Of a stretch of DNA of 35,543 nucleotides, positions 1-35,543 are shown in pieces. The DNA comes from Gammaproteobacteria bacterium (lineage in GTDB: Bacteria; Pseudomonadota; Gammaproteobacteria; SZUA-229), in the NCBI GenBank assembly GCA_015488885.1, contig WFMW01000010.1:1-35543 (forward strand), given 5' to 3'. The position numbers and the translations under genes are program-made. Numbering within the stretch: position 1 is the stretch's first letter; the number at the start of each line of letters is the position of its first letter. The notes beneath the pieces are model-generated. The model was not told the origin of the DNA, ran no database searches, and worked only from the letters and a program-made list of their open reading frames with translations.

Positions 1-756
1 ATCAAATACAGGCAGTGATAATGACTTTTTATTCGTCAGATCACCGCTGATCGCCAGCCTCTGCTTTAATTGTACGACCTGCCTGTTCTGTATACCAGCT
101 TGAAGAACCGGCCCTTCAGCTAATGGTAACCAGCCACCTTGCTGTTCAATAGCACGATAACGATGCAATTGTTTTTTTAATAATCGGTAAACAAAATGTC
201 GGGGAGGAAGTTTATCAAGTAATGCAGTTATCGATGTTTTCCCGGACACATCGTAAAACAGATTAGCAACATCCAGTGGCTTATTGCTGATATGCCAGTT
301 GATGCCCAGATCATGCGGGTTAAATTTTCCCGAATAGACATTGCTGCTATAATGATAGAGGGCCGCTGACAATAACAGCTCAAGGTGAACAGCTGCCTCC
401 CTGTCTGTTGAAGCCCGGTACTTTTTTATGTCTTCGAGGTAATAATCAGACGGTTTCAGACCTTCATCGTCAGCATGAACAAGAATATTCAATAAATCAT
501 CAGCACGATTTAATAACCCGTCAGCATCCAGCCATAATGGTTTGTATTTATTTCCCGCATAAAACCCCACGACTGCCGACTTATTCAATTCTGGTAGATG
601 CTCCGGGTTAGTTTGTAACAAATTTTCCAGTGTAGATGAAAATTGCGCCGACCATGAAGTCGCTGCCTGTGAACCCGTTGATACGAACAGACATAACAGG
701 AAAAGCAGCTTTGTAATAGCCCAGAAATCTGTCACGAAATGTGCATTCAAAGCCAT
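1..756 (-). CDS. L,D-transpeptidase, YcbB/LdtD-like (N-terminal part, cut by window edge)
   Basis: An open frame of 252 codons runs on the minus strand from an ATG at 756 to the window edge, so the C-terminus is missing. The N-terminus has a short polar stretch, then a hydrophobic run (ITKLLFLLCLFVSTGSQA), consistent with a Sec signal peptide. The mature part resembles the scaffold domain of YcbB-type murein L,D-transpeptidases: 'KPLWLDADGL', 'HADDEGLKPSDYY', then 'GGWLPLAEGPVLQAG' leading into 'QVVQLKQRLAISGDL', which is typical of the start of a peptidoglycan-binding domain. Such enzymes form 3-3 crosslinks in periplasmic peptidoglycan. The catalytic YkuD cysteine domain would lie outside the window. 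The start overlaps the end of the Nudix gene by 10 bases, so the two are probably co-translated. Confidence 0.75.
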   Translation of the reverse strand, partial: MALNAHFVTDFWAITKLLFLLCLFVSTGSQAATSWSAQFSSTLENLLQTNPEHLPELNKSAVVGFYAGNKYKPLWLDADGLLNRADDLLNILVHADDEGLKPSDYYLEDIKKYRASTDREAAVHLELLLSAALYHYSSNVYSGKFNPHDLGINWHISNKPLDVANLFYDVSGKTSITALLDKLPPRHFVYRLLKKQLHRYRAIEQQGGWLPLAEGPVLQAGIQNRQVVQLKQRLAISGDLTNKKSLSLPVFD

Positions 757-1358
757 TCGTTACGAATTCGTGCACGGTTTAGACGAAACCACTGTAAGGC
801 AATAATCGGGGCAGCCGAATTAATACGGCCATTATCCAGCCAGTCAAAAGCCTGCTGACTACCGACAACATGTACTTTTATATCCTCACCTTCTTCGTCC
901 AGACCATGTATACCCTGCACATTCAAACTATCCGTACGCCCCAGAAAAATCTGTATCTGTTCGCTCTCACCACCAGGACTGGAGTAATACTTGCACATTG
1001 GCTGCAAATCCGATACTTTGCAACCGGCCTCTTCACCGGCTTCACGTATGGCAACGGTTTGCGCTGACTCGCCGGCTTCCTGATAACCGGCAATGGTTTC
1101 CATCAACCATGGGCCGGATTTATCGTCACCTGCGCCAATTCTAAACTGTTCAACCAGCACCACTTCATCACGTACCGGGTCATAAGGTAATACGGCCACT
1201 GCATTGCCTTTATCCAGCAACTCTCTGGTAATTACCGGACTTCTTCCTCCATTAAATAAATCATGTTGCAATTCAATGGCTGAGAGTTTGAAAAACCCCT
1301 GATAAAGTATTTTTTTCCTGATTATTGACCATTTCATCATAATTATCATCTTACACAC
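747..1358 (-). CDS. nudF: ADP-ribose pyrophosphatase (Nudix hydrolase)
   Basis: The protein hydrolyses ADP-ribose to AMP and ribose-5-phosphate in the cytoplasm, judging by family. It carries a complete Nudix box (G-x5-E-x7-RE-x2-EE-x-G): 'GYQEAGESAQTVAIREAGEE'. Flanking motifs match E. coli NudF closely: 'LFNGGRSPVITRELLDKG', 'LPYDPVRDEVVLVEQFRIG', 'YYSSPGGESEQ', 'GIHGLDEEGEDIKVHVV' and 'AAPIIALQWF'. The longest frame begins with GTG at 1358; ATG codons at 1349 and 1340 are alternatives, and homology would fit a slightly shorter N-terminus. It overlaps the start of the downstream L,D-transpeptidase gene by 10 bases. Confidence 0.93.
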   Translation of the reverse strand: MCKMIIMMKWSIIRKKILYQGFFKLSAIELQHDLFNGGRSPVITRELLDKGNAVAVLPYDPVRDEVVLVEQFRIGAGDDKSGPWLMETIAGYQEAGESAQTVAIREAGEEAGCKVSDLQPMCKYYSSPGGESEQIQIFLGRTDSLNVQGIHGLDEEGEDIKVHVVGSQQAFDWLDNGRINSAAPIIALQWFRLNRARIRNEWL

Positions 1359-1502
1359 AATTGACTAATTCACAAATTTTAAAGACAAAAATCAGATAAT
1401 TTTAATTTATAAGTATCATGTATTAGGAAAACATTACATTCTGGAATGATAAACTGGCTTGAAATTTATTGACCATTGACAACTATTAACCACAGTTACC
1501 CG

Positions 1503-1853
1503 TTATGTCTTTTGTACATATACAAGCTTGTTATCTTCATAATCTTTAATTATAAATTCTTTATCAGAGAACGCACCTTTATCAACAGGCTAAATAATAA
1601 TTACACCTGAGTCAGTCAGAGCATCAAACTCTGCATTAATATCAGTTACTTCAAAAACAACTATATTTGATGCATAGGATTCACGATTATCACTTTTAGC
1701 TAGATATATTTTTAAATTGCCTTTTTCTAGTAATGCATTATCTGGATTTTTTATACAACTTTTATGGGTACATTGAAAACCAAGAAAACCAAGATACCAC
1801 TGTATTGTTGTTTCTATATCGCATACTTTTAAACAGGGGAATATTTTATTCAT
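1503..1853 (-). pseudogene. VOC-fold (glyoxalase/bleomycin-resistance-like) gene interrupted by an in-frame amber codon
   Basis: An ATG at 1853 opens a frame starting 'MNKIFPCLKVCDIETTIQWY', typical of vicinal-oxygen-chelate proteins, with 'LGFLGFQC' and 'NIVVFEVTDINAEFDAL'. It stops at TAG 1590-1592 after 87 residues. The same frame continues without shift for 28 more codons to TAA at 1503-1505, encoding 'KEFIIKDYEDNKLVYVQ', which is the usual VOC C-terminal strand pattern (REF-x-DPDGN-x-L). One base change therefore splits an otherwise normal gene of about 116 residues. The truncated protein would lack the last beta strands and probably the last metal ligand. The substrate is unknown. Confidence 0.7.
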
Positions 1854-1938
1854 ATTTTTAAACCTGACGAATTAAGATGTGTAAATTTATCATAAAGCTT
1901 GAAATAAATACCTAAAAGACTATTATAGTGATATATAA

Positions 1939-2036
1939 GGTGACATTTATATCGTGACTTAATTCATTAAGTATATATTAACTTACTGTTTTATTTATAT
2001 ATTTACATATTTATTTGGTGACATTTAACGTGACTT
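1939..2036 (+). promoter_or_regulatory. Direct repeat upstream of and over the Fic gene start
   Basis: Two near-identical copies of a motif reading GGTGACATTTA, a short spacer, then CGTGACTT lie at 1939-1960 and 2017-2036, 78 bases apart. Each holds an SD-like GGTGA 8-10 bases before a GTG codon. In the first copy that GTG is followed at once by ACT TAA; in the second it opens the Fic reading frame. The pair could be an operator for autoregulation or a duplicated translation-initiation region. Neither role is proven. Confidence 0.4.
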
Positions 2037-3295
2037 TTTCAGTAACAAAAAATGGCGTTTTAACGGTTAAAACACACCGTTCAGGGCATTTTACATTTGA
2101 AATTGGTTTGGATTACACCCAGCTAGACACATTAAAACAGTTGACTGAACAGGCGTATGCTCGCTTTGCCAGTATGCCGAAAGTTGGAGACATTGCCAAT
2201 CAACTAGAAAGGTTAAGTGTAGTAACGTCTGTTTATAGCACTAATACTATTGAAGGTGGTGATTTAACAGAAGAAGAGACTGCTAATGTACTAAATCAGG
2301 ATCCTACAACAGTAAAAAAACAATCTGATCAAAGAGTCGTTAACCTAAAATCCGCATATAATCTGGCAGAAGATGTTTCAAAAATGATCTTTCTTGATGT
2401 AAGTGAGGAAGAGATTGAAACCCTTAAGATCCCAGGGACTATTACGTTAAATATAAAAGATTACATGATTAAAGACCTCCATAAAATTATTACGCATAAT
2501 TTAGAGCATGAAGATAATATTCCGGGGCAATATAGGAACAACCCAAGGGAGCGGAGAACGCAGGTTGGGGATAAAAATCATGGAGGGGTATACGCACCAC
2601 CAAAATGCTTAAATGATATTAAGCTGCTTATTGACGCATACGTGTATTGGGCGAATTCTCCCCCAGTAAGTGCTCTACCGCCATTATACAGAGCGCCATT
2701 GCTTCATTATTATTTTGAGCGTATCCATCCTTTTTGGGATGGTAATGGTAGAACAGGAAGGGTAGTTGAAGCAATGGTGCTACAGGCAGCAAACTATAAG
2801 TACGTTCCTTATGCTAATGCAAAATTTTATTTAGATAATATTGATACATATTTTACTTTGTTTAACACATGTAGAAAGCGTGCAGTAAAAAGAGCGAAAG
2901 ACCCTAATACCGATTTTGTGAGATTTCACTTAACAGCTACACTGTCTACAGTTAACAGGTTACAGGATAATGCAAACCATATAATCTCAAAGTTTTTGTT
3001 TGATGCTAATTTAAATTTTTTGCACACAACTAAAAAAATAAATGACAGACAGCATACTGTAATTTCACAATTATCCACTAACCCTGCAACAGGACTCAAA
3101 GGTAGTTTATCAGTACAACCCTGGTACACTTCTCTTTATAGGAACCTTACAGACAGAACGAAGATTAGAGATATAAATAAACTAATAGAATTAGAGTTGA
3201 TAGTAAGAAACAAGAATGGAGATATTGTTGTCGAGTATGAAAAGCCTAATATTACACTCGCAAATTCACCGATTACATCTATTGAGTACACATAA
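2030..3295 (+). CDS. Fic family protein (class II, putative AMP-transferase)
   Basis: The protein has a canonical Fic motif, 'HPFWDGNGRTGR', near residue 240. Its histidine is the catalytic base and its NGR binds nucleotide phosphate in AMPylating Fic enzymes. An inhibitory-helix motif of the (S/T)xxxE(G/N) type, 'STNTIEGG', lies near residue 75, N-terminal to the Fic core, which makes it class II (self-inhibited). 'GQYRN' and 'GGVYAPP' precede the core as in other Fic proteins. The C-terminal ~90 residues look like a winged-helix module. Start codons TTG 2015, GTG 2018 and GTG 2030 are all in frame; I chose 2030 because GGTGA stands 8 bases upstream. The target is unknown. It may be a solitary regulator or toxin, since no partner antitoxin is adjacent. 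Confidence 0.88.
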   Translation: MTFSVTKNGVLTVKTHRSGHFTFEIGLDYTQLDTLKQLTEQAYARFASMPKVGDIANQLERLSVVTSVYSTNTIEGGDLTEEETANVLNQDPTTVKKQSDQRVVNLKSAYNLAEDVSKMIFLDVSEEEIETLKIPGTITLNIKDYMIKDLHKIITHNLEHEDNIPGQYRNNPRERRTQVGDKNHGGVYAPPKCLNDIKLLIDAYVYWANSPPVSALPPLYRAPLLHYYFERIHPFWDGNGRTGRVVEAMVLQAANYKYVPYANAKFYLDNIDTYFTLFNTCRKRAVKRAKDPNTDFVRFHLTATLSTVNRLQDNANHIISKFLFDANLNFLHTTKKINDRQHTVISQLSTNPATGLKGSLSVQPWYTSLYRNLTDRTKIRDINKLIELELIVRNKNGDIVVEYEKPNITLANSPITSIEYT

Positions 3296-3500
3296 CGCTG
3301 AGCTAATTTAACGATTTTACACAGAGCAGAGCCTCAGCGCCTGGCGTGTAAAACCAGTCCGCAATTCTGAGGATATAATACTTAATTATACTACCAGTGT
3401 ATCACGCGCATTATTAAGCAAGTTAAACAATACCTGTTGCATATAGCTTCCATTATCTCAATATAATACGCTCAATAGTGCTTATTTTTTCAATATTGGC

Positions 3501-3698
3501 TTAAAATGGAATTGATTCGTCATCATCGTAAGGCATCATGTCACTCATTAAATCAAGAAACACACCGAGTGATTTGCATAAATTCTTTACTGTTTTACTG
3601 TACGTCAGTTTTTCTTCTGGTGTTTTTGCTTTGCCCATTGCTTTCAGGGCCGCTTCTATTTCGGTTGAGATTCCAGTCATTATTTTTTCAGTATCCAT
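3501..3698 (-). CDS. Small acidic-tailed protein with SSB-like C-terminal tip (unknown function)
   Basis: A 65-residue protein starts at ATG 3698 and is preceded by a strong Shine-Dalgarno (GGAGG, 4 bases before the ATG). The body is predicted helical and rich in K, E and A ('EIEAALKAMGKAKTPEEKL'), with a hydrophobic stretch 'SLGVFLDLMSDMM'. The C-terminus is 'MPYDDDESIPF': three aspartates, then I-P-F as the last three residues. That closely resembles the DDDIPF tip by which single-stranded-DNA-binding protein recruits repair and replication partners. I do not recognise the family. It lies 60 bases upstream of the prfC end and is read in the opposite order, so an operon with prfC is not indicated. 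Confidence 0.65.
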   Translation of the reverse strand: MDTEKIMTGISTEIEAALKAMGKAKTPEEKLTYSKTVKNLCKSLGVFLDLMSDMMPYDDDESIPF

Positions 3699-3757
3699 GA
3701 TTCCTCCGGTTCATTCTATTTTGAATTATTCATATATTAAACAGGGTTAAGGGTAGA

Positions 3758-5353
3758 TTAATAAATGCCATGTTCACGGGTGGCCAGAAATTGAATCTCC
3801 GGCCATTTTTCTATGGTCATATCGAGGTTTACCCGGGTGGGTGCAATGTAAGTCAGATCACCGGCATGGTCGAGTGCCAGATTAGCGGCATGGCGATTTT
3901 TAAACCGGTTTAGTTCTTTGTCATCGTCGCATTCTACCCAGCGGGCGGTGGTGACGTTAATCGCTTCAAAATCACAGCTGACCTTGTATTCATTAAGCAA
4001 ACGATGTTTCACCACTTCAAACTGCAAGACCCCGACTGCGCCTAATATCAGGTCGTTATTATTCAGTGGTCGATACAGTTGTGAGGCACCCTCTTCACAC
4101 AACTGGATTAAACCTTTCTGCAGGGCTTTCATTTTCAGCGGGTCTTTAAGCCGGGCGCGACGAAATAATTCCGGCGCAAAATTTGGGATACCGGTAAAAG
4201 CCAGATCTTCACCCAGCGTAAAGGTATCACCAATTCGCATGGTGCCATGATTGTGCAGGCCGATAATATCACCGGTGAACGCTTCATCCACCTGCTCACG
4301 GTCTGCGGCCATAAAGGTGACGGCATCAGCCAGTTTAATGTCTTTACCCAGACGCACATGTTTTACCTTCATGCCCTTCTGATAGGTACCTGAACAGATA
4401 CGCACAAAGGCAATACGGTCACGATGCCCCGGATCCATATTCGCCTGGATTTTGAAAACAAAACCGCTAAATTTCTCTTCTTCAGGATTTACCACACGGC
4501 TGCGGGTTTCACGTGGTTCAGGAGGCGGCGCATACTTGTCAAGCGCATCCAGCAATTCTCTTACCCCAAAATTATTAATCCCCGAACCAAAAAATACCGG
4601 CGTGAGTTCGCCGCGCTGGTAGGCATCCAGATCAAAAGCATGACTGGCGCCTTTAACAAGCTCGATTTCATCACGCAGTTCATCTGCCACGCTACCCAGA
4701 ATGTCATCCAGTTGCGAATTATCCAGACCTTCAATCACATCCCCCTGCTGAATTCTTCCACCATGGGTAGCACTGAACAGATGCACTTTGTTTTCTACCA
4801 GATTAAACACACCTTTAAAGGCTTTACCCATGCCGATGGGCCAGGTGATGGGAGCACATTTTATGGATAATATATTTTCAATTTCATCGAGAAGATCAAT
4901 CGGATCACGCGCTTCCCGATCCATTTTATTGATAAAAGTGATAATCGGTGTGGTGCGCAACCGGCACACGTCCATGAGTTTAATGGTACGTTCTTCGACC
5001 CCTTTTGCCGCATCAATTACCATTAAGGCCGAATCTACCGCAGTCAGGGTGCGGTAAGTATCTTCGGAAAAATCGGCATGACCTGGGGTATCGAGCAGAT
5101 TGATAATGCAGTCTTTATGGGGAAACTGCATAACCGATGAGGTAACTGAAATGCCACGCTGTTTTTCCAGCTCCATCCAGTCAGAGGTGACATGACGAGC
5201 AGCCTTGCGCCCTTTAACTGTGCCAGCCATTTGAATCGCGCCACTGAATAACAGTAGTTTTTCAGTCAATGTGGTTTTACCTGCATCCGGGTGCGAGATA
5301 ATTGCAAACGTGCGTCGCCTTTTAATTTCATTGGTATAATTACTGTCTGACAA
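3758..5353 (-). CDS. prfC: Peptide chain release factor 3 (RF3)
   Basis: RF3 is a ribosome-dependent GTPase that removes RF1/RF2 after translation termination. G motifs are intact: G1 '[13 protein letters not shown]', G2 '[11 protein letters not shown]', G3 '[16 protein letters not shown]', G4 '[10 protein letters not shown]'. The later RF3 signatures '[19 protein letters not shown]', '[18 protein letters not shown]' and '[16 protein letters not shown]' are also present. I place the start at TTG 5351-5353 (531 residues, near the E. coli length of 529) because GGAG lies 8 bases upstream. A longer frame to 5389 would add 12 residues not seen in the family. Confidence 0.96.
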
Positions 5354-5517
5354 ACTCTTTTCTCCAAATAGGTACACAGTTATGTACACAATAATAAATA
5401 TAACTCTTAAGCCTTGATATCGACAGTAAGGACCACCCAGAACCTGAGACTAAGCCAACAAAACCTCCGTCAAAGCGCTTAAAAAATAGCTGGTCATTAT
5501 ATCCCAAGTTGCACACC

Positions 5518-5664
5518 CTATAAATTGCCGCTTAATATCTTTTCCAACTTCGTACAGTGCTGCTGATGATCTTCCTGGCGCTTCTCTTTGAAAGTCGCCA
5601 AATTGGCCAGCATCATTTTCCTGACTATGGATTCTTTGAATTCTGTTGAATATTTGTTTTGCAT
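5518..5664 (-). pseudogene. Transposase N-terminal remnant
   Basis: A 48-residue frame starts at ATG 5664 with 'NKYSTEFKESIVRKMM', which resembles the helix-turn-helix start of IS3-type or related transposase OrfA proteins. After about 18 residues the similarity stops, and the remaining 30 residues ('LANLATFKEKRQEDHQQ') do not continue a transposase. No terminal inverted repeats or catalytic DDE region are visible nearby. I read it as debris of an insertion element at the edge of the accessory patch 5.5-8.7 kb. A genuine small gene is the alternative. Confidence 0.4.
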
Positions 5665-5695
5665 ATCTTCACCTTTAACTGCCCCTATTTTGGAT

Positions 5696-6037
5696 TTAAG
5701 TATAACTTATTGAGGCGAAAGGTATCCTGACACAGGGGGTCATCGAGAGTTCGAGATAATGCGCCTTACCTTGAAGAGAAAGCGCAGTTTTTGCCGCAGG
5801 ATGTAACGAGGAGCCTAACTGGGCTTGCAGTGCATAAACCGCCCCAAGGTAATCAACCTGATCGCCATAACGTACTAAAGCGCCCGTACCTATAGACTCA
5901 AACCAGCGACTTTTTTTGTAGCGCTTTTGCAAATCCAGGCTGTAGCCCTGTTCCACCAACCAGGAGGAAACAAGAACAGTGCCGAGAGGCTGCGTGCTTA
6001 ATAAACTGTTTAGTTTAGATTCTTTTACGGTACTCAT
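5696..6037 (-). pseudogene. Truncated AbiEi-type antitoxin (N-terminal DNA-binding domain only)
   Basis: The first ~95 of 113 residues match the N-terminal domain of AbiEi-family antitoxins of type IV toxin-antitoxin systems: 'KLNSLLSTQPLGTVLVSSWL', 'GYSLDLQKRYKKSRWFESIG', 'GALVRYGDQVDYLGAVYALQ', 'LHPAAKTALSLQGKAHYL'. Family members usually run to about 250 residues or more with a C-terminal neutralising domain. Here the frame ends soon after the winged-helix part with an unrelated tail ('MTPCVRIPFASISYT'). No AbiEii nucleotidyltransferase toxin gene is adjacent. It may be an inactivated antitoxin or a surviving stand-alone repressor. Confidence 0.65.
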
Positions 6038-6371
6038 GGTACCATTTTACCAATAAAAATAAACCCTCCATCCCTATACAGAAGGAAATTGCTACCGACC
6101 CCGATCAAAATCCTGACCGCGTTTTCTGGTCCGGCGGTAACGTAAGCTTCCCCGAAATGGATGCACATGCATCCCTGCCTTTCTGGCGAAGAACGGGTGG
6201 GTGTCCTGTCAATGCCGAGGGGTATCCCCGGCCTGCACAATTCTTGGAAGGTTGTGGACACGGCTTGACAGACATGAGGGCAGAGCCCTTTCTCAAGGAC
6301 TAAACAGAATTCAGGCTATTTAAATATACTGTCCCGGTTTTTTATAAATGCGGCTTCATGCAAAGTGGTAA
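6038..6371. other. Gene-poor stretch with short palindromes
   Basis: No convincing gene is seen here. Short minus-strand frames exist (for example 6034-6261) but have no recognisable domain. The stretch holds a 7-bp inverted repeat with a 2-base loop at 6159-6174 (GGATGCA-CA-TGCATCC) and an imperfect palindrome near 6220-6236 (CCGAGGGGTATCCCCGG). It separates the truncated antitoxin from the mobile-mystery-protein remnants and is probably recombination debris. Confidence 0.3.
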
Positions 6372-6524
6372 TTTGATGTCAAACGTGATGAACCCGCCCA
6401 CCAGTATGAGCATTTAGCAGAAGCTCGCCGACAACTAGATAAGCGTTTAAATTTACTACGGAATTCAGAGAGCTTCGCACGCCCATCATGGGGATGGGTC
6501 AAGGCCATCCGTGAGGCTCTGGGC

Positions 6525-6869
6525 ATGACGACCACCCAACTCGCAAAACGACTGGGGGTCGTTCAGTCACGCGCGGTTGCGATTGAGCAAGCGGAAGCCA
6601 AAGGCACAATAACCCTCAACAGCCTGGAAAAGGCTGCGAATGCTCTGGATTGTCGTTTGGTCTACGCGCTAGTACCGAGAAAACCGCTTGATGAACTGGT
6701 CAGCGAGCGCGCAGAGCGCCTTGCAAAGAAACGTCTGAGATCAACGAGCCACAGCATGGCTCTCGAAGCCCAGAGCGTTAAAGTCGCCGACGAGCAAGAG
6801 CAGCTCAAACGCATGATTGAGCGCCTAATAGAGAAGGCAGGCTCCGAGCTTTGGGAGGAAGATGCATGA
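6525..6869 (+). CDS. Mobile mystery protein A (XRE-like HTH regulator), 5' end damaged
   Basis: The region 'GMTTTQLAKRLGVVQSRAVA' is an XRE-type helix-turn-helix. 'ALDCRLVYALVPRKPLDELV' and 'RAERLAKKRL' are characteristic of the mobile mystery protein A family, regulators normally encoded just before a Fic protein (mobile mystery protein B). Family-like coding sequence extends further upstream in the same frame from 6372 ('HLAEARRQLDKRLNLL', 'SWGWVKAIREALG') but has no start codon there. An ATG at 6376 is one base out of frame. The first usable in-frame ATG is 6525, which removes the N-terminal ~50 residues. The 3' end overlaps the B stub by ATGA. Confidence 0.75.
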   Translation: MTTTQLAKRLGVVQSRAVAIEQAEAKGTITLNSLEKAANALDCRLVYALVPRKPLDELVSERAERLAKKRLRSTSHSMALEAQSVKVADEQEQLKRMIERLIEKAGSELWEEDA

Positions 6870-6922
6870 CCGATCCACTGGATGAACAGGATGTCTTCGC
6901 GCCGCTGATAACCATGATATAA
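6866..6922 (+). pseudogene. 5' stub of mobile mystery protein B (Fic family)
   Basis: An ATG at 6866 overlaps the stop codon of mobile mystery protein A (ATGA), exactly where the Fic-domain partner B normally begins. The frame reads 'MTDPLDEQDVFAPL', like a family start, but ends at TAA 6920-6922 after 18 residues. No Fic core follows in any frame before the AbiEi-Fic gene. The rest of the gene seems to have been deleted, with the novel junction near 6905-6920. Confidence 0.5.
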
Positions 6923-6970
6923 CCTCATTACTGGAATTTGTCCGGTCCTGAATTTCACATATTATGCAGA

Positions 6971-7090
6971 AAAACCTATTTTTAGATCGACACGATTCCC
7001 TATAAATGGTACAACATAATATCCTATGATATATACAGCATCATAACCTATAATTAAACCAACGTAATAACCGATGAAGAGAACGTAAAA
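6971..7090 (+). promoter_or_regulatory. Five 24-bp-phased CCTAT-type direct repeats upstream of the AbiEi-Fic gene
   Basis: CCTAT occurs at 6975, 6999, 7023 and 7047, exactly 24 bases apart, and a degenerate CCGAT follows at 7071, again 24 bases on. Bases before the core are also similar (AAAA, ATTC, ATAT, ATAA, ATAA). The array ends 17 bases before the ATG at 7092, so it covers the expected promoter. A DNA-binding protein could load cooperatively on one helical face spaced by a little over two turns. The best candidate is the AbiEi-like domain of the following gene, since AbiEi antitoxins autoregulate by binding repeated sites of about 23 bp. Confidence 0.6.
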
Positions 7091-7091
7091 T

Positions 7092-8651
7092 ATGGCAGCC
7101 CCGTCAGAAAAACTCGCCCGGTCTCTCGAAGCCTTGAAGGCACTTCAAGATCATGGGGTAGTCGCTATCCACTCCAGCGACCTGGAACGTACCGACCGGG
7201 AGCGTCTTGTTAAGAACGGCTTTCTGCAACCCGTCATGAAGGGCTGGTACACCCCATCTCGCCCTGGCGAGGTAGCCGGGGAAAGTACAGCATGGTATGC
7301 CTCATTCTGGAATTTTTGCGCCTCGTATCTGAATGAACGTTTCGGCACAGACTGGTGCCTGTCACCAGAACAATCCCTGTTATTGCATGCGGGCAACAGA
7401 AGCGTACCGTGCCAGCTTTTGGTCCGTTCGCCAAAGGGAGATAACAAGATCACAGCACTCCAACATGACACCTCACTCTTGACTGTCCGCTACAACATGC
7501 CGAAGAAACAGGACATAGAAACAGTAGATGGCCTTCGTCTATATACCCTGGTCCCGGCCTTGATCGATTGTTCGCCTGGATTATTCCAACAAAATCCGAC
7601 TGACATTCGCGCCGCACTATCTACAATTTCCGATGCCTCTGAAATCCTTGCAAAGCTCCTGAAAGGTGGACACACCACTATCGCCAGTCGTTTGGCTGGC
7701 GCATTCCGCAATATTGGCCGTAATCGTATTGCCGACGATATTGTTACAACCATGCGAGCTGCCGATTATGACGTACGAGAATCTGATCCGTTTGAAACAA
7801 AACCGCCTGCCATTTTATCCGGCAGAGAACGATCCCCTTACGTTAATCGCCTGCGCCTGATGTGGCATGCAATGCGCAATCCTGTTATCGAACGGTTCCC
7901 GGAAGCGCCGGGTATCCCCAAAGACACCAAGACTTACATGCAACATGTTGATGATGTATATGTCACTGATGCCTATCACTCCCTGTCGATTGAAGGTTAT
8001 CGCGTCAGCACCGAATTGATTGAGCGCGTACGTCAGCAAAGCTGGAACCCGGACGATAACGAAGAAGACCGGGAGCAACGTAATGCCATGGCGGCAAGAG
8101 GCTACTATCTGGCTTTTCAAGCCGTCAAAGAAAGCCTTACTAGGGTTCTCAAGAATGAAAACCCCGGCACCGTTGTCGATAATGATCACGGTACATGGTA
8201 CCGGGAACTGTTCGCGCCCAGTATTACGGCTGGCATTTTGGATATTGCTGATCTTGCCGGTTATCGTAATGATCAAGTCTATATCCGCTACTCCCAACAC
8301 ACACCGCCAAACCGGGACGCAGTACGTGATCTTATGCCTGCGCTTTTCGATCTCATCAAAGAAGAACCCAACCCGGCCGTTCGAGTTGTACTGGGACATT
8401 TTATGTTTGTGTATATCCATCCGTATATGGATGGCAACGGGCGTATGGGACGTTTTTTAATGAACCTAATGCTTGCCAGTGGTGGCTATCCCTGGACGGT
8501 TGTCCCATTGGAACGGCGTGACGAATATATGGCAGCATTGGAAGAGGCCAGCGTTAGCCAGAATATCATACCCTTTGCTGATTTTCTGGCTGGACTGGTT
8601 AATGCCGGACTGGAAGGAAAACCTGCGCCTGCACTTCCTTCTTCAAAGTGA
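7092..8651 (+). CDS. AbiEi-like DNA-binding domain fused to a Fic domain
   Basis: The 519-residue protein begins with an AbiEi-type winged-helix region (about residues 8-60: 'ALKALQDHGVVAIHSSDLE', 'LVKNGFLQPVMKGWYTPSRP'), followed by the AbiEi-like body to about residue 250. The C-terminal half is a Fic domain with the active-site motif 'HPYMDGNGRMGR' (HPF replaced by HPY; catalytic H and NGR retained). An upstream inhibitory motif 'SLSIEGYR' fits (S/T)xxxEG. This suggests a self-inhibited nucleotidyl-transferring Fic enzyme linked to its own repressor. It has its own phased upstream repeats and a downstream terminator, so it is probably a single-gene unit. Its target is unknown. A role in phage defence or as a toxin is inference from the domain types and the surrounding mobile debris. 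Confidence 0.85.
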   Translation: MAAPSEKLARSLEALKALQDHGVVAIHSSDLERTDRERLVKNGFLQPVMKGWYTPSRPGEVAGESTAWYASFWNFCASYLNERFGTDWCLSPEQSLLLHAGNRSVPCQLLVRSPKGDNKITALQHDTSLLTVRYNMPKKQDIETVDGLRLYTLVPALIDCSPGLFQQNPTDIRAALSTISDASEILAKLLKGGHTTIASRLAGAFRNIGRNRIADDIVTTMRAADYDVRESDPFETKPPAILSGRERSPYVNRLRLMWHAMRNPVIERFPEAPGIPKDTKTYMQHVDDVYVTDAYHSLSIEGYRVSTELIERVRQQSWNPDDNEEDREQRNAMAARGYYLAFQAVKESLTRVLKNENPGTVVDNDHGTWYRELFAPSITAGILDIADLAGYRNDQVYIRYSQHTPPNRDAVRDLMPALFDLIKEEPNPAVRVVLGHFMFVYIHPYMDGNGRMGRFLMNLMLASGGYPWTVVPLERRDEYMAALEEASVSQNIIPFADFLAGLVNAGLEGKPAPALPSSK

Positions 8652-8672
8652 TATAGCGGAGAAAAGCTGAAA

Positions 8673-8697
8673 AGGCCGCCTTTCGGCGGCCTGTTTT
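8673..8697 (+). terminator. Intrinsic terminator after the AbiEi-Fic gene
   Basis: A perfect 8-bp GC-rich stem (AGGCCGCC / GGCGGCCT) with a TTTC loop is followed by GTTTT. It starts 22 bases after the stop codon. The 240 bases beyond it, up to the AlkD gene, hold no recognisable feature. Confidence 0.85.
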
Positions 8698-8937
8698 AGC
8701 CTTGAGCCAGCTATCTGAAAGAGCCATAGATCACCCCCATAGATCAGGCTGTGCACATGTTTTATGGAGAGCCTCAAAACAGCGATTTATGTACACACTT
8801 CTCGATCTACTCGCACCCGAACACCAGACACAAAAAACCATTATTTTAACCTGAGCGCCTGTCGGATTTAACGCCATCGATGACGAAAAAAAACAACAGG
8901 TTCCAGAATGTACTTGCCAGGCCATCAATTAAAATGA

Positions 8938-9654
8938 CTATATCATGCCTTTTAGGAATTTTGTCCTTTCTTCTTTATTAAATTTCTCAATCGCATATCT
9001 TAGCATCGTTCTTGGCATTTCCTGATAATGGACTTTCAGAAATTTTACTTCATCAGACAAACTTCGTTTTCCTGTTTCCCGGAGCATCCAGCCCACCGCC
9101 TTATGGATTAAATCCTCTTTATCTTTGAGCAGGTTTTTAGAAATAGACAGGGTATCCTGGAAGTCGTAATTTTTAATAAAATGAAAGGTTGATAAAATTG
9201 CAATTCTTCTTTCCCACATAGAGTCTGATTTAGATAGCTCATATAATATCTTCCTGTCTTTTTTCTCAAGATATCTGCCAACAATATGGTGTGCAGTGGT
9301 ATCAACCAAATCCCAGTTATTTATATACCGAGTCTTGTTCAGGTAAATATTGTAAATTTTTTCCTGTTTATCAGCTTTACTGTTAGCAAACTGAAAAACC
9401 AGAACAAGTAAGGCAAACAATCTAATCTCATGGAATTCTGAACATAAAAGTGTTTCGCATACTTGCAATGAAGTTGATTTATACTTTTTTACCGCCTGGC
9501 GAATAACAGGAACACGAATACCTAAAAATTTATCTCCGTAGCCATATTCCCCTTTTTCTGTTTTAAAGAAATACTGAGAATGTTCAGCTACTTCCTGGTT
9601 AGCTAAAGCAGTCAAGTGGTTAATTATTTCTCGGTAAGTTATGTTTTTTTGCAT
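8938..9654 (-). CDS. DNA alkylation repair protein, AlkD-like HEAT-repeat DNA glycosylase
   Basis: The 238-residue all-helical protein matches the AlkD family, which excises N3- and N7-alkylated purines without base flipping. Key residues line up with Bacillus cereus AlkD: 'INNWDLVD' gives Trp114 and the catalytic Asp118, and 'AVGWMLRETGKR' gives Trp189. 'GIRVPVIRQAVKKY' and 'MWERRIAILST' are further family signatures. The start codon ATG at 9654 follows 12 bases after the end of a possible membrane-protein frame on the same strand. Base composition is more AT-rich than in metK or prfC, which may point to acquisition. Confidence 0.88.
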   Translation of the reverse strand: MQKNITYREIINHLTALANQEVAEHSQYFFKTEKGEYGYGDKFLGIRVPVIRQAVKKYKSTSLQVCETLLCSEFHEIRLFALLVLVFQFANSKADKQEKIYNIYLNKTRYINNWDLVDTTAHHIVGRYLEKKDRKILYELSKSDSMWERRIAILSTFHFIKNYDFQDTLSISKNLLKDKEDLIHKAVGWMLRETGKRSLSDEVKFLKVHYQEMPRTMLRYAIEKFNKEERTKFLKGMI

Positions 9655-9666
9655 TATTCTTGAGGA

Positions 9667-10050
9667 TTATTCCGTAAAACATAGAATAATATGTTCAATG
9701 ATTCTCAGGTTCGTCCCTGCTGTACCCGGTACACATATCCTATGTACTGCCTGTACCAATATTACCATATAAACTCTGATATATTGATTATCAAGCCTGA
9801 TACGCCCACGGCTCATGCTGACTATTTCCCTGATAAAAAGCTTTTTCAGGTTCGCCACATAATCCCTGAAAAACACTATACATAGCCAATTAAAATAATC
9901 TGCATCTTTTTCGCTGCTTTTTCGTCTACCTGTTATAGCAATTTTATTAACTGCCACTGAGATGATGAAAATAGTAATACAGCACAATACAGATAAAACC
10001 AGCACTAGCCACGACAATATGGGATATAACAGCATGATGCAAGTCAACAT
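9667..10050 (-). CDS. Possible small membrane protein of unknown function
   Basis: A minus-strand frame of 127 codons from an ATG at 10050 has a long hydrophobic N-terminus ('MLLYPILSWLVLVLSVLCC', 'ITIFIISVAV') that could form one or two membrane helices, then a basic cytoplasmic-like part. It ends 12 bases before the AlkD gene, as in an operon, and starts 11 bases from the divergent permease start. I recognise no family, and it uses rare-looking codons (ATA, AGG). The region must also hold the promoter of the permease operon, so this frame may be spurious. Confidence 0.3.
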   Translation of the reverse strand: MLTCIMLLYPILSWLVLVLSVLCCITIFIISVAVNKIAITGRRKSSEKDADYFNWLCIVFFRDYVANLKKLFIREIVSMSRGRIRLDNQYIRVYMVILVQAVHRICVPGTAGTNLRIIEHIILCFTE

Positions 10051-10061
10051 GAGCCACGGCA

Positions 10062-11018
10062 ATGTTTGAGGCCTTTGCCCGTTTGCTGGTTTATCAGTGG
10101 TTAAATCTCGACCCGGCAAGCCATCTGGGTTCTGCTGTTCATTTTTTTGTGATGGATACCACAAAAATATTCTTTTTATTATTCATTATCATTTATATTA
10201 TGGGGTTATTACGTGCCCTGCTGTCACCGGAAAAAGTTCGTGCCTATGTTCGTGGCAAGCCAAAGTGGCTGGCTCGAACACTGGCCATTACCCTGGGAGC
10301 CATTACCCCGTTCTGTTCCTGTTCGTCGGTGCCTCTGTTTATCGGTTTTGTTGAGGCCGGTATTCCGCTTGGCGTAACCTTTTCTTTTCTTATTGCCAGC
10401 CCAATGATTAATGAAGTGGCGGTGGTCATTCTGGTAGGTATCCTAGGCTGGAAACTGGCTGCCCTGTATGTGGCTGCCGGTTTAACTGTGGCTTATATTG
10501 GCGGCATCATTATGGAACAGTTTAAACCCGAGCGCTGGGTTGAGGATTATGTATGGAAAATTCATATGGGTGAAAGCCAGGCTGTGGCTGTCGATACCTC
10601 CCTGTCCGGTCGTCACCGTTATGCGATGAACGAGATAAAAGAAATTATTGGCCGTATCTGGAAATGGGTGCTTGCGGGAGTTGCGCTGGGTGCAGCTTTT
10701 CATGGTTATGTGCCTGAAGCCTGGGTGGTTGAACACCTTGGCGGTAAGGGTAACTGGTTTGCCGTGCCTGGTGCTGTGCTGCTTGGTGTGCCTTTATATT
10801 CCAATGCTACCGGTGTTATTCCGATTGCCGAAGCCATGTTAGGCAAGGGTGTGGCCGTTGGCACGACACTGGCATTAATGATGAGTATTGCCGCGCTGTC
10901 ATTACCGGAGATGCTGATTTTAAGAAAAGTCCTGCGCTGGCCGGTACTGGCCATATACGCCAGTGTACTGGCCGTTGCTTTTATGCTGGTTGGTTGGGGC
11001 TTTAATTTTATTACATAA
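10062..11018 (+). CDS. ArsP-type permease (PF03773 / DUF318 family)
   Basis: A 318-residue polytopic membrane protein with about eight hydrophobic segments. The signature 'ITPFCSCSSVPLFIGFVEAG' with its Cys-Ser-Cys motif, followed by 'GVTFSFLIASPMINEVAVV', and the second half-motif 'GVPLYSNATGVIPIAEAML', are characteristic of permeases in the ArsP group. Some of these export trivalent organoarsenicals; others have unknown substrates. The gene leads a four-gene plus-strand set with a Cys-rich helical protein, a DUF2892-like membrane protein and a redox-active small thioredoxin. This is a recurrent context for such permeases and supports a role in handling a thiophilic metal or metalloid. Which metal is not shown by the sequence. 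Confidence 0.85.
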   Translation: MFEAFARLLVYQWLNLDPASHLGSAVHFFVMDTTKIFFLLFIIIYIMGLLRALLSPEKVRAYVRGKPKWLARTLAITLGAITPFCSCSSVPLFIGFVEAGIPLGVTFSFLIASPMINEVAVVILVGILGWKLAALYVAAGLTVAYIGGIIMEQFKPERWVEDYVWKIHMGESQAVAVDTSLSGRHRYAMNEIKEIIGRIWKWVLAGVALGAAFHGYVPEAWVVEHLGGKGNWFAVPGAVLLGVPLYSNATGVIPIAEAMLGKGVAVGTTLALMMSIAALSLPEMLILRKVLRWPVLAIYASVLAVAFMLVGWGFNFIT

Positions 11019-11038
11019 ACAACCATGAGGCCTTAACT

Positions 11039-11416
11039 ATGTCAAACCAACCTTCATTACATGCATCGATTGTCGCCATGATTTCACTGGCTTCCGGTAT
11101 TGCATCCCGCCACCCCGATATGGGATTATGCCAGCTTGAACGGCTCAGGGCGGCGGGTATTCCCGAACACCAGATTAATGCAGTTATTGAAATTGCCCGT
11201 CATATTCGTGATGAGGCCTCACAAAAAATGGATTTTGCTTTTGATGAGCAAGCTCATATTGCTGAGGCAGTAACCGGTGCTGAATCAGCAGGCTGTTGTG
11301 ACTCACAGGACGTTGCCATAGAAACACAGCCTTGTTGTGGTAGTATTGAACCAGAACCTGTCGCAACAGAAAGCTGTGGTTGTACACCCACGCCCAGTGG
11401 ACAGCGTTGTTGCTAA
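11039..11416 (+). CDS. Small helical protein with cysteine-rich tail (AhpD/CMD-like N-terminus)
   Basis: The 125-residue protein begins with a helical region ('IVAMISLASGIASRHPDMGL', 'LRAAGIPEHQINAVIEIARH') similar in pattern to AhpD/carboxymuconolactone-decarboxylase-like proteins, but the catalytic CxxC of AhpD is replaced ('RHPDMGLC'). The last 45 residues contain Cys-Cys pairs and CxC motifs ('AGCCDSQ', 'QPCCGS', 'ESCGCT', 'QRCC'), a likely soft-metal or metalloid binding tail. It follows the permease after 20 bases, so the pair is co-transcribed and it probably delivers or senses the permease substrate. The function is inferred from context. Confidence 0.7.
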   Translation: MSNQPSLHASIVAMISLASGIASRHPDMGLCQLERLRAAGIPEHQINAVIEIARHIRDEASQKMDFAFDEQAHIAEAVTGAESAGCCDSQDVAIETQPCCGSIEPEPVATESCGCTPTPSGQRCC

Positions 11417-11471
11417 GAGCCTGTGATTAAGATGTATATTGATAAATTTTTTAAACCTGAGGAGAAAAACT

Positions 11472-11699
11472 ATGCGACCATTTAGTGCAATTGGCATATT
11501 TGCCGGAACCGTTATTATGGGCAGTCTTTTAGGGGCCCACTTCAGCGGCCAGATTGATCTGAGCCACATAAGCTGGTTATGGCTGACATTTTTTGTCGGT
11601 GCCAATTTATTCCAGATGGGTTTTACCGGCTTTTGTCCGGCAACGAAGATAATGTATGCCATTGGCATTAAAGATAAACAATCCGGTTGTAAATTGTAA
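11472..11699 (+). CDS. Small membrane protein, YgaP/DUF2892-like
   Basis: A 75-residue protein starting at ATG 11472, chosen because GGAG stands 7 bases upstream; the longer frame from 11439 lacks a ribosome-binding site. It has two hydrophobic segments (about residues 5-21 and 36-60) and the motif '[20 protein letters not shown]', close to the 'FTGFCP' signature of YgaP-type DUF2892 membrane domains. These often accompany rhodanese or thioredoxin-like proteins in sulfur and metalloid clusters. Here it lies between the Cys-rich protein and the small thioredoxin in the permease operon. Confidence 0.72.
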
Positions 11700-11716
11700 G
11701 TAACAGGCATTTTAAG

Positions 11717-11953
11717 ATGAAACATATAAAAATACTGGGTACAGGTTGCAGCAACTGTAAAGCAACATTAAAAACCATCGAAGCAGCCGCACAGGCTGCC
11801 GACGCTGACATATGCCTGGAGAAGGTTGAAGATATCGGTGAGATTATGTCCTATGGTGTCATGAGTACGCCGGGTGTGGTGATTGATGGCAAGGTAGTGC
11901 ATGCTGGCGGTGTCCCGGATCGTAAAACCGTGGAAAGCTGGATTAAAGCCTGA
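11717..11953 (+). CDS. Small redox-active thioredoxin-like protein
   Basis: A 78-residue thioredoxin-fold mini-protein with the active site 'GTGCSNCKAT' (CxxC) near residue 10 and the cis-proline strand 'STPGVVIDGKVVHAGGVP'. It matches the 'redox-active disulfide protein 2' family (TIGR00412), short glutaredoxin-like proteins that commonly partner ArsP-type permeases. It probably reduces or carries a thiol-bound substrate in the cytoplasm for the permease operon, whose last gene it is. It starts 17 bases after the DUF2892-like gene. Confidence 0.85.
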   Translation: MKHIKILGTGCSNCKATLKTIEAAAQAADADICLEKVEDIGEIMSYGVMSTPGVVIDGKVVHAGGVPDRKTVESWIKA

Positions 11954-11983
11954 ATTAAAATTTGACCTGAATGATTAGAGTAT

Positions 11984-12012
11984 TTGACAAATCATTATTA
12001 ACTGACTAATCT
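11984..12012 (+). promoter_or_regulatory. Sigma-70-type promoter of the metK leader
   Basis: A perfect -35 element TTGACA (11984-11989) stands 17 bases before TAATCT (12007-12012), a fair -10 element. Transcription would start near 12018-12020, just before the riboswitch-like element, leaving a leader of about 170 nt before the metK ATG. Confidence 0.6.
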
Positions 12013-12023
12013 AATACCTTAAC

Positions 12024-12074
12024 AAGCGCCAATTTGACTCAGATTGCGGGCGCTATATAAATTCAGCTAAAGCG
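12024..12074 (+). ncRNA. SAM-II-like riboswitch in the metK leader
   Basis: The P1 stem AGCGCC (12025-12030) pairs with GGCGCT (12049-12054). The loop begins AATTTGAC and ends GATTGCG, and the 3' strand reads ATATAAATTCAGCTAAA. This follows the SAM-II H-type pseudoknot as I recall it from the Sargasso Sea metX structure, where P1 is CGCGCU/AGCGCG, the loop GAUUUAAC...AUUGCA and the 3' strand AUAAAUGUAGCUAAA. The UUU in the loop and the U of GCUAAA, which contact the SAM sulfonium in SAM-II, are kept. The loop is one base longer here. Its place before the SAM synthetase gene is biologically apt. Confidence 0.8.
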
Positions 12075-12097
12075 ATGATCGAAAAAATATTTTCTCG

Positions 12098-12133
12098 AAA
12101 ACCCGTTTTAGCCAGGCTGAAACGGGTTTTTTT
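12098..12133 (+). terminator. Intrinsic terminator in the metK leader (attenuator)
   Basis: AAAACCCGTTT (12098-12108) pairs with AAACGGGTTTT (12120-12130), extended inward by T-G, A-T and G-C pairs, and is followed by more T to 12133. A riboswitch segment GCTAAAGCG (12066-12074) can instead pair with CGTTTTAGC (12104-12112) over 9 bp with one G-U, which would break the terminator. SAM-bound riboswitch would hide GCTAAA and let the terminator form. It could alternatively just end the upstream permease operon. Confidence 0.8.
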
Positions 12134-12191
12134 ATGCCCGCTTCATTAATAATATATTTAATAACATACTTTGAATAAGAAGGTACCCATT

Positions 12192-13349
12192 ATGAGCGAT
12201 TATTTATTTACCTCTGAATCAGTTTCTGAAGGCCACCCGGATAAAGTCGCCGACCAGATTTCAGACGCTATTCTCGATGCTATATTTGCACAGGACAATC
12301 AAGCACGCGTTGCCTGCGAGACTCTGATAAATACCGGTATGGTAGTTATTTCCGGCGAAATCACCACCAGTGCGTGGGTGGATATGCAAAAAGTTGTCCG
12401 CGATACCGTTCGAGAAATCGGTTATACCAGCTCGGAGATGGGCTTCGATGCAGATTCCTGCGCAGTGATTACTTCCATTGACAAACAGTCTGCTGATATT
12501 GCCATGGGCGTTGACGAATCGGATAACCATGAACAGGGCGCTGGCGATCAGGGTTTAATGTTTGGTTATGCCAGCAATGAAACCAAGGTGTTAATGCCCG
12601 CCCCCATCACCTATGCCCATCAGCTGGTAAAACGCCAGTCAGAAGTACGTAAAGACGGCACCCTGCCCTGGTTACGACCCGATGCAAAAAGCCAGGTGAC
12701 TTTCCGCTATGAAAATGGCAAACCCGTCGGTATTGATGCCGTGGTATTATCCACCCAGCACAGTGAGGATATTCCGCTGAACAGCCTGCGTGATGCGGTG
12801 ATGGATGAAATTATTCTGCCGGTATTACCTGAATCATGGTTAACGAAAAAAACCCAGTTTCATATTAATCCTACCGGTAAATTTGTTATTGGCGGCCCGG
12901 TGGGCGATTGCGGCCTGACCGGTCGCAAGATTATTGTGGATACCTATGGTGGCATGGCCAGACATGGCGGTGGTGCCTTCTCGGGTAAAGATCCATCAAA
13001 AGTTGACCGTTCTGCGGCGTATGCCGGTCGTTATGTAGCCAAAAATATTGTCGCTGCCGGGCTGGCCGACAAGTGCGAAGTTCAGGTTTCCTACGCCATC
13101 GGCGTCGCTGAGCCAACGTCCATTTCGGTAGAAACCTTTGGCACCGGTAAAATTGACCATGCCCGTATTGTCCAGCTTATTCGCGACAACTTCGACCTCA
13201 AACCCAAAGGTTTAATCGCCATGCTCGACCTGCTACACCCGATATACCGCAATACCGCCGCCTATGGGCATTTTGGTCGTGAAGAAGCCGATTTTAGCTG
13301 GGAAAAAACCGATAAAGCAGAAGCATTAAAAGCCGCCGCTGGCCTGTAA
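12192..13349 (+). CDS. metK: S-adenosylmethionine synthetase
   Basis: MetK condenses methionine and ATP to S-adenosylmethionine. The 385-residue frame has the ATP-binding signature '[12 protein letters not shown]', the P-loop-like '[19 protein letters not shown]', N-terminal '[19 protein letters not shown]', and '[20 protein letters not shown]'. The start is ATG 12192, giving the usual MetK N-terminus and an AAGG-type Shine-Dalgarno; a longer TTG-initiated frame from 12171 is less likely. The gene has its own promoter, a SAM-II-like element and a terminator in its leader, which implies feedback repression by its product. No methyl-cycle partners such as ahcY follow. Confidence 0.97.
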
Positions 13350-13363
13350 AGTAGATAAGTTAA

Positions 13364-13473
13364 GGGTGAGGCACACGGATGTGCCGAATAAAAAATCGTC
13401 TGGAACGATTTTTCACGTAAGCCCGAAGGGTGAAGCACAGGGAGGTGCTGAATAGTTGAACGCAACAGTTCAA
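13364..13473 (+). repeat. Cluster of four hairpins, including a duplicated 27-nt element, after metK
   Basis: A 27-nt element occurs at 13364-13390 and 13428-13454 with 23 of 27 bases identical. Each folds as a hairpin (GGCAC/GTGCC in the first, AGCAC/GTGCT in the second). The outer pair changes G-C to A-T on both sides, a compensatory change that supports a structured RNA or a selected DNA hairpin. Between them is a 9-bp stem AAAAATCGT/ACGATTTTT with a 5-base loop (13391-13413). After them is TTGAAC/GTTCAA with a 6-base loop (13456-13473). It may act as the metK terminator region or be a dispersed palindromic repeat. Confidence 0.6.
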
Positions 13474-13534
13474 TTCCACTCAACAACTACCGGACTATAT
13501 AGTGAGCCTATAAGCAGGAAAACGGGGAAGAAAA

Positions 13535-13610
<76 letters not shown>

Positions 13611-13705
13611 ATTCTGAATGGCATAACTTGCTTTTAAGGGTGCGTATTTAATCGGCTAGTGGCTTCAGAGTCAAGTTATTCAGCCTGAAAAAGTGATATT
13701 TTTGT

Positions 13706-14761
13706 TCACGGCTTCCCCAACAGTTCAGGGCTAAGCTGATCAAGAATATACCGTACCGGCGTGGCGACTGCGCGGATTGCAGCCAGCGCCTGCCATTCAC
13801 ACGTTTGCGCCTCGCTGATTTGTTGCGGTAAGGCTTTCATGGCGATAACACAGGGGCTGATATCAAGATGAAAATGGCTAAAACTATGCCGAAAGGCGGG
13901 TAATTCGCTGATTCTGGCAACCTGTATTCCCCAGCGTTGCATACAGCTCTGCTCAATATTATCGTCCAATAACATTTCCGGCAAGCTCCACAGACCTCCC
14001 CAGATACCGGTAGTGGGCCGTTTTTCCATTAACAGGCCAATTTCAGGATGATGGATAACAAGAAACCGTTTTTTTCTCACCGGCAAGGCTTTTCTCGATT
14101 TTTTTGTGGGCAGAATATCCACTTTACGGGTAGCAAGTGCCACACAGTCACTATTGAGGGGACAATGCTGACACTGTGGTGAGGAGCGAGCGCATAAGGT
14201 AGCACCAAGATCCATCATTGCCTGGGTATAATCGGCAAGCCGTGTTGTCGGGGTATGTTGTTCGGCTTTCTGCCACAGCTGATTTTCTATATGCCGTTGT
14301 CCAGGCCAGCCTTCAATCGCATGGTAGCGACTTAACACCCGTTTGACATTCCCGTCCAGAATGGGATGACGCTGATCTAAAGCCTGCGCCAGAATAGCGC
14401 CCGCCGTTGAAGGGCCAATGCCGGGCAAGGCAAGAACCGCCTCATAGTCCTGCGGAAACTCACCCTGATATTGTGTAAGAATTATTTCTGCCGTTTTATG
14501 TAAATGCCGTGCCCGGCGGTAATAACCCAGGCCAGCCCATTGTGCCAGCACCTCATCCAGGCTGGCTTTTGCCAGCACGGTTATATCTGGAAAAATCTGC
14601 ATGAACTGCCGATAATAGGGAATAACCGTCATCACCTGCGTTTGCTGCAACATAATTTCAGCCACCCAGACACGGTACAAATTCCGCCCCTGCTGCCAGG
14701 GCAGGTCATGACGGCCATTTAGTTCAAACCACTGTAATAAGCGCGAGGCAAATATATCCAA
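13706..14761 (-). CDS. mutY: A/G-specific adenine DNA glycosylase
   Basis: MutY removes adenine mispaired with 8-oxoguanine. The catalytic acid Glu35 lies in 'VAEIMLQQTQV' and the helix-hairpin-helix is 'LPGIGPSTAGAILAQA' followed by 'DGNVKRVLSRY' with catalytic Asp136. A [4Fe-4S] cluster is formed by Cys190, Cys197, Cys200 and Cys206 ('CARSSPQCQHCPLNSDC'). The C-terminal third ('LMEKRPTTGIWGGLWSLPE', 'FRHSFSHFHLDI') is the Nudix-like domain that reads 8-oxoG. Length (351) and residue spacing match E. coli MutY (350). The start is TTG at 14761 with AGG upstream. It is the last gene of a moaC-asmA-mutY minus-strand series with gaps of about 25 bases. Confidence 0.97.
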   Translation of the reverse strand: MDIFASRLLQWFELNGRHDLPWQQGRNLYRVWVAEIMLQQTQVMTVIPYYRQFMQIFPDITVLAKASLDEVLAQWAGLGYYRRARHLHKTAEIILTQYQGEFPQDYEAVLALPGIGPSTAGAILAQALDQRHPILDGNVKRVLSRYHAIEGWPGQRHIENQLWQKAEQHTPTTRLADYTQAMMDLGATLCARSSPQCQHCPLNSDCVALATRKVDILPTKKSRKALPVRKKRFLVIHHPEIGLLMEKRPTTGIWGGLWSLPEMLLDDNIEQSCMQRWGIQVARISELPAFRHSFSHFHLDISPCVIAMKALPQQISEAQTCEWQALAAIRAVATPVRYILDQLSPELLGKP

Positions 14762-14786
14762 ATTTATAGAACCTTAGGAAATTGTC

Positions 14787-17045
14787 CTAGAAAAAACTCC
14801 TGAGTTTATTTCTGAGTTTTTCTTTTAAGTTGTTCTCCAGTTTTTTCCTCCGGTTATCGAGTTTTTTTCTTAACTTCTGTTTTTCCTTATCCAGTCTCTT
14901 TTTCAATCTTGCCTTTGCTTCTTCTTTAATCAGACTATTAACATTCGTGGACAGTTTTTTAGTATCAATATCATATTTCAGCTGCTCAAATGGCCCATGA
15001 ATATGGACAAACAGAGGTTTTTTCAGTAATTTTTCCAGCACTGTTTTATTTCTGGACAGCTGGATAGATGAGATCATATCAACTGTGTTCTTCATAATAT
15101 CGCTACTACCATGTGCTTTAATCGTAATACGATCTGAACGCATCAGAAAGTTACTGGTTTTAATTTTGCCATGGTTAATTCTTGCCGTATCGTGAATGGT
15201 ATTAAAGACGGTGACTTTACGCGGTTTATAATAACCCCGCACATTTGCAACGGAACTTAAGCCTTTTGCCTGAAGATAATTAGCGATGGAAGAGCGCACA
15301 TAATATTCCGGGTCAAAACCGGTTACTCGGGTTTGCTTCATATCCAGAGTGATCCGACCTTTTGCCTGACGCTTATAGGCATTGAGACTTTCACCTCTGG
15401 TGGTAACCGCTGCGGTAGCATTAATAGCTCCTTGCAAATGTAATGGTTTTTCACCCATTAAACCTTTGAGTGAAGGATTGACTAACGGCCCCGCCTGCAT
15501 ATTACTGACTTTTAAATTTAGTGCATAATGCGGCTTGTGTTTAACATTGAGACTGACACCGGCGTTGATAGTACCACCAGACATTTTTAATGTAATCGGG
15601 TCAACCTTAATAAGCCCGTGAGTGGCTTTGGTGGTCGCGGAAAAAGCCTTCATATCGTAGGTCTGTATATGAATGGCATTAATGGCAAACACGCCTTTTA
15701 CATCAAGTGTTCGCAACATATCCATCGGCAATGCAATCTTTTCATCAGCGCTTGCTGTTGTACCTACTGCACTGGCTGCAGCTGCTCCCGACGGCCTGGT
15801 CGTTGTTGTTGCAGGTGCATTTCTGGCGACCGGTGGCAAATAATCATTCAGGTCAATCTGATTTAATAACAGATGATAACGCAGCGACTGTTTTGCCAGA
15901 TTCAATACATGCACCCAGCCTGTCAGCACACTTTTATCCAGATGCATGTTGATATTATCCAGTGCCAGTGATTGCTTCACCAGTTTCAGACTGGATGTCA
16001 GGGATACTGTATTCAGTGCCTGTTTGTTTGTCATTAGTGGCAGTTTGATACCCAGCTTCTCAGTCAGTGCATGGATATTAAAGGACTTGACAGAAATATG
16101 CGCCTTAATTTCCGGTGTAGACATAAACCGGGTAATAAGCACATCCGCGCCTGTGTTTACACCCAGTGCAGTTAGCTTTAACTTACTAATTGATACCTGC
16201 TGCTGTGCCATATCAATTTTTGCCTGCGTACTTAGTTTGAGTGTCATATCCTGCTTAATCATCTCATTGGCTTTAACTGCCACATTCAATAACAGATCAC
16301 GTAAAGTAAACAGGGAGAAATCATGGTTAAAGGTGAGCGATGTGGTTAAATGAATTTTACTATTAATGACTGGCTTATTATCGCTTACCCGAGCTGAGAG
16401 TTTTAATTTAACTGGTTGATCAAATTGAATTCCACCAGTTTCAAGATTAAGCCCGGCAATTTTTGCCTGCATACCGGTTTTTTCATCGGTGTAATTTATG
16501 CTAGCATCCACAAATTCAAACCCGGCAATAGCAAGTGACTGTAAAGCCAGACCCGGGCTGGTTTTACTACCTGTTGAAACAGCTGACTGTGGTGCTTTTG
16601 CAGCAGCCTGTGTTGGCGTTGGCGTAGTCACAGCAGCCTGTTTTCTCTGCATCAGATTAGACCAGTTATTGTTACCCTGTTTATCAACCTCCAACGACAG
16701 ATTCATGCCATGCAGCTGAATTTTATTAATTTCAATTTTCTTCTTCAGTAGTGGCAGCACATTAACTTTTACATTCAACTGATCTATCGATGCAAAGGGC
16801 TGATGGCTAAAACCTTTTGCATTACCCAGCGTGGTTTTTCCCAGTTTTATACCAATCCAGGGATAAAAGGTCAGGCCAATATCGCCATCAATAGAAAAGT
16901 TACGCCCGGTGGTTTGCTCAACCTGAGCAATAATTTCTGGCTTATATTTATTGGCATCAAAAGTAGCAATAAATATCACTGCAGCAAGCACCAGTAGCAC
17001 CAATAAAATACCAGCAGCTTTTATTATTGTTTTGAATATTTTCAT
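14787..17045 (-). CDS. AsmA family envelope protein
   Basis: The 752-residue protein has one N-terminal membrane anchor ('AAGILLVLLVLAAVIFIATF') followed directly by the AsmA signature 'YKPEIIAQVEQTTGRNFSI' and 'GLTFYPWIGIKLGKTTLGNA'. The rest is a long beta-rich periplasmic region with a low-complexity Ala/Thr/Pro linker near residues 140-165 and 410-430. It ends in a very basic coiled-coil tail (about the last 50 residues, K/R/L-rich). AsmA-like proteins are linked to phospholipid transport between membranes. Their C-terminal region here carries 'GRITLDMKQTRVTGFDPEYY', as in AsmA. The start ATG 17045 has GGGGA upstream. It lies 26 bases after moaC and 25 before mutY. Confidence 0.85.
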   Translation of the reverse strand: MKIFKTIIKAAGILLVLLVLAAVIFIATFDANKYKPEIIAQVEQTTGRNFSIDGDIGLTFYPWIGIKLGKTTLGNAKGFSHQPFASIDQLNVKVNVLPLLKKKIEINKIQLHGMNLSLEVDKQGNNNWSNLMQRKQAAVTTPTPTQAAAKAPQSAVSTGSKTSPGLALQSLAIAGFEFVDASINYTDEKTGMQAKIAGLNLETGGIQFDQPVKLKLSARVSDNKPVINSKIHLTTSLTFNHDFSLFTLRDLLLNVAVKANEMIKQDMTLKLSTQAKIDMAQQQVSISKLKLTALGVNTGADVLITRFMSTPEIKAHISVKSFNIHALTEKLGIKLPLMTNKQALNTVSLTSSLKLVKQSLALDNINMHLDKSVLTGWVHVLNLAKQSLRYHLLLNQIDLNDYLPPVARNAPATTTTRPSGAAAASAVGTTASADEKIALPMDMLRTLDVKGVFAINAIHIQTYDMKAFSATTKATHGLIKVDPITLKMSGGTINAGVSLNVKHKPHYALNLKVSNMQAGPLVNPSLKGLMGEKPLHLQGAINATAAVTTRGESLNAYKRQAKGRITLDMKQTRVTGFDPEYYVRSSIANYLQAKGLSSVANVRGYYKPRKVTVFNTIHDTARINHGKIKTSNFLMRSDRITIKAHGSSDIMKNTVDMISSIQLSRNKTVLEKLLKKPLFVHIHGPFEQLKYDIDTKKLSTNVNSLIKEEAKARLKKRLDKEKQKLRKKLDNRRKKLENNLKEKLRNKLRSFF

Positions 17046-17071
17046 GCAATCATCCCCGAAAACAGCATTGA

Positions 17072-17581
17072 TTATCCAGCAGGTTGCTGATGATTAGCAA
17101 GCTGATCATGATGCCACTCACCAGACTTGCCACCCGATTTATCACGTAGAAAAATTGCTTCCATTTTCATTCCACGATCCATTGCCTTGCACATATCATA
17201 AATAGTTAACAGACTGAGCTGTACCGCAGTGAGCGCTTCCATCTCAACGCCAGTTTGCCCTGTTGTTTCGACTGTAGCAATACAGACAACGCTATTATCC
17301 ACAGAATTCACCTCCAGCTGAATATCAATATGGGATAATGCCAGAGGATGACACAGAGGTATCAGCTCGGCGGTTTTTTTTGCAGCCATAATACCGGCAA
17401 TTCTGGCTACCGATAATACATCTCCTTTTTTATTTTCACCTTTAATAATGCGTTGCAATGTTTCAGCCTGCATGATAATTTTTCCCTGTGCTATGGCACG
17501 GCGCACGGTGGCTGTTTTAGATCCTACATCAACCATATGGGCTTCACCTCGCGCATTAAAATGATTTAACTGATCGCTCAT
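17072..17581 (-). CDS. moaC: Cyclic pyranopterin monophosphate synthase
   Basis: MoaC rearranges the MoaA product into cyclic pyranopterin monophosphate in molybdenum cofactor synthesis. The 169-residue protein shows the invariant segments '[18 protein letters not shown]', '[20 protein letters not shown]', '[14 protein letters not shown]', '[20 protein letters not shown]' and '[13 protein letters not shown]', followed by a lysine-rich '[12 protein letters not shown]'. It opens the moaC-asmA-mutY series and is separated from moaD and moaE (plus strand, 18.6-19.3 kb) by the ompA-like gene. Confidence 0.97.
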
Positions 17582-17667
17582 TTATTATGACCACCCTTTA
17601 TTAATTGACCTGAATACAGTCAGATTATGACATAGTGACCAACGATAATCACCAAAATGGCACAGCC

Positions 17668-17701
17668 AAAAAAAATGGCACTCAAATATGAGCACCATTT
17701 T
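17668..17701 (-). terminator. Intrinsic terminator downstream of the OmpA-domain gene
   Basis: Read on the minus strand, AAAATGGTGCTCA pairs with TGAGTGCCATTTT (two wobble pairs) around a 4-base loop and runs into a tract of T. It begins 33 bases after the stop codon of the OmpA-domain gene. Confidence 0.8.
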
Positions 17702-17733
17702 CTATGTTTCAGCCTGAAAGCTCGACGACCATG

Positions 17734-18390
17734 TTATTGAACTATTTCACGCCCTTCAACGGTTACTTTTACCCGGCGATTGGCAGCACGGCCTGCACGT
17801 GTCGCATTGCTGGCAACCGGGTCATCTTCACCATGTCCAATGGTGGTAATGATATTGCCATTGATACCATCTTTTATCATTTCATCCTTTACTGCATTGG
17901 CACGCTTTTCAGATAAAACCTGATTAAAAGCAGCCGGACCTGAACTGTCTGTATAACCTTCAACAGTAATTTTACTTACATCATGGCCAGCCAGTTTATC
18001 AGCAAATGCCCTGATTTCTGCTTCACCTGCCGGACTCAGACTGGAACCGGACAGTGCGAATGCTGCTGATGATGACAGGGTAAATGGCTCATAGACAGGA
18101 GCAGCAGGCGCTGCTGGTGCGGGCGTTGAGGGTACCGGTTCAGGAGTGGCCTGAACAACGGGAGCAACAGGTGCTGGTACTGGCGCCGCCTGAACAACGG
18201 GTTTTTTTCCACAGGGATCATCGCCCTGCTTCCACCAGATGGTATGCAGACAGTCACCTGCACCGTCGGTAACAACATCCCCTGCACTATCACGCCAGAC
18301 TGTTGCCTCACCCGCAAACAGGCTCATTGAGGCACACACAGTACCTGCAACCAGCGCACCTCTAACCCAGTTCAATTTCTTTTGTAACAT
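17734..18390 (-). CDS. OmpA-domain outer-membrane/periplasmic protein
   Basis: The 218-residue protein has a signal peptide (cleavage likely after 'CASMSLFAG'), a short conserved region 'CLHTIWWKQGDDPCGKK', and a Pro/Ala/Val-rich linker (about residues 68-100). It ends in a C-terminal OmpA-like peptidoglycan-binding domain: 'ITVEGYTDSSGPAAFNQVLS', 'KRANAVKDEMI' and 'NRRVKVTVEG'. Conserved Asp and Arg for diaminopimelate binding are present. There is no obvious eight-strand barrel, so it is a linker-type OmpA protein. The start at ATG 18390 has an AGGAGA Shine-Dalgarno. It has its own terminator and a duplicated upstream sequence (18403-18462). Confidence 0.88.
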   Translation of the reverse strand: MLQKKLNWVRGALVAGTVCASMSLFAGEATVWRDSAGDVVTDGAGDCLHTIWWKQGDDPCGKKPVVQAAPVPAPVAPVVQATPEPVPSTPAPAAPAAPVYEPFTLSSSAAFALSGSSLSPAGEAEIRAFADKLAGHDVSKITVEGYTDSSGPAAFNQVLSEKRANAVKDEMIKDGINGNIITTIGHGEDDPVASNATRAGRAANRRVKVTVEGREIVQ

Positions 18391-18402
18391 TATCGTCTCC
18401 TG

Positions 18403-18462
18403 TTAATATTATTGCCTGGCTTTAATATTATTGCCTGACTGACCATATTGCCTGACTGACCA
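18403..18462. repeat. Two overlapping tandem duplications upstream of the OmpA-domain gene
   Basis: A 19-bp unit occurs at 18403-18421 and 18422-18440 with one mismatch (core TTAATATTATTGCCTG). A 17-bp unit TATTGCCTGACTGACCA is repeated perfectly at 18429-18445 and 18446-18462. Both lie 13-72 bases upstream of the ompA-like start codon, within its leader or promoter. Confidence 0.85.
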
Positions 18463-18609
18463 CTAAAATTTTTCTTAACCCAAAAAAATTAAGCAGCCCA
18501 ATAAAGCAGTCCAGTAATTATTACCAGGCTATGTTTGAAGTTATTCTAAAGTAATTAATATCATGCTACAAGACTGTCATCACAATGCAATTAGCGATAA
18601 AATACAGAA

Positions 18610-18840
18610 ATGATACAGGTAAAGTTTTTTTCCAGCTTACACGATCTGGTTGGGCAGACAGATATCAACTTATCTATTGAAACACCCGTTTCAATCCGTG
18701 ATGTATGGCAGAAAACCGCGCCAGACTGCACCTTACCGGCGAATACCCTGTGTGCACTTAATATGGAATATGCTCATCTGGATGATACTGTTCACGATCA
18801 GGATGAAGTCGCCTTTTTCCCTCCCGTTACCGGTGGTTGA
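18610..18840 (+). CDS. moaD: Molybdopterin synthase small subunit
   Basis: A 76-residue beta-grasp (ubiquitin-like) protein that carries sulfur as a C-terminal thiocarboxylate for molybdopterin synthase. It ends in the required Gly-Gly ('EVAFFPPVTGG'), with 'VKFFSSLHDLVG' at the N-terminus and 'ALNMEYAHLDD' mid-way, as in MoaD. It precedes moaE by 49 bases on the same strand. Its ATG lacks a strong Shine-Dalgarno. Confidence 0.95.
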   Translation: MIQVKFFSSLHDLVGQTDINLSIETPVSIRDVWQKTAPDCTLPANTLCALNMEYAHLDDTVHDQDEVAFFPPVTGG

Positions 18841-18889
18841 CGACAAATTAACCTTTGTGAACAAATGTTAATTTATTCAATATTTAATT

Positions 18890-19324
18890 ATGCCTGCAAA
18901 AATTATTGACCGACCATTAAATCCCTGGAAATCCTTACAGAACTATCAGGCTGAACACCTGATTAGTGGTCAATATGGTGCCACTGCCTGTTTCGTCGGC
19001 ACCATGCGCGATTTTAATATTGATAGCTCGGTTACCTCCATGACACTGGAACATTATCCGACAATGACACAGCAATTTCTTGATAAATTATGTACACGAT
19101 GTAATCAGGATTACGCACTGGATGACAGCTTGATTATCCACCGTGTTGGCCTGATTAAACCGGCTGAACCAATCGTGCTAACAGCAACCTGGTCGGCTCA
19201 CCGAGCACAGGCATTTGATGCCTGTCGCTATTTAATGGAAGAGTTAAAAGCCCGAGCACCATTCTGGAAGAAAGAAATCACCGAAAAGGGTGAACGCTGG
19301 GTACATAACGATATCAAGGATTAG
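18890..19324 (+). CDS. moaE: Molybdopterin synthase catalytic subunit
   Basis: The 144-residue protein forms the heterotetrameric molybdopterin synthase with MoaD and inserts the dithiolene sulfurs. Diagnostic motifs are '[14 protein letters not shown]', '[10 protein letters not shown]', '[20 protein letters not shown]', '[20 protein letters not shown]' and '[15 protein letters not shown]', which contains the two conserved active-site lysines. It ends at TAG 19322-19324, directly abutting the heptamer repeat. Confidence 0.96.
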
Positions 19325-19408
19325 TTGGCAGTTGGCAGTTGGCAGTTGGCAGTTGGCAGTTGGCAGTTGGCAGTTGGCAGTTGGCAGTTGGCAGTTGGCA
19401 GTTGGCAG
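19325..19408. repeat. Twelve perfect tandem copies of a heptamer (TTGGCAG)
   Basis: The 84 bases after the moaE stop consist of exactly 12 uninterrupted copies of TTGGCAG. An inverted 11-base copy, CTGCCAACTGC, lies at 19454-19464, between the array and the convergent degQ end. The array is intergenic, so copy-number change would not shift a reading frame. Confidence 0.98.
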
Positions 19409-19481
19409 AAAATATTAAAAAATCAAACCGCCCTGTCAAGTTTCCTGCTTTTACTGCCAACTGCTAATGCTAACTTCATTT

Positions 19482-20873
19482 TTACTGTATAAGAACAAAT
19501 AAAGCCGTTTGTCCCCGCTGAATATTCAACAAAACCTGTTTATCTTTCATATTGATGACTTTTTTCAGCTCATCAATCGTTGTCACAGGTGTCCGATTAA
19601 CGGACAGAATCAAATCACCTTTACGTAATCCGGTTCCCCAGGCAGCACTGCCACGAGTTACTGCGGTAATTTCCAGATATTTATCTTTACCCGGTTCAAC
19701 ATGACCCTTAATCATCGCACCTTTGAGTAAGGGATTAAGCTTTTCACCAGCCACTGTATTCTCAAGTGCATTTTGAATAATAGCATTTAGATGCATCTCC
19801 TTACCATTGCGAATAACCGTAATTGACATCTTCTGGCCTACACGCATCATTCCTACCATATTTCTCATTTGCGAAGCACTTTTTACTGTTTTTCCATCAA
19901 TTTTTTCTACCACATCACCCACTTTCATACCGGCTTTTTTAGCCGCCGAATGCTCAATGACCTGTGAAATAACCACTCCCTGCTGCAAATCCATGCCAAA
20001 GGCTTTAGATAACTCCGGTGTCAGATTTTGCATCACCACGCCGAGCATGCCCCGATGCACATCACCATATTGAATCAACTGATCAGAGATCTGACGTACC
20101 ATATTGATAGGAATCGCAAAGCCAATACCGATATTACCCCGAGTACCGGCTGACAAAATAGCGGTGTTCATACCAATCAACTGACCTTTTAAATTAACCA
20201 GTGCACCACCGGAGTTACCGGGATTAATGGATGCATCTGTCTGGATAAAATCCTCATAGCCTTCAATACCCAAGCCGGTTCGACCCAACGCACTGATAAT
20301 ACCTGATGTTACTGTCTGACCCAACCCAAAAGGGTTACCCACAGCAACAGCAAAATCGCCGACACGAAGTTTTGATGAATCAGCAAAAGGCAGTTGTGTA
20401 AGGTGATCTTTATGAATCTGCAAAACAGCTACATCAGCCTGCGAATCTGCACCAATCAACTTTGCTTCCACCTGATCACCATTACTTAGCGTAACAGTAA
20501 TTTTATCTGCGCCTTCTATCACATGGTAGTTGGTCACAATATAACCTGCTGTAGCATCAATAATGACACCAGACCCCAGGCTTCTCACTTCCTTACGTTG
20601 CGGGATATTCCCCAACCCTTCAAAGAAGCGTTTAAAAAGTGGATTATTAAACTGCGGATGACGACTGGCAACATCAATATGACCCCGGGTAGCAATATTT
20701 ACCACAGCAGGACGTACTTTTTGAATCATAGGTGCGAGGCTGGGCATAAGTTGCCCATCATAGATTTTTGGTAAATCAGCCAGCGCACTATTGGCAAAAA
20801 CTGTGAATATCAGCGTAAATACAAATAAAATATATCGCTGATAAGTAGAAAGAATTATCTTTTTAGCAAACAT
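19482..20873 (-). CDS. degQ: Periplasmic serine endoprotease, DegP/DegQ family
   Basis: The 463-residue protein has a signal peptide ('YILFVFTLIFTVFANSALA'), a trypsin-like domain and two PDZ domains. The catalytic triad is His117 ('VTNYHVIEG'), Asp147 ('SQADVAVLQI') and Ser221 ('INPGNSGGALVN'), with spacing like E. coli DegP. PDZ1 starts near 'GMLGVVMQNLTPELSKAFG' and PDZ2 near 'YLEITAVTRGSAAWGTGL'. The long Q-linker of DegP is absent, so it is closer to DegQ. The start is ATG 20873, preceded by GGAG; the GTG just upstream is less likely. It degrades or chaperones misfolded envelope proteins. A sigma-E-like promoter lies about 130 bases upstream. Confidence 0.92.
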   Translation of the reverse strand: MFAKKIILSTYQRYILFVFTLIFTVFANSALADLPKIYDGQLMPSLAPMIQKVRPAVVNIATRGHIDVASRHPQFNNPLFKRFFEGLGNIPQRKEVRSLGSGVIIDATAGYIVTNYHVIEGADKITVTLSNGDQVEAKLIGADSQADVAVLQIHKDHLTQLPFADSSKLRVGDFAVAVGNPFGLGQTVTSGIISALGRTGLGIEGYEDFIQTDASINPGNSGGALVNLKGQLIGMNTAILSAGTRGNIGIGFAIPINMVRQISDQLIQYGDVHRGMLGVVMQNLTPELSKAFGMDLQQGVVISQVIEHSAAKKAGMKVGDVVEKIDGKTVKSASQMRNMVGMMRVGQKMSITVIRNGKEMHLNAIIQNALENTVAGEKLNPLLKGAMIKGHVEPGKDKYLEITAVTRGSAAWGTGLRKGDLILSVNRTPVTTIDELKKVINMKDKQVLLNIQRGQTALFVLIQ

Positions 20874-21006
20874 CACTTCTCCTGGAATTTTCTGAATAAA
20901 ATAAAATGCAGTTTAACTGGTTCATGCAGAACTTATGCAGTCCTTTGATACACTATTTCTAATCACTGGCAGGTAGCTGGAATAGCGGCCAATCATTAAT
21001 GATGGT

Positions 21007-21090
21007 TCAGTAGACACCGTAAACACGTGAAAGTTCTTCACTTGTTTTAACACCATTACTACTTGATAGAGCGCGTGCAAACTGATACAT
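21007..21090 (-). CDS. Short ORF (27 residues) with perfect Shine-Dalgarno, upstream of degQ
   Basis: On the minus strand AGGAGGT stands 4 bases before ATG 21088-21090. The frame encodes 27 residues beginning 'MYQFARALSSSNGVKTSEEL' and ends at TGA 21007-21009. An AGGAGG this close to a start codon is rarely accidental. I do not recognise the peptide. It lies antisense to the region just before the FKBP gene and 133 bases upstream of degQ, so it could be a leader peptide, a small protein, or the surviving start of a lost gene. Confidence 0.45.
   Translation of the reverse strand: MYQFARALSSSNGVKTSEELSRVYGVY
21010..21037 (-). promoter_or_regulatory. Possible sigma-E-type promoter of degQ
   Basis: Read on the minus strand, AGAACTT (21031-21037), 15 bases, then GTCTAC (21010-21015) resembles the sigma-E pattern GGAACTT...TCTGA, with the same spacing as the E. 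coli degP promoter as I recall it. It would start transcription near 21003, giving a degQ leader of about 130 nt. It lies inside the 27-codon ORF. Confidence 0.4.
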
Positions 21091-21128
21091 TTCCACCTCC
21101 TGAGACTTCCATACTAAAGGATGGATAC

Positions 21129-21914
21129 ATGTATAATCGAATTTTAACTTTCAGCTTAATAAGCTTCGCAGTTCTGCTAACAGGCTGCAACGAACACAAT
21201 CGATCAGCCAGCACAAAAGCGGCCAGCATCAAACTTGAGACAGTAACACAAAAAGCCAGTTACAGTTTCGGCGTTGACGTGGCCAATCGTCTGACTCAAC
21301 AGGGTGTTAATCTAGATCCAGCTGCATTTAACCGTGGTATTGCCGATGCTTTTGCTAAAAAGAAACTGGCACTTTCCAAAGCAGACCGAACCCAGGCAAA
21401 AACAGCGTTTCAAACACAGCTACGTGAACAACTGATAAAGAAACAGACTGAAATTGCCAATAAAAATCTTGCTGCTGGCAAAGCATTTCTGGCTGCAAAT
21501 GCAAAAAAACCGGGGGTCATTACCACCAAAAGCGGCCTTCAATATAAAATTCTCAAAACTGGTCATGGTCCGCAGCCCAAACTTAATGATACGGTGACCA
21601 CTAATTATCGTGGCACATTAATTGACGGCACCGAATTTGACAATTCCTACAAACGTGGTCGACCTGCAACGTTTCCGGTTAATGGGGTAATCAAAGGCTG
21701 GACAGAAGCGTTACAACTCATGCACGTTGGCGATAAATGGCAATTATTTGTCCCTTCCGATCTAGCCTATGGCAAAAGCAAGCGCAGTGAACAGATACAG
21801 CCAAATTCTACATTAATCTTTGAAGTTGAATTACTGGGAATTAAAGGCCAGCCAGAACCAGCAGGTGCTGACACATCAGCAACCGATACCTCAGCGACAG
21901 ACACGACAAAATAA
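21129..21914 (+). CDS. FKBP-type peptidyl-prolyl isomerase lipoprotein (Mip/FkpA-like)
   Basis: The frame from ATG 21129 (AAGGA upstream; a longer frame to 21063 is out-competed) gives 261 residues. A lipobox 'VLLTGC' puts the lipidated Cys at residue 20. An FKBP-associated N-terminal helical dimerisation domain follows ('ASYSFGVDVANRLTQQGVNL'). Then comes the FKBP domain: 'TKSGLQYKILKTG', 'VTTNYRGTLIDGTEFDNSY', 'VIKGWTEALQLMHVGDKW', 'FVPSDLAYG', 'LIFEVELLGI'. The C-terminal tail is a short Thr/Ser/Ala/Asp repeat. It would help fold envelope proteins, in keeping with the divergent neighbour degQ. Confidence 0.92.
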   Translation: MYNRILTFSLISFAVLLTGCNEHNRSASTKAASIKLETVTQKASYSFGVDVANRLTQQGVNLDPAAFNRGIADAFAKKKLALSKADRTQAKTAFQTQLREQLIKKQTEIANKNLAAGKAFLAANAKKPGVITTKSGLQYKILKTGHGPQPKLNDTVTTNYRGTLIDGTEFDNSYKRGRPATFPVNGVIKGWTEALQLMHVGDKWQLFVPSDLAYGKSKRSEQIQPNSTLIFEVELLGIKGQPEPAGADTSATDTSATDTTK

Positions 21915-21942
21915 AAAGATAGTTGACAGATAATTCTGAAGA

Positions 21943-21969
21943 GGAGTAAGACTTATAGAGTCTTACTCC
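21943..21969. repeat. Perfect 11-bp inverted repeat downstream of the FKBP gene
   Basis: GGAGTAAGACT pairs with AGTCTTACTCC around a 5-base loop, 29 bases after the FKBP stop codon. No T tract follows on either strand, so a classical terminator is not supported, though the hairpin may stabilise the 3' end of the mRNA. Confidence 0.6.
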
Positions 21970-22460
21970 GCAACCTCAATAACCAGATCAGGGTTCTCTG
22001 GGAGTCTGGACCGTAGAAATGATCGAAGCGAAGGAAAGCTTATGAGCAGTATAGGACACCCAAATTTTAATTTCTTCAGAGTCAGCTATCAAGATTTTCT
22101 AATGCTGCATCCATCTTCTCTTGATATTCATTAACTTTTTGCAAATCCTGTCTCCGACCACCCTTTTATTCAAAAACAACACAAATCAATCTCGAAGCAA
22201 TGGGTAATGTGCCAGATATGGCCGGGCAAAAAATATCGATTGGCACGTGGCATTGGATTTTCTCCTTAAAGCGATGATTTTATCCTTAAAACAGGCAGTT
22301 TAAGCCTGATATTGATGCTTATTTTATACGTTTATCTTTATTATTCAATTGCTTGCAGTGGGCGACCCTGTTATCCGACGGTTATACAGTTTAACCTCCC
22401 TGTCCTGAACAGTTCCGATTTTGGTACTATAACCAGGTACTTTTCTAACGAGAAACTGAC
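21970..22460. other. Intergenic stretch of about 490 bases without a recognisable gene
   Basis: I see no full-length gene here. On the minus strand there are two short coding-like fragments without starts: near 22090-22170, ending 'NEYQEKMDAALENLDS', and near 21968-22040, ending 'LPENPDLVIEVAE'. They may be decayed gene ends. I cannot assign either to a family. Confidence 0.25.
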
Positions 22461-23507
22461 CTACAGGTTCAAACGTTTCGCTACATCCGCATAATCCGGT
22501 GCTTCAGCATAAAGTTTTTCCAGTTCGCTACGCACTCGGTGCTGCTGGCCCAGTCCTTCATAAACCTTGATACGCTCATAGCGAATGGCATGTAACAGTG
22601 CATCCGGGCGGTCTTTTTTTCTGCGTAGTGCCGTGGTCAATGTATCCCGTGCGGCTTCCAGCAGGCCAAGTGCGAGCAAGGCTCTGGCCTTGTAATACAT
22701 CAGTGTGGTATGAATCGCTGAATCGTTGCTATCCACCTGCGCCAATCGAACAATTTTTTTCAGGGTTTGGCGATCATCCTGACCACGGTCGAATAACAGG
22801 TCAACCTGAGACAAGCGCACGACAACATCATTCGGCGCCAGACGCTGCAATTTCTGCAAACAGGACAGTGCCTCTTCCCAGCGTTTCTGATGTTGATAGA
22901 TCTCGACCAGTGCCAGCAGCAGTCCGCGACGACACGGTTCGACATGTGCGGTGACTTCAGCGGTTATCGGCAAATTCATGGTGGCCGTCATGCCGTATTT
23001 AGCAAAATATTTTCCCAGCCGGGCTGATTTTTCCAGTGCTGTATTGAGGCAGGTTTCAGCCTGTTTGTAGCGCCCGGCCTTAAACAGAAGAAAACCAGCC
23101 AGATAGGCGCTATCAGCCAGATGCGTGGCCTTTTTTAAGTAACTGAGCGCTTTCTTCTCATCACCCCGTACCAGCTCACGGCAGCCATCCACCAGTGCTT
23201 CTTCCCCTTCCGGCGTCACCAGACGTTTGAAAAAACCCAGCGTCAACCGGTCCTGCAGCCTCCCCTCCGCTTGCCCGTCACTTCGTGATTTTGCTGACTT
23301 ACGTCTGCCAGCGGATTTTCTGCCCGTCGCAATCGAGGTAGTATAAAAAAGTCCTGTGCCAGGCAAACCAACAGTAAAACGTTGCCCCCGACCGCCAACG
23401 GTGTATTTTGCCCCGCGTGGACCGAAAGAAAACGAGCCACCACTTTTACTCAAATTAAGTGTAATGCCAGGTGCCAGTTTAATGCGCCGCCAGAATCGTA
23501 AACTCAT
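22461..23507 (-). CDS. DUF4236 protein with TPR-like repeats
   Basis: The first ~60 residues ('RFWRRIKLAPGITLNLSKSG', 'GPRGAKYTVGGRGQRFTVGL', 'PGTGLFYTTS') are a classic DUF4236 domain, a Gly-rich beta module of unknown function. After a basic linker, residues ~95-345 form tetratricopeptide-like helical repeats ('AYLAGFLLFKAGRYKQAETC', 'ALVEIYQHQKRWEEALSCLQ', 'ARALLALGLLEAARDTLTTA'). The TPR part probably mediates protein-protein contacts. There is no signal peptide. It is monocistronic as far as visible, ending in a gene-poor gap. Confidence 0.8.
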   Translation of the reverse strand: MSLRFWRRIKLAPGITLNLSKSGGSFSFGPRGAKYTVGGRGQRFTVGLPGTGLFYTTSIATGRKSAGRRKSAKSRSDGQAEGRLQDRLTLGFFKRLVTPEGEEALVDGCRELVRGDEKKALSYLKKATHLADSAYLAGFLLFKAGRYKQAETCLNTALEKSARLGKYFAKYGMTATMNLPITAEVTAHVEPCRRGLLLALVEIYQHQKRWEEALSCLQKLQRLAPNDVVVRLSQVDLLFDRGQDDRQTLKKIVRLAQVDSNDSAIHTTLMYYKARALLALGLLEAARDTLTTALRRKKDRPDALLHAIRYERIKVYEGLGQQHRVRSELEKLYAEAPDYADVAKRLNL

Positions 23508-23580
23508 TGCTTAAGGTTTCCGTGATTAATTGTTATTCTGAACAATGTTGATAAGTAAAATTTGATATTCTCAATATAAC

Positions 23581-23684
23581 CTACACTGCATTCAAAACTT
23601 CTCGAAAGCTGACCATGTAGTGGTCTAGCCCCGCCTCCAGATTTTCAATAATTTCTTCCAGGCATCAACGAGTTGTTCAGTCAT
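23581..23684 (-). pseudogene. Frameshifted small ORF after hsdR
   Basis: An ATG at 23684, 14 bases after the hsdR stop codon, opens 'MTEQLVDAWKKLLKIWRRG' and stops. Shifting frame near the Trp codon gives 'EEIIENLEAGLDHYMVSFRE' and a natural stop at 23581-23583. The two halves look like one ~34-residue frame broken by a one- or two-base indel. It would be the last gene of the restriction operon. The family is not recognised. Confidence 0.3.
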
Positions 23685-23698
23685 TTTCAATAGTGATG

Positions 23699-26600
23699 TT
23701 ATTCAGGTGAATTTCGATACTTCTTGAAGTTTTCAGCCTGCTCAAATATTTCTTTATACACCTCATCACGATCAACAGGTGGATAGCCGTGTTCAGCAAG
23801 CAGAATAATCAAATCAACCTTCAACTCAGCCTTAATGTCATCTCGCTGACTCCAGTCTGTATATTTGGCTTTATCATCTACAACAGTTTTTACAGCTCTG
23901 GCGAGTTCAAGCAGTTTCTCGTCAGGGTATTCAAAGTCATATTTAACAGCCAAAGCTTTGAGAATGTCGTAAAAGGCTTTTTCCTCAAAATCTATTCCCA
24001 TGTCAGCGAAGGATTCTTTTTCTTTTTTCAGGGCATGAATTAGATCAATGATCTCTACAGTGAAATCTTCGAGCACATTACTGACCAATACATCCTGTTC
24101 TTTGCGCTCATTATATTCATCTACCAGTGATTTAAACTTCTTTGAAAAATCTATGCCTTTTGTTTTGTTGATCTTTTTGAAGTCATCAATTGCTTTAGCA
24201 AGTAATTGTTGAAGCAGTTTTATTTTGGTATTAGGTAGTTTGATTTTTTCAATCTTGGCGAGGTAGTCTTCATCAAAGATATCAACTTCTCCATCCTGCC
24301 CTTCACCCATTTTAAATATTTCTTCTACGCCATCACTTTGTAATGCCTCTTTTATCATCTCACGCACTTTGGCGTTCATTTGTGCGGTATCCGGCGCATC
24401 ACCTTTGGTGAGTTTGAATACGATAGTGCGAACAGCGAGATAGAAATGGATTAAATCACGTTCTTCCTGGCTGAAGGCATCGCTACCACAACAAATGTCA
24501 TAGGCTGCTTTTAGTCGCTTAACCAGATGCATAAAGCGTTTTTCTATTTCATTCGTAATCTGGACAAATTCAGCAGCCATATTCAGACAGTTAAGCTGCT
24601 CTAATGGGCTGCCTGAAAAATAAGTCGAACTATCAAATTTGTGGAATATTTTACCCAACAGGTCGAGATGATCTTTTACCACTACAACAGATTGCTGAAT
24701 TTCTTCAAAGTTCTGGCTATCTGCTTTGTTGTAATGAGCCAGAGCCAGGTTCATCTGCTTTTTAATTCCGATGTAATCGACGACAAGTCCTTTTTCTTTG
24801 CCTTCAAACTTACGATTAACACGCGATATGGTCTGTATCAGGTTATGACGCTGAATGGGTTTATCAATATAGATAGTATCAAGGAAAGGCACATCAAAAC
24901 CAGTAAGCCACATATCAACAACAATGGCGATTTTAAAATTGGACTTTGCATTCTTAAACTGACGATCCAGCTCTTTTCGGTATTCTTTAGTACCCAGCAA
25001 ATCATAAAGCGCTTTTTCGTCATCCTTGTCGCGAGTCATAATCATTTTGATCCGCTCCATCGACTTGATTTCTTTTTGCTCTTTTTCGCTGAGTTCTGAA
25101 TCTTCTACACAGGCTTTAATTTCTGCCCATTCTGGCCTTAGGGCGATGACTTCTTTATAAAATTCATAAGCAATCAGGCGACTGCTACTGACAAACATGG
25201 CCTTGCCTGTCAGAGTTGCACCTTCCAAAACCCGCTTTTCATAATGCTTTACAAAATCACCTGCCAGAGACCTGATACGATCCGGGTCACCTAAAATCGC
25301 TCCCATATTGGCATTGGCTTTTTTGCTTTCTTCTATCTGGTAGTCACTGGCACCATCTTCAGCACATTGCTGATAGTAGTCTTCAATTTCCTGAAGCTTA
25401 CTGTTGTCCAGCAGCACTTTGGCGGCGCGACCTTCATAAACAATGCGAACAGTAATTTCATCTTTTACCGATTCAGTCATGGTATAGGCATCGACTACCT
25501 CACCAAACACATCCAGGGTGGCATCAATGGGCGTACCTGTGAAACCGACATAAGTGGCATTGGGTAATGAATCATGCAAGTATTTAGCAAAACCGTAAGT
25601 CCGCTTAACCCCTTTTTCTGTTACCCGTATTTTCTGATCAAGATTAATCTGGCTGCGATGCGCCTCATCTGAAATACAAATCACATTATTGCGCTCAGTG
25701 AGCAATTCGGTGTCTTCAGTAAATTTGTGAATTGTGGTCAGGAATACCCCGCCACTGTTCCTACCTTTTAACAGTTCTCGTAATTCAGCACGGCTTTCAA
25801 CACTAATGACAGTTTCATCACCGATATATCCTTTGGCATTAGTAAATTGACCTGCAAGCTGATCATCCAGATCAGTGCGGTCGGTAATCAGCACAATGGT
25901 CGGGCTTGCAAAATCCACGCTTTTCATTAACAGGCGAGTGAGGAACAGCATGGTAAAACTTTTACCACAGCCGGTTGCACCAAAATAGGTACCGCCTTTA
26001 CCATCACCTTCCGGCCTGCGATGTTGTTTTATACTCTGGTATAGCTTTGTGGCTGCATAATACTGGGGATAACGACAAACGATTTTCTCATCTTTTTTAG
26101 AACTATCCGGAAAGTAAATAAAATGGCGAATCACATCACGCAGGCGGCTGTGGTTGAACAGGCCGTGAACCATGGTAAACAGCGAATCAATCCCTTCTTT
26201 ATCTATCGGCTCATTGCCTTCAATTTTTCGCCAGGCGTAAAAGAATTCATAAGGGGCAAAGAACGAACCGGATTTATTATTGACGCCATCACTGATAATG
26301 CACAGGGCGTTATACTTAAACAGCTCGGGGATATCCCGCTTATAGCGAACGGTTAGCTGGATATAGGCATCATGTATCGTCGCTTCTTCACGAATGGCGC
26401 TTTTAAACTCAAACACCACCAGCGGCAGACCATTGATATAGAGAACCCCATCCGGTATACGGGTTTCATAACCCTGAATCTCCAGCTGATTGACCATTTT
26501 ATAAATATTTTCATCATCATAAGGTGGTGGGTCTTCAGCAACAACTGTTGTCACCTTATCTTCTTTGGGAAGCCGAGATTCAACCAGCCCCGAATAATCA

Positions 26601-26929
26601 ATCAACTGTATATATAAATCTTTCTGGTTTCTATCTTCTCGTTTCAGCAAAAAGCCATCTGATACCATTTTCATAATGGCTTTATTGCTTTCATATAAAT
26701 CTGAAGCTGCAAAACTCTCCAGCTTGCGGGTAATGCTGTTTATCTCATTTTCTGAAATATTGTCTTTCGCATATCGTTGGCTAAGAAAAGAATGTAAATC
26801 ATCTTTAATCAGCACGTCACCAGGGGCACGGGGAATATTCTCACCAACAACATGCGGGTAGCCCTGTTGCTCCAGTAGCTTGATGATGGCCTGTTCGAGT
26901 TTTGCTTCTGTGAATTTCAAATAATCCAC
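23699..26929 (-). CDS. hsdR: Type I restriction enzyme R subunit (endonuclease/translocase)
   Basis: HsdR is the motor and nuclease of a type I restriction complex. An N-terminal PD-(D/E)xK nuclease is seen near residues 150-180 ('IPDGVLYINGLPLVVFEFKS'). The SF2 translocase motifs are Walker A 'GATGCGKSFTM' (about 313-322), 'ISDEAHRSQ' (about 420), 'GFTGTPI' and motif VI 'TISRVNRKF'. 'FDVPFLDTIYIDKP' is typical of HsdR. I choose GTG 26929 as start (1076 residues): it shares a base with the stop of the preceding gene (TAGTG) and GGGAGG lies 10 bases upstream. It is the last intact gene of the hsdM-to-hsdR operon, separated from hsdS by four inserted genes. Confidence 0.95.
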   Translation of the reverse strand: MDYLKFTEAKLEQAIIKLLEQQGYPHVVGENIPRAPGDVLIKDDLHSFLSQRYAKDNISENEINSITRKLESFAASDLYESNKAIMKMVSDGFLLKREDRNQKDLYIQLIDYSGLVESRLPKEDKVTTVVAEDPPPYDDENIYKMVNQLEIQGYETRIPDGVLYINGLPLVVFEFKSAIREEATIHDAYIQLTVRYKRDIPELFKYNALCIISDGVNNKSGSFFAPYEFFYAWRKIEGNEPIDKEGIDSLFTMVHGLFNHSRLRDVIRHFIYFPDSSKKDEKIVCRYPQYYAATKLYQSIKQHRRPEGDGKGGTYFGATGCGKSFTMLFLTRLLMKSVDFASPTIVLITDRTDLDDQLAGQFTNAKGYIGDETVISVESRAELRELLKGRNSGGVFLTTIHKFTEDTELLTERNNVICISDEAHRSQINLDQKIRVTEKGVKRTYGFAKYLHDSLPNATYVGFTGTPIDATLDVFGEVVDAYTMTESVKDEITVRIVYEGRAAKVLLDNSKLQEIEDYYQQCAEDGASDYQIEESKKANANMGAILGDPDRIRSLAGDFVKHYEKRVLEGATLTGKAMFVSSSRLIAYEFYKEVIALRPEWAEIKACVEDSELSEKEQKEIKSMERIKMIMTRDKDDEKALYDLLGTKEYRKELDRQFKNAKSNFKIAIVVDMWLTGFDVPFLDTIYIDKPIQRHNLIQTISRVNRKFEGKEKGLVVDYIGIKKQMNLALAHYNKADSQNFEEIQQSVVVVKDHLDLLGKIFHKFDSSTYFSGSPLEQLNCLNMAAEFVQITNEIEKRFMHLVKRLKAAYDICCGSDAFSQEERDLIHFYLAVRTIVFKLTKGDAPDTAQMNAKVREMIKEALQSDGVEEIFKMGEGQDGEVDIFDEDYLAKIEKIKLPNTKIKLLQQLLAKAIDDFKKINKTKGIDFSKKFKSLVDEYNERKEQDVLVSNVLEDFTVEIIDLIHALKKEKESFADMGIDFEEKAFYDILKALAVKYDFEYPDEKLLELARAVKTVVDDKAKYTDWSQRDDIKAELKVDLIILLAEHGYPPVDRDEVYKEIFEQAENFKKYRNSPE

Positions 26930-28242
26930 TATTCGATAACCTCCCAATATCCCTCTTTGCGGCCACCTTTCCTTACCAGCTTCCCTGATTCGCGCAATGT
27001 CTTTATTTGTTTCTCCACGGCCCTTGTCGAAATAGCGATTTTTTCAGCAAGTTCAGGTATAGTCGATTCAGGCTTTTCTCTTAAAATAGAAAGGATTAGC
27101 TTCGAACTCTTTCCCGAACTCTTTCCCGAACTCTTTCCCGAAACATCAAAATCTTCATGGTATAGGAAGGTCACTCGTAGGTAATTATCCGATAATGTAA
27201 AAATATCTTGTGAATATCTGTCAAGAATACGGGGAATACCTGATCCCAGATGCTCAACCAGTTCAATATCGCGAAATACTCGCATAATCTCCTTGTTACG
27301 AGGTGACGATAAGCCTGAAAAGAAATCGTCCTTTGTTACGCCAAAAGGCAGACCGCCCATGGAAGTAATTTCCATGCGGTCTGAGAAAAACTCAAACTTG
27401 GGTGGCAAACCATTGGAATAATCATTATGCACAATGGCATTAATCACCGCTTCACGTAGTGCAGTCGCATCAATCAGACGTTGCTCCAGGCGTTTGGGAT
27501 AACTGATTTTTGCAAAGGTTTTATTTTCCACTTCCAGTTTTTCTAAAACTCGTTGTACAGCTCTGATTAAAGAACAATAGCCGTACTCATTATTTTCAAC
27601 AAGATCAACCCGAGTCGTACCACTATATTTAGCGACCTTGATCGAAACCCCGTTTTCATCCGCTAAAAGATAAGCCGCATAATTCAGTTTGCCTTCAGGG
27701 GTTAATAATTCCAGCGTATTAAAAAAATGCTCATTGAGCTGATAACCTGACTCCTGATAATAAATTTTTAATTGTTCAAAACGTAAATCAGCACGAGGTG
27801 ATAGCATATTGCCAATACTGTTTCGTGTGCGTTGCGAAAATAGCTTCTCTATCATGGAAACGGGCATTGGCTCACAGGCAGATCCAACACGGAGATAACA
27901 ACCTTTTTCTGACATGCCCAGTTTTTTCAGGTAATAAGGTTTTTCAGGTCCAGCCGCAACCGTAATCCTGATGCACACTTTTTTATCCCTTACTTCAAGT
28001 ACCACTTCAAATAAGCCCATACAGGAGGGCAAAATATTATTCCGCAGACGATCCTTAATTTTGAGATGAACATCATCGGCACCGGTAACCCCCATCACTG
28101 AACCTTCAGATTGAATTCCGATATAAATCACACCACCTTCATGAGTATTAAGAAAGGCCACCACTTCTTTTTCAAGACTGTCTGTTAATCTTTCCTTGTA
28201 TTCAATTCTATTTGATTCAGTCATTGCATCCATACCTGACAT
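26929..28242 (-). CDS. AlbA_2 / ATPase-fold protein with C-terminal winged helix (defence-operon accessory)
   Basis: The N-terminus is an AlbA_2 (Schlafen-like, PF04326) domain: 'ESNRIEYKERLTDSLEKEVV', 'AFLNTHEGGVIYIGI', 'GCYLRVGSACEPM'. The middle has a GHKL-type ATPase-like segment ('REAVINAIVHNDYSNG', 'FEFFSDRMEITSMGGLPFGV', 'HLGSGIPRI') seen in 'RecG-like' ATP-binding proteins. Three perfect SGKS repeats form a linker to a winged-helix domain ('ELAEKIAISTRAVEKQIKTL'). Such genes are often found inside type I restriction operons; their exact role is unknown and may be regulatory or RNA-related. ATG codons at 28242, 28233 and 28224 are possible starts. It overlaps the RhuM stub upstream and hsdR downstream by one base. 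Confidence 0.85.
   Translation of the reverse strand: MSGMDAMTESNRIEYKERLTDSLEKEVVAFLNTHEGGVIYIGIQSEGSVMGVTGADDVHLKIKDRLRNNILPSCMGLFEVVLEVRDKKVCIRITVAAGPEKPYYLKKLGMSEKGCYLRVGSACEPMPVSMIEKLFSQRTRNSIGNMLSPRADLRFEQLKIYYQESGYQLNEHFFNTLELLTPEGKLNYAAYLLADENGVSIKVAKYSGTTRVDLVENNEYGYCSLIRAVQRVLEKLEVENKTFAKISYPKRLEQRLIDATALREAVINAIVHNDYSNGLPPKFEFFSDRMEITSMGGLPFGVTKDDFFSGLSSPRNKEIMRVFRDIELVEHLGSGIPRILDRYSQDIFTLSDNYLRVTFLYHEDFDVSGKSSGKSSGKSSKLILSILREKPESTIPELAEKIAISTRAVEKQIKTLRESGKLVRKGGRKEGYWEVIE
27103..27142 (-). repeat. Triplicated 12-bp repeat encoding an SGKS linker
   Basis: A 12-bp unit (CGAACTCTTTCC on the plus strand) is repeated three times without a mismatch, plus four bases. It codes for three copies of Ser-Gly-Lys-Ser in the linker before the winged-helix domain. 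Copy-number change by slippage would alter linker length in steps of four residues and keep the frame. Confidence 0.95.
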
Positions 28243-28544
28243 TTTCTATTTACTTTAGTGTTTTGTCGAAAATTCCAACAGAGCACTAAATTATAGTGAT
28301 TACCCTCATAGGCCTTGCCGTTCGCAGCAGTTATCCGGGATTTCCGGACAACTGAATCTTCCTGTAACTCGCCTTCATTAAAGATGTTAGTAATATACTC
28401 GGAGATGGTTTTTTTGCTTTTATCAAATAAAACCGACATCTGAGCCTGAGTCAGCCAGACGGTTTCATCTTCGAGGTAAACATCAACCTTGATATTGCCT
28501 TCGGAGGATTGGTAGATGAGGATTTGGGAGGTATCAATACTCAT
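28221..28544 (-). pseudogene. Truncated RhuM family gene
   Basis: Residues 1-86 match the start of RhuM ('virulence protein') family members: 'ILIYQSSEGNIKVDVYLEDE', 'TVWLTQAQMSVLFDKSKKTI', 'NIFNEGELQEDSVVRKSRIT', 'YEGNHYNLVL'. Full-length members continue beyond 'HYNLDVI' for more than 200 residues. Here the sequence leaves the family after 'HYNL' and runs into a 20-residue unrelated tail overlapping the next gene's start. RhuM genes are common passengers of type I restriction operons. It starts 3 bases after the helicase gene. The truncation may be a deletion that brought the AlbA_2 gene closer. Confidence 0.75.
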
Positions 28545-28547
28545 TTA

Positions 28548-31500
28548 CTACCTTCCTTCTCCAGAAAGAATTCCCCAAATTTTCCTGTATTCATCACCTG
28601 ATAAAGATGACTTTTCTGGTTTTGCCCTTTCCCAAACAGTATTGTCAGATTGTTTTAAAAATAAACGAGTCTCTTGCACCGTTGCTGATTCACCTTGATA
28701 TATATTTTTCATTTCTTTTCCGAGTGATTCAGCAACACTTCTAGGTACTGAGTTCATTCTCAGCAAAACAGCTTCTTCTGTTTGAACACCATGATAAATC
28801 ATGGCTGGTACTATATTAATCTGACGCTTTTCTGATTCTGATAGGCTATCAAAATCAATACCGGATAAGCGGCTCAACGCTGACATCCCCCAAGTACCAT
28901 TATTTACCAGAGTTTTGTAAATAGCTTTGCAGGTTGCTGTAAGTGCTTTTGTCTGGTTTTCTCCTCCCTTAAAAAACTCACGGGCAATATCTTCAATGCT
29001 CTTACCAGAAACCCATGCTTTTGTAATATCAGCTATTTGACTATGCTCTATTTCTTTATCTGTTATATCCTGAAGATTATTTTTTAATTGAGGAATTCGC
29101 AACATAACGCCGTACATATCAGCCATTCCTGATTGCTCACCAAAGAGACTTTCAGGCTTCCAGTCATTGACAGTAAGTTTATTCTCAAGATTGTTAATCC
29201 CCGCTAAAGCCTTACCGATACCTTCAGGGGAAAAACCCGTCATGTCAGCTAATGATGCATGACCAGGATTTTTAGATAATTTTCGAGCATAATTTTTAGT
29301 CACTTCCAGGAGCTTGTCAGCTTTCTGCTTTTGTTCTGGCTTACTCTCCAATAAACCATATCCAAAAGTATTGCGAAGAAGCTGTTCGGTATCAGAAAGT
29401 ACCGCATCAAGACTTTCCTTCTCATTCCAAAGGTGGGCAACATAACAACGGAAATCTTCCCATTCTTCATTTCTGAACACAGCTTCAAGTTCATTCAATT
29501 TCCCAGCTTTTTCAAGGTCATCAAGCATTGTTACAAGACGAGAAGCTAATTCACCAGTAACTTGCGAAACATATTCGATTATTTTTTCTGGTTCTTTACC
29601 TGCGGCAAGACCAACTACACCAACACTATCATGCTCCATTCTTCCAGCACGTCCTGCTAAATTCCAAAAATCTCGAGGCGACATTTCCGCTGAGTACTTG
29701 CCCTTTGGAACAAAACGAGAAGCTAAAAAAACTGATGAAACAGGAAAGTTAATGCCTTGAGATATTGTACTTGTCGCACAAAGAACTTTTAAGTTATCTT
29801 CTTCAGCAAGCCATTCAATTAGTGATCTAGTTTCATCTGACAAACCGGCATGATGTACAGCAACCCCATGAGACAACATACCAACAAGCTCAAATTCTGG
29901 ACTTATTTCAGATGACAGAAATTTTTGTACTAGTCTAATTTTTTCCGATACTGGCTCTAAAACAGGCAAAACCTTTATGGATTCTCTTGCCATACTCCAA
30001 ACAGAACTAATATTATTTGCGATAGCAATACTTGTTCCTCGTTTTGAAAATATTGTTGAAATGGCTGCCGTTTGCAAGGCAAAATGATCTTGTCTTCCTT
30101 TTGCTATGACTTTACTTTTAGGTATTTTTAATGGTTTAACAGCACCTACATTATATTCACCTTTGAGATGTATTGTTTTAGGTGAGGTTACTAGTGTCTG
30201 AAACTTCAATCGCCAGCCAGCATTAACAGAATCATCAGCTTCGGCCTTAAACATTCCAACAATCCGCTCATTGGGTTTCCAGGGTGTTGTTCCTAGACTA
30301 ATAGAACGTCCAGCATTCACATCTTGAGCCAGCCATCGAGCAAGAACCTCAGGCTTTTCTACAAATGGCATTAACAGGAGGAAATTAGCAGAGCTACACT
30401 CACCTTTTATTGTTGCCAGTAGAAGCTCAATCCGCAAACCACGAGTTTCGTCTTCAATATTATGAGCTTCATCCATAACAACCAATGCTAAAGGGCGTGG
30501 TACTTTTTTATTTCTAATTATTAGCTGTAGCTTTTCGGGAGTTGCCACCAATACATCAAAAGAACGTTCTCTATCCGATTGTGTTAGTAAGTCTTCTTCA
30601 AAGGCATCAATTTCAATCGCACCCGTTAGCTGTTCTACTTTGACCCCAATAGGCTCAAAATCCCGCCTGAGCCTGCGCGTGATCTGGGCGGTCAGTGCTT
30701 TAGTGGGTGCAACATAGGCCACCCAGCCCTTACCTGACTCATCCTGATCAAACTGGTTTAAAGCCTGCAAAATTCTAAATTGTGCTAATAATGTTTTACC
30801 ACCAGATGTTGGCATATCCACAACAACAGCTGTAGCAGCCTGATCAAGAAGCCCCATTTCCTGAATTGCCACTCGTTGGGGAGGTAACAATTCAAATAAT
30901 GCATGCTGTTTGGTAACTTCTTTAACAAATTTTGTTACACGAGAGTTAATACTCCGAGCAACCCACCAAACAGAATCGCTCACCATCTGGCGTCCAGCGA
31001 CATGTAGCCAATGCAATAAAATTTCTAACTGTGAATCAGCACCGGCAGCCGCTGCGTCAATAGCGGACTCAAAGTGTTTATTAAGAAGTGATACAACGCC
31101 TGCTGGCTCACCCTGCAATACATATTTTGCTAGTATTTCTGTCGCCTTAGCCCAGTGATAAAGACTAATAAGACGCAAAGCCATAGAGCGGTTTTCGGCG
31201 TTAGATGCCTCATCAAGCACATCTGTTTCATAATTTTTTTGGTCTTCTCGTAAACCAGCAATAATCTCACGAATACGATCAAGGTCATCCCACCTTTTTT
31301 TTCTGAATAGCCTAACCCAGCACTCGAACAACCTGTTTAGCAGACGACCATCCCAGGGCGCATTGGCGACTGATGGGATTTGAAATACATGATCATTTTC
31401 ACTGTACCAACGTCGTAAGTCTGTCCAACGGTCACCACAATATGCTAAAGCGGATAAATGTAATATATGTAATATCTTTTGTTCATCTATGGCAGGCAAT

Positions 31501-31817
31501 TTAAAAAGGCGACGTATTTCAAAAGCCCGGTATGCACCTGATGCACACTGCTCCCTTAACTCCTGGTTCTCTGAAGCCGGGTTCAAGAAATCACTTAAGC
31601 CTTCAATGGCCGCCATTTCATAAGCCATTGATAATTTTTCCAATAACTCGTAATCTGATTCAGAAAATGAAAAATCAAAATGAATCTGTAGGCCAACGGC
31701 TTTATCAACAAGCAATTGATTTGCCAGCTCTGACCCTTTCTTTATCTGCTCATTACCAACGGCCTGTACTGCCCAGTGGTTATCTACGCGCTCTAGAGAC
31801 GCAGCGGTTACATTCAT
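28548..31817 (-). CDS. HamB-like SF2 (Ski2/DEAH) helicase of a Hachiman-type defence pair
   Basis: The 1089-residue protein has a ~300-residue helical N-terminal region, then a Ski2-type helicase core. This includes Q-like 'LLPPQRVAIQEMGLL', Walker A 'DMPTSGGKTLLAQF' (about 335-345), motif Ib region 'VLVATPEKLQLIIR', and DEAH 'VVMDEAHNIEDETRG' (about 448). Further motifs are 'HHAGLSDETRSLIEWLAEE', 'CATSTISQGINFPVSSVFLA' and motif VI 'NLAGRAGRMEHD' (about 722). A C-terminal ~300-residue helical region follows. Together with the adjoining DUF1837-like nuclease this fits HamB of Hachiman, in which the helicase senses aberrant DNA and releases the nuclease. Its start overlaps the hamA-like stop by ATGA. 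A restriction-associated helicase of another class is the alternative. Confidence 0.8.
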   Translation of the reverse strand: MNVTAASLERVDNHWAVQAVGNEQIKKGSELANQLLVDKAVGLQIHFDFSFSESDYELLEKLSMAYEMAAIEGLSDFLNPASENQELREQCASGAYRAFEIRRLFKLPAIDEQKILHILHLSALAYCGDRWTDLRRWYSENDHVFQIPSVANAPWDGRLLNRLFECWVRLFRKKRWDDLDRIREIIAGLREDQKNYETDVLDEASNAENRSMALRLISLYHWAKATEILAKYVLQGEPAGVVSLLNKHFESAIDAAAAGADSQLEILLHWLHVAGRQMVSDSVWWVARSINSRVTKFVKEVTKQHALFELLPPQRVAIQEMGLLDQAATAVVVDMPTSGGKTLLAQFRILQALNQFDQDESGKGWVAYVAPTKALTAQITRRLRRDFEPIGVKVEQLTGAIEIDAFEEDLLTQSDRERSFDVLVATPEKLQLIIRNKKVPRPLALVVMDEAHNIEDETRGLRIELLLATIKGECSSANFLLLMPFVEKPEVLARWLAQDVNAGRSISLGTTPWKPNERIVGMFKAEADDSVNAGWRLKFQTLVTSPKTIHLKGEYNVGAVKPLKIPKSKVIAKGRQDHFALQTAAISTIFSKRGTSIAIANNISSVWSMARESIKVLPVLEPVSEKIRLVQKFLSSEISPEFELVGMLSHGVAVHHAGLSDETRSLIEWLAEEDNLKVLCATSTISQGINFPVSSVFLASRFVPKGKYSAEMSPRDFWNLAGRAGRMEHDSVGVVGLAAGKEPEKIIEYVSQVTGELASRLVTMLDDLEKAGKLNELEAVFRNEEWEDFRCYVAHLWNEKESLDAVLSDTEQLLRNTFGYGLLESKPEQKQKADKLLEVTKNYARKLSKNPGHASLADMTGFSPEGIGKALAGINNLENKLTVNDWKPESLFGEQSGMADMYGVMLRIPQLKNNLQDITDKEIEHSQIADITKAWVSGKSIEDIAREFFKGGENQTKALTATCKAIYKTLVNNGTWGMSALSRLSGIDFDSLSESEKRQINIVPAMIYHGVQTEEAVLLRMNSVPRSVAESLGKEMKNIYQGESATVQETRLFLKQSDNTVWERAKPEKSSLSGDEYRKIWGILSGEGR

Positions 31818-32611
31818 GCCGCACCTCCATTTCTACTGTCTACTACTTTAGTACTTAGAGTAGAAATACTATTCGCGGGCAAATAAACTGACAGCATCTC
31901 AATATTCATATCAGAGTGAGCATTTTGAGAGAGCTTTTCCACCCGTGCACGTAAATCATCTTCATGCGGATTTACATCCCGCACCAGAAAACCAAATACT
32001 TTGATATTGGTTTTACTCTGAATATATTTTTTTGCAGCATTTTGATAACGAGACTTCCAAGTCGCAGTCCCAGCACGATAACCAAGGTATTTAACGAGGT
32101 CATCCTTAATTTTTGTACTATCTTTTAGATCTTCAATTTGCTGCTTTAAGCCTGTACGGCCATGCATAGCACCAGGTGGATATTTCTCTTCGGTAGAAGT
32201 TTTCACTTCTCCAAAAGCGAAATAATCTTCATTATCATTTTGTTGAAACCCAACCAAATCGGCACCTGGAAGACTCGAACCTGTTTTACGTTCATCCCGA
32301 CCATCAGGCCATGGGAAAAAGCAGTTTTTCTTATCTACCAGATAAGATTCAGCCAATGCTTCACCAACACGCCAGTCCTCTGGTGGTTTGACATCCGTCA
32401 GAATGCGTTCAACCTCATTTTTTTCAAAATCAGTTTCCGCAAGCCCCGCGAGAAGTGATTCAATATCTGCTTTACCAGAATCATCAAATACAACCTCAGC
32501 AACCGGGCCACAAAGCGCCGCATCCAGTTCATCATCTGAATAGGAAAAACCACAACCAATGACAGGTGTGACCCCTAATTCATACAAAGGCGTTCCAGCT
32601 GGCATGGTCAT
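31814..32611 (-). CDS. HamA-like nuclease effector (DUF1837/Cap4-type) of a Hachiman-type defence pair
   Basis: The 265-residue protein has a PD-(D/E)xK-like active site: Asp118 in 'PGADLVGFQ', then Glu135 and Lys137 in 'YFAFGEVKTST'. Their positions are close to the Glu138/Lys140 I recall as essential in the studied HamA. 'DWRVGEALAESYLVDKK' before it and the helical 'LGYRAGTATWKSRYQNAAKK' after it suit DUF1837. A later strand pair ('IKVFGFLVRDVNPHEDDLRA') completes the fold. It overlaps hsdS upstream and the helicase gene downstream, each by 4 bases (ATGA), so the products should be made together. In Hachiman, HamA degrades DNA once freed by HamB. The family call is mine from motifs and pairing. 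Confidence 0.72.
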   Translation of the reverse strand: MTMPAGTPLYELGVTPVIGCGFSYSDDELDAALCGPVAEVVFDDSGKADIESLLAGLAETDFEKNEVERILTDVKPPEDWRVGEALAESYLVDKKNCFFPWPDGRDERKTGSSLPGADLVGFQQNDNEDYFAFGEVKTSTEEKYPPGAMHGRTGLKQQIEDLKDSTKIKDDLVKYLGYRAGTATWKSRYQNAAKKYIQSKTNIKVFGFLVRDVNPHEDDLRARVEKLSQNAHSDMNIEMLSVYLPANSISTLSTKVVDSRNGGAA

Positions 32612-33753
32612 GCAATGCTCTCCATGTACACATCTCCATCATTAGTAAAATTTTCTGCCATACCACGCATTAATATTGGGCATAGTTGTTCAATTTTATC
32701 TTTTAATTCAATATTAAGTCGCTTTCGAGTTTCCAGAACATGATAAATAGTCACTATGCTTTTTTGGACTTCTATATCAGGAATTGGCAGTTTCACATTA
32801 CACATGTCACCCCAATCAAAGGTTTCTCTTGCGCTACCCCAGGAATGATAGCGACTATAACGATCAAATTCAGGTCGCCTAAACCACAGAAAGAGAAATT
32901 CTGGCAATAAAACATCCTTATCCGTTACCTCAAAAGCAGTATAAATACTTGAAACGATACACGGCACACCTTCATTCATTGCCAATGCAATCTTATCACC
33001 ACGTCGGGAAGTATCGGGAGTATAAACAAACATTCCTGTATCAACTATTTTGTAATTGGCAAAATTTACTCCTGTTGTATTTGCCTTTGATTCAATAAGC
33101 TTTTTCGAGGTTGATATACCTCTTAAAAAAGTTACCTTCAAATCCCTGTTTCTATTGTCTGATTGTTGAATATATTTACCTAAGGTTTTGTGTTTTGTAG
33201 TTTTTTTCAACGCATCCATAAATGAATCACAAATTAGGTGCAAATCATACAGGCTGCGCTCATAACACTGTTGGTTCTTTTTTATTGCTTTGTAGATTGC
33301 CACATATTTCTTCTGCTCATCAAGATCAGGAATAGGCAATTTTATGTCACAAAACTGACTCCAATCAAAAGTTTCCCGTGCGCTGCCCCAAGAATTAAAC
33401 CGAGCATAACGATCAAATTCAGGACGATTGAACCAAATAAAAAGAAATTCTGGTAACAGGCTAATATTTTCTTTTACTTCAAAAACTGTATAAATACTTG
33501 AAACAATGCATGGCTCTCCTTCATTCATCGCTAGAGCAATTTTATCTCCACGTCGAGAAGTATCGGATACATAAACAAATTGCCCTGTTCCTACTACTTT
33601 ATATCCTGACAAACTAACGCCACTCATGTTGGCTTTTGATTCAATTAATTTTTTAGAAGTTGAAATTCCACGCAACAACGTCACTGACAAATCCTTATTA
33701 CGTACATCAACCAGTTCAATGTAATCACCCAAACGCTGGTAATTAGATTTCAT
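32608..33753 (-). CDS. hsdS: Type I restriction enzyme specificity subunit with two near-identical target-recognition domains
   Basis: HsdS chooses the DNA target of the type I complex through two target-recognition domains (TRDs) separated by helical spacers. Here residues 8-157 and 191-340 align without gaps at about 105 of 150 identical positions (hand count). Long shared blocks include 'LRGISTSKKLIESKAN', 'DTSRRGDKIALAMNEG', 'PCIVSSIYT' and 'SWGSARETFDW'. Type I TRDs usually differ to give an asymmetric site; near-identical TRDs predict an inverted-repeat (palindromic) bipartite site. It overlaps the end of hsdM by 11 bases and the start of the hamA-like gene by 4. Confidence 0.93.
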   Translation of the reverse strand: MKSNYQRLGDYIELVDVRNKDLSVTLLRGISTSKKLIESKANMSGVSLSGYKVVGTGQFVYVSDTSRRGDKIALAMNEGEPCIVSSIYTVFEVKENISLLPEFLFIWFNRPEFDRYARFNSWGSARETFDWSQFCDIKLPIPDLDEQKKYVAIYKAIKKNQQCYERSLYDLHLICDSFMDALKKTTKHKTLGKYIQQSDNRNRDLKVTFLRGISTSKKLIESKANTTGVNFANYKIVDTGMFVYTPDTSRRGDKIALAMNEGVPCIVSSIYTAFEVTDKDVLLPEFLFLWFRRPEFDRYSRYHSWGSARETFDWGDMCNVKLPIPDIEVQKSIVTIYHVLETRKRLNIELKDKIEQLCPILMRGMAENFTNDGDVYMESIA

Positions 33754-35323
33754 AACCTAATCCCTTAAATGCTTTTTTAAGTGCAATCTGTGATTCAACT
33801 TCATCGGCCAGGATTTCTTTAAATTCTTTCTGAATGCGTTTCATTTCCTTGTCAAAGTCAATTTCACTATCATGATCAATAAATTCAATATACTTGCTTG
33901 GGATAAGTGAATAGTTGTTCTCCTTGATCTCATCTAAACAGGCAGAATAACAATATTCAGGAATATTTTTGTACTCTTTGCCATATGAAGTCTGTTGCCA
34001 GTTATGAAAATTTCTGGCAATTTTGTTTATATCCTCCGGGGTAATCTCGATAAATTTTTTCTCATACTCAGAGCCCCAGCGACGTAAATCCATAAAGAGA
34101 ATTTCACCTGAACGATCTCGATAGTCTTTACTAAGGCCATTAAGCTGTGCTTCTCGCTTTTTCTTGTTTTTGTTTAAAATCCAGAGCGTCACACTGATAT
34201 CGGTGGTATAAAACATATTTCTCGGCAGCACGATAATGGCTTCAACCAGGTCATTTTCAATCATCTTACGGCGAATTTTATATTCTTCACCACCACCGGA
34301 TAACGCACCATTTGCAAGAATAAATCCAGCCACCCCATTTTCTGATAGCCTGGATGCCATATGTAGAATCCAGCCATAGTTTGCATTACTGGCCGGCGGC
34401 ACATCGTAGCCTGCCCAACGGGGATCATCGTTTAATTCATCTGATGCTCGCCAATCCTTCTGATTAAAAGGCGGGTTAGCCATAATATAATCGGCTTTTA
34501 GATCGGGATGTTGATCCTTAGAGAATGTATTCGCTGCCACATCACCAAGATTGGCAGCTATACCGCGAATAGCCAGATTCATTTTAGCCAGCTTATATGT
34601 AGCTCCTGTATATTCCTGCCCATAGATTGAGACATTTTTTGTATTACCCTGATGACTTTGAACAAACTTCATGGATTGCACAAACATACCACCCGAGCCA
34701 CAACAGGGATCGTATATTTTACCCTTGTATGGCTCAATCATTTCCGCAATAAGATTAACAATGCTCTTGGGCGTGTAGAATTCGCCCTTGCCTTTACCTT
34801 CAGCCAGGGCAAATTTGCTAAGAAAATACTCATAAATGCGACCAATAATATCCTGCTCCTCGTCTTTTAAAGGATGGATATTATTGATGGTATCTAGTAA
34901 TGCAGCCAGCTTACTGACATCAAGATTCAGTCGAGAAAAATAATTATCTGGCAACGCTCCTTCTAATGATTTATTTTTCTTTTCAATGGTATGCAGTGCG
35001 GTGTCAACCTTGACCGCAATATCATCCTGCTTGGCGTGTTTGAGGATATAAGACCAGCGGGATTCTTCCGACAGGTAAAATACATTATTCATGGTGTAAA
35101 ACTCCACCATATCAATATATTGCTCTTTACCTTCGTCTATCAGTTCCTGTCTGCGTTGTTCAAAGGTATCACTAACGAATTTAAGAAAGATAAGGCTCAG
35201 TACAACATGCTTGTATTCAGATGGCTCGACACTACCCCGTAATTTATTTGCTGAATCCCATAGGGACTCTTCAAAGCTCTTTTGCTTTTTTGCCGTTTTT
35301 TTCTTTACAACCTTTTTTGCCAT
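33743..35323 (-). CDS. hsdM: Type I restriction enzyme methyltransferase subunit
   Basis: HsdM methylates adenine at the N6 position in the hsdS-defined target. Motif I is 'YDPCCGSGGMFVQS' (about residues 203-213, SAM binding) and motif IV is 'ANPPFNQKDW' (about 283). The N-terminal helical domain begins after a Lys-rich start ('KKVVKKKTAKKQKSFEESLW'), with 'LIFLKFVSDTFEQRR' and 'EGKGKGEFYTPKSIVNLIAE' as usual for HsdM. 526 residues is normal. It is the promoter-proximal gene of the operon; its ATG at 35323 is preceded by GAGAAATA. Its stop lies inside the hsdS start region. Confidence 0.96.
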   Translation of the reverse strand: MAKKVVKKKTAKKQKSFEESLWDSANKLRGSVEPSEYKHVVLSLIFLKFVSDTFEQRRQELIDEGKEQYIDMVEFYTMNNVFYLSEESRWSYILKHAKQDDIAVKVDTALHTIEKKNKSLEGALPDNYFSRLNLDVSKLAALLDTINNIHPLKDEEQDIIGRIYEYFLSKFALAEGKGKGEFYTPKSIVNLIAEMIEPYKGKIYDPCCGSGGMFVQSMKFVQSHQGNTKNVSIYGQEYTGATYKLAKMNLAIRGIAANLGDVAANTFSKDQHPDLKADYIMANPPFNQKDWRASDELNDDPRWAGYDVPPASNANYGWILHMASRLSENGVAGFILANGALSGGGEEYKIRRKMIENDLVEAIIVLPRNMFYTTDISVTLWILNKNKKKREAQLNGLSKDYRDRSGEILFMDLRRWGSEYEKKFIEITPEDINKIARNFHNWQQTSYGKEYKNIPEYCYSACLDEIKENNYSLIPSKYIEFIDHDSEIDFDKEMKRIQKEFKEILADEVESQIALKKAFKGLGYEI

Positions 35324-35540
35324 TTATTTCTCGTTGTTTATGAATTAAGTTTTATCGCATCTTGCTGATGCTGATGAAGCTAAAAAAAAACAGGGCTGAG
35401 CAAGCACAACCATATAATTTCTATATATTTATTACCCTAAAAAAGGCTCTTCTCCGCTCTGGTGAGTGAAAAAAGATGCTAATACTCACAAAACTTGTTG
35501 AAATATAAGACTTCCAATAGTTTTATAAGCAAGAGGTAAT

Positions 35541-35543
35541 ATG
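35541..35543 (+). other. Probable start codon of a plus-strand gene at the window edge
   Basis: The window ends in ATG preceded by AAGAGG 4 bases upstream, divergent from hsdM. It may be the start of a neighbouring gene that lies outside the window. The 217 bases between it and hsdM are AT-rich and hold no visible gene. Confidence 0.25.

Follow-up and report, generated by a model that had tools for sequence, protein, structure and literature searches.

The stretch of DNA analysed here, referred to as the window, is the 35,543-nucleotide contig WFMW01000010.1 of a gammaproteobacterium, and it carries a gene for a 65-residue protein whose tail closes in a tip like that of SSB. In the reading that we prefer, and to which we give an even chance, the protein would act as a small adaptor that spreads by horizontal transfer and carries a borrowed SSB tip: the tip would dock in the pockets that otherwise receive SSB, and a helical hairpin would hold a second partner. 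The SSB tip is seen as the calling card of SSB, and a mobile bearer that is not SSB would compete, or adapt, for enzymes such as PriA, RecO, and ExoI. Such a role would also be the first functional lead for a family whose gene is present, unannotated, in 49 of the 257 genomes of the class of genome G552 (itself counted), which we take to be a class of Desulfobacterota. The SSB-tip pocket is a proposed drug target, as set out in a passage of PMC5872125, and a natural, genetically encoded ligand of it would be a ready tool.

Gene and predicted structure

On sequence evidence the open reading frame is a real gene, because dN/dS over the first 54 codons is 0.05–0.13 (dS 0.6–1.6) in 15 pairs among six rows of close homologues. 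The strong Shine–Dalgarno sequence of the original prediction is found as a GGAGG motif (Table 1), and a comparable ribosome-binding site, again read directly from the sequence, precedes most homologues. The protein ends in MMPYDDDESIPF, with YDDDESIPF as its last residues, exactly as first described.

Table 1. Features of the 65-residue protein gene and its immediate neighbours in the window.
Feature	Position	Strand	Remarks
65-aa gene	3501..3698	minus	ATG start, TAA stop; predicted helical hairpin and acidic tail ending IPF
GGAGG ribosome-binding site	3703..3707	minus	4 bases before the ATG; sequence read directly
Helix 1 codons (residues 3–22)	3633..3692	minus	predicted, AlphaFold2 model
Helix 2 codons (residues 27–54)	3537..3620	minus	predicted, AlphaFold2 model
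Disordered acidic tail codons (residues 55–65)	3504..3536	minus	predicted, low pLDDT; acidic tail in 77/77 members
SSB-like tip DDDESIPF	3504..3527	minus	sequence; host SSB ends DDDIPF
prfC (peptide chain release factor 3)	3758..5389	minus	neighbour, 59 bases upstream of the 65-aa gene
Fic-domain gene	2015..3295		convergent with the 65-aa gene, on its other side

An AlphaFold2 model built from a 28-row alignment (pTM 0.61) contains two helices followed by a disordered tail, in keeping with the earlier claim that the protein has no OB fold. The block pLDDT is 90–94 in residues 11–50 and falls to 65, then 53, in the tail. The protein is thus predicted to be a helical hairpin with a floppy acidic tail. 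By comparison with the SSB family TIGR00621, the OB-fold ssDNA-binding domain is replaced by the modelled hairpin, which matches no NCBIfam or Pfam entry, and the disordered tail with its acidic-IPF tip is present.

No match that would name the family was obtained in Pfam, NCBIfam, PHROGs, or PADLOC, nor in the PDB. Scans of 28 members against the first four of these collections returned only scattered weak matches. The lowest E-values among phage and defence families were 0.0095 for PHROGs and 0.023 for PADLOC, and no more than four of the 28 members gave either match. A profile search of PDB sequences gave a best E-value of 0.19 (1ygm), which is chance level, and comparison of the AlphaFold model with solved and viral structures yielded none at E 0.001 or better. 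No literature on such a protein was found among open-licence papers.

Homologues and their distribution

In all, 77 distinct members were compared, the nearest six being 77–85% identical to the window protein over the alignment. The gene is present in 2 of 58 genomes, since among 57 other relatives only G021 carries it, at another place. Exact peptide patterns, run against a single genome for each species, recovered 6 loci. The window's class, with 368 further genomes scanned, contributed 5 more once one false match had been removed; one of these five, in G152, encodes the same protein as L004. A scan of 398 genomes of the window's phylum found none with the family gene besides the window's own. 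Elsewhere, the phylum of the L007 genome has the gene in 15 of 297 genomes and that of the Sabulitectum genome in 3 of 42, each count including the genome named. From the collection we dropped L017, L023, L038, and L127, which duplicate L004, L007, L008, and L024, and also G074/L022, whose match falls within a frame of 1786 codons resembling a sensor kinase.

Two minor features of individual members were recorded. In L026 and L028, the family start is closely preceded by a short frame that contains KVIPLF and looks conserved between the two loci. In G902:C156, two copies of a member without Pro-Phe, with the same core, lie 8.7 kb apart in one genome.

Conservation of the C-terminal tip

The tree was built from the first 54 alignment columns alone, which leaves the tail without influence on the grouping; it has 75 rows, two having been omitted for their short cores. 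The window protein falls among 20 rows on one side of a branch with an SH-aLRT of 90 over these 54 columns, which is not strong support. Within this branch the tip carries Phe in 20 of 20 rows, Pro in 19, and Ile in 17, conservation that exceeds the mean of 77% identity per column in the core. Protein lengths range from 65 to 79 residues, and the tip always stands at the very end. The exceptions are L142, which lies inside the branch and ends STQF, and L005, with Asn in place of Ile. In the 19 Pro-Phe rows of the first 28 homologues, the Pro codons are CCA (11), CCT (6), and CCG (2), the Phe codons are TTT (16) and TTC (3), and all three stop codons follow; the Pro, Phe, and stop codons vary synonymously, and therefore it is the residues, not the DNA, that are kept. 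The tip of the window's branch is thus a selected C-terminal motif.

A tip of this kind is rare among other reading frames. The loci, 283 kb in all, contain 330 non-overlapping ORFs of at least 60 residues. Seventeen of them end in Pro-Phe, and 16 of these have at least four acidic residues in the preceding ten; all 16 are family members, and an acidic Pro-Phe end occurs in none of the other 314 ORFs. We also scanned the 2.63-Mb genome of the window for DNA encoding the pattern D/E-x-hydrophobic-P-F-stop. Among the six matches, only ssb (DDDIPF) and the 65-residue protein gene end plausible genes; three of the other four lie in frames of 11–53 codons and one is not a stop.

Family-wide, the tail is acidic in every member, with at least three acidic residues in the last 12, and the Pro-Phe end that would be expected of a ligand of the SSB pocket, conserved after acidic residues in the window's branch, is found in 26 of 77. 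Seven of the Pro-Phe ends lie outside the branch: DIPF and DLPF twice each, DVPF, DKPF, and PEPF. The tip therefore looks like a trait of one branch, plus seven cases elsewhere, on the tree as it stands. We considered several independent gains of Pro-Phe, five changes being needed on the best tree, yet an AU test does not reject a single origin (p 0.185).

This distribution bears on an alternative that we consider unlikely, if worth weighing: that the acidic tail is itself the functional unit, through contact with a basic partner or by providing charge or solubility, and that Pro-Phe is a lineage-specific addition that contacts, for example, the partner of the hairpin, not SSB-tip pockets. The universally acidic tail, the restriction of Pro-Phe to a minority, and the Asp or Glu that is the last residue in 33 of the 51 other members are all as this alternative would have it. 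A tail selected for charge alone, however, needs no fixed terminus, and in the window's branch it is the acidic run that varies in length and content, the terminal Phe and Pro being kept. Pro-Phe ends are also strongly clustered on the tail-free tree, with 5 changes against 21.7 in shuffles.

Comparison with SSB

The likeness to the SSB C-terminus (DDDIPF; PMC5872125, PMC10018359, and PMC7145534) comprises an acidic run, Ile-Pro-Phe at the exact C-terminus, a disordered tail, and a folded core. An SSB match was obtained in 26 of 28 host genomes, and the readable host SSBs end in DDDIPF, DDEIPF, EDDIPF, or close variants, one being DEVPF. The two proteins differ in the core, which is an OB fold in SSB and a predicted helical hairpin in the 65-residue protein. 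They differ too at the tip, where residue −4 in the window's branch is mostly Pro or Ser, not Asp, and residue −5 is Gly in 5 of 20 rows. Unlike ssb, the family gene is rare and mobile.

The original prediction, that the protein may compete for or mimic the SSB-binding pockets of repair enzymes, is on these comparisons partly supported. In the window's branch no other part of the tail is as well conserved as the tip, which resembles the readable ends of host SSBs; against the prediction, 51 of 77 homologues lack Pro-Phe. Homologues without the acidic IPF end, named at the outset as a refuting observation, thus exist, but almost wholly outside the window's branch. The prediction also passes over the conservation of the hairpin core, something that a bare decoy could do without. 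Since those 51 members keep the acidic tail without Pro-Phe, the function shared by the whole family cannot be binding to the SSB pocket, and the core must have a further role.

Possible mechanism

According to passages of PMC5872125, the SSB-tip pocket of DnaG binds the carboxylate of the terminal Phe through a salt bridge, and its basic rim receives the acidic residues; similar pockets are described there for ExoI, RecO, chi, and PriA. The window protein offers the same terminal Phe carboxylate and acidic residues, and for this reason we favour binding of the tip in such a pocket, which we rate above each of the other explanations, with a probability of roughly one half. The free C-terminal Pro-Phe and its acidic run would dock into the SSB-tip pocket of one or more host enzymes of DNA metabolism, candidates being PriA, ExoI, RecO, RecQ, RecG, DnaG, and Pol III chi, and the docked tip would compete with SSB. 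The conserved hairpin, which is probably self-associating, might in turn hold a second partner, a step suggested more faintly than the docking. The outcome would be either that the second partner is brought to the enzymes or that the enzymes are kept off SSB-coated DNA. The predicted combination of a disordered tail and a folded core, as in SSB, is a point in favour of the adaptor.

A bare decoy would be a mobile inhibitor that ties up the partners of SSB, for instance to damp SOS or fork restart, and has no second partner. Such a role would suit the scattered, horizontally moving gene and its SSB-like tip. We regard it as improbable. Twelve of the 54 core columns are invariant in 19 rows of the branch, and the core exists without the tip in other lineages, which indicates work of its own; moreover, three scans of viral contigs, and scans of phage and plasmid records, returned no family member. 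It is because the hairpin core is conserved and is also present without the tip that we favour an adaptor over a decoy. Small anti-SOS proteins of mobile DNA, PsiB and RamT/RamA, have likewise been proposed to act at the ssDNA–RecA–SSB step; the passages on them in PMC11841131 mention no SSB-like tip, and the likeness is one of functional analogy only.

Some periplasmic PDZ proteases recognise a free C-terminal Phe, but it is very improbable that the tip serves as a degron read by a protease or PDZ domain, as the protein starts in a charged helix with no signal peptide and the acidic-IPF combination matches SSB.

For the adaptor, a broader history can be proposed tentatively, and we hold it to be possible although doubtful: an unnamed, widespread family of hairpin proteins would have gained an SSB tip and become mobile, yielding a natural, stand-alone adaptor that alters which proteins encounter the replication-restart and recombination enzymes of the host and that works in distant bacteria through a shared pocket.

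Mobility and genomic context

The window's branch moves horizontally between distant bacteria. Its rows come from Gammaproteobacteria, Fermentibacterota, and the phylum around the L007 genome (titled Deltaproteobacteria), and its neighbours vary between loci, with L130/L136 among the near-identical pairs that are exceptions. Among members without Pro-Phe, several groups have common neighbours, a pattern consistent with vertical descent. Across the loci, neither SSB partners nor repair genes recur as neighbours, which is a point against the proposed docking.

An old association of the window gene with prfC was considered and rejected: the stretch just behind prfC holds no such gene in 29 other genomes, and the G021 copy lies elsewhere. 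In two distant members without Pro-Phe, L148 and L163, the gene likewise follows prfC immediately and in the same orientation, an adjacency that we provisionally take as coincidence. Farther along the window, a second, different Fic-domain gene lies at 7092–8651, placing both Fic genes within 7 kb, and an AbiEi-antitoxin N-terminal domain is encoded between them at 5696–6037.

In G021 (L061), the family gene and a neighbouring pair, which we read as HigBA, are bracketed by attC-like hairpins at 164–229, 495–573, and 1168–1226. This locus has 6 attC-like sites in 8 kb, compared with 0.25 per shuffle, and an integrase remnant lies on the contig at 2797–2946, 2.4 kb off. Like an integron gene cassette, the gene thus stands between attC-like sites with an integrase remnant on its contig, and it is most likely a cassette. 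The window locus differs in having no attC above chance: the first 12 kb contain 1 site, away from the gene, compared with 1.25 per shuffle. Eight other loci scanned whole have 0–3 sites each, none convincing.

The integron was not retained as a vehicle for the family in general. Under strict settings an attC scan had two matches in the window, one of them directly behind the gene at 3306–3427; this match was not recovered under the criteria used for the counts above, and a looser scan of the flanks found 7 sense-strand sites where 7.0 were expected. No enrichment of integrases was evident: matches passed the cut-off in 6 of the 8 genomes that carry the gene and in 28 of 58 relatives. The motif TTATGTGC, which closely precedes the gene in L002, L003, and L019, is suggestive of an integron and no more. 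SSB melts folded attC sites (a passage of PMC8946536), which invites the idea that a cassette-borne protein with an SSB tip tunes integron recombination; most loci show no integron.

Other members occupy different surroundings. In G259 (L060, 1502–10226), the family gene and a neighbouring pair, presumably VapBC, lie inside a gene set with matches to BrxD/SngB and BrxHI/SngC. In L041 (G552), at 3061–5186, a member without Pro-Phe lies directly upstream of another gene, the start of which we take to read like carbon monoxide dehydrogenase.
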